Origin: an uncultured bacterium
GTDB taxonomy: Bacteria; Desulfobacterota; GWC2-55-46
Length of the DNA stretch: 64,000 nt
Direction: 5' to 3'
Assembly (NCBI GenBank): GCA_905339405.1
Contig: CAJPGC010000014.1
Coordinates: 62,001-126,000, forward strand
Made by a program: the position numbers and the translations under genes. Under the pieces are notes generated by a model, which was given only the letters and a program-made list of their open reading frames with translations, did no database searches and had not been told where the DNA came from. Below are positions 1 to 64,000 of this stretch, one piece after another; positions within the stretch are counted from its first letter, which is position 1, and each line of letters opens with the position of its first letter.

Positions 1-441
1 AACGAAGACCCTTACAAGCCTGTACTCCTGCGGGGTGAAGGCCACGAGGAAGGCGAGGGTGAAGGCGAAGAGGAAGAACTCGATATCGCGCCGGAGGCCC
101 CCTCTTTCGGCCGCCAGAGTGTCGCGTTTCCTCGAGCCCTTGAACTTCCACATCGAAAGGCCGACGAGGAACATCGCCAGAGTCGAGAGCATGAAAGGCG
201 CGCCCAATATCGCCCCGACGCCGACCTCCTCGCTCACGTGCTCCGAGCTGCCGCCGAATATGGCCACCAGAGGCACCATAGTCTCCGGTAAGGCCGTGCC
301 CACGGCCGCGAATATGCTGCCTGTGACGCCCTCGGAGAACTTGAGCTTCGACCCGAGCGATTCGATGGCGTTCGTGAATATCTCCGCGGCCGCGATGATG
401 ACGACAAGCCAGAACAGGAGAATGATTATTTCGTAAGTCAC
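1..441 (-). CDS. Sodium/calcium exchanger (CaCA) family membrane protein, partial at window edge
   Basis: Minus-strand translation from GTG at 441: VTYEIIILLFWLVVIIAAAEIFTNAIESLGSKLKFSEGVTGSIFAAVGTALPETMVPLVAIFGG, with the CaCA-type alpha-repeat pattern; 3' end outside the window. Confidence 0.75.
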   Translation of the reverse strand, partial: MTYEIIILLFWLVVIIAAAEIFTNAIESLGSKLKFSEGVTGSIFAAVGTALPETMVPLVAIFGGSSEHVSEEVGVGAILGAPFMLSTLAMFLVGLSMWKFKGSRKRDTLAAERGGLRRDIEFFLFAFTLAFLVAFTPQEYRLVRVFV

Positions 442-454
442 TATTGAGCCTCCT

Positions 455-1492
455 CTATTCCCTGGCGGCTTTTCTGACGAGCTCCGCCCGCTCTCCCCTG
501 AAGAAAAGGAGGAGTACCATGCCAACGACCAGCACTATCGAGCCGGCTATTATGAAGCCTATTCCAGGGTCCTTGTTGATTATGAACATGACGTACGGCG
601 TGAAGACGTAATCTGCGAGCCTTATCTCGTGGCTTCCGGCGGCAACCGCGTCTCCCGGAGACGAGATGGGGAGGAAGGAGCTGCCGTGGACGCCCGTTAT
701 CTCGACGTGCGGGTTTGAGAAATTATTCGAGCGATTGTACGGCCTGCCCTCCGGGTCTATTCCGAAATCAGGGTAGATCGCGCCGAGCTTCAGTTCCTCG
801 CCGTCCGGGGCCGTGAAAGCGCCGTCGAACTCGACGCTTCCGGCCTTGCCGTCGACCTCGAGAACGAGCCCCGAGGGGCTCTGCCCCTGGTCGAAATGGT
901 AGAAGGCTATGCCCTTGTGTATGAGCGGGGCGTTCATGCCGATGTCACCCCTGGCGACCTGAGCGCCCTTGCCGTCAAGGAGGGTGACGGAAGTCTTGAG
1001 GGAGTCGAGTTCGCCGGTGGGCAGCACGTTCATCTCCGATTTGTCGAGCCTCAGGAAGAGTCCTGCGGCGTTTGGCACAGGGATGGAAGAGCCCTCGAAG
1101 ACGACGTTCCCGTAGCTCCTGAAGCCCCAGACGCTCCCCACGAGATGGCCGAGGAGCGCGATGAGGAAACCGACGTGCACTATGTGTGGGAAGAGGGCTG
1201 CCCAGGGTTTTCTGTTGCGTATGACGGCGTAGACCTTGTCGGCTGTGCAGACAAAGGCGTTGACGCCGAAAAGGGCCGAAAGGACGATCAACGCCCAGAC
1301 CCATGCGGTAAGACGCAGGTACTCCACGCCGAACGAGGACAGGAAAGGCAGAAGGACTTCCTGGTCAAAGGCCCTGAAGAACTGCGGGTAGCGCATGGAG
1401 AGGATGGAGCCCCACGCTGACACCGCGCAGATTAGCGCGGCGAGGATGACTGTAAGATATACGGAAGAGAAAAAACGCCAGACCCTTGTCAT
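455..1492 (-). CDS. ResB-like cytochrome c biogenesis membrane protein
   Basis: 345 aa; N-terminal TM WRFFSSVYLTVILAALICAVSAWGSI, middle TM HIVHVGFLIALLGHLVGSVWGF, large periplasmic domain, C-terminal TM, as in ResB. Confidence 0.8.
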   Translation of the reverse strand: MTRVWRFFSSVYLTVILAALICAVSAWGSILSMRYPQFFRAFDQEVLLPFLSSFGVEYLRLTAWVWALIVLSALFGVNAFVCTADKVYAVIRNRKPWAALFPHIVHVGFLIALLGHLVGSVWGFRSYGNVVFEGSSIPVPNAAGLFLRLDKSEMNVLPTGELDSLKTSVTLLDGKGAQVARGDIGMNAPLIHKGIAFYHFDQGQSPSGLVLEVDGKAGSVEFDGAFTAPDGEELKLGAIYPDFGIDPEGRPYNRSNNFSNPHVEITGVHGSSFLPISSPGDAVAAGSHEIRLADYVFTPYVMFIINKDPGIGFIIAGSIVLVVGMVLLLFFRGERAELVRKAARE

Positions 1493-1495
1493 CCT

Positions 1496-2314
1496 CTATT
1501 GCCTGAACCACCTGATGATGTTCTCGGCGAGCCGTCTGTTGTCGGACTCCCCGATGAACTTGTTCGCGAACGGGGCGTCGTCCGCCACCACTACGACCTT
1601 GCCCTTGCCGTACTCGGAAACCGCCACTATGCCGAACTCCTGCTGCGGCTCGCCCTTGTCGAACTTCCTGTTCCTGTCCATGTCGGCCCAGGCCTTGGAG
1701 GTCGTGGCGGCCACCGTCATGGCCGGGTCGTTCGCCATGAGCCCCCAGGTGCCGTACACCGACATCTTCTTGACGCCTGAGGTGACAGGGTGAGGGCCGA
1801 AGCTGGTGACGTGGAAGTCCTGGGATTTGTTGTCGATGAGGCCGGAGTTCTCTCCTATCGTGAAGTTGGAGACTATTATGCCGAACGAGTTGGTGAGCTG
1901 CGCGACCGCCGGGGAAATGTGGAGGAGCACCAGCAGGTTGCCGCCTTTTTCGACGAACGTCTCGAGGGCAGATATCTCTTCGCCGGAAAAGGGCTGCACC
2001 GGCCCGGCTATGATGTACGTCTTTATCCTCGAGAGCCTGGCGGAGGTCACTGGTTCCTTGTTCATGCCGACCTCTTCGCCGGATTGCTTCAGCATGCCGT
2101 GAAATGTTGTATAATGAAGCGGGCCTTCCTTGACCGGGGAGAATATCTCCGAGTGGCCGAGGTCGAAAAGGGCAGTGGCGGCGGGGGCTTTTGCCTTCAC
2201 TTCGGGCTTTTTAGAAGCCTGTTTTGGCACCGTCTTGTCAGCGATGGAAGCTCCCGTAAATGCGGTTATGAGGAACGCGCCCGCAGCAATCATGGTGAGG
2301 ACCGTTTTTTTCAT
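1496..2314 (-). CDS. Secreted DUF4350/GATase-like protein
   Basis: 272 aa, signal peptide, GGNLLVLLHISP and GKGKVVVVADDAPFANKFIG segments; abuts resB-like gene. Confidence 0.55.
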   Translation of the reverse strand: MKKTVLTMIAAGAFLITAFTGASIADKTVPKQASKKPEVKAKAPAATALFDLGHSEIFSPVKEGPLHYTTFHGMLKQSGEEVGMNKEPVTSARLSRIKTYIIAGPVQPFSGEEISALETFVEKGGNLLVLLHISPAVAQLTNSFGIIVSNFTIGENSGLIDNKSQDFHVTSFGPHPVTSGVKKMSVYGTWGLMANDPAMTVAATTSKAWADMDRNRKFDKGEPQQEFGIVAVSEYGKGKVVVVADDAPFANKFIGESDNRRLAENIIRWFRQ

Positions 2315-2454
2315 TGAAACCCCTTTCTTAAGGCTGGTTTTCGACCCGTTCAGGATATCCGCTGGGGCATACCCGTGTCAAGGATTAAGAGGCAAGGGGA
2401 ACCTTCGCTCATTTCTTCTTGATTTTATGGAGAAGTACTGGCTAAACTGAAGGT

Positions 2455-2832
2455 ATGTATGAACTTACGATAACAGCCAATTTTTCATCGGCCCACTGCA
2501 TAAGGGGCTACGAAGGGGCCTGCGAGAACCTGCACGGCCACAACTGGAAGGTCGAGGTGACCGTCAGGGCCAAAGGGCTCGACAAGCTCGGCATGGTCAT
2601 GGACTTCAAGGCCATAAAGGCCAGGACCAGGGACGTCATAGACCGGCTCGACCACAAGTACCTGAACGAGGTCGCCCCGTTCGACGATGTGAACGCGACG
2701 GCCGAGAACATCGCCAGGTATATCTTCGAGGAGCTTGCCGCCTCCATCGGCGTCTCCGGCGTCAGCGTCGCGCGGGTCAAGGTCTGGGAGTCGGATACTG
2801 CCGCGGCGGCCTATTACGAGGAAGGGAATTAG
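2455..2832 (+). CDS. queD: 6-carboxytetrahydropterin synthase QueD
   Basis: FSSAHCIRGYEGACENLHGHNWKVEV and MVMDFKAIK..LDHKYLNEV motifs of the 6-pyruvoyl-tetrahydropterin synthase/QueD family. Confidence 0.92.
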   Translation: MYELTITANFSSAHCIRGYEGACENLHGHNWKVEVTVRAKGLDKLGMVMDFKAIKARTRDVIDRLDHKYLNEVAPFDDVNATAENIARYIFEELAASIGVSGVSVARVKVWESDTAAAAYYEEGN

Positions 2833-2837
2833 AGGGA

Positions 2838-3620
2838 ATGCCCGAAAAAGAGCTCAGGGACGTGCAGGCCGAACCGGACTTCAGGCACATAGCCATCGAC
2901 AAGGTCGGCGTAAAGGACATCCGCTACCCCATAGTGGTCCTGGACAGGAAGAACAAGACCCAGCACACGGTCGCGTCCATAAATATGTACGTCGACCTGC
3001 CGCACCAGTTCAAGGGCACCCACATGTCCAGGTTCGTCGAGATACTGAACGAACACAGGGGCGAGGTGACGGTCAAGAACTTCCCGCAGATACTCGAGAA
3101 GATGAAAGTCAAGTTCAACGCCACGACGGCCCACCTCGAGGTCGAGTTCCCATACTTCGTCGAGAAGACCGCGCCGGTCTCGAAGTCAAAGGGCCTCATG
3201 GAGTACAGGTGCCGTTACCTGGGGGTGCTCGGCGAGACGCGGGACTTCTTGCTCGAGGTGACAGTGCCTGTCTCGACGCTGTGCCCGTGCTCAAAGGAGA
3301 TAAGTGAAAGGGGCGCCCACAACCAGAGGGGCGTCGTGAAGGTCGGCGTTAGGTTCACGGGTTTCGTGTGGATAGAGGAGATAATCGGCGCGGTCGAGAA
3401 GTCGGCTTCAAGCCCCGTCTATTCGCTCCTGAAGAGGGTCGACGAGAAGTTCGTCACCGAGCAGGCCTACGACAACCCCATGTTCGTCGAGGACGTCGTG
3501 CGCGAAGTCGCTATCAACCTGGGCAAGATAAAGAAGATAACGTGGTGCCGGGTGGAGGCGGAGAATTGGGAGTCGATACATAATCACAGCGCTTACGCTT
3601 TCATCGAAAGGTCTCTTTAG
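2838..3620 (+). CDS. folE2: GTP cyclohydrolase FolE2 (type IB)
   Basis: 260 aa with VPVSTLCPCSKEISERGAHNQRG signature of GTP cyclohydrolase IB. Confidence 0.95.
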   Translation: MPEKELRDVQAEPDFRHIAIDKVGVKDIRYPIVVLDRKNKTQHTVASINMYVDLPHQFKGTHMSRFVEILNEHRGEVTVKNFPQILEKMKVKFNATTAHLEVEFPYFVEKTAPVSKSKGLMEYRCRYLGVLGETRDFLLEVTVPVSTLCPCSKEISERGAHNQRGVVKVGVRFTGFVWIEEIIGAVEKSASSPVYSLLKRVDEKFVTEQAYDNPMFVEDVVREVAINLGKIKKITWCRVEAENWESIHNHSAYAFIERSL

Positions 3621-3741
3621 GGTTGCCTCAAGCTGCCCATCTGCTTTGTCGCCTTCGAAGCTCCGGAATTGCGGCGTACAAACAAAGTACGCCTCATTCC
3701 TCGCTTCTCGTCTCCTCGCATCTAGACCTTTTTGAGCAACC
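3621..3741. repeat. Interspersed palindromic repeat, long form, copy A
   Basis: GGTTGCCTCAAG...CTTTTTGAGCAACC imperfect terminal inverted repeats; central GGCGTAC-N7-GTACGCC hairpin; 121 bp; aligns with copy B at 15790-15909. Confidence 0.8.
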
Positions 3742-3777
3742 TTGAATCGTGTGAAGGCTTTCTGACAGATCATTGCT

Positions 3778-3812
3778 GTCATTGCGAGGGGGTTCAGCTC
3801 CGAAGTAATCTG
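3778..3812. repeat. GTCATTGCGAG..AAGTAATCT-type dispersed repeat
   Basis: GTCATTGCGAGGGGGTTCAGCTCCGAAGTAATCT; related to 24393-24418. Confidence 0.5.
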
Positions 3813-3893
3813 ACAACTCACCTGAAGGTTTGCTGAAAAGTCCTGTTTGCGCGGTTTGATGGGAGTACTGCGAAGAGAGTTCTGACCGTCTAT

Positions 3894-4679
3894 TCAGCCT
3901 TTGTAGAGCACTTCCTTGACCTTCAGCTTCAATTCCTCCACCCAGAAGGGGTTGCCCTTCTGTATGAAGCCCTTCACGTTCAGTTCGAACCACTTCGGGT
4001 CAAGCACGAGGTCGTCGATGATGTCCTTGCCGGTCGTTATTATGGCGGGGGCGCTTACGCCGGAGTCCCTGAGCCTTACGAGGAGATCTTCGCCGTCGAG
4101 GAGCGATTCCGAGTCGGCGGGGTTCTTGAGGTACAGGTCTGTCACTATCAGGTGGACGTTCTGCTTTGCCGCCTTTATCGCCTCGGTGGAGCTCTTCACC
4201 GGTATTATGGCGAAGCCGAGCTGGGCTAGCGAGTTCTCGACCATGTCCCTGGAGAGCCGGTCGTCCTCGATGACGAGGATGGTCTCGGCGTTGGCGGCCT
4301 GGGCTGCTTCCCTGGCGGGCTCTTGCCTCGGGGGCTCTTGCCTCGGGGGCTCCGGGGCTTTTATCTGGACAGGAGGCGCCGGAGCGGCGCTTACGGCCTG
4401 CATGGCTTCCCTGGCGGGAGCTTCAGCGGCCTTCGCCTCGGCGGTTTTCTGGGCCGCCTTTTTCGCGAGCTCTGAAAGGTGAGTCACCTCGAAGGCCTCG
4501 CCGTTCCATACCAAAAAGAACTTGGCCCCGCACTTCACGCAGCTTATGCGCGAGCCCTTTTCCCATTCGGCGAGCCTCTCCGTTGGTATCCAGAGCCTGA
4601 ACGCGACATCGCACTCGGAGCACTTTATCTCGACGGGCTCTTTGTTCGCGGCGGCTTTTTTTTCCTGCAGTTCAGGCAT
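3894..4679 (-). CDS. Response regulator receiver protein with N-terminal zinc-ribbon
   Basis: CSEC...CVKC ribbon; Pro/Ala-rich linker; ETILVIEDDRLSRDMVENSL...LIVTDLYL receiver domain. Confidence 0.75.
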   Translation of the reverse strand: MPELQEKKAAANKEPVEIKCSECDVAFRLWIPTERLAEWEKGSRISCVKCGAKFFLVWNGEAFEVTHLSELAKKAAQKTAEAKAAEAPAREAMQAVSAAPAPPVQIKAPEPPRQEPPRQEPAREAAQAANAETILVIEDDRLSRDMVENSLAQLGFAIIPVKSSTEAIKAAKQNVHLIVTDLYLKNPADSESLLDGEDLLVRLRDSGVSAPAIITTGKDIIDDLVLDPKWFELNVKGFIQKGNPFWVEELKLKVKEVLYKG

Positions 4680-4756
4680 TTACACCATTATCAGGCACGA
4701 ATTTCCCAGAATACGGACAGTTTAACTTAAATCGACGGCGGGTGTCAACGGTTCTC

Positions 4757-6913
4757 CTATTGAGGAGCCAGCCTGCCCTGTACGCCCGCTACCCTGCCGA
4801 GTCCGAGGAGGTCGAAAGTCAGGTAAACTATCCTCTCTTCGGGTCTTTCCGTGTACGTGAGGGTCGAGCTCCAGCACTGGTGGAAGAATTCCATGCCGTA
4901 GGCGGTCTCAAGCGACCTGTTCTCGTCGAACGAGAACCTCTTGAGGTATGTAAGGTCGAGCCCTCTCAAAACGCGCGCCCTTACGGCCGCTTCCAGGTAG
5001 TTCGCCCCTTCTCTTACGTACCTGTGGGTGAAGTTAACGCTGTCTCCCCTCTTGTCGAAGGCCGAAACTGCTACATCGTAGCTGTTGAACCTGTTCTCGT
5101 AGACGTCGAAGCTCCCCCTTGCCGTTGACCAGACCCTGGGGGACGGCCTGACGACGACTTCCCCGGTTATGTCGGAAAAGGGCCTTCTCTCGTCGATTGG
5201 GGAAGTAAGCTCCCTTTGGGCCTCGTGGACGTTGTAGGACTGCCTTATGTCGAGGTAAAGGTAGTCGAAGTAGCTCGTCCCGGTCTCTTCCACGAGCTTT
5301 CCCGTGAGCGTGGAGTTTATGGAGTATGTAAGGCTGTTCTGGGCTGCTATCCTGTCGTCGGCGTCGAACTCCGGCATGCTCGACTGCTCGACCTCCGGGA
5401 TGTACGTGTACCTGAGGCCCGGGCGGATGGTATGCCTGAGGCCCTTGACCCTCGCCGTCTCAGTGCCGTATACCCTCACGAAGGTGGTCGTGAGGTCCGC
5501 GCCCACGTCATACAGGTACCTTTCGAACCACGTGCCGCCCGGCTGGTTGTCTACCAGCCAATAGGTCGCCCGCCCGCCGACGGAGGGGGTGAAGTCAAAC
5601 CAGCCTCCCGGGTTCATCGGCAGGGATATCCTCGGATGGGCGTCGACGCGCTGCCCTTTTACGCCTTCCTTCCTCCAGAAGTTGACGAAGCTCGATACGT
5701 TCGAGACGTAAAAAGGCGAATCGAAGATTTTTTTCTCGGTATTGGCGAAAGTCACCTCCGGGAGCCTCTGGAGTGTCAATGAGTCTTCGAGGTCGAGGAG
5801 GTTGTTGAAGAACCTGAACTGGCCGATGAGGCTGTATACTGACCAGTTTTTGCTCGCGGACACGTTGCTCTCTATCGATTCGAGAGACCTTTCGTTGCTG
5901 CCCCTGCCGAAATCGATGAAGTACTCGTCGTCGCTGACGTAGTCGATGTCAGCCCTGAGCTTGACGCCTCCGGCCAGCTCCTCATGGTGCTGGAACTGGA
6001 GCCGCCACCTGTTGTTGTCGGCGGCCACGGGCCTTGAGAGGTTGGAAAGGCCGTCCCTGAACTCCCTGACCCTGTTAATGTCGCTTTCCTGGTACTGGTA
6101 GTACTTGAGCTGGCCGTAGCTCTGGCGCGTCCTTATGTACCTGTACTCGACCCCCTTGCCGAGCCCTCTTCTGGTCTCTATGTCCAGGTAGAACGTCGCG
6201 TCGGTGTTGCTCGATATCGCCCAGAAGAACGAGCTGTCGAGCACGAAGCCGCGAAGCCCCGAGTAACCGGGCTTGGGCTGAAGAAAGCCCGTTTGCCTGT
6301 CCCTTTTTATCGGTACGGAGATGTAAGGGGAGTAGAGCACCGGAACGCCCTTTATGTGGAACCTGGCGTTCCACCCCGTGAGGAAATCCCCGACTACGAC
6401 CTTCGCCGATGACGCCGCGAAACTCCACGCAGGGGACTCGTCCGGCGGGCAGTCGCAGGTCGTGTACGTAAGGCTGGCCGTCTTGTACGTTTCCGGCCCC
6501 GTCTTTTCGAAGTTGTCCGCCGTGAGGTGGATGTTGTCGTCGCGGTAGAAGAGCCTGCCGTTCACCAGGAGGGCCGTCTTGTCCTTGAGGTTGAACTGGA
6601 GGCTCTTGCCGGTAAGGGTGCTCCCGCCTTCGTCCACCACGTTGATGCCGCCTGAGACTGTTGCGACACCGGACCTCATGTCGAGTATGGCCGACTCCGC
6701 CTTGAGGACTATCCCGGGCTGGGATATCTCGACGTTGCCGGCCGCGTGGTAGGTGTCTGCCGTCCTGTCATAGGTTATCTTGTCGGCGTTGACCTCGACC
6801 GGGGCCTCGCCGGTGAAGAGCTCGCCGGTCGGGGTCTCGGAGCGGGCCTCGGCGGCAAAAGAAAAAAAGGCCGAGAGGAAAAAAAGTATAAGGAAGAGTT
6901 TCCTTGAGGGCAT
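4757..6913 (-). CDS. lptD: LPS-assembly outer membrane protein LptD
   Basis: 718 aa, signal peptide, OstA-like N-terminal domain (VNADKITYDRTADTYHAAGNVEISQ), LptD beta-barrel. Confidence 0.9.
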   Translation of the reverse strand: MPSRKLFLILFFLSAFFSFAAEARSETPTGELFTGEAPVEVNADKITYDRTADTYHAAGNVEISQPGIVLKAESAILDMRSGVATVSGGINVVDEGGSTLTGKSLQFNLKDKTALLVNGRLFYRDDNIHLTADNFEKTGPETYKTASLTYTTCDCPPDESPAWSFAASSAKVVVGDFLTGWNARFHIKGVPVLYSPYISVPIKRDRQTGFLQPKPGYSGLRGFVLDSSFFWAISSNTDATFYLDIETRRGLGKGVEYRYIRTRQSYGQLKYYQYQESDINRVREFRDGLSNLSRPVAADNNRWRLQFQHHEELAGGVKLRADIDYVSDDEYFIDFGRGSNERSLESIESNVSASKNWSVYSLIGQFRFFNNLLDLEDSLTLQRLPEVTFANTEKKIFDSPFYVSNVSSFVNFWRKEGVKGQRVDAHPRISLPMNPGGWFDFTPSVGGRATYWLVDNQPGGTWFERYLYDVGADLTTTFVRVYGTETARVKGLRHTIRPGLRYTYIPEVEQSSMPEFDADDRIAAQNSLTYSINSTLTGKLVEETGTSYFDYLYLDIRQSYNVHEAQRELTSPIDERRPFSDITGEVVVRPSPRVWSTARGSFDVYENRFNSYDVAVSAFDKRGDSVNFTHRYVREGANYLEAAVRARVLRGLDLTYLKRFSFDENRSLETAYGMEFFHQCWSSTLTYTERPEERIVYLTFDLLGLGRVAGVQGRLAPQ

Positions 6914-6995
6914 TTAACCGGTTTCCGACTGTTGAGAGTTGGGTGGATTAGCTGAAAAAAATTAGCATACAAGCGGCTTATTTACAAGGTAAAGC

Positions 6996-8276
6996 TCATC
7001 TTCCGGAAAGGGCCTTGAGAAGGTATTCACGGGCCTCAGCGACAGTGAAAAGTGAGCCTGATACGCATACGCAGTCGGCCTGAGAGGCGAGGTAGAGCGC
7101 CTTTTCGCAGGCGTCGGCTATTGAATCTATCCCCGTGACCGGCTTGCCGTACCTTGAGGCGGCCCTGCCGATGGAGGCTAATTCCGCGGAGCGTTCCCCT
7201 TTGGGCCGGGTCGCGATGACGAGGTCGCAAATTGGGACGAGCTCTTTCAATATCCCGGCCATGTCCTTGTCTGACATCATGCCGATAACGAGTATGAGCC
7301 GCTTTTTCTTTAGGGAGGAGAGCGCCTCTTTCAACGCGGCAGCGCCCGAGGGGTTGTGCGCGCCGTCGAGGACGACGAGCGGCCTTTTTGACAATATCTC
7401 GAACCTGCCGGGCCATGCGGCCTTTGCCAGCCCCTTTTTTATCGCGCTCTCCCTGATGGTGATGCCATTGGAGCGGAGCAGTTCGATGGCGGCAAGGGCG
7501 AGGGCGGCGTTTCTCACCTGGTGGCTGCCCAGAAGCTTGAGTTTGAGTTTCTCGAGTCCGCCGGAGAAGCCTGAGTAGCTGAATGTTGAAGGGGGGCCCT
7601 CAGCGTGGAAATCTTTTTCCATGACAAGGAGCTTGGAAGAGGCTTTTTTCGCGGCCGCCCTTATTATTGAAAGCGGCGCTCTCGCGCTCTCTCCGGTAAC
7701 GACAGGGACTCCGGGCTTTATTATACCGGCTTTCTCGGTTGCGACGTCTTTAAGCGTGGGGCCGAGCCATTCGGTATGGTCGAGGGCGATGTTGGTTATG
7801 ACGGATACAAGCGGGGTCACGAGGTTCGTCGCGTCCAGCCTGCCGCCCATGCCGGTCTCGACAACTGCGAATTCCACCTTCTTTTTCCTGAAGTGCAAAA
7901 AGGCCATCGCGGTGGTGAACTCGAAGAACGTCACGCCGGATATTCGCGAGCGCTTGAGCGCGGCCTTCACCTCGGAAGCGGCCTCGACGAGTTCTTTGTC
8001 GGAGATATTTTTTCCCGAAACGCTTATACGTTCGTTGAATTTGGAGAGGTGAGGGGAGGTGTAAAGGCCTGTCCTGTACCCGGCCTCGTTCAGGACCGAG
8101 GCGGTCATGGAAGAGACCGAGCCCTTGCCGTTCGTCCCGGCGACGTGCACGGATTTGAAGGAGTCCTGGGGGCCTCCGAGAGCGCGGAGCAGGGCGGTTA
8201 TGCGCTCGAGCCCCGGCTTTATGCCGTGCCTCTCAAGGCCGTAGAGGTACTCGACGATGCCCTTCGAGGACGGCAT
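6996..8276 (-). CDS. folC: Bifunctional folylpolyglutamate synthase/dihydrofolate synthase
   Basis: SVHVAGTNGKGSVSSMTASVL P-loop and VVLDGAHNPSGAAAL motif. Confidence 0.95.
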   Translation of the reverse strand: MPSSKGIVEYLYGLERHGIKPGLERITALLRALGGPQDSFKSVHVAGTNGKGSVSSMTASVLNEAGYRTGLYTSPHLSKFNERISVSGKNISDKELVEAASEVKAALKRSRISGVTFFEFTTAMAFLHFRKKKVEFAVVETGMGGRLDATNLVTPLVSVITNIALDHTEWLGPTLKDVATEKAGIIKPGVPVVTGESARAPLSIIRAAAKKASSKLLVMEKDFHAEGPPSTFSYSGFSGGLEKLKLKLLGSHQVRNAALALAAIELLRSNGITIRESAIKKGLAKAAWPGRFEILSKRPLVVLDGAHNPSGAAALKEALSSLKKKRLILVIGMMSDKDMAGILKELVPICDLVIATRPKGERSAELASIGRAASRYGKPVTGIDSIADACEKALYLASQADCVCVSGSLFTVAEAREYLLKALSGR

Positions 8277-9127
8277 TACCTGTTGTTCAGCATGGAAAGG
8301 AGCCTTGAAAGGGTCTCTTTCATGAGCTTCCTTTCAACTATCATGTCTACCATCCCGTGCTCGAGGAGGTACTCGGCCCTCTGGAAGCCTTCGGGGAGCT
8401 TCTGCCTTATGGTCTCCGCAATGACCCTGGGGCCCGCGAAGCCTATGAGGGCCCTGGGCTCCGCTATTATGACGTCGCCTAGCATGGCGAAGCTCGCTGA
8501 AACGCCGCCCATCGTGGGGTCGGTGAGGACCGATATGTACGGGAGGCCCGCCTCGCGGAGCTTCGCAAGGGCCGCAGAGGTCTTGGCCATCTGCATGAGC
8601 GAGAGTATAGACTCCTGCATCCTTGCCCCGCCCGAGGACGAGAATATTATCATGCCGCATCGGTTGTCTATGGCCCGCTCTATGGCGCGGGTTATCTTCT
8701 CGCCCACGACAGAGCCCATGGACCCGCCCATGAAGGAGAACTCGAAAACGGCGGCGCACGCCCTCTGTCCGCCAATCTCGCCTTCCCCGGTTATCATGGC
8801 GTCACGCAGGCCCGTCTCCTTCTGCGAGGACTTGAGCCTGTCCTTGTACCTTTTGAGGTCCTTGAAGTCGAGCGCGTCGACCGGCTCCATCTTATCGTCG
8901 GTCTCAATGAAGGTCCCCTCGTCGAAGGTGATGTTTATGCGCGACCTCGACGAGATGCGGAAATGGTAGTCGCACTTGGGGCAGACGTCGAGGTTCCGCT
9001 CGACCTCTTTTTTATAGATTATCTCGCCGCAGTGCTCGCATTTGACCCAGAGGCCGAAGGGCACCTTGACGCTCTTGCCTTCAGCGGCTTCTCCGTTGGT
9101 GAAAAGGTCTTTCTTAAACCAGATCAT
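8276..9127 (-). CDS. accD: Acetyl-CoA carboxylase carboxyltransferase subunit beta
   Basis: MIWFKKDLF...[31 protein letters not shown] zinc finger and GGARMQE; the supplied ORF to 9181 is over-extended. Confidence 0.95.
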
Positions 9128-10766
9128 AGTTCCTCGCGGCCGCGGCCCCGCCCGAAGACTTCCGGCGGGCCGTGCGGTCAATTTCGCCTTTTTTGAATGC
9201 TTTCATGAACGCGTTGACGACTTTTATGTCAAACTGTCTTCCGGCGCACCGCTTTATCTCCGCGAGCGCTTCTTTCGGCGGCAGGCCTTTCCGGTACGGC
9301 CTTGTGCTGGTCATGGCGTCGTAGGCGTCGGCCACCGAGATTATGCGCGCCGTAAGCGGGATCTCCTCTTCCTTGAGGCCTGAAGGGTAGCCGAGCCCGT
9401 CCACCCTCTCGTGGTGATGGAGCATCCCCGGCATTATGTCTTTCAGGTGAGGGATGTGCTGGAGTATCTCCGCGCCGAACTGCGGGTGCATGCGCATCGA
9501 TTTCGCCTCGGCGGCGTCGAACGGGGCCTCCTTCCGGAGTATCCTGTCCTCGACGCCTATCTTGCCGATGTCGTGGAGCACCGCCGAGAGCCTCAGCACC
9601 TCGACGTCCTCGTCCTTCATGTCGAGCTGGTCCGCTATTGCCATGCAGTAGGCAAGAACCCTTTTCGTGTGGCCGCCGGTGTACGGGTCCCTTTTTTCTA
9701 TCGCCTCCGCGAGCGCGCTCGAGGTGGCGTAAAAGGCTTCTTTTATCTCTTCATAGAGCCGGGCGTTGTCGAGCGCTATTGCGGCCTGGTTCGAGAAAAG
9801 CTGGAAGAGCTTCAGGTCGCCTGCCGTGAATTCGCCGCCTATCCTGTTTATGGCCTGCAGGACCCCTATTACCTGTCCCTTGATGACGACAGGCACGCAG
9901 ACCATGTTCCTGGTCCTGAACTTGCTGCGCTTGTCAACGCTGCCCTGGAACCTGGCGTCCCTCGTGACGTCGTGTATGACGACGGGCTCCGAGTGCTTGG
10001 CGACCCATCCGGCTATGCCTTCGCCGACCTTGAGCCGCACTTCCTTGAGCTTCTTGCCCTTCTCTCCGAGCGCGACCTCGAAGTAAAGCTCCCCGTTTTC
10101 CCTGTCCAGCAGGAGCAGCGAGCCCGTCTCCGCGCGCATGAGCTTCGTTATGGCCTCCATCGCCCTGTGACGGACGACGTTGTGGTCGAGCGAGGAACTG
10201 AGGAGCGCTCCGACCTCGTTCAACGACGAGAGCTGGCTTATCCTGTTGTCGAGCGAGGAGATGAGTTCGGCCCTCTCCATTATGATGGAGAGGTGGTTGG
10301 CCAGCGAGGCGAAGACCTTGAGGTCGGCGTCGGTAAAAGGCGTACGGCCTTTCGCGCCCGAGGCCGTGATGGCCCCGCTTACCTTCTTGTCCCTCACGAG
10401 AGGGACCGCAAGTCCGCTCGCCTCGGCCTCCCTCGACGGCGTGCGGCCGCCTCTCTGGACACCCTTGCGGATGCGCGCTTTTTCCGACTTTACCGCAAGC
10501 GAGGCAAGGGCCTTGTCCTTGAGGCCGTCAGCCCCTTTTACGGCGTCGGGAAAGAGGGCTCCGTTGGAGTCGACTGAGTAGAGCGCGCCTGAGGACGCGT
10601 CAACGGCCTTCAGGGCGAACTCGAGGAGACGATTGAACAGGGCGGAGCGGGACGCGCCTTTTACGGCAAGTCCGCCCATCTCCCTGTATACCTCGACCTC
10701 GAGCTCCATTATGCGGAGCTTTTTCCTCAGGAGGTCCATCCCGGCTGGCTGGCCATTTGTTTTCAT
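9114..10766 (-). CDS. Tandem GAF domain + HD-GYP phosphodiesterase-type protein
   Basis: Two GAF-like segments, then [14 protein letters not shown]...[20 protein letters not shown] motifs. Confidence 0.88.
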
Positions 10767-10786
10767 GCTCGACGCCCTCGAAAAAC

Positions 10787-11593
10787 CTATATGCCGCGCT
10801 TGATGCCTGACACGAACGACCCGAGCTCTTTTATGAGCCTGGGCCCTTTGTTCCGGGCGATGACGTTCACTATGGCGCTGCCAACCACGGCAGCGTCTGC
10901 GCTCTTGCAGACCTCTTTGGCCTGCTGAGGAGTTGATATGCCGAAGCCTACACCCAGGGGCAGGTCCGTGTATTTTCTTACGCGCTTTACGTACTTGTGC
11001 ACGTCTGCCGATACGGACGCCCTCGCTCCGGTCACTCCTGTCACCGACACGAAGTAGATGAAGCCGGAGGCCTTTGAGGCGACGAGCCGCATCCTTTTCT
11101 CGTCGCTCGTAGGAGTGAGGAGGAATATGAGGTCGACCCCGTTTTTGTCGAGCTCGCTTTTGAGTTCGTCAGACTCCTCGGGCGGCAGGTCGACAATGAG
11201 GACCCCGTCGGCCCCGGCGGCCGCCGCGTCCTTCGCGAACTTCTTGAGGCCGTAATTGAATATGGGGTTGTAGTAGCCGAAAAGCACGAGCGGGACCTGG
11301 CTCTCCTTCCTTACCTCGCTGACGAGCTTCAAGACGTCGGTGAGGTGCACTCCGCCCTTTACGGCCCTCTCGTAGGAGGCCTGTATTGTCGGGCCGTCGG
11401 CCATCGGGTCGGAGAACGGGATGCCGAGCTCTATCATGTCGGCCCCTGAGCGCTCGAGCTCCTTTATTATCTTCTTCGAGGTCACGATATCCGGGTCCCC
11501 GGCCGTGACAAAGGCTATGAAACCTTTTTTCTTCTGGCCCTTAAGCCTTTCGAATAAACCTGTTATCCTGTTCTTCCCGTTCTTCTTTGTCAT
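10787..11593 (-). CDS. trpA: Tryptophan synthase alpha subunit
   Basis: DMIELGIPFSDPMADGPTIQASYERAV and GVDLIFLLTPTS. Confidence 0.97.
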   Translation of the reverse strand: MTKKNGKNRITGLFERLKGQKKKGFIAFVTAGDPDIVTSKKIIKELERSGADMIELGIPFSDPMADGPTIQASYERAVKGGVHLTDVLKLVSEVRKESQVPLVLFGYYNPIFNYGLKKFAKDAAAAGADGVLIVDLPPEESDELKSELDKNGVDLIFLLTPTSDEKRMRLVASKASGFIYFVSVTGVTGARASVSADVHKYVKRVRKYTDLPLGVGFGISTPQQAKEVCKSADAAVVGSAIVNVIARNKGPRLIKELGSFVSGIKRGI

Positions 11594-11605
11594 CTGGTGG
11601 GCCGC

Positions 11606-12799
11606 CTACAGTTCGAAGTTAAAGGCTTTGGATACGGTATTGAGGTCCTTGTCGCCCCTGCCGGAGAGGCAGACGATTATGTTCTCGCTCTTTTTCATCC
11701 GGGCCGCCGCCTTCAAAGCGTAGGCGACCGCGTGAGAGCTCTCGAGGGCCGGTATTATGCCTTCCGAGAGGGTCAACGCCTTGAAGCCGTCGAGCGCTTC
11801 CTTGTCGGTTATCGTCGTGTAATCGACCCGGCCCGTGTCGTTGAGCCACGCGTGCTCAGGGCCCACGCCAGGGTAGTCGAGCCCGGCCGATATCGAATGG
11901 GTGTCTATTATCTGCCCGAACTCGTCCTGGAGGAGATACGTCTTGTTGCCGTGGAGGACTCCGACGCGGCCGCCGGTAATGGAAGCCGCGTGCTTGCCGG
12001 TCTTGAGGCCGTATCCCCCGGCCTCAACGCCTGTCATCTTCACGGATTTGTCCTCGAGGAACGGGTGGAAAAGGCCGAGGGCGTTGCTGCCGCCGCCCAC
12101 GCAGGCCACGAGCAGGCTCGGGAGCTTCCCGGTTATCTTTATGGTCTGCTTCCTGGCTTCCTGTCCTATGACCGACTGGAAGTCCCTTACCATCATCGGG
12201 TAGGGGTGAGGGCCGGCCACTGTGCCTATTATGTAAAAGGTGTTGTATACGTTCGTGACCCAGTCCCGAAGCGCCTCGTTCATGGCGTCTTTAAGGGTTT
12301 TGCTGCCCGAGGTCACGGGGACAACCTTCGCGCCCAGGAGCTTCATCCTGAAGACGTTGGGCATCTGGCGCTTGATGTCGTCCTCTCCCATGTAGACTTC
12401 GCACTCGAGGCCGAACATCGCCGCGACCGTTGCAGTGGCAACGCCGTGCTGGCCCGCGCCGGTTTCGGCGATGACCCTTTTCTTGCCCATCCTCTTTGCA
12501 AGGAGTATCTGGCCTATGGTGTTGTTTATCTTGTGCGCGCCCGTGTGGCAGAGGTCTTCCCTCTTGAGGAAGATGTTCGCCCCGCCCGCCTTTTTCGTGA
12601 GCCTCTCGGCGTGGTAAAGGGGAGTGGGCCTGCCGACGTACTCCCCGAGGTAGTACGCGAGCTCTTTTTTGAAGCCCGCGTCCTTCTTCCACTTGAGGTA
12701 CGCTTCCTCGAGTTCCATCACGGCGGGCATCAGCGTCTCTGATATGTACCTGCCGCCGTAAATCCCGAAATGTCCCAGCTTGTCCGGCGTCTTCGTCAT
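11606..12799 (-). CDS. trpB: Tryptophan synthase beta subunit
   Basis: [43 protein letters not shown]. Confidence 0.97.
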
Positions 12800-13416
12800 C
12801 TTGTCCTTACCTGCTCAAAGAATTTTCTCAATTTGCCGTGGTCTTTCCTTCCGGGGGAAGCCTCAACCCCTGAGCTTACGTCAACGGCGTAGGGTTTGAC
12901 CTTCTCTATAGCCGCCCTTACGTTCTCCGGGGTGAGCCCGCCCGAGAGTATCACGCGCCCCGTCGAGGCGGCTTCCGCTGCGATATCCCAGTCGAACGTC
13001 TCGCCGGTGCCCCCGGGCACCCCTTCCCTGTAGGTGTCAAGGAGTATCGCCGAGACCGTGTAAGACCTCAAGCTGTTGAGGACTGAAGCGTCCTTGACAC
13101 GGAGTGCTTTTATCGTGCGCAGCCCAACCGCCGCGCAGTACTCGGGCGTCTCGTCGCCGTGGAGCTGTATGCAGCCCACCCCGGCCTCTTTCGCGATGTC
13201 CACGACCCTCTCCGGCGGCTCGTTCACGAACACGCCGACCGTCGCGATGAACGGGGGCAGCTCCCTTATGATGAAGGCCGCCGCCCTCGGGTTTATAAAC
13301 CTGGGGCTCTTCTCGTAAAAGACGAAGCCGATGGCGTCTGCGCCGAGCTCGGCCGCTACGAGGGCGTCCTCAAGGTTTGTTACGCCACATATCTTGATCC
13401 GGATTTGGTTTTTCAC
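12796..13416 (-). CDS. trpF: Phosphoribosylanthranilate isomerase
   Basis: [42 protein letters not shown]. Confidence 0.97.
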
Positions 13417-14193
13417 CCCTGAGTTCCTTTAGCTTCTTCCTGAAGTCTTCTTCCCTCATCAGGGCTTCGCCTATGAGGAAGGCCTCAACGCCCCATTCCC
13501 TGAGCTTCAATATGTCCTCGTGCGTGTTGATGCCGCTCTCCGAGACGAGAACCCTGTCTTTGGGGACGTACGGAGCGAGGCGTATGGTCGTGTTTATGTC
13601 GGTCTTGAAGGTCTTGAGGTCCCTGTTGTTCACGCCGATTATTCTCGCTCCAGCGTCCAGGGCCGTCTCCATCTCCTTCTCGTCGTGCACCTCTACGAGG
13701 GCGGACATGCCGAGCCTGTAGGTAAGCTCGAGGAGCTCTTTCAGTCTGTCCTTGCCGAGCACGGCGACGATGAGGAGGAGGGCGTCTGCCCCGGCCACCC
13801 GCGATTCATATACCTGGTAGTCGTCGAAGATGAAGTCCTTCCTCAGAAGCGGCACCCTCATGTTCCACCTGAGGCCCGAGAGGTACTCGAGCTTGCCCTT
13901 GAAGAACTTCTCCTCGGTGATTATCGATATCGCGGCCGCGCCTGACTCGAAGTAGCCCCTGGCTATCTCGGCCGGCACGAAGTAATCCCTTATTATGCCC
14001 TTCGAAGGAGAGGCCTTCTTTATCTCGGCTATTATCCTTATCCTGTCCTTGGTGCCGCCCCCGTAGGAGATGGCGGTCTCGAAGTCCCTCGCGGGCGGGA
14101 AGGTCACGAGCCGCTCCTTGAGGCCTTCGAGCGGGTATTCCTCTTTTGCAACCTCGAGGGAAAGTTTTTTCGCTTCTATTATATCGTCGAGTA

Positions 14194-14197
<4 letters not shown>
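13370..14197 (-). CDS. trpC: Indole-3-glycerol phosphate synthase
   Basis: RIIAEIKKASPSKG; IGVNNRDLKTFKTD; VSESGI. Confidence 0.96.
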
Positions 14198-15197
<1,000 letters not shown>

Positions 15198-15201
<4 letters not shown>

Positions 15202-15776
15202 CTTCGGGGCGTGTACTTTCTCAGAAAATTTTTCAGGATGTCCTTTCCGGCCCTGGTAAGTATCGACTCAGGGTGGAACTGGACGCCCTCTATTGGAAGC
15301 TCCTTGTGGCGAAGGCCCATTATCTCGTCCATCTCCGTCCACGCGCTCACTTCGAGGCAGGCGGGGAGGGTCTCTTTCTTAACGACGAGCGAATGGTAGC
15401 GGTTGGCCTCGAATGGGTTGGCTATGCCTTCGAATATCGTCTTGCCGTCGTGGAAGACCATCGAGGTCTTGCCGTGCATGAGACGGCCGGCCTTTACGAC
15501 CTCGCCGCCGAAAGCGTAGCCTATCGATTGGTGTCCGAGGCAGACCCCGAGTATGGGGACTTTCCCTGCGAAGCTCTTTATCGCATCGACCGAGATGCCA
15601 GCCTTCGGCGGGTCGCACGGGCCCGGGGAGACGACGATGGCGTCCGGGGCGAGCTTGCCGATGTCGGCTATTGTAATGGCGTCGTTGCGCCGCACCAGCA
15701 CGTCCTCGCCGAGCTCCATGAAGTACTGGACGAGGTTGAAGGTGAAGGAGTCGTAGTTGTCGATCATCAATATCAT
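15198..15776 (-). CDS. trpG: Anthranilate synthase glutamine amidotransferase component
   Basis: [19 protein letters not shown]...[15 protein letters not shown]; start moved from 15842 because the supplied extension lies in repeat copy B. Confidence 0.95.
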
Positions 15777-15789
15777 AGGTTTCTCTATA

Positions 15790-15909
15790 GGCTGCCTCAA
15801 GCTCCCCATCTGCGTTGTTGTCAGTGTCGCTCGCCTGCTCACATACTTCTCAAGTATGCTCCGCGGCTCGCTCCTCGACGCCTAGCATCTGGGAGCTTTT
15901 TGAGCAGCC
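15790..15909. repeat. Interspersed palindromic repeat, long form, copy B
   Basis: GGCTGCCTCAAGCTCCCCATCTGC...CTTTTTGAGCAGCC, central CATACTT-CTC-AAGTATG; 120 bp, same layout as copy A. Confidence 0.8.
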
Positions 15910-15911
15910 TT

Positions 15912-17396
15912 TTACGTTAGTCCTTCTCGCGCCATTTCTACGGCTTTCAACATGCCCCTCGCCTTGTTCTCGGTCTCCTCGAATTCCTTCTCGGGAATAG
16001 AGTCGGCGACAATCCCCGCCCCTGCCTGCATGTGTATCGTCGAGCCTTTAATGACCAGCGTCCTTATGGCGATGCACATGTCCATGTTGCCTGAGAAATC
16101 AAAGTAGCCCACGCACCCGCCGTAGACTTCCCTCTTGCAGGGCTCGAGCTCTTCTATTATCTCCATGGCCCTGACCTTGGGCGCGCCTGTAAGAGTGCCC
16201 GCAGGGAAGCAGGCCTTGAGGGCCTCGAAGCTGCCCATGCCCTTTTTCATGAGGCCCTTCACGTTGGATACGATGTGCATTACGTGGGAGTATCTCTCGA
16301 CTGTCATGAGCTCGTCGACTTCGACGGTGCCTGCCCGCGCCACCCTGCCGACGTCGTTCCTGCCGAGGTCAACGAGCATAATGTGTTCAGAGAGCTCCTT
16401 GGGGTCGGCCAGGAGGTCCTTTTCGAGGAGGAGGTCCTCTTCATCGTCGTGGCCGCGCTTTCTTGTGCCAGCGATAGGCTTGACGTTGACGTTTTCGCCC
16501 TCGACCCTGACGAGTATCTCCGGAGAGGAGCCGACTAGGATCGCCTCCCCGAGTTTCAGGTAGAACATGTAAGGGGAGGGGTTTATTACCCTCAAAGCCC
16601 TGTATATGTCGAACGGGTCGGCGGTGAGGGGAGTAGAAAACCTCTGGGAGAGGACGCACTGGAAGATGTCGCCATCGACGATATAGTCTTTTACTTTTTC
16701 GACAGCCTTCAGGAAGTCCTCTTTTTTGAAGTTCGAGCTTATCTTCAAAGGCGCGGCGGCTGATGCGGCCTGCTTTTTGGAGGGCAGGGCGCCCCGGAGC
16801 CTTTCGACGAGGGCGTCTATCTTTTTGACGGCTTCAGCGTAGGCCGCGTCGATATCTGTATTTTTGTCGATGTAAGCGTTGGCGACGACCTTTATCCTGT
16901 GCTCGACGTTGTCGAAGACGAGGAAGGTGTCGGTGAACATCAAGTAGATGTCATGGAGACCCAGAAGGCGCGGCGAGCTGTCTGGCAGCTTTTCCACGTG
17001 GCGCACTATGTCGTAGCCCATGTAGCCGATGGCCCCGCCGAAGAACCTGGGAGCGCCTTCGAGGGAGGCGGGCCTGAAGCCGGACATCATTGCTTTTACA
17101 GCCTCGAGCGGGTCGCCTTCGGCCGTGGTCACGGAGCCGCCTTCGACGGTTTCGATGGTCCTGCCCTTGCTCCTTATGACTTTTTTGGCGGACGCGCCGA
17201 GGAAGCTGTACCTGCCCCACTTCTCGCCGCCTTCGACGCTTTCAAGCAGGAAGGCGTCCTGTCCGTCGTTTATTTTCATGAAGGCCGAGACAGGGGTGTC
17301 GGTATCGGCAAGGATGTCCCTGAAGACGGGCACGATGTTGCACGTTCTGGCTTTTTCCCGAAATAGCTCGAGGGAAGGCGAATGGCTGGGCTTCAT
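15912..17396 (-). CDS. trpE: Anthranilate synthase component I
   Basis: FQCVLSQRFSTPLTADPFDIYRALRVINPSPYMFYL; GTRKRGHDDEED; start taken at ATG 17396 (supplied ORF starts at TTG 17402). Confidence 0.95.
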   Translation of the reverse strand: MKPSHSPSLELFREKARTCNIVPVFRDILADTDTPVSAFMKINDGQDAFLLESVEGGEKWGRYSFLGASAKKVIRSKGRTIETVEGGSVTTAEGDPLEAVKAMMSGFRPASLEGAPRFFGGAIGYMGYDIVRHVEKLPDSSPRLLGLHDIYLMFTDTFLVFDNVEHRIKVVANAYIDKNTDIDAAYAEAVKKIDALVERLRGALPSKKQAASAAAPLKISSNFKKEDFLKAVEKVKDYIVDGDIFQCVLSQRFSTPLTADPFDIYRALRVINPSPYMFYLKLGEAILVGSSPEILVRVEGENVNVKPIAGTRKRGHDDEEDLLLEKDLLADPKELSEHIMLVDLGRNDVGRVARAGTVEVDELMTVERYSHVMHIVSNVKGLMKKGMGSFEALKACFPAGTLTGAPKVRAMEIIEELEPCKREVYGGCVGYFDFSGNMDMCIAIRTLVIKGSTIHMQAGAGIVADSIPEKEFEETENKARGMLKAVEMAREGLT

Positions 17397-17406
17397 AAGC
17401 AATTAA

Positions 17407-17435
17407 GATTAACACAGCCCCGTAACTCCAGTCAA
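17407..17435 (-). promoter_or_regulatory. Putative sigma70 promoter for trpE
   Basis: Minus strand TTGACT-N17-TTAATC. Confidence 0.55.
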
Positions 17436-17503
17436 CAGCTAAAGGCCGGGTAAAGCGCCCCGAAAAACATGGGTTTAAGGGCTGGCAAGGGCGTTTTTTG
17501 GCC

Positions 17504-17532
17504 TTGACACCCCACGGGCTTTTTCATAAAAT
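17504..17532 (+). promoter_or_regulatory. Putative sigma70 promoter for small lipoprotein gene
   Basis: TTGACA-N17-TAAAAT. Confidence 0.75.
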
Positions 17533-17628
17533 CTGCACTTCCCTTTATGACGTCCGTGTAATTTGAGGCAGCGTTCTTTATTCCGCTTTCAGCGGAACAT
17601 TTAAAACATGACAAGGAGAAAGTAAACG

Positions 17629-17904
17629 ATGAGGAAGTTGAGTTTTCTCGGCCTGGCGCTGGCCGCTCTGCTGGTGACGACCGGCTGCGGTCAGAAGATA
17701 AAACAGGAGAACGAGCAGCTTAAGGCCCAGGTGGCCGCCATCACCACTGAGAACACCAGCCTTAAGACCCAGGTAGCCACCCTTCAGAAGGAAGGCGAGG
17801 ACTTCAGGGCCCAGGTCGCGGGCCTCACGGCGGAGCTCGACACCACCAAGCAGCAGCTCGAGGACGCCAGGAAGCCGAAGGCTGTCAAGAAAAAGAGAAG
17901 ATAA
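17629..17904 (+). CDS. Small coiled-coil lipoprotein
   Basis: 91 aa; lipobox-like LLVTTGCGQK; heptad-like EQLKAQVAAITTENTSLKTQVATLQ. Confidence 0.75.
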   Translation: MRKLSFLGLALAALLVTTGCGQKIKQENEQLKAQVAAITTENTSLKTQVATLQKEGEDFRAQVAGLTAELDTTKQQLEDARKPKAVKKKRR

Positions 17905-17922
17905 CCGGCAGCTTGCATCCAG

Positions 17923-17951
17923 ACGCCCGGCCCAGTGCCGGGCGTTTTTTT
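17923..17951 (+). terminator. Rho-independent terminator
   Basis: ACGCCCGGC-CCAGT-GCCGGGCGT followed by a T tract. Confidence 0.9.
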
Positions 17952-18229
17952 ATCGCGCAGGCATTAAAGAGGCGGCTTTGGAAGCCGATAAGATATGAAA
18001 CGCATCCTGATGGCGGGCTAATGCGGCCGCGGGCAAAGGCGCCGCGGTTTTCCTCTGGCCGGGGAAGTTCCATATTTTATAGAATTCAGCCTCCTGAAAT
18101 ATTATAATGCCGCAAAGGCGCGAGTTCCTTTTCACCCGGTCCTGACTTCAAACGCCCGCCACGATGCTTTTCGTTCTGCTGTCCGCCAGTGTCTTCTGGC
18201 GGCCGCAGGGAACCTTCTCCGGAGTTGGA

Positions 18230-20422
18230 ATGTTCCGCCAAGGATTGAAATCCAAGATATTGAACCTCACAATAGGGCTTACGCTCATCGGGTTCGGCGT
18301 GCTCATCTTCCTGGCCATAAAGGAGGAGGAGAAGAGCCTGCTGCGCGAGCGCCTCAAGGCCAGCGAGCTCATGGCCCAGCCCATCCTCCACACCATCTAC
18401 AAGGACATGCTCGACGAGCGCGCCGACATGCCGCGCTTCCTCATAGAGGGCCTCAAGACCATCAAGGGCGTCGAAAGGGTCCAGCTCATAAGGTCGAACG
18501 GCGTCGAGGAGGCTTTCCAGGACTACAAGACCCTCAATGCCGTTAAGGCCGAGTTCGGCGAGATAAAGCCCGAATGGGTCGTAGACCACCCGAGCAAACT
18601 CAACAACGTCGCCAGGGGCATACACAACCCCGATTTCAAGAAGGCCCTCCAGGGCTTCAACGGGGGCGGCAAGCAGGCCGTCTACTACGTCGAGAGCGAA
18701 GGCGACAGGAGCCTTTTCACCTACCTCGTCCCTATCGAGTACAGGCCCAAGTGCTCCTCGTGCCATGAGCACGAGGAGGCCGCCAGGGGCGCGCTCATGA
18801 TAACGACCTCCCTTGACGAGATGTACGGCATACTCGCTGGCTCGCGGAACAAGTGGATATTCTACGGCCTCGCCACTCTCTCGGCCATGACGATACTGCT
18901 GGGCCTTCTGGTGTCCGGCCTCATAACCCGCCCGGTGGAGCGCGCCGTGGCGATGCTCAAGGACATAGCCGAAGGCCAGGGCGACCTCACCAAGAGGCTC
19001 GAGATAAACTCGACTGACGAGATAGGCATGCTCGGCAAGTGGTTCAACAAGTTCGTCGAGGGCATGCAGAACATGGTCAAGGAGATATTCGGCATCTCGC
19101 GCGAAGTCTCGACCGCCTCCAGGCAGATAGAGTCGTCCTCACGGGAGATAGCCGAGGCCGTCAAGAAGCAGATACAGGCCGCTGAGGACACCTCGGGCTC
19201 GATAAAAGAGATGGACGCGTCCATAAAGACCGTCGCCGAGGAAGCCGAAGCGTTGCGCAGCTCGTCGAGGGAAGTCTCCGACTCGGTCCATACAATGTCG
19301 AACTCGGTCGAGGACGTAAAGGTCAACATAGACAAGCTCTTCATATCCGCCTCGTCCACCAACTCGTCGATAAACGAGATGGCCGTTTCTATAAACCAGG
19401 TCGCCTCCCACGTCGACGAGCTCTTCAGGAACACCGAAGAGGTCGTCTCTTCCATCATAGACATAAGCGACAACGTAAAAGAGGTCGAGACTTACGCGAG
19501 GAGCCAGGCCGAGCTGGCCGAGAGGGTCAGGGTCGACGCTGAAGACCTCGGCATGGCCTCTGTCGTCAAGACCAGGGAAGGAATAGAGAAGGTCAGCGAG
19601 GAGGTCGCGTCGACCTCCCTTGTCGTAAACCGCCTCGGCGAGAGGTCAAAGGAGATTGGCAAGATACTTACCGTCATAAACGACATCGCCGACACCACGC
19701 ACCTCCTTGCCCTTAACGCGACGATACTCGCGGCCCAGGCTGGCGAGCACGGCAAAGGCTTTGCCGTAGTCGCGAGGCAGGTCAAGGACCTCGCCACCAA
19801 GACGACCGCGTCGACAAAGGAGATATCCGGACTCATAAACCAGGTCCAGAGCGAAGTCGCCGTCGCCGTCGAGTCTATGCGCAGGAGCTCTGAGAAGGTC
19901 GAGGACGGCGTCAACCTCTCCAGGGACGCGCAGGAGGCCCTGATGAAGATACTCGATTCCTCGAGGCGCTCCTTTGAGATGGCCAAGCTCATAGAGAAGG
20001 CTACCATAGAGCAGACGAAGGGCGCGGGCCAGATAGCGAGCTCGGTACAGGGCATGAGCCACATGGTCGGCGACATCAAGCACGCCGCTGCGGAGCAGTC
20101 CCACGCGGCAAGGGAGATACTTACCGACACCGGCCAGATGAAGGAGTTCATGGAGAGGGTGAAGCTCTCCACCGTAGAGCAGGCGAGAGAAACAAGGAGG
20201 GTCGCCGAGGCGATATTCAGGGTCTTGGAGAAGATATCGAGGGTCGCCGACGCCACAAGCGAGCAGATGGTTTTCTCGAAGAGGATAGTTTCGGCCGTGG
20301 ACACGGTCAAGGACGCGGCCGGCGACAACGCCGCGCTCGCGGCAAGGCTTGAGAAGACGGTAGAGGAGATGAACAGGCAGGCGGACTCCCTGAGGAGCAC
20401 TGTAGCGAATTTCAAGGCTTGA
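18230..20422 (+). CDS. Methyl-accepting chemotaxis protein with periplasmic heme-c (CXXCH) sensor domain
   Basis: Two TMs, periplasmic [20 protein letters not shown] signalling core ([33 protein letters not shown]); start at ATG 18230 with GGAG upstream. Confidence 0.85.
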
Positions 20423-20441
20423 GAAATAACGGAGGCGGTCA

Positions 20442-21422
20442 ATGCGAGTCTATTTAAAGCTGTTCCTGCCGATCCTTTTTGCTCTTCCGTTCTTAGGCCC
20501 CGTGGAGGGGGCCGCCGGGGAGGCCGACTGGTCCAAGATAGCCCAGAAAGAAGTCACGCTCTTTTACCCGGGCGTCGCCTCGTGGGAGTTCCTGAACGGC
20601 GACGACCACCGTCTCGGCGGCAGGGAAATAAAAAAAGGGAAAAAGGACTGCAGGCACTGCCACATGAGCAAGGAGGGCGAGCTCGACCTCAAGGCCGCTG
20701 AAATAGCGTCCGGCTCGATGAAAATGAAGAGGTCGCACAGCCCGTTCGAGCCCGAGCCGAAGGCCGGGAAAAAAGGGACCATGAAGGCCCGGGTGCAGGC
20801 GGCCTATGACGCCGAGAACGTCTATCTCCGCGTCGAGTGGGAATCCAAAGGCTCGGGCTGGCGCACCAAGGGCGAACCAGACAGGGTCTCGGTCCAGATG
20901 AACAGGGCCGAGCCTTCCTTCGCAAGGTACGGCTGCTTCATAACCTGCCACAACGACCTCAATTCAATGCCGGAGAGCCCTTCCAGAAGGGAAGTTGCCG
21001 CCAACCCGGCGTATGGCGGCAGGGAGGACGTGAGGCTTTACGCTTTTTACGCCAAGAACTCCTGGGACTCGCCCCGTCACGGGGACAGGATGAAGACAGG
21101 GCTCATAGACCTCAAGTCAATAGAATTCGAGAACGGCAAGTCTGTTGCCCGCGACGGATGGGTATTCGACGACCGCGCGTGGGAGGAAAAGGAATCTTCC
21201 GGCACAGGCACATGGACGCACGACAGGTATTCGGCTGTCTTCAAGTTCAAGCTGAAATCCGCGGACAAGTTCGACGTAGCGGTCTCCGAAGGCGACATAA
21301 TACCGGTCGCCATCTCCATACATGACGAAGGGGCCTCGAGGAGGAAGCATTACGTCTCTTTCCCTCTGGCGATAGGCCTCGGCGCGGCCGCTGAAGTGCG
21401 CGCCTCCAAGCTTTCCAACTGA
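20442..21422 (+). CDS. Periplasmic ethylbenzene-dehydrogenase-related heme-binding domain protein
   Basis: Signal peptide, CRHCH and CFITCH motifs, Eb_dh-like beta domain (VYLRVEWESKG..PVAISIHDEGASRRKHYVSFPL). Confidence 0.6.
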   Translation: MRVYLKLFLPILFALPFLGPVEGAAGEADWSKIAQKEVTLFYPGVASWEFLNGDDHRLGGREIKKGKKDCRHCHMSKEGELDLKAAEIASGSMKMKRSHSPFEPEPKAGKKGTMKARVQAAYDAENVYLRVEWESKGSGWRTKGEPDRVSVQMNRAEPSFARYGCFITCHNDLNSMPESPSRREVAANPAYGGREDVRLYAFYAKNSWDSPRHGDRMKTGLIDLKSIEFENGKSVARDGWVFDDRAWEEKESSGTGTWTHDRYSAVFKFKLKSADKFDVAVSEGDIIPVAISIHDEGASRRKHYVSFPLAIGLGAAAEVRASKLSN

Positions 21423-21441
21423 CCTCAGCCAGGGAGTGAAG

Positions 21442-22605
21442 ATGCGCCGCCCAGCGACCCTCAAGGACCGTTGTAGCCTTTTTAAAACGCTCGTGCTGCT
21501 CGCCGTAGCGGTGTTCCTGCCGTCGGCGGCGGACGCTTTCCCTTCTTTCGGCCGCCAGGTCGGCAGGGACTGCAGCTACTGTCATACGGCATTTCCCAAG
21601 CTCAATGACACAGGCAGGACGTTCCTTTACAACGGCTACCGTTTTGAGGCTGAAGGCGAGTGGCGTGCCGTGAAGGACCTCCAGCAGCTTCCGGTCTCCT
21701 TCGAAGTCGAGATAGAAGGGCTCTACGATAATATCAAGACGGCAGGCGTTAGGAGCGAGGCATCCGACCTGAAGGCCGAGGAGGCCGAGGTCATAGCCGG
21801 AGGGGCTTTCGGCAGGGACGGGAGAGTGAGCGCCCTTTTCGCTGTCGCAGTGCAGCAGGCCAACGACGGCACTTTCGATACTGTCCTGCCGAAGGCTTTC
21901 ATCCAGGTAAACGACCTCCTGGGCCCTTCCGGCGCAGGGAAGCTCAACCTCAAGGCGGGGATAGACGAGGTCGGCCTCTCTTTTTTCAGGCCGACCAGCA
22001 CGCCCATATCGAACGCCATGTTCGCCGAGACCCTCGTGGGGGCCATAGCCGCTGACCAGAGGTTCATTGAATTGAACGGCTCATTCGAAAGCGAGGGCGA
22101 CAGGACCATAGCGCACAGGTACAGGGCAGGCATAGTAAGGGAGTCCGTCGTGAGCGGCAACAAGCTCAAGGGCTTTTTCGCGTCCTGGGCCGCTACAATC
22201 GACGAAGCCTTGAGCCTCGGGGCCATCTTCAGGGCAGGCAGTCAGCCGGTGGCTGGCCAGGACATGTCCTATCAGAGTTACGGACTGGCGGCGGAGGCCG
22301 AGACCGGCCCCTTCATCTTTACCGCTGGTTATTTCAAGTCCCAGAACGAAGGGGCTGCCGACGTGGATGACTGGCTTGTGGAAGCCCTCTACTTTATTGA
22401 TAAATTTACGTTAGGGGCGCGCTACGAGGCTGCCAGCTTCGAGGGCAGCCAGCCAGCCAGGTCACAGACCTTCATGGCAAGGTATGATATCCTGAGCAGC
22501 GCTTTTGTCCAGCTCGAGTACAGGCACCGGCAGGACAGCGACAGAGTCGCGGGGGGCGGCGAGCTGGAGGACAAGGCAAGGCTCATATTCGCGGCATTGT
22601 TCTAG
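21442..22605 (+). CDS. Outer-membrane beta-barrel-like protein with N-terminal CXXCH heme-c motif
   Basis: Signal peptide then FGRQVGRDCSYCHTAFPKLNDTGRTFLYNGYRF and alternating beta-strand C-terminal half; ATG 21442 with AGGGAG upstream. Confidence 0.6.
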   Translation: MRRPATLKDRCSLFKTLVLLAVAVFLPSAADAFPSFGRQVGRDCSYCHTAFPKLNDTGRTFLYNGYRFEAEGEWRAVKDLQQLPVSFEVEIEGLYDNIKTAGVRSEASDLKAEEAEVIAGGAFGRDGRVSALFAVAVQQANDGTFDTVLPKAFIQVNDLLGPSGAGKLNLKAGIDEVGLSFFRPTSTPISNAMFAETLVGAIAADQRFIELNGSFESEGDRTIAHRYRAGIVRESVVSGNKLKGFFASWAATIDEALSLGAIFRAGSQPVAGQDMSYQSYGLAAEAETGPFIFTAGYFKSQNEGAADVDDWLVEALYFIDKFTLGARYEAASFEGSQPARSQTFMARYDILSSAFVQLEYRHRQDSDRVAGGGELEDKARLIFAALF

Positions 22606-22645
22606 ATGCGAGGAGTCGAGAAGCAGATGGGATTTTTTTGAAGCT
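22600..22645. repeat. Interspersed palindromic repeat, degenerate short form, copy E
   Basis: TTCTAGATGCGAGGAGTCGAGAAGCAGATGGGATTTTTTTGAAGC; matches reverse complement of copy A ends with centre missing. Confidence 0.5.
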
Positions 22646-22749
22646 CCAAGAGGCAAGCCGCTGGAGTTTCGAAACCTGGGGAAGTCTCGATTTTTGTCAG
22701 CTCGCGAAAAGCCGCTCGCTTTTGGGTTTCAGCAACCTTTGGGGGTTTG

Positions 22750-23328
22750 ATGGGCGATAGGGAAGAAATAGACATACTCGACTCGAAGGTCGCCAGGCTC
22801 AAGGTGGAGTATGAGCAGTACTTCGCGAGGGTCTTGAAAAGGGAGCCCGCGAAGCTCCGCGACGAAGTCGACAGGACCATCCTCGCCTACAGCAACAAGG
22901 TCATAAATAATACCTCCCTCAAGTTCAAGCTCAACGCCCTTGTCGCAAAATACAACGCTTACAAGCAGTACTGGACAAGGGTGCTGCGCGCCATAGACGA
23001 CGGCACTTATGTCAGGAAAGCGGAGGGCGCGCCAGAAGGCCCGGTAGCTAAAGGGGCAGCGAAGCCTGCCCCGGCTCCGGCAGTTGCCCGCGCCAGGGAA
23101 AAAGAAGACAAAGACGGCGCTATCACGGATATTTACTCCAAGTACATTGAGGCCAGAAAGAAGTGCAACGAGCCGGTTGACGGCATAACCGTCGAGGCCT
23201 TGAAAAAGACCATAGACCAGTACAGGAAAAAGATAGAGGAGCAGTACAAGACCTCAAACGTGGAATTCAACGTTTCCATCAAGGACGGCCACGCGAAGCT
23301 TTCAATCACGCCGAAAAAAGCGCTATGA
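22750..23328 (+). CDS. Conserved hypothetical coiled-coil protein (possibly MXAN_5187-like)
   Basis: Two helical domains joined by Pro/Ala linker; ATG at 22750. Confidence 0.5.
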   Translation: MGDREEIDILDSKVARLKVEYEQYFARVLKREPAKLRDEVDRTILAYSNKVINNTSLKFKLNALVAKYNAYKQYWTRVLRAIDDGTYVRKAEGAPEGPVAKGAAKPAPAPAVARAREKEDKDGAITDIYSKYIEARKKCNEPVDGITVEALKKTIDQYRKKIEEQYKTSNVEFNVSIKDGHAKLSITPKKAL

Positions 23329-23352
23329 AAAGTAACTACTTCAGGAAAACAT

Positions 23353-23384
23353 AAAGGCTGGGCATTTGCCCGGCCTTTTTTTTT
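23353..23384 (+). terminator. Rho-independent terminator
   Basis: AAGGCTGGGC-ATTT-GCCCGGCCTT followed by T tract. Confidence 0.85.
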
Positions 23385-23482
23385 AAACCGCTTTATTTTC
23401 CTTGAGAAGCTAATATAATCAGAGGGCAGGGGAGCGGCCTTTGGGTCGGCTCCGGCTATATCACGCAGGTGGAGCTTACGCG

Positions 23483-24379
23483 ATGTCGAATATCTGGGTC
23501 GCACTCGGGCTTACGCTCTTCGCTGGGCTTGCAACCGGCATCGGCAGCGCGATAGCCTTCTTCGCGAGCCGCACCAACTACAGGTTCCTTTCGGTCTCCA
23601 CCGGTTTTTCCGCCGGTGTCATGCTCTATGTCTCCTTCGTTGAAATATTCGTGAAGGGCACCGACGCGCTGGTTGCGGCCTACGGCAGCTATTGGGGCCA
23701 TTGGGTCAACGTCGCTTCATTTTTCGGAGGCATAGCCCTCATAGGCATAATAGACAACCTCATCCCCGCGGCCAAAAACCCTCATGAGACGCACGCCGGG
23801 GCAGAGGCCGCCCCTCTTCATAACCCTTCAGCGCCAGTGCCCGACTTCGATAAGGCAGCAGGAATTTCAGATGCTTACGCCGGAATGCACGACCACAGCC
23901 GCCAGAAGCTTTTGCGGATGGGCCTTTTCACGGCCCTTGCCATAGCCATCCATAACTTCCCAGAAGGGCTCGCCACTTTCCTGGCGGCCTTGCAGGACCC
24001 GGGCCTCGGCGTTGCGATAGCCGTGGCCGTGGCCCTCCACAACATCCCGGAGGGGATAAGCGTCTCCGTGCCCATCTATTACGCCACTGGCAAGCGGAGC
24101 CGCGCTTTCGCGTACTCGTTCCTGAGCGGGCTGGCAGAGCCCGTTGGCGCAGTCATAGCATACTCGGCCATAAGATTCGTAATTGGGGGCGAGGGCGGCG
24201 TCATTCCTCCGCAGGTGATGGGTGTCATGTTCGGGATGGTGGCCGGGATAATGGTATACATAAGCCTCGATGAGCTCCTGCCCACGAGCCGGGCCTACGG
24301 CAAAGGCCACGACAGCCTCTTCGGCCTGCTGGCGGGCATGGGAGTCATGGCGTTGAGTCTGCTTTTAATGAAGAGATGA
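23483..24379 (+). CDS. zupT: ZIP family metal transporter (ZupT-like)
   Basis: [17 protein letters not shown] and [21 protein letters not shown] motifs; ATG 23483 with GGTGGAG upstream. Confidence 0.9.
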
Positions 24380-24392
24380 ACCGGCAGCATCG

Positions 24393-24418
24393 CTGTCATT
24401 GTGAGCGGAGCAATCTCG
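24393..24418. repeat. GTCATTGTGAGCGGAGCAATCTCG-type dispersed repeat
   Basis: Related to 3778-3812. Confidence 0.5.
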
Positions 24419-24422
24419 TTTG

Positions 24423-24460
24423 GCTTCCCCCTTTTCTAAAGGGGGAGTGAGGGGGATTAT
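24423..24460. repeat. CCCCCTTTTCTAAAGGGGG dispersed palindromic repeat, copy 1
   Basis: GCTTCCCCCTTTTCTAAAGGGGGAGTGAGGGGGATTAT; 37/38 to 63309-63346. Confidence 0.85.
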
Positions 24461-24535
24461 CGCTTGTGGTGTATTGCGCCTACTTTATTGCGCGCTGCCG
24501 CGCTTGAGAAACTTTTTAACAAATGCCATGTAATG

Positions 24536-24677
24536 CGGCTGCCGCCGCTCTCTGTAACAGGGCTCTACGCGCTTTCTTCCTCCCCCACCTGCGAACCTCG
24601 CCCCTGAGGTCGCTTCGCTCCCAACAGCCCCGGCGAGGTTCGCCCCTTCCTCCCTTAGGCGCGCTCCGCCCTGTTAC
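24536..24677. repeat. Nested inverted-repeat element
   Basis: Outer GTAACAGGGC (24554-24563)/GCCCTGTTAC (24668-24677); inner CGAACCTCGCC (24592-24602)/GGCGAGGTTCG (24632-24642). Confidence 0.75.
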
Positions 24678-24707
24678 GGTGTATGGTAGAGACAAAGCAA
24701 AGTAATT

Positions 24708-24748
24708 CTCCCTCTCCCCTTGTGGGAGAGGGCAGGGATAGGGTGAGC
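24708..24748. repeat. CTCCCTCTCCC..GGGAGAGGGC.. dispersed repeat
   Basis: CTCCCTCTCCCCTTGTGGGAGAGGGCAGGGATAGGGTGAG. Confidence 0.5.
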
Positions 24749-24902
24749 TTTGGCCTAGCTCTAGACCCTTAAGAAAGGGAAAAGCCCTACTACGAAAGCC
24801 GGGTAAGTTGGGTTAGCGAACGGTCTTCGGACATTACTATTCTGAGGTAAGTATACCGCTTTTGGTCAAGAAGGTTGCCTGAAAGCCTCCCTAAAAACGG
24901 GA

Positions 24903-24939
24903 AAGGCCCTGCCACGAAAAAATGGCAGGGCCTTTTTTA
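24903..24939. terminator. Strong hairpin terminator, possibly bidirectional
   Basis: AAGGCCCTGCCA-CGAAAAAA-TGGCAGGGCCTT then TTTTATT; best T tract on + strand, but sits just after the minus-strand PEP-CTERM gene. Confidence 0.8.
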
Positions 24940-24960
24940 TTCGCCCTTATACATCACATT

Positions 24961-25734
24961 TTACGCCAGCCGATTTCCTTTATCGAGTCGAGAATAATGA
25001 TGAGCCGCAAATACACCCGCTATGCTTAAACCAATCAGAGCCATTGACGATGGCTCAGGAACAGCTGTTAATTTACGCGGACCATCAAAAAAAGCATAGC
25101 TGTTTTGGACAGTGTCTGTATCTTGAGTTACATGGTAGTTTAGAGTATAAAAATCGGGTGCAGGAGCAGTCCAGCTCCAATACTGCCAAGGGAGATTTCC
25201 AAAATTGACACTCTCATCAGAATTCACGCCTGGTGCTGTAGTTACGATATATCCATGGTCGATAGAATCGGCATACCACGGCACTGCTATTACATTATTT
25301 CTTCGGTTTATGGTTATTAAGGCATAATCATTATAATTCCCGTTATCGGCTTGATACGGATAACCCACTTCCGAAGGCCCAAAGAAAGAAGCCCAACCCT
25401 CAAGAACATCTCCACCGCTTAAAGAAAAACTTTGCGAGAGCGTAGTATATTTAGTATCAGTGACGCCAGTTTTAAGTACCGCAAAGTAATTACCCTCAAC
25501 TGGACTATATGACGGTTTACGAGCCTCCGCGCTGATTCTTTCATCAGTCCCTAAAGGAACATCTTCCCATGACCAACTTGTAACTACATTTATTTGTCCA
25601 TCGTTAATGTTCGGAAAAGTTTCAACCCAGCCAGATGTACTACCAGCTTCAAAACCAAAGTTTACAGGCTGAGAATAAGCATTTGAGGATAGACCCAACA
25701 CTGAAAGCACTGCCGCCGCGAACAGTCTTTTCAT
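24961..25734 (-). CDS. PEP-CTERM sorting domain protein
   Basis: Signal peptide MKRLFAAAVLSVLGLSSNAYS; C-terminus AVPEPSSMALIGLSIAGVFAAHHYSRLDKGNRLA; start at ATG 25734. Confidence 0.85.
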   Translation of the reverse strand: MKRLFAAAVLSVLGLSSNAYSQPVNFGFEAGSTSGWVETFPNINDGQINVVTSWSWEDVPLGTDERISAEARKPSYSPVEGNYFAVLKTGVTDTKYTTLSQSFSLSGGDVLEGWASFFGPSEVGYPYQADNGNYNDYALITINRRNNVIAVPWYADSIDHGYIVTTAPGVNSDESVNFGNLPWQYWSWTAPAPDFYTLNYHVTQDTDTVQNSYAFFDGPRKLTAVPEPSSMALIGLSIAGVFAAHHYSRLDKGNRLA

Positions 25735-25815
25735 GGTAGTCCCCCCATGTTTAAAGTTGTATGTACAAGTATAGCAGAGAAGATGAGATGATAAAGTGAG
25801 CTTTAAAAGCAGGCA

Positions 25816-25853
25816 CAAAAATAAAAAAGGCGGGGTCTTTCGACCCCGCCTTT
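25816..25853 (-). terminator. Rho-independent terminator of atp operon
   Basis: AAAGGCGGGGTC/GACCCCGCCTTT stem; minus-strand T-rich tail. Confidence 0.85.
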
Positions 25854-25872
25854 GTCTTTTTTCTATCGTGCC

Positions 25873-26280
25873 TTACTTTCTTTCCTTTACCCTGAGCTTT
25901 GCCTGGGCGTATTCGACCTTGTCGATTGTCTGGGCGTAAGCCGGATCTTCCTGGGAGAGGGCCTTCAGCGCGTCCTCAGCCTTCTGGAGCTCGGTGCGGG
26001 CAGCTTCCGTGCTTATCTCCGAGTCGGTCTCGGCCGCGTCCACGAGTATCGTGGTCTTGTCCGGGAGCACTTCGGCGTAGCCGCCGCTTACGGCCAGCAC
26101 GCCGGTCTCTGAGCCCTTCCTGTAGACTATCTCGCCGGGGCGCAGTGTCGTAAGGAAAGGCGTATGTCCCGCCAGCACTCCGAAGTCTCCGTCACGCCCG
26201 GGGGCGGTCACTTCGTCGACTTCCCTGGAGAGGAGCTTCCGGAGAGGGGTCACTATCTCAAGCAGTATCGTCTCTGCCAT
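25873..26280 (-). CDS. atpC: ATP synthase F1 subunit epsilon
   Basis: LLEIVTPLRKLLSREVDEVTAPGRDGDFGVLAGHTPFLTTL. Confidence 0.96.
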   Translation of the reverse strand: MAETILLEIVTPLRKLLSREVDEVTAPGRDGDFGVLAGHTPFLTTLRPGEIVYRKGSETGVLAVSGGYAEVLPDKTTILVDAAETDSEISTEAARTELQKAEDALKALSQEDPAYAQTIDKVEYAQAKLRVKERK

Positions 26281-26283
26281 GGC

Positions 26284-27841
<1,558 letters not shown>

Positions 27842-27900
27842 CCTCGACCTCGGGAAAAATATCTTACCGGCATCTGTTTAGATGAGCCGATGTGAAAAAC

Positions 27901-28767
27901 TTATTTCAGCGCCTCGGCGCCGCCTATGATCTCCATGAGTTCCCTGGTGATGGCGGCCTGACGGAGCCTGTTGTACACGAGCGTGAGCCCGCCTATCATC
28001 TGGCCGGCGTTCTTCGAGGCCGAATCCATGGAGGTCATCCTCGCGCCGTGCTCGCTGGCCGAGGTCTCCAGGAGCGCCCTGAAGGCCTGCACTTCGACGT
28101 ACTTTGGCAAAAGGCTCGCCAGCACCGCGCCTTCTGAGGGCTCGTAAAGGTACTCTCCCTGTCCGCCGTCTTCCTTCTTCTCAGTGCTGCCAGGGGCAGT
28201 CACCGGCAGAAGCTTCTGGGTGACGGGCGTCTGCGTCATCGCGCTCTTGAACTCGCTGAAGATGATGTGCACTTCGTCGAGCTCGCCGTTCATGTAGGCG
28301 CCGACGACATCGTTGGCTATCTCCACGGCCGCGCCGTAGCCCGGCCTGCCGCCGCCGATGACGCGGGCGTTCAATATCTTGAAGCTGCGCCTCTTGAAGT
28401 ACTCGGCGCCGCGCTTGCCCACGAGGTAAAGGCTTATCTCGGAGGAGCTGTTCTCCCTTATGAACCTCTCGGCCGTGCGCAGGAGCTGCGAGTTGAACCC
28501 GCCGCAAAGGCCCCTGTCGGACGTGTAGAGCACGAGACCTATCTTGGCGCTGCCCCTGTTCTCAAGGAGGGGGTGGCTGTCGGAAGAGGCTTTGGACGCC
28601 AGAGAGCCTATGAGCTCGAGCATCTTCTCGGCATAAGGCCTCGCGGCCGTTATCTCGTCCTGGGCTCTCTTGAGCTTTGCCGCCGAGACCATCTTCATGG
28701 CCTTTGTGATCTGGCGGGTGTTCTTGACCGACTTTATTCTTCTTTTTATATCTTTAAGACTTGCCAT
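27901..28767 (-). CDS. atpG: ATP synthase F1 subunit gamma
   Basis: MASLKDIKRRIKSVKNTRQITKAMKMVSAAKL; C-terminal ITRELMEIIGGAEAL. Confidence 0.97.
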   Translation of the reverse strand: MASLKDIKRRIKSVKNTRQITKAMKMVSAAKLKRAQDEITAARPYAEKMLELIGSLASKASSDSHPLLENRGSAKIGLVLYTSDRGLCGGFNSQLLRTAERFIRENSSSEISLYLVGKRGAEYFKRRSFKILNARVIGGGRPGYGAAVEIANDVVGAYMNGELDEVHIIFSEFKSAMTQTPVTQKLLPVTAPGSTEKKEDGGQGEYLYEPSEGAVLASLLPKYVEVQAFRALLETSASEHGARMTSMDSASKNAGQMIGGLTLVYNRLRQAAITRELMEIIGGAEALK

Positions 28768-28826
28768 GTCTTGAAGCCACCTTTAAATGGTTTGAAAAAT
28801 TATTCTTTTTTCTGAGATCTTTCGTC

Positions 28827-28884
28827 GGGCAGGAAATAAAGACGCTCACATACGGTCATGTACGCTGCGCTTTTTATCTCGCCC
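28827..28884. repeat. Long hairpin, interspersed repeat relative, copy D (atpA-atpG spacer)
   Basis: Imperfect arms GGGCAGGAAATAAAGACGC / GCGCTTTTTATCTCGCCC with apical CTCACATACGGTCATGTACG. Confidence 0.7.
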
Positions 28885-28937
28885 TTCCTCGACCTCGGAA
28901 GAAGTAACGATTTTTGGTCCGCTAACCTGTTCTTGCC

Positions 28938-30990
<2,053 letters not shown>

Positions 30991-30991
<1 letters not shown>

Positions 30992-31953
30992 CAGTTAAGC
31001 CTCAGGTTGTTAAGGTATCCTTTTACGAGCCTCTCCTGGTCAGCGGGCGAGAGCTCCTTTTTCAATATGTCTTCCGCAAGCTGGACAGCGAGCCTGGCGG
31101 CTTCTTCCCTTATCTCTATCCTGGCCTTCTTTATCTCCTGCTCCGCGGCAAGCTTCGCCTGCGCCTTCAGGGCCTCCGCAGACTTCGCGGCCTCGGCGAT
31201 TACGCGGGCCTTTTCGGCTTCGCCCTCGAGCTTCAATTCGTTGTGTATCTCGGAGACCTTGCTGTCCAGGAGCGAGAGCTTCGCCCTGTACTCTGCGGCG
31301 TTCCTGTCGGCGGCGTCCTTGGCCTTCTGAGCCTCTTCAATGGCGTTCTGGATGTCCGAGCCGCGTTTTTTAAGGAGGCCGCTTATCGCCTTCGTCCAAA
31401 CGAGGTAGACGCCGATGGCGAGGATTACGAAGTTTATTATCTTCCAGGTCATGCCGGAATCGCCGTGTCCGCCCTCAGAGGAGGCGAAAGCGAGCGAGGG
31501 CGCGAGGAGGCCCATTATAAGGAAGCCTACGACGTTCCTCTCGAGCACCTTGCCTGCTATGTCCTTTGCAAGGGTCCTGGCTTCGGTTCCGAGACCGGAC
31601 AGAGCGCTCTTCTTGCTCGCCTCGATTTCGTGCCTTATTATGGTAAGTTCCTTATTTGCCTCGGTGCGCGCGGCTTCCAGGGTGGCCTTTTCCTTCTCTA
31701 TGCCTTCCTGTCTTATTCTGGCGCGCTCTTCGTTGCCCTTGACGGCCGCTTCCTTGAGCTTTTTCTCGTAGGCGGCTATGCCTTCGGAAATTTCCTTGTC
31801 AGTCTGGGCGGCCTTCTTGATGGAGCCCTCAATTTTTTCTTCCCTTTCCTTGAGGATGCGCTGGACCGGCTTGTAAAGGAACTGGTTTAAGACCAGAAGG
31901 AGGAAGAAAAAACCGATTATCTGGATGAGAAGTGTATAGTCGATAGATATCAT
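30991..31953 (-). CDS. atpF: Fused ATP synthase b'/b subunits (two AtpF-like modules in one ORF)
   Basis: 320 aa: module 1 MISIDYTLLIQIIGFFFLLLVLNQFLYKPVQRIL..., then GFLIMGLLAPSLAFASSEG (signal-like) and module 2 MTWKIINFVILAIGVYLVW... Confidence 0.85.
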
Positions 31954-32190
31954 TTTTCAGTCAAGTCCCTGTTTTTTTTACACTACACCCCTTCGGCGCG
32001 CCCTCTTTTCCAAATGCGCGTCCCGTAAAGGGGTTCTTCGAGGTTTATAGGGGTTTGTTTGAGGTCTTAAACCTAAAACAGACTATTGCTATCATATGCC
32101 AAAGTTGGTTGTCAAGCTATTTATCCTCAGCGAAGGGCTGGCATCGGAGGGCATGACTATAAAGGAATGCAGAATGGGGCCGGAACGGGG

Positions 32191-32212
32191 GCAGGGGGGC
32201 TTCAGCCCCCCT
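32191..32212. repeat. Perfect GC hairpin
   Basis: CAGGGGGGC-TTCA-GCCCCCCTG, no T tract; 3' of the Pro/Thr-rich ORF. Confidence 0.6.
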
Positions 32213-32258
32213 GCATGGGTTTACGGACGGCGTTGTGCCCCGATGTTTCAGGGAGTTT

Positions 32259-32990
32259 TCAAGGCACGACAGTGTCGTTCGTCACGGAGTCCCGGTCGTC
32301 GTCGAATATGCCGTTGTCGAGCGAGGAAGGGGTCTCAGGCCCGATGGCGAACTCGTCTTCGCCGTTCAGTATTGACGGGGTCTCCCCGAGGATGCTGCCG
32401 CGGTCGTCGATGAATATGCTGTCCCTATTGCCCGTAAGCGTGTTGTCGCGCGTATCGAAGGCGCTGCCCTGGTCAAGGCCGGTGGTGCCGTCGAACCGGC
32501 CGGTGATGTTCGTGTTGTCCTGGCGGAAATCCGGCACGCTGCCTGCCGGGGGCATCTGAGTCGTCGACGGAAACTGCGTGCTTGGTGGAAACTGCGTGCT
32601 TGGCGGAAACTGCGTGCTTGGCGGAAACTGCGTGACCGGAGGCAGCGGCTGCGTCGGCTGCAGGGGCGGTTGCGTGGACTGTAAGGGCGGTTGAGTAGAC
32701 TGCAAAGGCGGCTGTGTCGATTGCAACGGCGGTTGCGTAGTCGGAGAAGGAAGCTGCGTCGTGCCAGGGATGTTAGGCGTGGTGCCAGGGATATTCGGGG
32801 TTGTGCCGGGTATGTTAGGTGTGGTGCCAGGTATTGTCCCTGTCGTGCCGGGGATGTTTTGTGTTGTGCCGGGTGTCGTACCGGCAGTGCCCGGGGTCGT
32901 CCCGGCAGTCGGGCCTCCCGTGACCTGGGCAAAGCCGTTCACGGAAAGGGCAAAGATGAAAAAAAAGGTGAAGAGCGCCTGTATGATCAT
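32259..32990 (-). CDS. Secreted Pro/Thr-rich tandem-repeat protein
   Basis: Signal peptide then [NIPGTTP]n, [LQSTQPP]n, [QFPPST]n and Asp-rich C-terminus. Confidence 0.65.
   Translation of the reverse strand: MIIQALFTFFFIFALSVNGFAQVTGGPTAGTTPGTAGTTPGTTQNIPGTTGTIPGTTPNIPGTTPNIPGTTPNIPGTTQLPSPTTQPPLQSTQPPLQSTQPPLQSTQPPLQPTQPLPPVTQFPPSTQFPPSTQFPPSTQFPSTTQMPPAGSVPDFRQDNTNITGRFDGTTGLDQGSAFDTRDNTLTGNRDSIFIDDRGSILGETPSILNGEDEFAIGPETPSSLDNGIFDDDRDSVTNDTVVP
32570..32890. repeat. Three consecutive in-frame tandem repeat arrays (about 18, 21 and 21 bp units)
   Basis: AACTGCGTGCTTGGCGGA-type, GGTTGCGTGGACTGTAAGGGC-type, and GTGCCAGGGATGTTAGGCGTG-type units. Confidence 0.75.
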
Positions 32991-33054
32991 GATAGTCCCT
33001 CCTTTAATGGGCCTATCTTAAGTATGCCAGCCCTTCAGCCGGTTTCATCATCAC

Positions 33055-33381
33055 TCAGCGTCCCATGCGGCTCCGCATCGATAGCTCCTGCTGGCGCGTA
33101 ATGAGGAAGTCCAGCCTGTTGGAGAGGTTCTCGAGCCTTTCCCTGTCTGAGGGTTCAAGGTCCCCGGCCTGTCTCATGACGTTGACCATGTCACGGAGTA
33201 TCATCAGCGTCTCTTGCGTCATCTGCTGGCGTTCGAGATCAGCGAACGGGTCAGGAGCGGGGAACCTCTGGTCAGGGAACCTTTGTTCCGGAAATTGTAC
33301 GGGTACAGCCGCGCCAGCCAGGGCAGGGGCTGAAAGCGAGAGCGCAAGGTATAAAAACAGCGGAAGTCTTTTCATCCGCAT
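33055..33381 (-). CDS. Small secreted protein of unknown function adjacent to efflux operon
   Basis: Signal peptide, 108 aa, C-terminal helix; extended -10 TGCTATAAT upstream (minus strand, 33401-33409). Confidence 0.6.
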   Translation of the reverse strand: MRMKRLPLFLYLALSLSAPALAGAAVPVQFPEQRFPDQRFPAPDPFADLERQQMTQETLMILRDMVNVMRQAGDLEPSDRERLENLSNRLDFLITRQQELSMRSRMGR

Positions 33382-33429
33382 CCCTCCTTCCTATTTAATG
33401 ATTATAGCAGGCATTAGGAGGAACAAAGG

Positions 33430-36400
33430 TCAGTCCTTGAGCTCCCTTCCTTTCCATATGGCGTAGACGGCCGGCAGCACGAGGAGCTCGAGGAGCCCGG
33501 AGGTGAACATGCCTCCGACCATCGGCGCGGCAATCTTTTTCATCACGTCCGCCCCCGTGCCCATGCTCCACATTATCGGCAGCAGGCCGAAGATTATCGC
33601 CGTGACGGTCATGACCTTCGGCCGCACCCTGAGGACCGTTCCTTCCATTATCGCCTCGTTGAGGTCGGCTTTCGTGTTGAGTCTGCCCTCGGCTTTGCGC
33701 TTGGCCCAGGCCTGGTCCAGGTATATGAGCATCACTATGCCCATCTCGGCATCGAGCCCGGCTAGGGCGATGAACCCGACGGCCACTCCTATTGAAAGGT
33801 TGTAGCCGAGGATGTACAGGAGCCACGCCGCGCCAATCAAAGAGAACGGAATGGCGAGCAGGATTATGAGGCATTCCGTTATCGACTTGAAGTTGAGGTA
33901 AAGGAGTAGGAATATTATGGCGAGCGTCAGGGGCACGATGACCTTGAGCCTGGCGTAGGCCCTCTCCATGTACTCGTACTGGCCGCTCCACGAGGCGTAG
34001 TAGCCGGGCGGGAACTTCACGTCCTTTTCCACGGCCGCCTTTGCCTCGGCCACGTATCCGCCTATGTCAGTGTCCCTCACGTCGATGAAAATCCACGTGG
34101 TGAGGAGGGCGTTTTCAGTGCGCACCGCTGGAGGGCCCATCTTTACCTGTATGTCGGCGACCTGCGAAAGAGGGATATTGACGCCGCTCATGGCAGGCAC
34201 GAGCACGCGCTTGAGCTTGTCTATGTCGTCACGGAGCTCCCTCTGGTAGCGGACGTTCACCGGGTAGCGCTCGAGCCCCTCGACGGTCGTGGTGACGTTC
34301 TCGCCGCCTATGGCGGTCATGACTACCGACTGCACCTCCTCTACCTTGAGGCCGAACCTTGCTGCCTCCTCGCGCTTTATGCTTATGTCGAGGTAGTAGC
34401 CGCCGCCAATCCTTTCCGCGTAGGCGCTCGCTGTCCCCGGCACTTTCTTGACCGCCGTCTCGACTTCAAGGGCTACCTTCTCGAGCTCTTCGAGGTCCTT
34501 GCCGAATACCTTTATCCCAACCGGCGTCCTTATGCCGGTGGAGAGCATGTCGGTCCTGGCCTTGATTGGCATTGTCCACGCGCCCGTTACGCCCGGCATC
34601 GAGAGGGCTTCGTCCATCTCTTTCACGAGAGCTTCCATCGTCATGCCAGGACGCCACTGCTCTTTTGGCTTAAGGTTGATGACCGTTTCGAACATCTCAA
34701 AGGGGGCCGGGTCTGTGGCCGTGAGGGCCCTTCCGGCCTTGCCGAAGACGCTTTCGACCTCGGGGAAGCCCTTGATTATCCTGTCCTGCGTCTGCAGGAG
34801 CTCAGCCGTTTTCGTGACAGATATGCCCGGGAGCGTCACCGGCATGTAAAGGAGAGTCCCTTCGTTGAGGGCGGGCATGAACTCGCTGCCGAGCCTCGTG
34901 ACCGGGTATATCGTGACGGCGAGGGCCGCAAGCGCGATGAGTATCGTCGCTTTCCTGTGCCTCAAGACCTTCTCTATGGCGGGCCTGTAAAGCCAGACCA
35001 GAGTCCTTGTTATCGGGTTTTTCTCCTCGGGCTGGATTTTCCCCTTGATGAAAAAGCCCATGAGGACAGGCACGAGGGTGATTGAAAGGAGGGCGGCGGC
35101 CGCCATCGCGAAGGTCTTGGTGTAGGCGAGCGGCTTGAAGAGCCTTCCTTCCTGCGCTTCTAGCGTGAATATCGGCATGAAAGATACGGTAATGATGAGG
35201 AGGGAGAAGAAAAGCGGGGGGCCCACTTCCTTGGCGGCCCTGCCGATGACCTCCCAGCGGTCTGTTTCGCCACCAGACCTCTCGAGGTGCTTGTGGCCGT
35301 TCTCGACCATGATTATCGCGCCGTCTATCATCGCGCCTATCGCGATGGCAATGCCGCCGAGGCTCATGATATTGGCATTTATGCCCATCATGTACATGAC
35401 TATGAATGATACGAGTATGCCGACGGGCAGCATTATTATGGCAACGAGCGACGACCTGAAGTGAAGGAGGAAGATGACGCAGACGATCGATACGAGGATG
35501 GACTCTTCGACGAGCTTCGTCTTTAGAGTATCTATGGCGTCGTATATGAGGCCGCTCCTGTCGTAGACGGCACGTATTTTGACGCCGGGCGGCAGGCCCG
35601 CTTCTATCTCTGAAAGCTTCGCCTTGACGCCGTTTATGACCTCGAGCGCGTTCTCCCCGAAGCGCATGACGACGATGCCGCCGACGGCCTCGCCCTCTCC
35701 GTTGAGCTCGGCTATGCCCCTTCTTTCGTCGGGGCCTACTTCGACCCTCGCCACGTCCCTTATCCTCACGGGCGTGCCCGTGCGGTCGGCCTTCAACACG
35801 ATGTTCTCGATGTCAGGGACGCTCTTTATGTAACCGAGCCCCCGCACCATGTACTCGCGCTCGGCCATCTCCACGACCCGCCCGCCTACGTCCGTGTTGC
35901 TCATCTGCAGGGATTTTACGACCTCGCCGATCGACACTCCGTGGGTGACGAGCCTGTTCGGGTCGATGTTAACCTGGTACTGCTTCACGAACCCGCCGAC
36001 CGAGGCGACCTCCGACACTCCAGGCACTGACGTGAGCTGGTAGCGGATGAACCAGTCCTGTATTGAGCGGAGCTCGGCGAGGCTCATGTTCGCGCCCTCT
36101 ACGACGTACTCGTAGACCCAGCCGACGCCTGTGGCGTCGGGGCCGAGAGTGGGGGAAACTCCCTGTGGGAGCTTGCCGGAGGCGAAGTTCAGGTACTCCA
36201 ACACCCTCGAGCGGGCCCAGTAGATGTCGGTCCCGTCCTCGAAGATGACGTACACGAAAGATACGCCGAAAAAGGAGTAGCCCCTCACGACCTTTGCCTT
36301 TGGGACCGAGAGCATGGCGGTCGTCAGTGGGTATGTCACCTGGTCTTCTACAACCTGCGGGGCCTGTCCGGGGTATTCGGTGAAGATTATGACCTGCGCG

Positions 36401-36531
36401 TCAGACAGGTCGGGAATGGCGTCAATCGAGGTGTTGTAGACGGCCCATACGCCCCAGCCGGTTATGAAGAGGGCCGCGAGGATTACGGCGAAGCGGTTCT
36501 TTATGGAAAGCTCTATTATCTTCCTGAGCAT
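33430..36531 (-). CDS. cusA: Heavy-metal efflux RND transporter, CusA-like
   Basis: 1033 aa; GGIAIAIGAMIDGAIIMVENGHKHLE and VGFIALAGLDAEMGIVMLIYLDQAW resemble CusA (Cu/Ag, HME4) rather than CzcA. Confidence 0.88.
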   Translation of the reverse strand: MLRKIIELSIKNRFAVILAALFITGWGVWAVYNTSIDAIPDLSDAQVIIFTEYPGQAPQVVEDQVTYPLTTAMLSVPKAKVVRGYSFFGVSFVYVIFEDGTDIYWARSRVLEYLNFASGKLPQGVSPTLGPDATGVGWVYEYVVEGANMSLAELRSIQDWFIRYQLTSVPGVSEVASVGGFVKQYQVNIDPNRLVTHGVSIGEVVKSLQMSNTDVGGRVVEMAEREYMVRGLGYIKSVPDIENIVLKADRTGTPVRIRDVARVEVGPDERRGIAELNGEGEAVGGIVVMRFGENALEVINGVKAKLSEIEAGLPPGVKIRAVYDRSGLIYDAIDTLKTKLVEESILVSIVCVIFLLHFRSSLVAIIMLPVGILVSFIVMYMMGINANIMSLGGIAIAIGAMIDGAIIMVENGHKHLERSGGETDRWEVIGRAAKEVGPPLFFSLLIITVSFMPIFTLEAQEGRLFKPLAYTKTFAMAAAALLSITLVPVLMGFFIKGKIQPEEKNPITRTLVWLYRPAIEKVLRHRKATILIALAALAVTIYPVTRLGSEFMPALNEGTLLYMPVTLPGISVTKTAELLQTQDRIIKGFPEVESVFGKAGRALTATDPAPFEMFETVINLKPKEQWRPGMTMEALVKEMDEALSMPGVTGAWTMPIKARTDMLSTGIRTPVGIKVFGKDLEELEKVALEVETAVKKVPGTASAYAERIGGGYYLDISIKREEAARFGLKVEEVQSVVMTAIGGENVTTTVEGLERYPVNVRYQRELRDDIDKLKRVLVPAMSGVNIPLSQVADIQVKMGPPAVRTENALLTTWIFIDVRDTDIGGYVAEAKAAVEKDVKFPPGYYASWSGQYEYMERAYARLKVIVPLTLAIIFLLLYLNFKSITECLIILLAIPFSLIGAAWLLYILGYNLSIGVAVGFIALAGLDAEMGIVMLIYLDQAWAKRKAEGRLNTKADLNEAIMEGTVLRVRPKVMTVTAIIFGLLPIMWSMGTGADVMKKIAAPMVGGMFTSGLLELLVLPAVYAIWKGRELKD

Positions 36532-37868
36532 CAGTGCCTGTGCTCCGTTGCAGGAGCCTCCTGAGGCTTGCCCTCTTCTTCAGAACGGGGGCTGCCCATC
36601 GAGCTTACTGCCGCCTTGAGGTTGCTTTCGGAGTCGACGAGGAAGTTCGCCGAGGTCACTACCCAGTCCCCTTCGGCAAGCCCATCGAGGACTTCCCACG
36701 CTTCGGCCCCCTTTGCCCCAGCTCTTATCTCCCTGGGCTCGAACGTGCCGTCGCGCCTGTCCACTATGACCAGCCTTCTTGTGCCAGTGTCTATGACGGC
36801 CGAATCAGGGACGATGAGCGCGCCTTTGGCAACAGGAGCCTCAAGCTCGACGTTGAGGTACATGCCTAATTTGAGCCTGTGGCCGCTGTTGTCAAGGGAG
36901 AACCTGACCTTGGCGGTCCTCGATTCCGCTGTGGCCTCTTCCGGGGCGTACCTTATGGAGCCCAGGTGGGTGTATATGTGCTCTATCGTGCCGATGTGCC
37001 TGTCAGACGGTGAGTACGACGGCGTCAACACTGCCTTCTGCCCTTTTTTTATGTACGGCATCTCGTATTCGTAGACTTCCCCGTAGACCCAGACGCGGGA
37101 GTGGTCGATTATCTTGAAGAGCTCTTCTCCCGCTTCTATCTTCTGCCCTTCGACGACCTTCTTTTCAGTCACAGAGCCAGCAACAGGCGAGCGTATAGCG
37201 AGAGTCCTTGAGGGCGTTTCTCGTTTCTTCAGTTTTTCTATCTGGTCGTCCGAGATGTCCCAGTACTTGAGCCTCTGGCGGGCGGCATCGACGAGGGCCT
37301 TCGCGCCGCTCCCGGCCTCAGCGTACGGGCTGTCTTTCACCTTTTCGTAGCTTTCAAGCGCCAGCAGATACTCCTGCTGGGCGGAGATGAGCTCCGGGCT
37401 GTACAGCTCAAGGAGCTTCTCCCCGTTGGAGACCATCTCGTCGGTCCTGTTGACGTAAAGTTTTTCTATCCAGCCGGGGACCTTCGCGGTAATGACGTGC
37501 ACGCGGTCTTCGACCGGCTCGACCCTGCCGACGGTCCTTATTGTGCGCTTGAGGTCGCCTCTTGTGACCTGGGCCGACTTCACCCCGATTTTCTGTATCC
37601 TCTCCGGGGTGATCCTCACCGTGCCTTGAGGCGTGCCGGGGGCCGCCGCCTCGTCTTCGTAGACTGGCACGTAGTCCATGCCCATCTGGTCTTTCATCGG
37701 CACCGGGGAGGTCACTTGCGGGTCCATGGGGTTCCTGTAGAAAAGGACCTTGCGCTCAGCCTCGGCTGCGGGCTTCGGGGCCGGGCTTTCCATGCCTGCA
37801 TACCAGACGATTACCCCTCCGGCCAGAAGGCCTATCAACATCATTAAAACGCCCGTCATTTTTTTCAT
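36531..37868 (-). CDS. cusB: Efflux RND periplasmic adaptor, CusB-like, with N-terminal heavy-metal-binding domain
   Basis: YRNPMDPQVTSPVPMKDQMGMDYVPVY followed by membrane-fusion protein domains. Confidence 0.9.
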   Translation of the reverse strand: MKKMTGVLMMLIGLLAGGVIVWYAGMESPAPKPAAEAERKVLFYRNPMDPQVTSPVPMKDQMGMDYVPVYEDEAAAPGTPQGTVRITPERIQKIGVKSAQVTRGDLKRTIRTVGRVEPVEDRVHVITAKVPGWIEKLYVNRTDEMVSNGEKLLELYSPELISAQQEYLLALESYEKVKDSPYAEAGSGAKALVDAARQRLKYWDISDDQIEKLKKRETPSRTLAIRSPVAGSVTEKKVVEGQKIEAGEELFKIIDHSRVWVYGEVYEYEMPYIKKGQKAVLTPSYSPSDRHIGTIEHIYTHLGSIRYAPEEATAESRTAKVRFSLDNSGHRLKLGMYLNVELEAPVAKGALIVPDSAVIDTGTRRLVIVDRRDGTFEPREIRAGAKGAEAWEVLDGLAEGDWVVTSANFLVDSESNLKAAVSSMGSPRSEEEGKPQEAPATEHRH

Positions 37869-37889
37869 GTCGATTAAAAACCTTTCCGC

Positions 37890-39164
37890 TTATTCCTTTT
37901 GTGCCGTTGAAAGCTCGACGCCGGAGGCGCGCTCCAAATTGGCGAGCCTCCTGTTGTATTCGAAGAGGGCTTTCAAATAGTCGGTGCGTGTCTTCCTGAG
38001 GTCGCGTTCGGTCTCGAGCAGCATGAGAAGGTCTATGCGCCCCGTCCTGTAGTTCCGGAGGGCCGACTCGTAAGACAGCTCGGCCTGCGGCACCAGCGAC
38101 GTCTCGAAGAGCTCCATCTGCCTCAAGGAGGCCTCTACCTCTATGGACGCGCTTTTGACTTCCAGGGCCTTCCTGTTCTTTCCGGCCTTGAGGCGCGCGT
38201 GCGCTTGTCTGGCCTTTGCTTTCGCGCCCTCAGAGAGGCTTTCGTACTTCCCCCGCCATATCGGTATGTTGACCTGGAACATCAAATCGTAACTGTCGAA
38301 ACTGCCGTCGCGCTGTATCGGCGCGACGCCGACCATGAAGTCAGGGTAGTAGTTTTTGTCCGCAAGCCTGGCCCCGAGCTCGCTGCCCTCCGTGTCCGCT
38401 TTCAGCATGGCTATATCCGGCGTCGATTCGACCGCGCCTTTCATGAGCTCTTCAGCGTCGAACGAGACCCGCCCCTTAGGCAGTTCGGCATTGCCGCCAA
38501 GCTCCTCGGACTGGTCCATGTTGACGAGAGACTTTATCCCGGCTGCGGCCGCTTCCCTTCTGGCTTCGAGCATTATGAGCTCGTCGGTGAGCATCGCCTG
38601 TTCGACGTTGAGCTTTATGACGTCCTGCTGCGTCACCTGGCCCGTCGAGTACATCGTACCCGCTATGTCGGCGGCAGTTGAAAGGAGGTCTTTTATATCC
38701 TTCGTTATGCGTATCGATTCGTCTATGAAGGCGTACTCGAAGTACGCCTCCTTTACCATCGCCGTCAGTTCGAGCTCGGCCGAGCTTATGGCAGCCCTCG
38801 CGCCAGCGGCTTCCTTGTTGGCCATCTGTTCTTTGAGCGAGCGCTTTCCGGGGAACGGGAACATCTGGCTGAGCGTGTACCTCGTCATCATCGCGTTGCC
38901 AGGGCCGGCCTCGAGCGGGCGTTTCGTCGAGAGGTCTTCGAGCTCGATTTTCAAGGTGGGGTCGTCGAGGCTGCCTTCGGCCCTGGCAATGGCCTCGGCT
39001 GAAAAAGCTTCCTCGCGCAGTGCCGCGAGCTCGGGGTTGGTCTTCCTCGCCCGTTCGAGGAGCTCTTCCAGGACGAGCCTGTCCGCCGAAAGGGATAGGG
39101 CAGGGCTGGAAAATGCAGTTATCAGAGCTGCCGCGGCGGCCGCAAGTGCGATTCTACCCCGCAT
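37890..39164 (-). CDS. cusC: TolC-family outer membrane efflux protein, CusC-like
   Basis: Signal peptide, LEELLERARKTNPELAALREEAFSAEA, paired coiled-coil OEP repeats. Confidence 0.85.
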   Translation of the reverse strand: MRGRIALAAAAAALITAFSSPALSLSADRLVLEELLERARKTNPELAALREEAFSAEAIARAEGSLDDPTLKIELEDLSTKRPLEAGPGNAMMTRYTLSQMFPFPGKRSLKEQMANKEAAGARAAISSAELELTAMVKEAYFEYAFIDESIRITKDIKDLLSTAADIAGTMYSTGQVTQQDVIKLNVEQAMLTDELIMLEARREAAAAGIKSLVNMDQSEELGGNAELPKGRVSFDAEELMKGAVESTPDIAMLKADTEGSELGARLADKNYYPDFMVGVAPIQRDGSFDSYDLMFQVNIPIWRGKYESLSEGAKAKARQAHARLKAGKNRKALEVKSASIEVEASLRQMELFETSLVPQAELSYESALRNYRTGRIDLLMLLETERDLRKTRTDYLKALFEYNRRLANLERASGVELSTAQKE

Positions 39165-39174
39165 TGGTCTCTCC

Positions 39175-39552
39175 TCAAGGTATGTTATGGGTGAACTCGA
39201 GCCTTATTGACCTGCCGGAAGATTCTATCGATATGTCGAAACTATATCTGCCCGGTCTGGACATGTCCAGCGAGTTCATGAACGAATACGCCTCTCCCAT
39301 CTTCATCCCGAGGAGGTCTTTTTCCACCTTCCTTCCGTCCGGGAAAGTGACGCTCGCCCGGACCTTCGCGTCGGTTATCTCTTTTCCGCTGGGGAGCTCG
39401 CTGAGAAAGAGGTCGACCATTTTTTTGGCCGGGTCGGTCTTGAGGACCCCTTTGACTCCGCCGGATGATTTTACCGAGGTCTCGGCTGAGACGATCGACG
39501 CGTAGAACCCAAGCGTGAAGACTATCAGAAAGAGAACCGTTACTTTTTTCAT
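39175..39552 (-). CDS. Small periplasmic protein, possibly FixH/YtkA-like fold
   Basis: MKKVTVLFLIVFTLGFYASIVSAETSV signal peptide; start at ATG 39552 after AAGGAGGGAC; supplied ORF start 39699 is over-extended into the M56 gene. Confidence 0.65.
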   Translation of the reverse strand: MKKVTVLFLIVFTLGFYASIVSAETSVKSSGGVKGVLKTDPAKKMVDLFLSELPSGKEITDAKVRASVTFPDGRKVEKDLLGMKMGEAYSFMNSLDMSRPGRYSFDISIESSGRSIRLEFTHNIP

Positions 39553-39561
39553 TGTCCCTCC

Positions 39562-39578
39562 TTCTACATACTGTAGAA
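39562..39578. promoter_or_regulatory. Perfect inverted repeat, putative BlaI/CopY-family operator
   Basis: TTCTACA-TAC-TGTAGAA immediately 5' of the cusCBA transcription unit. Confidence 0.7.
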
Positions 39579-39595
39579 AAGTTTGGCAAAAAAAA

Positions 39596-40483
39596 TCAAT
39601 GCTTGTGGCTGTGTTTTGCCGAGCAGTGTTCCCTGCACCCCTCGACCATGTCAGCGTGCGTCTCGCATTTGTCCAGCGTGCACTCGTGCGCCTTTGCACC
39701 GGCGTAGAAAGGCATTGAAAGAGAGAGCAAAATGGCCGCGAAAATGGCCGCGCTTATGACCGCCGCCCTTGCCGGGACCCTGAAGGAGGCCTGCTTTCCT
39801 TCGAGCAGCCTCCTTACCCTGCCTGTGACCTGTTCCGTGTTGTCGGCCAGCGCCGCGTGGAGAGCCCCATTCCTTGCGACCTTTATCATCGCAGAAGCGA
39901 GGCTTATTGGCCCGCCCGGTGCGTCTGCTGCCTTGTCGTCTGCTTCATGCTCTTTTTTGAGGCGCGCGAAAAAGGCCAGGTGACTTACAGCGGGCAGATA
40001 GAAAAAGACGTCCTTCGCGAAGCCGATGAGGAGGAACCTCAACGGGTCAAAGCCCTTCTTGTGCTTCAGTTCATGGAGGAAGACCGCCCGGAGTTCGTCC
40101 TTTTCAAGGCCGTTGAGGAGCCCGGTGGAGATGTATATACGGGGGCGCAGCAAGCCGCAGGTAAAAGCAGTCTTGACCCTGTCGTCTTTTATAAGGGCTA
40201 TCTCTCCCCTCATTTTCACGGGCAGAGAGGAGACGGCCTTTCTGGCCTTGACGATGTTGCTTGCGGCCCTGAAAGGGGCGTAGATGAGCCCGGAGGCCAC
40301 GAGGAGTGCCCCAGACCATATGAAAAAGAGTTTGGCGAGGGAAGCCAGCTCGACGCAGCGCACGAGAAGAGACTGGCAGGCTTCAAGAGCGCCGGATGTA
40401 AGTGACAAAACGCCGGGGAAGGCGAAGGCAGCCCAGGCTGCCGAGATGACGATGAAAGAGAGAAGGAGGGCGCTTAGAGTCAT
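39596..40483 (-). CDS. M56 (BlaR1-like) membrane metallopeptidase with Cys/His-rich C-terminal tail
   Basis: AVFLHELKHKKGFDPLR zinc-protease motif; several TMs; tail HECTLDKCETHADMVEGCREHCSAKHSHKH; start at ATG 40483, 4-bp overlap with the blaI-like gene. Confidence 0.85.
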   Translation of the reverse strand: MTLSALLLSFIVISAAWAAFAFPGVLSLTSGALEACQSLLVRCVELASLAKLFFIWSGALLVASGLIYAPFRAASNIVKARKAVSSLPVKMRGEIALIKDDRVKTAFTCGLLRPRIYISTGLLNGLEKDELRAVFLHELKHKKGFDPLRFLLIGFAKDVFFYLPAVSHLAFFARLKKEHEADDKAADAPGGPISLASAMIKVARNGALHAALADNTEQVTGRVRRLLEGKQASFRVPARAAVISAAIFAAILLSLSMPFYAGAKAHECTLDKCETHADMVEGCREHCSAKHSHKH

Positions 40484-40920
40484 TTTTTGCCCTCCGTTGA
40501 GCCGCCAAGCTCCTTTTTCTTGCTCTCGATGAGCTCCGAGAGCCGTTCCAGCTCGCCGGGGTCTGTGTCGGCGAGAGCGTCCACCAGAGAAGCGCAAAGC
40601 CCGCTGGCCGAGATGCCGAGTATGCCCTTGAAGACGTCCTCGGAGATTGTCCTGGCGAACTCTTCCCTTGAGAAGGCGGGGGAAAAGGCGATGAGCCCGG
40701 CCCCTTTTTGCTTTGCGACCAGCCCCTTTTTGGCGAGCCTTTCCAGAACGGTGAGGACGGTCGTGAGCGCTATCTCCCTGCCTGATTTGATGCCGGAGAA
40801 GACGTCCCTTCCGGATGAGGCGCCCGAAGCCCAGAGGAACTCCATTACATCCTGCTCGAGCGGGCCCAGGGGGCTGCCGTATGTCTCAATCCTTGATTTT
40901 CTCGCCATAGGCCTCTTCAA
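40480..40920 (-). CDS. BlaI/MecI/CopY-family transcriptional repressor
   Basis: SPLGPLEQDVMEFLWASGASSGRDVF...IALTTVLTVLERLAKKGLVAKQ winged helix; ATG at 40920 or 40908. Confidence 0.9.
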   Translation of the reverse strand: MKRPMARKSRIETYGSPLGPLEQDVMEFLWASGASSGRDVFSGIKSGREIALTTVLTVLERLAKKGLVAKQKGAGLIAFSPAFSREEFARTISEDVFKGILGISASGLCASLVDALADTDPGELERLSELIESKKKELGGSTEGKK

Positions 40921-40932
40921 AAGTACAAACCC

Positions 40933-40961
40933 ATATTATTCGACATTATGTAGAAAGTCAA
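40933..40961 (-). promoter_or_regulatory. Promoter with embedded operator for blaI-M56
   Basis: Minus strand TTGACT-[TTCTACATAATGTCGAA]-TAATAT; the 17-bp spacer is the operator. Confidence 0.75.
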
Positions 40962-41035
40962 GCGGAATTCCTTGCTTATGCCTCTTCTTTACTGTACATT
41001 GATAAAATCGCGAATTCCTTCATTTCGGAGCTTCT

Positions 41036-41668
41036 TTGGGTTTCTTTATAACTTTCGAAGGGATAGAGGGGTGCGGCAAGTCGACCCAGCTTGGGCTCCT
41101 TAAAGCCCACCTTGAAAAAAAGGGCAGGCCGGTCTTGAGCGTTCGGGAGCCGGGCGGCACGCTTCTCGGGGAAGCCGTGAGGTCGGTCCTCCTGAGCGGT
41201 ACCGAAGAAGGGGTCGACCCCTGGGCCGAGCTTTTTTTATATGAGGCCTGCCGGGCGCAGCTCGTCTCGAAGGTCATAAGGCCGGCCCTTGCCGCCGGGA
41301 AGGTCGTCGTCTCCGACAGGTTCTACGATTCGACTCTAGCCTACCAGGGTTTCGGCAGGGGGCTGGACGCTTCCAAAATCGAAAGCCTCAACGAGCTCGC
41401 AACCGGAGGCCTTGTCCCCGACGTGACGATACTTGTCGACTGCCCCGAAGAGGTCGGGCTTCACCGTGCCTGGTCGCGGATAAACGCCTCGGCTGGCGCG
41501 AGGGAAGACCGTTTCGAGAAAGAGGCCCTCGATTTTCACAGGCGCGTGCGCCAGGGTTTTCTGGAGATAGCGAAGACTTCCGCGAGGGTCAAAGTGGTCG
41601 ACGGCTCCCGTGAAATCTCTACGGTTCACAGGGAGATATGTGATATTATTGAGGGAGTGGCGGGTTAG
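41036..41668 (+). CDS. tmk: Thymidylate kinase
   Basis: FITFEGIEGCGKSTQLGLLKAHL; VSDRFYDSTLAYQGFGRG; TTG start. Confidence 0.96.
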   Translation: MGFFITFEGIEGCGKSTQLGLLKAHLEKKGRPVLSVREPGGTLLGEAVRSVLLSGTEEGVDPWAELFLYEACRAQLVSKVIRPALAAGKVVVSDRFYDSTLAYQGFGRGLDASKIESLNELATGGLVPDVTILVDCPEEVGLHRAWSRINASAGAREDRFEKEALDFHRRVRQGFLEIAKTSARVKVVDGSREISTVHREICDIIEGVAG

Positions 41669-41692
41669 TTCCTTTTGCCCGGTTGTGTACCC

Positions 41693-42697
41693 ATGAGTTT
41701 TGGCGGCATCCTCGGACACGCGAGGGAGATAGAGATATTGAAGGGCGCGGCTTCAAGCGGGCACGTCGCCCATGCCTTTGTTTTCGCGGGCCCTGACGGC
41801 ATCGGCAAGAAGCTCGTCGCCACGGCCTTTGCCAGGGCGCTCAATTGCCGGGTTTCCCCCGATGACTCGTGCGGGGCTTGCGCGGACTGCTCGATGATGG
41901 ACAGCTCCGTCCACCCGAACCTCATCGAGGTCTGTCCCGTTGACAAGGACGGGGAGAAAGACCCCGAGGGTCTCATCCGGATAAGCCAGATAAGGGAAGT
42001 CCAGAACGCTCTCAGGTTCAGGGTCGACTCCGGCATGAAGGTAGTAATAGTGGACGGAGCGGACAGGCTCGTGCCGCAGGCGGCGAACGCTTTTTTGAAG
42101 ACGCTCGAGGAGCCGCCGCCCGGGTCGGTCATAATACTCGTGACCTCGAAAGCCTCCGAGCTGCTGGCGACCATACTCTCGAGGTGCCAGAGGATGAACT
42201 TCCGTCCACTGCCCGACGAAGCCGTGAAGGGCTTTCTCGTGGAGAACAAGGGGCTTTCCCCGAACGAGGCCGGGGCCGTGGCGCGTCTTTCTGGCGGGTC
42301 GATATCCAGGGCCGCCCTCTTCGTTGACGATGGTTCCCTCCAGAAGAGGAAGGAAGTCATAGAGAGGCTTTCATCCATAGGCCCTTCGGATACGGCGGAG
42401 GCGCTGAAGTTCGCCGAGGAGCTCTCCAAGACCGACGGGCTCGACGACGTCCTGGAGTTCATAAAGAGCTGGTACAGGGACAGGATAGTGGCTTCTGAGG
42501 GAGCTCCCTACCTCATAGCCAACAACGACATGGAAAGGCATCTCAAGGACGCCGGTGTCGGCGAGTTCAACCGGCTCTGTTCATCCTTCTGGGCCGTGGA
42601 AGAGGCCAGAAAGGCGATAGCGCCGCCCAGGTACGCGAACAAGCAGCTTACACTCGAGGTCCTGATATTAAAGGTCTCGGGCGCGCATTTCATGTAG
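41693..42697 (+). CDS. holB: DNA polymerase III subunit delta'
   Basis: MSFGGILGHAREIEILKG...HAFVFAGPDGIGKKLVATAFARALNC; NAFLKTLEEPPPGSVIILVTS. Confidence 0.92.
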   Translation: MSFGGILGHAREIEILKGAASSGHVAHAFVFAGPDGIGKKLVATAFARALNCRVSPDDSCGACADCSMMDSSVHPNLIEVCPVDKDGEKDPEGLIRISQIREVQNALRFRVDSGMKVVIVDGADRLVPQAANAFLKTLEEPPPGSVIILVTSKASELLATILSRCQRMNFRPLPDEAVKGFLVENKGLSPNEAGAVARLSGGSISRAALFVDDGSLQKRKEVIERLSSIGPSDTAEALKFAEELSKTDGLDDVLEFIKSWYRDRIVASEGAPYLIANNDMERHLKDAGVGEFNRLCSSFWAVEEARKAIAPPRYANKQLTLEVLILKVSGAHFM

Positions 42698-42734
42698 CGC
42701 TCTGTCGCAAACGAATACAACGAGGTTAAAATAA

Positions 42735-43922
42735 ATGGTACGGGTTGTAGGTGTAAGGTTCAAGAAGGCTTGCAAGGTATACGACTTTGAGGCCGAAGCC
42801 CTGGAGCTTAATCCGGGGGATACCGTGATAGTCGAGGTCGAAAGGGGGCTCGGGCTGGGCACCGTCGTGTACACGCCCAGGGAAGTGGACCCGGAAACCC
42901 TTACGAGGCCTTTGAAGAAGATAGTTCGCAAGGCCGACCCGGTCGACGTCGAGCGCCAGGGCTTCAACACTGAGCGCGAGATCGAGGCCTTCAGGATATG
43001 CAGGGAGAGGATAACGAAGTACAACCTCCCGATGAAGCTCATAAGGGTAGAGTACCTGTTCGACTCCAGCAAGGCCATCTTCTACTTTACTTCTGATACG
43101 AGGGTCGACTTCAGGGAGCTCGTAAAGGACCTGGCCGCGACGTTCCACACAAGGATAGAGATGCGGCAAATTGGCGTAAGGGACGAGGCGAAGATGATAG
43201 GCGGCCTCGGCCCCTGCGGAAGGGAGCTTTGCTGCTCGGGTTTTCTCGCGGACTTCGAGCCCGTGACCATAAAGATGGCGAAAGAGCAGAACCTCGCCTT
43301 GAACCCCGTTAAGATATCCGGCATCTGCGGCCGCCTCATGTGCTGTCTTTCCTATGAGCACGACTTCTACCAGAACGAGCGCAGGAAAGACAGGGAGCGG
43401 GAGAAGGAGCAGGCCGCCAGGGGAGAGACCCCCGAGGGGCAGCAGCCCGAGAAGAAGGAGGAGAGGGGCGGCAGGGAGCAAAGAGGCGGCAGAGGCGGAC
43501 GGGACAGAGGCAGGCCAGGACAGCCCCAGAAGGAGCATGGCTGCGGCGGATGCGGCAAGCATGGGGAGCACGGCGCCCATGGCCACGGCGGCCCTCAAAC
43601 CAGCGGCGGCGGCCGTCCCGAGAGGCAGCCCGAAAAACAGGGCGATAGGCCTGCGCGCCCCGAAAGACAGGGCAGGGACAGGCAGGGAAGGCCCGAGAGG
43701 CAAGGCAGACCCGACAGGCAGGACAGGAAAGACAGAGGCCCGAGACAGGACAGGGGCCCGAGGCAGGGAAGGCCCGAGCAGTCAAAGGGCGGAAAACCCG
43801 AGCAGGCCGCGAACGGGCCCGGGCAGGCCGCAAAGCCCGAGCAGCAGGCCAACAGTGAGCAGCCTGCCGTCAAGCCTGAACAGGCAGGCAATACACCTGA
43901 AGAGACGAGGCAAGGGGAATAA
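42735..43922 (+). CDS. ricT: PSP1/RicT-like protein with long disordered Arg/Gly/Gln-rich C-terminal tail
   Basis: PSP1 core with GGLGPCGRELCCSGFLADFEPVTIKMAKEQNLALNPVKISGICGRLMCCLSYE; tail of RPERQG-like units. Confidence 0.88.
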   Translation: MVRVVGVRFKKACKVYDFEAEALELNPGDTVIVEVERGLGLGTVVYTPREVDPETLTRPLKKIVRKADPVDVERQGFNTEREIEAFRICRERITKYNLPMKLIRVEYLFDSSKAIFYFTSDTRVDFRELVKDLAATFHTRIEMRQIGVRDEAKMIGGLGPCGRELCCSGFLADFEPVTIKMAKEQNLALNPVKISGICGRLMCCLSYEHDFYQNERRKDREREKEQAARGETPEGQQPEKKEERGGREQRGGRGGRDRGRPGQPQKEHGCGGCGKHGEHGAHGHGGPQTSGGGRPERQPEKQGDRPARPERQGRDRQGRPERQGRPDRQDRKDRGPRQDRGPRQGRPEQSKGGKPEQAANGPGQAAKPEQQANSEQPAVKPEQAGNTPEETRQGE

Positions 43923-43928
43923 CGGGGA

Positions 43929-45464
43929 ATGCCCAGGGAGAAGAACACTTTCTACGTAACAACGCCGATATATTACGTCAACGACGTGCCGCACATCGGG
44001 CACGCTTACACGACAGTTGCCGCCGACTTCCTCGCGAGGTTCTCAAGGCTAAAGGGCTTTGATACCTTTTTTCTTACCGGCACTGACGAGCACGGCCAGA
44101 AGGTCGAGAAGGCAGCCGCAACGGCGAACCAGAGCGCCCAGGAGTTCGTCGACAGGGTAGGCGGCCAGTTCAGGGAACTCTGGGGCAAGCTCGGCATATC
44201 CAACGACGACTTCATCCGCACCACCGAGGAAAGGCACAAGAAGGCGGTCACTACCCTTTGGAAGACCGTCGCCGAAAAAGGCGACATCTACCTCGGCGAG
44301 TACGAAGACTGGTACTGCACGCCGTGTGAGAGCTTCTGGACTGAAAAGCAGCTGGTGGACTCCAGGTGCCCCGACTGCGGCAGGCCCGTGGAAAAGCTCA
44401 AGGAGCCGAGCTATTTTTTCAGGCTCTCGAAGTTCGGCCAGCCTCTCCTCGAGCACATCGAGAAAAACCCCGGCTTCATCAAGCCCGACTACAGGCGGAA
44501 CGAAATCGTGAGCTTCTTAAGGGAAGGCCTCCGCGACCTTTCCGTCTCCCGCACCTCCTTTTCATGGGGCATACCGGTGCCGGGGGACGAAAAGCACGTC
44601 ATGTACGTCTGGTTCGACGCCCTCACTAACTACCTGACCGCGACAGGCTACCCTGACGACGCCAAACGGAATGAAAAATACTGGCCCGCCGACATACACA
44701 TAATCGGCAAGGACATACTGAGGTTCCACGCGGTATACTGGCCCGCCTTCCTAATGGCGGCCGGGCTGCCGCTGCCGAAGCAGGTATTCGCCCACGGCTG
44801 GTGGACGATAGAGGGTCAGAAGATGAGCAAGTCAAAGGGCAACGTGGTAGACCCCGGGGCGATGGCAGATAAGTACGGCGTTGACGCGTTCAGGTACTTC
44901 CTTTTGCGCGAAGTGCCTTTCGGCCTCGACGGGGATTTTTCCGAGAAGGCCTTGAGCGGCAGGATAAACGCCGACCTCGCCAACGACATCGGGAACCTGC
45001 TTTCCAGGTCTGTCACGATGATAGAAAAGTACAGGGCCGGGAAGATACCCGCTTACGAGCCTTCAGCCGAACGGGAGGAGCTCGAAGGCAGGGTGAAGTT
45101 CCTCCTGGCAGGGCTTCCCGCTGAGTTCGAAAAGTCGATCGGAGAGCTCAACTTCTCAGAGGGCCTCTCGAAGGTCTGGGCCGTCGTGAAGGAACTCAAC
45201 GCCTACGTCGACAAGTCCTCCCCCTGGAAGGAGAAGGACGACGCCATCCTCTCGACCGTGCTCGCTACCCTCGCCGAAAGCTTGAGGATACTCGCGGTTT
45301 ACACGTGGCCGGTGATGCCCTCTTCGGCCCAGAAGATATGGGAGAGCCTCGGGCTCGGCAAGAGTATAGGGGGAGTGCGTTTCGACGAGGCCGCAAGCTG
45401 GGGCGGTACCCTTACGGGCCTCAAGGTCAACAGGATGCCTCCGCTTTTCCCGAGGCTCCAGTAA
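43929..45464 (+). CDS. metG: Methionyl-tRNA synthetase (short form)
   Basis: YVTTPIYYVNDVPHIGHAYTTVAADFLARF; KMSKSKGNVVDP. Confidence 0.97.
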   Translation: MPREKNTFYVTTPIYYVNDVPHIGHAYTTVAADFLARFSRLKGFDTFFLTGTDEHGQKVEKAAATANQSAQEFVDRVGGQFRELWGKLGISNDDFIRTTEERHKKAVTTLWKTVAEKGDIYLGEYEDWYCTPCESFWTEKQLVDSRCPDCGRPVEKLKEPSYFFRLSKFGQPLLEHIEKNPGFIKPDYRRNEIVSFLREGLRDLSVSRTSFSWGIPVPGDEKHVMYVWFDALTNYLTATGYPDDAKRNEKYWPADIHIIGKDILRFHAVYWPAFLMAAGLPLPKQVFAHGWWTIEGQKMSKSKGNVVDPGAMADKYGVDAFRYFLLREVPFGLDGDFSEKALSGRINADLANDIGNLLSRSVTMIEKYRAGKIPAYEPSAEREELEGRVKFLLAGLPAEFEKSIGELNFSEGLSKVWAVVKELNAYVDKSSPWKEKDDAILSTVLATLAESLRILAVYTWPVMPSSAQKIWESLGLGKSIGGVRFDEAASWGGTLTGLKVNRMPPLFPRLQ

Positions 45465-45480
45465 CCGCATAACACAGGCG

Positions 45481-45508
45481 AGGGCCGCGTCCGCGCGGTC
45501 CCTTTTTT
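45481..45508 (+). terminator. Terminator-like hairpin after metG
   Basis: AGGGCCGCG-TC-CGCGGTCCCT then TTTTT, one bulge. Confidence 0.6.
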
Positions 45509-45523
45509 ATTTCGGAAGGACAC

Positions 45524-46939
45524 ATGGAAAAAGTCTTGTTCATGGACACCCACGCCCACCTTGACGACAAGAGGTTCTCAGGGGACCTCGACGAGGTCGT
45601 TGGCAGGGCGAAAGAGGCCGGCCTCAAATCGATAATAACCGTCGGCTGCTGGAAAAAAGAAGGCGGCTTCGCCCCGGTGCTCGACGTCGTTAAAAAATAC
45701 AGCTCCCTATGGCTCGCTTTGGGCGTCCACCCCCATGAGGCTAAAGACGCCGTCGAAGAGGGCCCCTGGGACGATATAAGAAAGATAGCCAATGAGAAAG
45801 GGGCCGACGGGAAAGCAAGGCTCGTCGCCATCGGCGAGACCGGCCTCGACTACCATTACGACCATTCGCCCCGGGAGGCGCAAAAGAAGGTCTTCGCCCG
45901 CCAGATAGCGCTGGCAAGGGAGCTGAACCTGCCGGTCATCGTCCATTCGAGGGAAGCCGACAACGACACCATGGAGATATTGAAGGCCGAGGGCGCTTCC
46001 GACATTGGCGGCGTATTTCATTGTTTTTCGGGCACGAAGGAGACGGCGAAAGAGGCGCTCGACCTGGGCTTCTATCTCTCCTTCACCGGGGTCGTGACCT
46101 TCCCGAAGGCCGAGGCCTTGCGCGAAGTGGTAAAGGCCGTGCCCATCGAGAAGATGCTCATCGAGACCGACTGCCCGTACCTCGCGCCCGCTTCGCGGAG
46201 GGGCCAGAGGAACGAGCCTTCGTTCGTCGTGGAGACAGCCGCCGAGATAGCGAAGATAAAGGGTCTCACACTGGAGGACGTTGGCCGCATCACGACCCTC
46301 AACGCAGAGGAGCTCTTTGGATTAAGGAATTCAGAGGACAAGGCCCAGATAGCCTATCCGATAAGGAAGTCTCTTTATCTCAACATAACCAACAGGTGCT
46401 CGAACCATTGCTCTTTTTGCGCCAAGTTCCAGTCCTATACCGTGAAGGGCCATTACCTGAGGCTCCGCCAGGAGCCGACGTTCGCCGAGGTGATAGCTGC
46501 GGTGGGCCCTGACCCGGAGGAGAAGTACGACGAGATTGTCTTTTGCGGATTCGGCGAGCCCCTCATAAGGCTCGACGTCGTAAAGCAGGTAGGCATGCAC
46601 CTCAAAAGAAGGGGCTGCAAGATAAGGATAGACACCGACGGGCTCGCCAACCTCGTCCACGGCAGGAACGTCCTCCCCGAGCTGATGTTCGTGGATACGA
46701 TCTCCGTGAGCCTGAACGCGCCTGATTCGGCCACCTACCAGAAGCTCATAAAGACCCCGTTCGGGGACGACGCGTACCCCGCGATACTTTATTTTCTAAG
46801 GCAGGCGAAGAAGTTCATCCCGAAGGTCATAGCCTCTGCGGTAGCGGTGCCGGGGCTCGACGTCGAGGCGACGAGGAAGGTCGCCGAGGACGAGCTCGGG
46901 GTAAAGTTCAGGGTAAGGGAATACAACACGGTCGGTTAG
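45524..46939 (+). CDS. TatD-family hydrolase fused to a radical SAM domain
   Basis: N-term MDTHAHLDDKRF...GETGLDYHYD...ETDCPYLAP (TatD); C-term LYLNITNRCSNHCSFCAKF (CX3CX2C) and FCGFGEPLIRLD. Confidence 0.88.
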   Translation: MEKVLFMDTHAHLDDKRFSGDLDEVVGRAKEAGLKSIITVGCWKKEGGFAPVLDVVKKYSSLWLALGVHPHEAKDAVEEGPWDDIRKIANEKGADGKARLVAIGETGLDYHYDHSPREAQKKVFARQIALARELNLPVIVHSREADNDTMEILKAEGASDIGGVFHCFSGTKETAKEALDLGFYLSFTGVVTFPKAEALREVVKAVPIEKMLIETDCPYLAPASRRGQRNEPSFVVETAAEIAKIKGLTLEDVGRITTLNAEELFGLRNSEDKAQIAYPIRKSLYLNITNRCSNHCSFCAKFQSYTVKGHYLRLRQEPTFAEVIAAVGPDPEEKYDEIVFCGFGEPLIRLDVVKQVGMHLKRRGCKIRIDTDGLANLVHGRNVLPELMFVDTISVSLNAPDSATYQKLIKTPFGDDAYPAILYFLRQAKKFIPKVIASAVAVPGLDVEATRKVAEDELGVKFRVREYNTVG

Positions 46940-46945
46940 ACGCGG

Positions 46946-47440
46946 ATGAAAGCAATCAAAGACAGGTCAATCCTCCTTCTTATCCTCCTGCCCGTCTGGG
47001 TCTTTGCCGTCTTCGGCGTTTTCAAGGCCGAATGGGTCTCGCTCAAGGTGCTGCGGGCCGTCGTGTCCGACCCGGCCCAAAAAGAGGCTTTGACCTTGAG
47101 ACCCATAGACGCTCTGGCGGTGAATGCCGAGAGAGTCATTCCGCCCGGCTCCAAGCTCTTTTTCTTCGACCCTTACGACGTCGAAAGCCCCCAGGGCGGC
47201 TTCTACGCGGGCCGTCTTAGATACCAGCTCTACCAGAGGGAGATGCAGGTAGTTAGCCCCGGGCAGGAGTTCGATTACAGGTCGATGCGGCAGGGGGACT
47301 TCGCCCTTTTCATCCGGCCTGATGTGGACAACCAGTTCGAAAAAGACCTTGCGGCCCTGGCCGGAATGAGGGAGCTCTACAGCCATGCCGACGGCAGGGG
47401 AACTCAGTCGGTTTACAGGGTCGCGGGGGAAGCGAGATGA
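46946..47440 (+). CDS. Membrane-anchored small extracytoplasmic protein
   Basis: One N-terminal TM, then VIPPGSKLFFFDPYD...GGFYAGRLRYQLYQREMQVV; 4-bp overlap with next gene. Confidence 0.55.
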   Translation: MKAIKDRSILLLILLPVWVFAVFGVFKAEWVSLKVLRAVVSDPAQKEALTLRPIDALAVNAERVIPPGSKLFFFDPYDVESPQGGFYAGRLRYQLYQREMQVVSPGQEFDYRSMRQGDFALFIRPDVDNQFEKDLAALAGMRELYSHADGRGTQSVYRVAGEAR

Positions 47441-48852
47441 TTTTCCTCAAGGTCATCCCCGGCGCGCTCCTTTTCTTCTTGTCCGGCCATATCGTCCTGA
47501 AGTTCGCCGACAGGAGGGCGGAGGCCGCTTTCGGCCCAGTATCGTACGCGGGCGCCTCGTTCATGCTCGGGCTCGGCGCAATAAGCCTCCAGATGTTTTT
47601 CTATTCGCTTCTGTCCATCCCGTTCTCCTCATTTTTGATCTCCGCCCCGTGGATCGCGCTCGGGGCCGCCATGCTTTTTCTTCCGGCTTTCAAAAGGACC
47701 GCCTTCAGGACAGACGGGCAAAAGATGGGCTGGCAAGGCTATCTCCTTTTCACAATCATACTCTCGCAGGTGCTCTATTCCTTTGCCTACGCCCTCACCA
47801 TGCCCTTGAGCGGGTGGGACGCGTGGTTCATTTGGTTCATGAAGGCGAGGGCTTTTTACATGGACGGCTCTGTGAGCGCGGCATTTCTCATTGACCCTGC
47901 CTACGTCCAGGACCACCCCGAGTACCCGCTCCTCGTGCCCCTTGCAATCTCATGGATATACACCGCCATAGGGGCGACGCATGAGGAGGCCGGGAAGATA
48001 ATCTACCCGTTGCAGTTCGCGGCACTTTTATCGATATTCCATTACGGGGTCAGGAAGGTTTCGGGCAGCAGGACGGCCGGGCTTCTTTTCACGGCCCTCC
48101 TTTCCTTGACGCCGCTCCTTCTTTTACACGGCGCGGGCTTTCCTGTCCAGGTAGACCCGTCTTTCAGGGTCAAGGACTTCACAGGCTACGCCGACCTCGC
48201 TCTTTCGGCCTATTTCCTTGCCGCGGGTCTTTTCATCTTCCTGTACGCCCGCGAGGGAAGGGCCTCGTTCGCTTTTCTGGCCTCTGTAGCGCTGGCGATG
48301 GGCGCATGGACGAAAAACGAGGGGCTCACCTTCGCGCTCCTCGGTTTCATGGCGCTTGCGGCAACGGCCCTCATCAGGGAAAAAAGGGACTTCAGGACCC
48401 TCGCGCTGGCCCTTGTGCCGCTCGCGCTCTTCATACTCCCGTGGTCTGTCTACAAGGCGGCTCACGGGCTTGGCAGCGAGTACGTGGAGAACATGGGGCC
48501 GGCGGTCTTCTTTTCGAACCTCAAAAGGCTCGGCCAGATAGTGCCGTACATGGCTGGCTTCATGTTCTTGAAACCCGGCGTAACTGGCCTTGTCTGGTGG
48601 GCCTGGGTGATAACCGCCATATTGGGGTTGAGGACGGCCTTGAGCGCCAGGACGGTCCTCCTGCAGGGCCTCATACTCGGCCAGCTCGCGATATATGTTT
48701 TTGTCTACGTCATAACGCCGGTAGACCTTAAATGGCACCTGGGTACGTCCCTTGACAGGCTCGTCCTGCACATGGTCCCATTGGCGATGTTCGCCGCCGC
48801 CGTGACCCTTACGAGGATTTCGGGCCTTAAGGGCAACGGGGAGAGACGATGA
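47437..48852 (+). CDS. Polytopic membrane protein, GT-C glycosyltransferase-like
   Basis: About 11 hydrophobic segments; SGWDAWFIWFMKARAFY, AWTKNEG, PWSVYKAAHGLGSEY; ATGA overlaps at both ends. Confidence 0.6.
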   Translation: MIFLKVIPGALLFFLSGHIVLKFADRRAEAAFGPVSYAGASFMLGLGAISLQMFFYSLLSIPFSSFLISAPWIALGAAMLFLPAFKRTAFRTDGQKMGWQGYLLFTIILSQVLYSFAYALTMPLSGWDAWFIWFMKARAFYMDGSVSAAFLIDPAYVQDHPEYPLLVPLAISWIYTAIGATHEEAGKIIYPLQFAALLSIFHYGVRKVSGSRTAGLLFTALLSLTPLLLLHGAGFPVQVDPSFRVKDFTGYADLALSAYFLAAGLFIFLYAREGRASFAFLASVALAMGAWTKNEGLTFALLGFMALAATALIREKRDFRTLALALVPLALFILPWSVYKAAHGLGSEYVENMGPAVFFSNLKRLGQIVPYMAGFMFLKPGVTGLVWWAWVITAILGLRTALSARTVLLQGLILGQLAIYVFVYVITPVDLKWHLGTSLDRLVLHMVPLAMFAAAVTLTRISGLKGNGERR

Positions 48853-50651
48853 ACATGAAAAAAACTCTCGCGGCAATAGCTTTCTTTTTCTTTTTCTGGT
48901 TCGGCCTTCTTTTCCTTTCAGGCTCCCTGACGTCCGGGTTCCATTTTACCGACGACCACCAGATAATATCCTTCTCAAAGACGCTCGAGAGCGCCGGGGC
49001 AATAGAGACCGCCCTCGACTGGGTTGAGCGTGACGTCAGGAGCATCGGGCGTTTTCTTCCGGTCTACTATGTCCACAGGCTCCTTCAGATAAAGGCTTTT
49101 GGGACCGAATTCCTCTACTGGGGGCTCTATGACGGGCTTCTGGCCTGGCTCTCCTCGTCTTTGATGGCAACGTTCATGCTCATTGCGGGCTTCTCACTTT
49201 TAGAGGCGCTCATCTTCCCGTGTCTTCTGTTCCTCGGCTTTCAGGCTGGCATATGGTGGAGGTTCGGCACAGCCGAGACCATAGCCATGGTCATCCTCGG
49301 CGCGGCGCTCGCGGCCTCAGCCGCCTCCGCGAGGAAAAAAAGCCTTGCCCTCGATATCCTGTTCATTGCCGCCGGGGTCCTTTTGATGCTCACGAAGGAG
49401 ACCTTCATCCTGTTCATCCCGGCTCTCCTGTTCTTGAAGGTATGGCTCACCAAAAAGGAAAGAAGGCTCGGCTGGCCCGGCGCGTTAAAGGCGGAGGCCC
49501 TGCCAGTGGCAGTCCTCCTTTTTCTTTCCGGCGCGGCAGTCCTCTATATAAAGCTCTTCGTCGGCACGACGGGCATCGGCTACGCCGGGTACGAGGGGAT
49601 AAGCGCCGGGCCTTTACTTTCGGCCCTCGTCAACTACCTGTTCGCGTCCCAGTCATGGCTCGTGGCGCTTGGCTTCGCTCTGGCGGTCTCAACCGCGTCG
49701 CGGGATAAAAGACCATGGGGCGATATCATAGCGGTATTCGTCTTTTTCGCGCTCTCGCTCCTGCCTCAGGCGGCCCTTCACGCCAAGTCCGGAGTAAGCG
49801 AGCGCTATATCCTGCCGGGCATCTTCGGCATTGTCTTCGCGGCCGTTTATTTTCTGAGGCTTACGAGGGAGGCGCTTTCAAAAGGTACGCCTGGGCTCAG
49901 TTTGCGCACGCTTGCGGCGTGGGGCGCGGCCCTTGCCTTCATCGCGCTCGGCTCGTACATGATGGGTCACAGGAAGCTCACGGTAACCTTTACTCTGGAG
50001 AGCTTAACGCTCCTATCGGGGGTCGACAATGTGCCGTTTCTGGCCTTTGTCACAGCGTGGTTCCATGCCTTGACGCAAAAGGTCTTTCTGTGGGCGGCCT
50101 CTTTTGCGCTCATACTGTCGGTGGCCGCTTCCAGGAGCGCGTTTTTTTCGAGGTTCTTGAACCAGAGGACATTCCTTGCGTTCGTGCTCCTGTGGGCCGC
50201 GCTCTTCAACTTCTCGGTCTGCTTTGACAGGGCGTTCCTCTCGGCCTTCCAGGGGAGGAAGACGAACGAATGGCTCCGCTCCATCGAGGCCAATACCGCC
50301 AAGGACGACCCGATACTCGTCGTCGCAGACCCCGCGCTCAACAATGAATGGGCGCTCTCGATTAAAAGGTATCTCAGCGTCGAGGCGGGAAGGGAGAACC
50401 TTTACGCCTGGCCAGTCCTGACGAGGCCCGCATACACGCCTTTCGAGAAGACCCTCATAGACTCTTTCGGTTCATTATACCCGGGAAGGGACATAACAAA
50501 CGCCGTTGACCCTTCGTCCTTCAAGGCTGTCGTCATATTTCCGAACGCAGAGGAAGCTTTCCTGGCGGGCTCGACAGGCTGGTTCGACCCTTCCGGATAC
50601 ACGAAGTACGTGAACGAGTACGGGTTCACAAGCTACTACAGGGCGCGATGA
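48849..50651 (+). CDS. Polytopic membrane protein, GT-C glycosyltransferase-like with C-terminal soluble domain
   Basis: Early FHFTDDHQI acidic motif after TM1, many TMs, C-terminal soluble domain; ATGA overlaps at both ends. Confidence 0.6.
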   Translation: MNMKKTLAAIAFFFFFWFGLLFLSGSLTSGFHFTDDHQIISFSKTLESAGAIETALDWVERDVRSIGRFLPVYYVHRLLQIKAFGTEFLYWGLYDGLLAWLSSSLMATFMLIAGFSLLEALIFPCLLFLGFQAGIWWRFGTAETIAMVILGAALAASAASARKKSLALDILFIAAGVLLMLTKETFILFIPALLFLKVWLTKKERRLGWPGALKAEALPVAVLLFLSGAAVLYIKLFVGTTGIGYAGYEGISAGPLLSALVNYLFASQSWLVALGFALAVSTASRDKRPWGDIIAVFVFFALSLLPQAALHAKSGVSERYILPGIFGIVFAAVYFLRLTREALSKGTPGLSLRTLAAWGAALAFIALGSYMMGHRKLTVTFTLESLTLLSGVDNVPFLAFVTAWFHALTQKVFLWAASFALILSVAASRSAFFSRFLNQRTFLAFVLLWAALFNFSVCFDRAFLSAFQGRKTNEWLRSIEANTAKDDPILVVADPALNNEWALSIKRYLSVEAGRENLYAWPVLTRPAYTPFEKTLIDSFGSLYPGRDITNAVDPSSFKAVVIFPNAEEAFLAGSTGWFDPSGYTKYVNEYGFTSYYRAR

Positions 50652-51751
50652 CAAATTCGGCAAAGCCCTCCGGCTTTTTTCTTTCCGTTCTTCTGCTCCT
50701 TTTTGTCTCGTCAGCGGCCTGGGCTGTGGAGGGCCGTCATTTCGGGCCGGACGGCCTCAAGGCATGGACAGTGCAGGGCAAAAGCGCCGTGGAGGCAGGC
50801 CCGGCTGGTTTGACTCTCAAGGGCAGGGAACTGGCCGCGCTCATACCGCCGAAGGGGACTGCCCTTTCTGGAAGCGTGCTGGGGTTGAATATCTCCTCGG
50901 CGACCGACGCCCTTCTTACCATTTACGTGCGCTCTAACGGCAAGGTTTTCCCCGAACGCGTGAACGTAAGGGCCGGGCAAGGCAAAGGGCCCGCGCTCTA
51001 CAGGTTTTTGACAGGCGAAGATGAATACGGGCCAGCGGCCGAGCTCGCGGCCATAGAGATACGCGCCGCCCGCGTTGACTTCGCCGTCCATTCGCTGTCG
51101 TTGGCCCCGGCGACTGGAACCGGGTACATTGCCGCCCTGTGGGAAGAGTTCTGGAGACCCGCCTATATAAACGCGGCCACCATAACGACAATTGAGACGC
51201 CGCAGTTCATGGGTGTCTCCTTCCAGGTATATCTCCTGTTTATCGTCGCTCTTCTTGTCCCGTTCTTCTTGTTCGCAGTCTCGAAAACACGTCCGTCCGG
51301 CGGGCTTCAGGCGGCCGTTCTTTTCGCTTTCATCGCGGCGGGGACGCTCTCCGCCGTGAGGATGGACTACAACTGGCTGGCCGCGTGGGGTGACGAATCT
51401 GGCAGGCTTTCCGGCAGGGAGGTCGCCGAGAGGGTGCGGTCGGTCAACGGCGGCTGGCTCGACGAGCTGCTTGAGCAGGCCGAATACATGAAAAAAAATC
51501 TGCCAGAAGACGCCACAGTCAGATTGGCTGAAGTCGAGGAGTCCTCCCGCCTTGCCTCCATCGGCAGGTATTATCTCCTGCCGCTCAGGGTCTCCTCTGA
51601 CGCCGGGTACGTCTGGACGTACAGGACTGAGGGGCTCTCGCTCGATGGCAGTTCGCTCATGAAGGGCGGCCGTGTCATCGCAACTCCTGTGCGCCTCGTC
51701 AAAGACTTCGGTGAGGGCAGCGCCCTTTTCATAAGGAAGGCCGCTCAATGA
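50648..51751 (+). CDS. Secreted/membrane protein with two TMs and extracytoplasmic domains
   Basis: Signal peptide, beta-rich N-domain, TMs QVYLLFIVALLVPFFLFAVS and QAAVLFAFIAAGTLSAV, C-domain LPEDATVRLAEVEESSRLASIGRYYLLPLRV; ATGA overlaps. Confidence 0.5.
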   Translation: MTNSAKPSGFFLSVLLLLFVSSAAWAVEGRHFGPDGLKAWTVQGKSAVEAGPAGLTLKGRELAALIPPKGTALSGSVLGLNISSATDALLTIYVRSNGKVFPERVNVRAGQGKGPALYRFLTGEDEYGPAAELAAIEIRAARVDFAVHSLSLAPATGTGYIAALWEEFWRPAYINAATITTIETPQFMGVSFQVYLLFIVALLVPFFLFAVSKTRPSGGLQAAVLFAFIAAGTLSAVRMDYNWLAAWGDESGRLSGREVAERVRSVNGGWLDELLEQAEYMKKNLPEDATVRLAEVEESSRLASIGRYYLLPLRVSSDAGYVWTYRTEGLSLDGSSLMKGGRVIATPVRLVKDFGEGSALFIRKAAQ

Positions 51752-53145
51752 CGGTCTTTACCGGCAAAGCGGCGGCGGTACTGCTGCCGTGGCTCGCGGG
51801 CTTTCTCATTCTATACCGGCCATTGAAGATGGGGCGGCTCGAGGCGGTCTTCCTGGGGTACGGGGCAGGGACGGCGCTTCTTACTTTCTGGATGTTTTGC
51901 CTCGGCTGGCTGCGCGTCCCTTTTTCAACGCTCAACGCATCCGCCCTTCCAGTTGTGGTCATCGCCGCCTGTCTGCTGGCAACCCCGGCCAAGGGCAGGC
52001 AATCTGATAAGGGCGAATGGACTATCGCGGGCCTCACTCCTTTGAGGACGGCGGTCGCGCTCATACTCGGCGCATGGATTCTTGCAAGGGGAGCGTTCGT
52101 CTTCTACGAGTGCTTCAACAGGCCCATATACTCATGGGACGCATGGGCGAACTGGTCAGCGGGGGCCAAGCTCTTCTTCTATTCCAGGGGTATGCTTCTT
52201 GACAGCGCGGAGAATTTTTTCGGGGCGGGCTACAGGCCCTTTCTCGGCCATCCCGTCCATACCGTGCTCCTTCAGGTATGGCATTCGCTGTGGCTCGGAG
52301 AGTTCCACGAGGTCTACGCGAAGTCCTGGTCGTTTTTCTATTACGCTTCGCTCCTGGGCCTTTTTTTCACGGCGATAAAAAGGGAGTTCTCATGGTACCC
52401 GGCCCTGGTCGCGCTTTTTTTCCTTTCGTCGATGCCGCTCCTTACCTATCACGGACAGGACGCGTACGCCGACCTGCCGCTGTCGTACTTCGCCTTTGCG
52501 GCTGTTTATTGCTTCTGGAGGTACATTGGTGAAAGGCAGGCGAAGTACCTTGCCCTTTCCGGGGCGTTCGCGGCGGCCGGGGTCCTGGTCAAGAACGAGG
52601 GAGTATTTTTCGTACTGGCCCTCATTGTCGCGCTCGTCATTTTCGAGAGGGCCCAAAAGGGCCGCATCCGGCGTTCATTGGCGGTCTTTTTGATACCCGC
52701 GCTGGCGGTCGTAGGCCCCTGGCTCGTGTTCAAGCTCACGCACGGGCTCGGGTACGGCCACACCGGGGCCTCTTCCGGCTTTCAATGGCTGAGCGACCCC
52801 AAGTTCAGCCCCGAAGCGCAAAGAGCCGTCCGCTGGGAGGTCATCCCGGCGGCGCTCTCAGAGCTCTTTCTGAAGCCTAACTTCGCCCTGGCGATGGCCT
52901 TCTGGGCCGCCGCTACAGCCGTGTACTTCAAGACGCTGGCGGCCTCCGCCTTGAAGTACCTGTACCCTGTCCCCATCTGCGTCATATCCTTTTTCATGTT
53001 CGTGTACTTGACTCTTGAGCCTACGGCCGTGTTCGAGGCAACTGGCGTCAACAGGAACGCCCTCGCGTACATCCCGGTGGTCTTTTTCATCTCCGCCATG
53101 CTCGCGTGCGCCGCGGTCTGCAAAAAGCCCGTGAAAAACAATTAA
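51748..53145 (+). CDS. Polytopic membrane protein, GT-C glycosyltransferase-like (paralogue of 47437-48852)
   Basis: YSWDAWANWSAGAKLFFY, VLVKNEG, GPWLVFKLTHGLGYGH motifs in the same order as the 47437 gene. Confidence 0.6.
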   Translation: MTVFTGKAAAVLLPWLAGFLILYRPLKMGRLEAVFLGYGAGTALLTFWMFCLGWLRVPFSTLNASALPVVVIAACLLATPAKGRQSDKGEWTIAGLTPLRTAVALILGAWILARGAFVFYECFNRPIYSWDAWANWSAGAKLFFYSRGMLLDSAENFFGAGYRPFLGHPVHTVLLQVWHSLWLGEFHEVYAKSWSFFYYASLLGLFFTAIKREFSWYPALVALFFLSSMPLLTYHGQDAYADLPLSYFAFAAVYCFWRYIGERQAKYLALSGAFAAAGVLVKNEGVFFVLALIVALVIFERAQKGRIRRSLAVFLIPALAVVGPWLVFKLTHGLGYGHTGASSGFQWLSDPKFSPEAQRAVRWEVIPAALSELFLKPNFALAMAFWAAATAVYFKTLAASALKYLYPVPICVISFFMFVYLTLEPTAVFEATGVNRNALAYIPVVFFISAMLACAAVCKKPVKNN

Positions 53146-53151
53146 CTCTTT

Positions 53152-53180
53152 TTGACACCTTCCCCCCTAAATGCTATCCT
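53152..53180 (+). promoter_or_regulatory. Putative sigma70 promoter for era
   Basis: TTGACA-N17-TATCCT. Confidence 0.7.
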
Positions 53181-53238
53181 GAAGTGCCGGACAGGCGTAC
53201 CGGTTCATTCACAGGTATTGAAATTTACGCACCCGCAG

Positions 53239-53301
53239 GCCGCTCAAAAAGTTCTGATGCACGAAGAAGACAAGAAGGCAGATGGGACTTTTTCAGCGGG
53301 C
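53239..53301. repeat. Interspersed palindromic repeat, short form, copy F
   Basis: GCCGCTCAAAAAGT...ACTTTTTCAGCGGGC terminal inverted repeats, 63 bp, in the era 5' leader. Confidence 0.7.
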
Positions 53302-53324
53302 TCAATCAACCGCAAAGGACGTTT

Positions 53325-54203
53325 ATGGCTTTCAGGTCAGGCTTCATATCAATAATCGGCAGGCCCAACGCCGGTAAATCTACCCTCATGAACCGCATTA
53401 CCGGCGAGAAGATATCGATAGTTTCTCCCAAGCCGCAGACGACGAGGAACGTCATACGGGGCGTCTACAACAGGGAGGACTGCCAGCTTGTCTTCATCGA
53501 CACGCCCGGCATACACAAGGGCAAGGGACTTCTGAACGAGTTCATGGTGAAAGAGGCGGTCTCCTCGCTCTCAGACGTTGACGCTGTAGTGCTCCTCATC
53601 GAGGCTGAAAAGCCTGTCTCTGACGACGACCGGCTCGTGCTCGAAGCCGTGAAGAATCTTAAGTGCCCGGTCATACTTGGCATAAACAAGGTGGACAAGA
53701 TCGACAAGAGGCAGGTGCTCCCTATAATCGACGAGTACTCGAAGGCCTACGCCTTCGCAGAGATAATCCCCATCTCCGCACTGAAAGGCGACGGCGTCAA
53801 GCTACTCGTAGACAAGCTCGTCTCTTTAGTGCCCGAGGGGCCCAAGTACTTCCCGGACGATTCGGTGACGGACCTCCCGGAGAGGTTCATCGCGGCCGAG
53901 ATGGTAAGGGAGAAGGTATTCCTCTACGCCCGCGAGGAGGTCCCGTATTCGGTGGCGGTGACGGTCGACAAATTCACCGAAAAAAAAGACATAATCTCCA
54001 TTTCAGCTACAATTAATGTTGAGCGCGAATCGCAAAAGGGCATCGTCATCGGCAAGGGCGGGGCCATGCTCAAGAAGATCGGCTCTTCCGCGAGGCAGGA
54101 GATAGAGGGCCTTCTGGGGAAAAAGGTGTTCCTCGAGCTCTTTGTCAGGGTGCACAAGGAATGGACCAAAAAGCCCGGGGCTTTGAAAGATTTCGGATAT
54201 TGA
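53325..54203 (+). CDS. era: GTPase Era
   Basis: MAFRSGFISIIGRPNAGKSTLMNRI; FIDTPGIHKGK; KH domain IVIGKGGAMLKKIG; start moved from 53106 to 53325 (AAAGGAC upstream). Confidence 0.96.
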   Translation: MAFRSGFISIIGRPNAGKSTLMNRITGEKISIVSPKPQTTRNVIRGVYNREDCQLVFIDTPGIHKGKGLLNEFMVKEAVSSLSDVDAVVLLIEAEKPVSDDDRLVLEAVKNLKCPVILGINKVDKIDKRQVLPIIDEYSKAYAFAEIIPISALKGDGVKLLVDKLVSLVPEGPKYFPDDSVTDLPERFIAAEMVREKVFLYAREEVPYSVAVTVDKFTEKKDIISISATINVERESQKGIVIGKGGAMLKKIGSSARQEIEGLLGKKVFLELFVRVHKEWTKKPGALKDFGY

Positions 54204-54234
54204 GTTTTAAATGAAAGGGAAGCAGCAGGACTGA

Positions 54235-55545
54235 ATGAAACCAATAGTAGCGGTGGTCGGAAGGCCGAACGTCGGAAAGTCGACCCTCTTCAACAAGATA
54301 CTGGGGAAAAAGAAGGCCATAGTCCATGACCAGCCCGGAGTGACGCGGGACCTCAATTACGCCGACACCGAGGAGCTCGGCAGGGCCTTTACGCTGGTCG
54401 ATACCGGAGGGTTCGAGCCGGAGGCCGGGGATATCATAACCAGGCAGGTCAGGGACCAGGCGAGGCTCGCAGTCGAGGACGCGGACGTCATCGTCTTCGT
54501 CATGGACGGCAGGGCGGGTCTCAACCCTCAGGACTCCGAGCTCGTTGATATGCTGAGGCGCGCCGGAAAGCCGGTCATATACGTCGCCAACAAAATAGAC
54601 ACGCCCAGGCAGGCCGCGCTCGTCGCCGACTTCTACTCGCTCGGCGTCGACGAGGTCATGGGTGTGTCCGCCGAGCACGGCCTTGGAATAACGGAGCTCA
54701 TCGACGAGATAATAAAGAGGCTCCCCGAGAGGGAAGAGGCCCCGGTCGACGAGGACAGGGTCAAGGTCGCCATCGTGGGCAGGCCGAACGTCGGGAAGTC
54801 CTCGCTTTTGAACCGCCTCATCGGGAAGTCCAGGGCCATCGTGAGCGAGATCGCAGGGACCACCCGCGACCCGGTCGATACGCCCGTCGAGCTGGACGGG
54901 AGGAAGTACCTCTTCATAGACACGGCCGGCATAAGGAAAAAGAGCAAGGTCAGCCTCACGGTCGAGACGTATTCGGTCATGGAGGCCATAAGGTCGATTG
55001 AAAGGTGCGACGTCGCGCTCCTTCTAGTGGACGGCAAGGAAGGCGTCTCCACGCAGGACGAGAAGATTGCCGGGCTCATCGAAGACCGCAAGAAGTGCTG
55101 CGCCATCGTCGTCAACAAGTGGGACCTGGCGGAAAAGGACACGCATACGGTCGAGTACGCGAAAGAGACCATCAGGAAAAAGCTTCCCTTTGTCGGCTAC
55201 GCCCCTGTGCTCTTCACTTCCGCGCTCACGGGCCAGAGGGTGCCCAAGGTGCTGGAGACCGTCGACGACCTTTTCGAGAGGGGCAGGCGGAAGGTGTCCA
55301 CGTCGGCCCTCAACTCGGCCCTCGAATCTATCGTCAACAGGAAGCATCCGCCTGCCTCGAGGGGCAGGGAAGTGAAATTCTACTATATGACGCAGGTCGG
55401 GGTGCTGCCGCCGACCTTCCTCATATTCTCAAACCATCCGGACGGCGTGGAGGATTCCTACGTGCGCTTCCTGACATCGGCCTTGAGAGAGGCCCTGGGA
55501 ATGGAAGGCATACCCTTGAGGGTCGTTTTCAAACAAAGGCACTGA
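54235..55545 (+). CDS. der: GTPase Der (EngA)
   Basis: Two G domains: VVGRPNVGKSTLFNKI and IVGRPNVGKSSLLNRL. Confidence 0.97.
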   Translation: MKPIVAVVGRPNVGKSTLFNKILGKKKAIVHDQPGVTRDLNYADTEELGRAFTLVDTGGFEPEAGDIITRQVRDQARLAVEDADVIVFVMDGRAGLNPQDSELVDMLRRAGKPVIYVANKIDTPRQAALVADFYSLGVDEVMGVSAEHGLGITELIDEIIKRLPEREEAPVDEDRVKVAIVGRPNVGKSSLLNRLIGKSRAIVSEIAGTTRDPVDTPVELDGRKYLFIDTAGIRKKSKVSLTVETYSVMEAIRSIERCDVALLLVDGKEGVSTQDEKIAGLIEDRKKCCAIVVNKWDLAEKDTHTVEYAKETIRKKLPFVGYAPVLFTSALTGQRVPKVLETVDDLFERGRRKVSTSALNSALESIVNRKHPPASRGREVKFYYMTQVGVLPPTFLIFSNHPDGVEDSYVRFLTSALREALGMEGIPLRVVFKQRH

Positions 55546-55550
55546 CATAG

Positions 55551-56402
55551 ATGAGGGGATTCGCGGCTGTCGCGAGGGACGGGGTAAAGATATTCCAGAG
55601 GAACGACTGCCTCACCAGCGCGGCGGCCATATCCTTCTACGCCTTTTTCTCGCTCATCCCGCTCATGTTCATCATGACCGCGGGCCTCGGCTTTCTCATA
55701 GGCTCCAGGCCCGACCTGCAGGACAGGGTAATCGGCATGGTAAGGGAGAGCGTGCCGTACCTGAGCCCCAGGTTCATCACAGACCTCAAGGAGCTGTCGC
55801 TGAACTGGAAGACCTTCGGCTGGCTGGGCCTTGTGACGCTCGTCTCAGGCGCGGAGCTCGTCATCGGCGCGTCTTCAAAGGCTTTGATGCGGGTTTTCGA
55901 CACCGGGGACAAGTTCGGTTTTTTCAGGCAGAAGGTCGTAAACCTCCTCGGCGTGCTCCTCGCGATATTCGCGTCCCTGGCTTCTATTGCACTGACGGCG
56001 GCTTCCTACTACCTCGAGGCCATCGAGGTCGACATACTCGGGCTCGGCTACATCTACACTTTTTTCATAATATTCCTCACCAGGTTCGTCGCGCCGTTCC
56101 TGCTTGTCTCGGGGATGATCGCGGCGGTCTTCAGGCTCCTTTCCGGGCCGAACCTTGATATGAGGTCCGCTTTTTTCGGCAGCGCCCTTTTTACCGTCCT
56201 ATGGGAGCTAGCCAAGCAGCTTTTCGCGCTCTACGTGTCAAACTTCCAGAGCTACAACAAGTTCTACGGGTCCATCGGCACCCTCATGATCCTCCTTATG
56301 TGGATCTTCTACTCGGCGAATATCTTCCTTTTCGCGGCCTCTAGCGCCAGGGCCGCCTATTTAAGCGGCGGCTATCCCTGGCCGGCCAAGCCCCGGAAGT
56401 GA
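55551..56402 (+). CDS. YihY/BrkB family membrane protein
   Basis: LTSAAAISFYAFFSLIPLMFIMTAGLGFLIG; YNKFYGSIGTLMILLMWIFYSANIFLFAA. Confidence 0.88.
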   Translation: MRGFAAVARDGVKIFQRNDCLTSAAAISFYAFFSLIPLMFIMTAGLGFLIGSRPDLQDRVIGMVRESVPYLSPRFITDLKELSLNWKTFGWLGLVTLVSGAELVIGASSKALMRVFDTGDKFGFFRQKVVNLLGVLLAIFASLASIALTAASYYLEAIEVDILGLGYIYTFFIIFLTRFVAPFLLVSGMIAAVFRLLSGPNLDMRSAFFGSALFTVLWELAKQLFALYVSNFQSYNKFYGSIGTLMILLMWIFYSANIFLFAASSARAAYLSGGYPWPAKPRK

Positions 56403-56531
56403 TAAAAGTCATGTAATTACGGGACTTATGACGGAAATTTGTTCAAGATTTTTATTGTAAAATCCCCGGAACTATGACAGAATATTTTTATTTAAATTCG
56501 AGTGAAAACAACTCATTACAGAGGAGCATAG

Positions 56532-58418
56532 ATGAACCAGCTATATAAGAACATAGCCATGTGGCTCATCATAATAGCCACAGTAGTGCTGATGTTTAAC
56601 CTTATAAGCTACAAGCAGCCCTCCTCGGACAAGGTCATTTTCAGCGACTTCATCCAGCAGGTCGAATCCGGGAACGTCACCGAGGTCACCATCCAGGGCA
56701 GCGACATACTCGGGAAATACAAGGACGGCAAGGCCTTCCAGACGTTTTCCCCCCAGTACCCCGACCTCATCGGCAAGCTCCGCGAAAGCGGCGTCAAGAT
56801 AGCGGTCGAGCCTGTCGTGGACAGCCCTTCCTGGGGCACGATATTCGTCTCCTGGTTCCCGATGATACTCCTCATAGGCGTCTGGATATTCTTCATGCGC
56901 CAGATGCAGAGCGGCGGCGGCAAGGCCATGAGCTTCGGCAAATCAAGGGCCAGGCTCCTTAACGAGAGCCAGCACAGGGTCACTTTCAAGGACGTGGCCG
57001 GCATAGAGGAAGCGAAGGAAGAGGTAGAGGAGATAATTGACTTCCTCAAGGACCCGAAGAAGTTCACCAAGCTCGGGGGCCGCATACCAAAGGGCGTCCT
57101 CCTCGTCGGCCCTCCCGGAACGGGCAAGACCCTTCTGGCGAAGGCGATAGCCGGAGAGGCCGGAGTGCCGTTTTTCACCATCTCGGGTTCGGATTTCGTC
57201 GAGATGTTCGTGGGGGTTGGCGCCTCCAGGGTCAGGGACCTTTTCGTGCAGGGCAAGAAGAACGCGCCCTGCATTATATTCATCGACGAGATAGACGCCG
57301 TAGGCCGCCACAGGGGCGCTGGCCTCGGCGGAGGCCACGACGAGAGGGAGCAGACCTTGAACCAGCTCCTCGTCGAGATGGACGGTTTCGAGTCGAACGA
57401 GGGAGTCATAATAGTTGCGGCTACGAACAGGCCCGACGTGCTTGACCCGGCCCTGCTGCGTCCCGGCAGGTTCGACAGGAACGTCGTGGTGCCCAAGCCC
57501 GACATAAAGGGCAGGGCCGAGATACTGAAAGTGCATACTTCAAAGACCCCGATGTCCCCGGACGTCGACATAGAGGTCATAGCAAGGGGCACGCCGGGCT
57601 TTTCCGGGGCCGACCTTTCAAACCTCGTGAACGAGGCCGCACTTTTGGCCGCGCGGCGCGGCAAGGACAAGCTCGAGAAGCCCGAGTTCGACGAGGCAAA
57701 GGACAAGCTCCTCATGGGCAGCGAGCGCCGCTCGCTCATAATAAACGATGCGGAGAAGAAGAACACCGCCTACCACGAGGCAGGGCACACGCTTGTGGCA
57801 AGGCTCATCCCCGGGACCGACCCCATCCACAAGGTCTCCATCATCCCGAGGGGCATGGCATTGGGGCTCACGCAGCAGCTCCCGATAGACGAGAGGCACA
57901 CCTACAGCAAGGACTACCTCGTGAACAACATCTCCGTCCTCATGGGCGGCAGGGCCGCCGAGGAGATAGTGCTGAACCACATGACCACCGGCGCCGGGAA
58001 CGACATCGAGCGCGCCACAGAGCTCGCGCGCAAGATGGTTTGCGAGTGGGGCATGAGCGACAAGCTCGGGCCGCTGACCTTCGGCAAGAAGGAAGAGCAC
58101 ATATTCCTCGGCAAGGACATGGGGCAGAAGAGGGACTTCAGTGAAGAGACCGCCGAGGAGATAGACGCCGAGATAAAGAAGATAGTGGTTGAGAACTACA
58201 CCCGGGCCCGCAAGCTCCTCGAGTCCCATACCGGCGCGCTCCACAGGCTCGCGAAGGCCCTCCTCGAAAAAGAGGTACTCGACGGGCAGGAGATAGAAAA
58301 GCTCATCCACGCGGACGGCGACGGCAGGGGGCCATCGGGCGCACCGGAACCGTCGGGCTCCAAACCCGAGACCCTGAACCCCGCGGACGCTGCCTCTCTT
58401 GGCGTTGCGGTCAAGTAG
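56532..58418 (+). CDS. ftsH: ATP-dependent zinc metalloprotease FtsH
   Basis: [26 protein letters not shown] region; HEAGH zinc motif. Confidence 0.98.
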
Positions 58419-58454
58419 GCAGGCCGTTTTTTTAAAAAACCATTCCGTTACCCG

Positions 58455-58485
58455 GCCGGCCGCGCAAGCGGCCGGCTTATCCTTT
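58455..58485 (+). terminator. Hairpin terminator after ftsH
   Basis: GCCGGCCGC-GCAA-GCGGCCGGC followed by weak T-rich stretch. Confidence 0.65.
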
Positions 58486-58517
58486 TATAACTCATTTTAA
58501 ACAGGGGCGGTTTCTCC

Positions 58518-59723
58518 TTGAGCTCACCCGTCAGATGCCTTGAGATTGCGTCGTTCGAGAGTTCCTTCGCCGAGATGGACAGGATAGGCGTGGACGCCGC
58601 AGGCGCGGTCATCATGGCCCCAAAGCAGCTCCATTACAACCTGAAGCTCGAAGGGTTGAAGCCCGTACAGGCCAACATACTCAAGCAGGACATGCTCTCC
58701 ATCGGCGGGGAGGCCGCTGTCTCCCGCGGGACGGCCTCGTGCTCGGTCGCATCCACCGGCGCGCTGGTCTCGGGCACGGCGAGGCAGTTCGAGGCATTGA
58801 TAGGTAAGCTCAAGGGGCAGTCGCTCGGCCTGGGGCAGACCGCAGAAGCCATGCGTAAGGCCATCGAGAACAGGGGCCGCTTTGCCTGGGAATTGAAGGG
58901 CCCCAACGGGCCGCTCAAGATAGGCCCCCGCACCCTCATTATGGGCATACTGAACGTCACGCCGGATTCGTTCTCCGACGGTGGCCGCTTCATGGAACCG
59001 GGCAGGGCCGTTGAGAGGGCGCTGGAGATGGCGTCCGAAGGGGCCGACTGGATTGACATAGGCGGAGAGTCGACGCGCCCCGGGGCCGGGCCGGTAGACG
59101 CGGAAGAGGAGAAAAAAAGGGTCGTCCCGGTGATAGAGGCTCTCGCCAAAGAAGGGCTCACCGTTTCGGTCGATACTACCAAAGCCTCCGTTGCCGTGGC
59201 CGCGCTTGATGCCGGGGCTTCAATAGTGAACGACGTTTCGGCCCTTTCGATGGACGAGGCGATGGCAGGAGTCGTCGCCAGGCACAACGCCCCGCTCATC
59301 ATCATGCACATGAGGGGAACACCACGGACGATGCAGCTCGACACGGCCTATGGCGACCTCATGGCCGAGGTCTATGGCTGGCTGCATTCGCGTATCGAGT
59401 TCGCGGCAGAAGCGGGAATAGACCCTGAAAACATCATCGTAGACCCGGGCCTGGGCTTCGGGAAATCGGTAGAGGGAAACCTCGAAGTATTGGGAAGGCT
59501 TAAGGAGTTCAAGTCACTGGGAAGGCCGGTCCTGGCCGGGCCTTCGAGGAAGTCGTTCATAGGAAAGACGCTCAACGCGCCGGACCCGGACGAGAGGCTT
59601 GCCGGGACTCTGGCCGCCTGCGCGCTGGCCGCGGCGAACGGGGCCGCAATTTTGAGGGTGCACGACGTTAAGGAGGCCCGCAGGGCCGCAATGATAGCCG
59701 ACGCAGTGTCGGGCAGGGCTTGA
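58518..59723 (+). CDS. folP: Dihydropteroate synthase with N-terminal extension
   Basis: LIMGILNVTPDSFSDGG; DWIDIGGESTRPGAGPV; about 120-aa N-terminal extension; TTG start. Confidence 0.93.
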   Translation: MSSPVRCLEIASFESSFAEMDRIGVDAAGAVIMAPKQLHYNLKLEGLKPVQANILKQDMLSIGGEAAVSRGTASCSVASTGALVSGTARQFEALIGKLKGQSLGLGQTAEAMRKAIENRGRFAWELKGPNGPLKIGPRTLIMGILNVTPDSFSDGGRFMEPGRAVERALEMASEGADWIDIGGESTRPGAGPVDAEEEKKRVVPVIEALAKEGLTVSVDTTKASVAVAALDAGASIVNDVSALSMDEAMAGVVARHNAPLIIMHMRGTPRTMQLDTAYGDLMAEVYGWLHSRIEFAAEAGIDPENIIVDPGLGFGKSVEGNLEVLGRLKEFKSLGRPVLAGPSRKSFIGKTLNAPDPDERLAGTLAACALAAANGAAILRVHDVKEARRAAMIADAVSGRA

Positions 59724-59726
59724 CGG

Positions 59727-60527
59727 ATGATTGAGAGCATATTCGGGATGAATACGGTGGTAACGCTCCTCGACATAGCCATAGTGGCCTTTGTGCTCTA
59801 CTGGTTCATGCTCATGTTCAAGGGCTCGAGGGCCGAGAGGATGATATGGGGCCTCGGCATAATCGTCGTCGTCTATTTCGTCTCCCAGCGGTTCGAGCTT
59901 CTGACGCTCCACTGGATACTCTCGAACTTCCTCAGCTCGATAGTCGTTTTCATAATCGTCGTCTTCCAGCAGGACATCAGGAGGGCCCTGGTGCAGATGG
60001 GCAAGCCCTTCAGCACCAGGGACACCATGACCTCGGGCGGGGCGCTCGACGAGATTTTGAGGGCGGTTTCGTTCATGTCGAAGAAAAAGACCGGCGCGCT
60101 CATAGTCCTCGAGCGTTCGATGGACTTGAGCGATTACCTCGAGGACCAGCTCGGCATCGAGCTGGACGCAAAGGTATCGAAGGAGCTCCTGCTTTCGGTC
60201 TTCAATTCGTCTTCCCCTATACACGACGGCGCGGTCATCGTAAGAAGGGGCAGGGTCTATAAGGCCGGGTGCATACTCCCGCTGACGGACAAGGAACTCT
60301 CCAAGTCGATGGGCACGAGGCACAGGGCGGCCATCGGGCTTGCCGAGGAGACTGACGCGGCGATAATCGTCGTCTCCGAGGAGACGGGCGGCATAACGCT
60401 CGTCGTCGAGGACGGCCTTTTCGCGGATATCGGGGCCGACAGGCTCGCCTCCGACTTGAAGCAGCTCTTCGCCTACAAGGGGTACCCGAGGAAGGACATA
60501 TTCCATGGGGGGGCGGCCGGCAGATGA
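59727..60527 (+). CDS. cdaA: Diadenylate cyclase CdaA
   Basis: Three TMs then HDGAVIVRRGRVYKAGCILPL and GTRHRAAIGLAEETDA (DGA and RHR motifs). Confidence 0.95.
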   Translation: MIESIFGMNTVVTLLDIAIVAFVLYWFMLMFKGSRAERMIWGLGIIVVVYFVSQRFELLTLHWILSNFLSSIVVFIIVVFQQDIRRALVQMGKPFSTRDTMTSGGALDEILRAVSFMSKKKTGALIVLERSMDLSDYLEDQLGIELDAKVSKELLLSVFNSSSPIHDGAVIVRRGRVYKAGCILPLTDKELSKSMGTRHRAAIGLAEETDAAIIVVSEETGGITLVVEDGLFADIGADRLASDLKQLFAYKGYPRKDIFHGGAAGR

Positions 60528-61174
60528 GGGATTTTTTCACCTCCAACCTGAGGCTCAAGGCGATGGCCCTGGTTTTCGCAATCGCCCTGTGGTTCTTCGT
60601 GGCAGGACAATCGCGCACCGAGGTCGGCTTCCTCGTGCCAATCGGCTTGAAGGGCATACCCAAGGACATGGTCATGACGAGCGTCCCGCCCGGGGAGATA
60701 GAGGTCAGGGTCACGGGGCCGAGGCTCTTCATAAGCAATCTTTCTCCGGCCCAGATAGGCGCTGAGCTCGACCTGAGCTCGGCTAGAGAAGGGCTCAACG
60801 CGTACAAGATACAGCCGCAGGACATCGTGACGCCGATGGGCATCGACGTCTTGCGCTTTCGTCCCAACTCGATAGAGGTCAAGCTCGAGAAGCTCTCGAA
60901 GACCGACCTTCCGGTGAGGGTCCGCGTCACGGGCAGACCCGCGCCCGGCTACAGGGTCGCAGATGTGCAGGTCTTCCCCAAGTCGGTGACCGCCACGGGC
61001 ACGAGAAAAGACATAACCGCTGCCGGAGCGGTCTACACCAGGCCCGTTGACGTATCGGGCATGGAATCGTCAACGAGCCTTTCGGTCCTGCTCGATGCGG
61101 CAGGCGCGGAGTTCAGGAGCCTCAGCGCCGAAAGGGTAGAAGTCAAGATAATCGTCAAGAAGGAGAAGCGTTGA
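60524..61174 (+). CDS. cdaR: YbbR-domain protein, CdaR-like
   Basis: TM anchor [19 protein letters not shown] then YbbR-like repeats; between cdaA and glmM. Confidence 0.88.
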
Positions 61175-62532
61175 TGAGAGCGAAAAAGAAGCTGTTCGGC
61201 ACCGACGGCGTAAGGGGCGTCGCAAATATAGAGCCGATGACCTCCGAGATGGCCCTGCAGCTCGGCCGGGCGATAGCTTACATCTTCAAGAAGGAGAACC
61301 GCCGCCACCGCATAGTAATAGGCAAGGACACCAGGCTTTCGGGCTACATGCTCGAGAGCGCGATGATGGCAGGCATATGCTCCATGGGCGTGGATACCGT
61401 CATCGTGGGGCCGCTGCCCACGCCGGGCATCGCCTTCATCACCTCCAGCATGAGGGCGGACGCCGGGGTCGTCATTTCGGCCTCCCACAACGCCTACCAG
61501 GACAACGGAATAAAGTTCTTCTCCAGGGACGGCCTCAAGCTCCCGGACGAGATGGAACTTGAGATAGAGAAGTTCATATTCGAGAACCACAACCCGTCCC
61601 ACAGGCCCACGGCTAGCGAGGTCGGCAAGGCGTACAGGGTCGAGGACGCCATCGGCAGGTACGTCGTCTTCGCCAAGAACACGTTCCCTAAGGAGCTCAC
61701 GCTCGACGGGCTCAAGATAGCTGTGGACTGCGCGAACGGCGCGGCCTACAAGGTCGCCCCGGCGGTCTTCTACGAGCTCGGAGCCGAGGTCATTCCGATT
61801 TCCGTCAAGCCCAACGGCGAGAACATAAACCACGAATGCGGCGCGCTCCACCCGGAGAAGGTCGCGGCTGAAGTGCGCGCCTCCGGCGCTCACGTGGGGT
61901 TCGCGCTCGACGGCGACGGCGACAGGTGCATGCTGGTCGACGAGAAAGGCAACGTCCTTGACGGCGACTACATCCTGGCGATATGCGCCATGGCCATGAT
62001 GAAGGAAGGCACTCTTAAGAAGAACACGGTCGTTTCGACCATAATGAGCAACTCCGGCTTCGAGGCGGCAATAAACGCCGCCGGAGGGAAGGTCATAAGG
62101 ACCGGCGTCGGCGACAGGTACGTCGTCGAAGAGATGCTCAAGGGCGGGTACAACCTCGGGGGCGAGCAGTCGGGCCATATAATCTTCCTCGATCATACGA
62201 CGACCGGCGACGGCATCATATCGGCATTGCAGATTTTGAAGCATATGATCATGGAGGGCAAGCCACTCTCGGAGCTCTCGAAGGTGATGACGACCTTCCC
62301 TCAGATACTCCTCAACGTCAAGGTGAAGCAGAAAAAGGACCTCTCCACGCTCCCGGCGGTCTCGAAAGCCTTGAAGGCCGTCGAAGAGAAGCTCAAGGGC
62401 AGGGGCCGTGCTTTCATACGCTATTCGGGTACAGAGCCGCTGGCGAGGATAACGATAGAGGGCGAAGAGCAAAACGAGATAAGCGCGATGGCGAACGAGC
62501 TGGCCGATTTGTTGCAGAAAGAGCTGGGTTAA
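61171..62532 (+). CDS. glmM: Phosphoglucosamine mutase
   Basis: [49 protein letters not shown]. Confidence 0.97.
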
Positions 62533-62571
62533 ACCAGATTTAAAATCGATTCCGGAGGAAGTTTTTTCAAG

Positions 62572-63297
62572 ATGGCGAAGCTTTCAGTGAATGTAGACCA
62601 CGTTGCTACCGTAAGGCAGGCGAGGCTCGCTTCCGAGCCCGACCCGGTCGTTGCCGCGGCTAAGGCGGAGCTTGCCGGTGCGGACGGCATAACCGTCCAC
62701 CTCCGCGAGGACAGGAGACACATACAGGACAGGGACGTGTACGTCCTCAGGAGGACGGTCAAGACCGCGCTCAACCTGGAGATGGCAGCGACCAAAGAGA
62801 TGCTCGACGTGGCCCTCGAGGTCAAGCCCGACATGGTGACGATAGTCCCGGAGAAGAGGCAGGAGCTTACGACCGAGGGCGGCCTCGACGTAAAGACCCA
62901 CGGCGAGGCCCTGAAGAAGTTCGTATCCCACCTCAAGGACGCCGGGATAAGCGTGAACCTCTTCATCGACCCTTCGCCTGACGCCGTGAAGGCCTGCCAC
63001 AGGATAGGCTCCGACGGCCTCGAGCTCCATACCGGGGCTTTTGCCGAGACCAAAGGGACTGCGCGGGAGAACGAGCTGAAAAGAATTTACGATTCGGCGG
63101 TCCTGTCGAAGAGGCTCGGCATGAAGACCCACGCGGGCCACGGGCTCGACTACAATAACATACTTCCAGTGGCGGCCATCGGGGAGATAGACGAGTTCGC
63201 CATAGGCTACAGCATAATCGGACGCGCGGTCTACGTCGGCATAGAAGAGGCCGTACGGGAGATGAAGAGGCTCATAAAAGAGGGCAGGGGCAGGTAA
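62572..63297 (+). CDS. pdxJ: Pyridoxine 5'-phosphate synthase
   Basis: LSVNVDHVATVRQAR; GADGITVHLREDRRHIQDRDV; AGHGLDYNN. Confidence 0.97.
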   Translation: MAKLSVNVDHVATVRQARLASEPDPVVAAAKAELAGADGITVHLREDRRHIQDRDVYVLRRTVKTALNLEMAATKEMLDVALEVKPDMVTIVPEKRQELTTEGGLDVKTHGEALKKFVSHLKDAGISVNLFIDPSPDAVKACHRIGSDGLELHTGAFAETKGTARENELKRIYDSAVLSKRLGMKTHAGHGLDYNNILPVAAIGEIDEFAIGYSIIGRAVYVGIEEAVREMKRLIKEGRGR

Positions 63298-63308
63298 GCG
63301 TGTCTTTT

Positions 63309-63346
63309 GCTTCCCCCTTTTCTAAAGGGGGACTGAGGGGGATTAT
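63309..63346. repeat. CCCCCTTTTCTAAAGGGGG dispersed palindromic repeat, copy 2
   Basis: GCTTCCCCCTTTTCTAAAGGGGGACTGAGGGGGATTAT; 37/38 to 24423-24460. Confidence 0.85.
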
Positions 63347-63367
63347 ATACGGTGGTAAGCGGTCTTG

Positions 63368-63660
63368 CCAAAAGGCCTTGTAACTCGGCTGCCGCCGCTC
63401 TCTGTAACAGGGCTCCGCGCGCTTTCTTTCCCTGCGAAAGACGCCCACAAACATTATTTTTGTTTTGTCTTTAAAACCAGACACGGTTTACCCGGCGAGC
63501 GAAGCCTAAGGTTGGGGGAAGGGGCGAGCAGGCGAGGCAGCAGGGATGCCCTCCGAAGGAGGGTGGGGCTGGATAAGCGGGCCTGCTCGAGGCAGGAGGG
63601 TGAAAGCGAGCGAGCCGGGTAAACAGAAAAAAGCGCGGCAGCGCGTAAAAGGCCTTTTGG
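63368..63660. repeat. Nested long inverted-repeat element between pdxJ and acpS
   Basis: Outer CCAAAAGGCCTT (63368-63379)/AAGGCCTTTTGG (63649-63660); inner GTTTACCCGGC.../...GCCGGGTAAAC (about 63485-63624). Confidence 0.7.
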
Positions 63661-63708
63661 AAACAGACTCGCAGGTCTGGACAGAGAACGTACCCTGATA
63701 AAATAATA

Positions 63709-64000
63709 ATGATCCACGGCATAGGCATAGACACTATCGAGATATCGAGGTTCAAACGGGCGATGGACAGGTGGGGAGACAGGCTCTCTTCCCGCCTCTT
63801 CACTCCCACTGAGCTCGCCTATTGCATGGGCCAGAGGAGCCCTGAACGCCACTTTTCCGCCCGTTTCGCCGCTAAGGTGAGCTTCTTCAAGGCACTGGGC
63901 AGGCCAGTGAGCTATGCTTCGGTCGAAGTCGCCAAAGACCCTTCCGGCGCGCCTGCCATCGTATCCGGCGCGATTGAAAAAGGGATGAGAGTTTCGGTCT
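63709..64000 (+). CDS. acpS: Holo-[acyl-carrier-protein] synthase, partial at window edge
   Basis: MIHGIGIDTIEISRFKRAMDRWGDRLSSRLFTPTELAYC...ARFAAKVSFFKAL. Confidence 0.95.
   Translation, partial: MIHGIGIDTIEISRFKRAMDRWGDRLSSRLFTPTELAYCMGQRSPERHFSARFAAKVSFFKALGRPVSYASVEVAKDPSGAPAIVSGAIEKGMRVSV

Follow-up and report, generated by a model that had tools for sequence, protein, structure and literature searches.

We analyzed a stretch of 64,000 nucleotides (here, the window) from the 2.65-Mb genome (95% complete) of an uncultured bacterium. The locus under study consists of six genes, all on the minus strand, encoding a BlaI-like repressor, an M56 membrane metalloprotease, a secreted protein of 125 aa, and TolC-like, CusB-like, and CusA-like proteins (Table 1). 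A preliminary description of the same DNA had reported an ATGA overlap between blaI and the M56 gene, which the coordinates bear out. It had also placed the cus genes directly after the M56 gene on the same strand; the strand is correct, but the gene for the 125-aa protein lies in between. That gene and both operator palindromes had been missed. The genome encodes no PF03965 protein other than this repressor, and the profile match spans its whole winged-helix and dimerization region. In the opposite direction, a gene that we take, from its own sequence, to encode thymidylate kinase starts at 41036.

Table 1. Genes and sequence features of the blaI-M56-cus locus (window coordinates)
Feature	Position	Strand	Evidence
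BlaI-like repressor (142 aa)	40480..40908	-	PF03965, 75.1 bits (cutoff, 22.6); homologous to MecI/BlaI structures
M56 membrane metalloprotease (295 aa), proposed sensor/transducer	39596..40483	-	PF05569, 50.1 bits (cutoff, 31)
Cys/His tail of M56 (residues 266-295), proposed periplasmic Cu/Ag site	39599..39688	-	
Codons for M56 Cys36 and Cys43	40355..40378	-	Orthologue alignment, hydropathy
Small secreted protein (125 aa), CrdA/DUF4426/P19-like fold	39175..39552	-	AF2 and Foldseek
TolC/CusC-like outer-membrane channel	37890..39164	-	PF02321
CusB-like periplasmic adaptor	36531..37868	-	PF16576, 1.4e-65; PRK09783 CusB, 1.2e-50
CusA-like RND pump (CusA/CzcA family)	33430..36531	-	TIGR00914, 1257.9 bits (cutoff, 701)
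Operator 1: TTCTACATAATGTCGAA	40939..40955	-	At most 1 mismatch at same place in 42/45 loci
Promoter TTGACT-(operator 1 as 17-bp spacer)-TAATAT	40933..40961	-	TTGACW flush in 41/41 loci
Operator 2: TTCTACAGTATGTAGAA	39562..39578	-	Perfect dyad; kept in 43/47 loci
T8 tract upstream of operator 2, fixed distance	39588..39595	-	Nearly all of 43 loci

The protease, the only M56 protein in the genome above the Pfam cutoff, carries its HELKH motif at residues 137 to 141. It qualifies as a peptidase M56 (PF05569) by both its profile match and the HExxH...E zinc site; the BlaR1/MecR1 receptor model NF000326 was not met (31.5 versus 400 bits). The preliminary description was right that a penicillin-binding sensor domain is lacking (the PF05569 match covers residues 52 to 208 only, with no further domain) and that the protein ends, ca. 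35 residues past its last helix, in a tail with four Cys and six His. The closest solved relative is BlaR1, with an alignment that reaches BlaR1 residue 326 and so stops short of the sensor domain; Foldseek agreed with this relationship, but TM-scores were low. In BlaR1, zinc is bound by His201, His205, and Glu242, supported by Asp210, Asp246, and Arg294, and BlaI is cut by the enzyme itself, between Asn101 and Phe102 (PMC9834060). Residues H137, E138, H141, D146, E178, and D182 of the M56 protein align with BlaR1 H201, E202, H205, D210, E242, and D246, and in our reading of the alignment R222 is probably the counterpart of Arg294. Together with R222, these residues were observed to be invariant among 39 orthologues (32 to 78% identity to the window protein). 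On the repressor side, alignment with BlaI structures showed Phe at P1' in nearly all BlaIs, but the presumed P1' residue of the window BlaI is Leu, which counts against the cleavage model. Cleavage of BlaI by M56 remains an inference, with only the conservation of catalytic and P1' residues behind it.

Hydropathy placed helices of the M56 protein near residues 3 to 21, 49 to 67, and 241 to 259, and positive clusters were located at residues 72 to 95 (after helix 2) and 225 to 242 (before the last helix). From these patterns, the protease domain is predicted to be cytoplasmic, and the tail and the residues C36 and C43, which sit between the first two predicted helices, to be extracytoplasmic. 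A tail facing the cytoplasm would have refuted the preliminary description; the prediction is periplasmic, given the positive-inside pattern and the position of the tail after a segment homologous to the pre-sensor part of BlaR1. Model confidence for the tail was low (pLDDT of ca. 50 to 55), so that no metal geometry could be predicted.

The AF2 model of the 125-aa protein is an all-beta fold (pLDDT of 87), with the copper-binding FetP/FtrA/P19, DUF4426, and Helicobacter pylori CrdA (9ll2/9ll4), including its silver complex, as best Foldseek matches. The match to CrdA 9ll2 (E value, 8.4e-5; TM-scores, 0.59/0.67) was good enough to assign a CrdA fold, but the scores of DUF4426 and P19 folds were similar, so that CrdA is not distinguished from these by fold. 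An M83-x-M85 motif is invariant in the alignment of this protein, and copper binding is inferred from this conservation alone, with no binding data. The pump belongs to the CusA/CzcA subfamily (TIGR00914) and, aligned to Escherichia coli CusA, shows the Met triad of the Cu/Ag branch (M563, M613, and M662; presumably M573, M623, and M672 in E. coli numbering). By a strict pattern, this triad was present in 23 of 30 pumps, including that of the window.

Some other proteins of the window are also worth recording. Near the copper operon, a protein encoded at 42735-43922 (plus strand), presumably a PSP1/RicT relative, has a Cys/His-rich stretch, EHGCGGCGKHGEHGAHGHGG. An ATP synthase b-type subunit (30991-31953, minus strand) has the look of a fusion in which a single frame encodes two b subunits, an apparent fusion of TatD nuclease and radical SAM domains is found at 45524-46939 (plus strand), and a secreted protein with short Pro/Thr-rich repeats (PGTTPNI and TQPPLQS) is encoded at 32259-32990 (minus strand).

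Recurrence of the gene pair and of the Cys/His tail

Using a profile built from four M56 relatives, we found M56 in 48 of the 63 genomes (mostly of uncultured bacteria) in the class to which the window belongs. Neighbors were counted by hand in 51 unique loci of the class. The gene immediately 5' of M56 is blaI in 48 of them; one of the remaining three is at a contig end, and the other two have blaI elsewhere in the genome. Downstream, cus genes were observed in 43 of the 46 loci having enough sequence, and the co-occurrence that the preliminary description proposed as a check is in this way met. The locus is not a chance assembly, since gene order and tail recur across the whole class. Second blaI-cus operons without an adjoining M56 (L155 and L162) and an unlinked M56 gene (L089) were also found; a function of M56 in trans has to be assumed in these cases. 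In searches of the phylum outside the class, M56 relatives matched only much more weakly, and those that were read lacked this tail, locus L050 being exceptional in that its M56 relative has another Cys motif. A plasmid search gave only distant M56 matches, and an Rfam search gave no match.

Four spaced Cys were observed in the tails of 49 of 51 distinct M56 proteins of the class, and the motif C-x4/5-C-x2-H...C-x2-H-C was observed in 41, with variation of the tail sequence in some branches. Within the 39-sequence alignment, C268 and C287 of the tail are as invariant (39/39) as the HExxH catalytic site, as are C36 and C43 (39/39), while C273, H276, C283, and H286 are conserved in at least 90% of the orthologues. 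The metal-switch proposal of the preliminary description, which an unconserved tail would have overturned, was refuted by none of the sequence-level tests and is supported with the corrections given here, although metal binding, protease activation, BlaI cleavage, and induction are inference.

Operator sites and the genes that they adjoin

A 17-bp dyad, TTCTAC-N5-GTAGAA, was observed near blaI and again just after M56, in both places allowing no more than one mismatch (counts in Table 1), while background windows typically had five mismatches to it. At blaI, the dyad is the exact 17-bp spacer of a sigma-70 promoter, with TTGACW flush on one side and then TANNNT; the window copy of this promoter-operator was called independently by a promoter scan. 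Bound BlaI would exclude RNA polymerase there, since the dyad fills the whole -35/-10 spacer. The efflux-side operator is directly 5' of the Shine-Dalgarno sequence of the CrdA-like gene and has no clear flush promoter hexamers. A T6-8 tract precedes it at a fixed distance in nearly all loci (L004-L112), and no terminator was called at the tract after M56 in a scan of the window. Its role is unresolved: it may act in the mRNA, or as bent DNA, or there may be a second promoter whose -10 is TAGAAN.

Where M56 is present, there are about two exact operator sites per genome. At least one exact site was found in 44 of 48 genomes with M56 and in 3 of 15 without it (Fisher P = 2.5e-7, uncorrected for phylogeny). 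Of 41 exact sites outside the core loci, 36 adjoin copper or metal gene families or blaI, namely, secreted TRASH-like proteins (11), small YHS proteins (7), blaI copies (6), CrdA-like proteins (4), copper ATPases (4), and His-rich membrane proteins (4). Several of the reference proteins were drawn from the same loci, and this count hence measures recurrence across genomes rather than independent prediction. Additional ATPases are one gene further from distal sites (L163, L170, and L187). The operator-linked P-type ATPases carry CPC motifs, and the three that were tested were all above the TIGR01511 copper cutoff. In the genome of the window, the only perfect site beyond the core locus precedes a secreted TRASH-like gene, in the arrangement TTGACT-operator-TATCAT (G000:C4:31925-31941). 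One-mismatch sites of this genome, that of blaI excepted, were taken as chance occurrences, as they fall within long open reading frames that have no member of a copper family nearby.

Judged from the families adjoining them, the operator sites define a copper regulon, and comparative evidence gives good support to the control of a Cu/Ag gene set by this BlaI. The Met triad of CusA, the CrdA-like fold, and the copper ATPases sharing the operator together point to Cu/Ag as the metal. Two protein types recur in these surroundings. One is the secreted TRASH/YHS-like protein of 142 aa whose gene follows the composite promoter-operator of the window genome (L154, 2993-3442), recurrent in the class and without an NCBIfam name, and the other is a His/Met-rich membrane protein of ca. 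200 aa under the TTCTAC-N5-GTAGAA operator (L168, L169, L172, and L182), for which the two representatives tested had no Pfam or NCBIfam match.

Three genomes contain a second blaI-M56 pair (L048, L049, and L113), with the tail C-x4-C-x6-C-x6-C-x3-C and a 16-bp operator, TTCTAC-N4-GTAGAA; the 17-bp dyad is absent from the blaI and M56 positions of these loci. This suggests, by inference from the sites, that the 17-bp and 16-bp systems may be insulated circuits. The -10 hexamer of the paralogous blaI-M56 loci, TAGAAT, appears to overlap the 16-bp operator.

A proposed copper relay and its alternatives

We propose a copper- and silver-responsive protease relay of the BlaR1 type with a periplasmic Cu/Ag sensor, to which we give a probability of ca. 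0.72 and which starts from observed gene order, tail conservation, operator, regulon membership, and conserved catalytic residues. As long as metal is not in excess, BlaI would sit on its TTCTAC-N5-GTAGAA sites, namely, those at the blaI promoter, 5' of the efflux genes, and next to copper genes far from the locus. When periplasmic Cu(I) or Ag(I) rises, it would be bound by the tail, probably together with Cys36 and Cys43 of the first extracytoplasmic segment; the metal-bound tail would activate the cytoplasmic M56 protease, and BlaI would be cleaved near the position used by BlaR1. Derepression of blaI-M56, crdA-like-tolC-cusB-cusA, and the Cu-ATPase and TRASH/YHS genes would follow. The identity of the metal at the tail, protease activation, BlaI cleavage, and induction are inferred steps, and no experiment shows binding or cleavage. 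Also weighing against the relay are the low model confidence for the tail, its variation in some branches, the loci in which blaI and M56 are not linked, and the lack of a clear flush promoter at the efflux-side operator. The M56 tail as metal sensor, with proteolysis as its mode of action, is still untested, but it accounts best for the data.

The tail could instead serve only as a metal buffer or for delivery to the pump, with the CrdA-like or TRASH protein as the sensor acting on M56. Secreted proteins of both types are in the regulon and could contact M56, but tail and protease form one polypeptide, in which the tail takes the place of the sensor domain of BlaR1, and the tail is kept even in loci without a CrdA-like gene (e.g., L005 and L040), so that we consider this unlikely. 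Slightly less likely still, the tail would bind no metal and would sense redox or envelope stress through disulfides, with copper acting indirectly by oxidizing it. Periplasmic Cys pairs can form disulfides, and two pairs in the tail plus one nearer the N terminus (C36 and C43) are conserved; however, the conserved His residues and the richness of the end in His are more in keeping with metal ligands, and every identifiable regulon member handles copper or another metal.

It is also improbable that BlaI is itself the copper sensor, with M56 employed elsewhere, e.g., in removing membrane proteins that are misfolded or mismetallated. CopY, a relative of BlaI, does sense copper directly, and its equivalog model TIGR02698 was the best NCBIfam match of the window BlaI, but at 44.1 bits, far from the 121.95 demanded. 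The repressor lacks the C-terminal CxC motifs of CopY, and 28 BlaI orthologues have no conserved Cys, which makes direct sensing as in CopY unlikely. Such a reading would also account neither for the linkage of blaI to M56 nor for the invariance of the M56 tail. Finally, a relay that responds to a different metal, soft or divalent (Zn, Cd, Co, or Hg), has very little in its favor: the copper annotation is by homology only, the CusA/CzcA family annotation is broad, and Cys/His sites bind Zn and Cd too, but the Met triad of the pumps, the operator shared with copper-type ATPases, and the resemblance of the small secreted protein to Ag-bound CrdA all speak against it.

Returning to the protease relay, the uncultured bacteria of this class appear to detect copper (or silver) on the far side of the inner membrane with a protease that has a Cys/His tail, and to switch on a whole set of copper-defense genes in this way. 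BlaR1 and MecR1 are beta-lactam sensors, and, to our knowledge, the signal of many M56-BlaI pairs without a penicillin-binding domain is largely open. For such a pair, the system described here supplies a regulon with its defined operator, makes the class of signal clear, and has a sensor so small that each of its residues can be mutated in turn. Copper is known to be sensed by two-component systems and cytoplasmic sensors, to which the relay would add a periplasmic mechanism, and it would offer a minimal model for activation of an M56 protease by extracytoplasmic binding. We consider it somewhat better than an even guess that M56 proteins are a modular receptor family with an exchangeable sensor, in which periplasmic Cu(I)/Ag(I) is received directly by the tail of ca. 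30 residues plus Cys36/Cys43, with proteolysis of the repressor as the outcome, and the paralogues are separate insulated circuits. No description of an M56-BlaI metal switch was found in the literature searched, which is weak evidence, as most subscription papers were outside its coverage.

Comparison with known systems

Among the systems compared, BlaR1-BlaI and MecR1-MecI of Staphylococcus and Bacillus licheniformis share an autoregulated BlaI-family repressor beside an M56 membrane protease, the HExxH, E, D, and R catalytic residues, Phe at P1' of the repressor, and an extracytoplasmic C terminus. In contrast, the locus described here has a Cys/His tail of ca. 30 residues in place of the penicillin-binding sensor domain, copper genes as targets, fewer N-terminal helices, and a dyad center of 3 bp, not 2. 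CopY/CopR of Gram-positive bacteria are likewise BlaI-family repressors of copper-export genes, with a related operator (consensus RNYKACANNTGTMRNY, 2-bp center; PMC7253601), but CopY itself binds Cu/Zn via CxC, while the repressor studied here lacks CxC and is paired with a protease.

With CusCFBA/CusRS of E. coli, the locus has in common the CusA, CusB, and CusC homologues and the Met triad of CusA; it differs in having a CrdA-like protein instead of a CusF-type gene and BlaI-M56 control instead of a histidine kinase pair (kinases were outside the search). CrdAB-CzcBA of H. pylori also combines a small secreted protein of the CrdA fold with a TolC-like channel, an adaptor, and an RND pump, but under a different regulator, and the relationship to CrdA is by fold only, with no sequence test.
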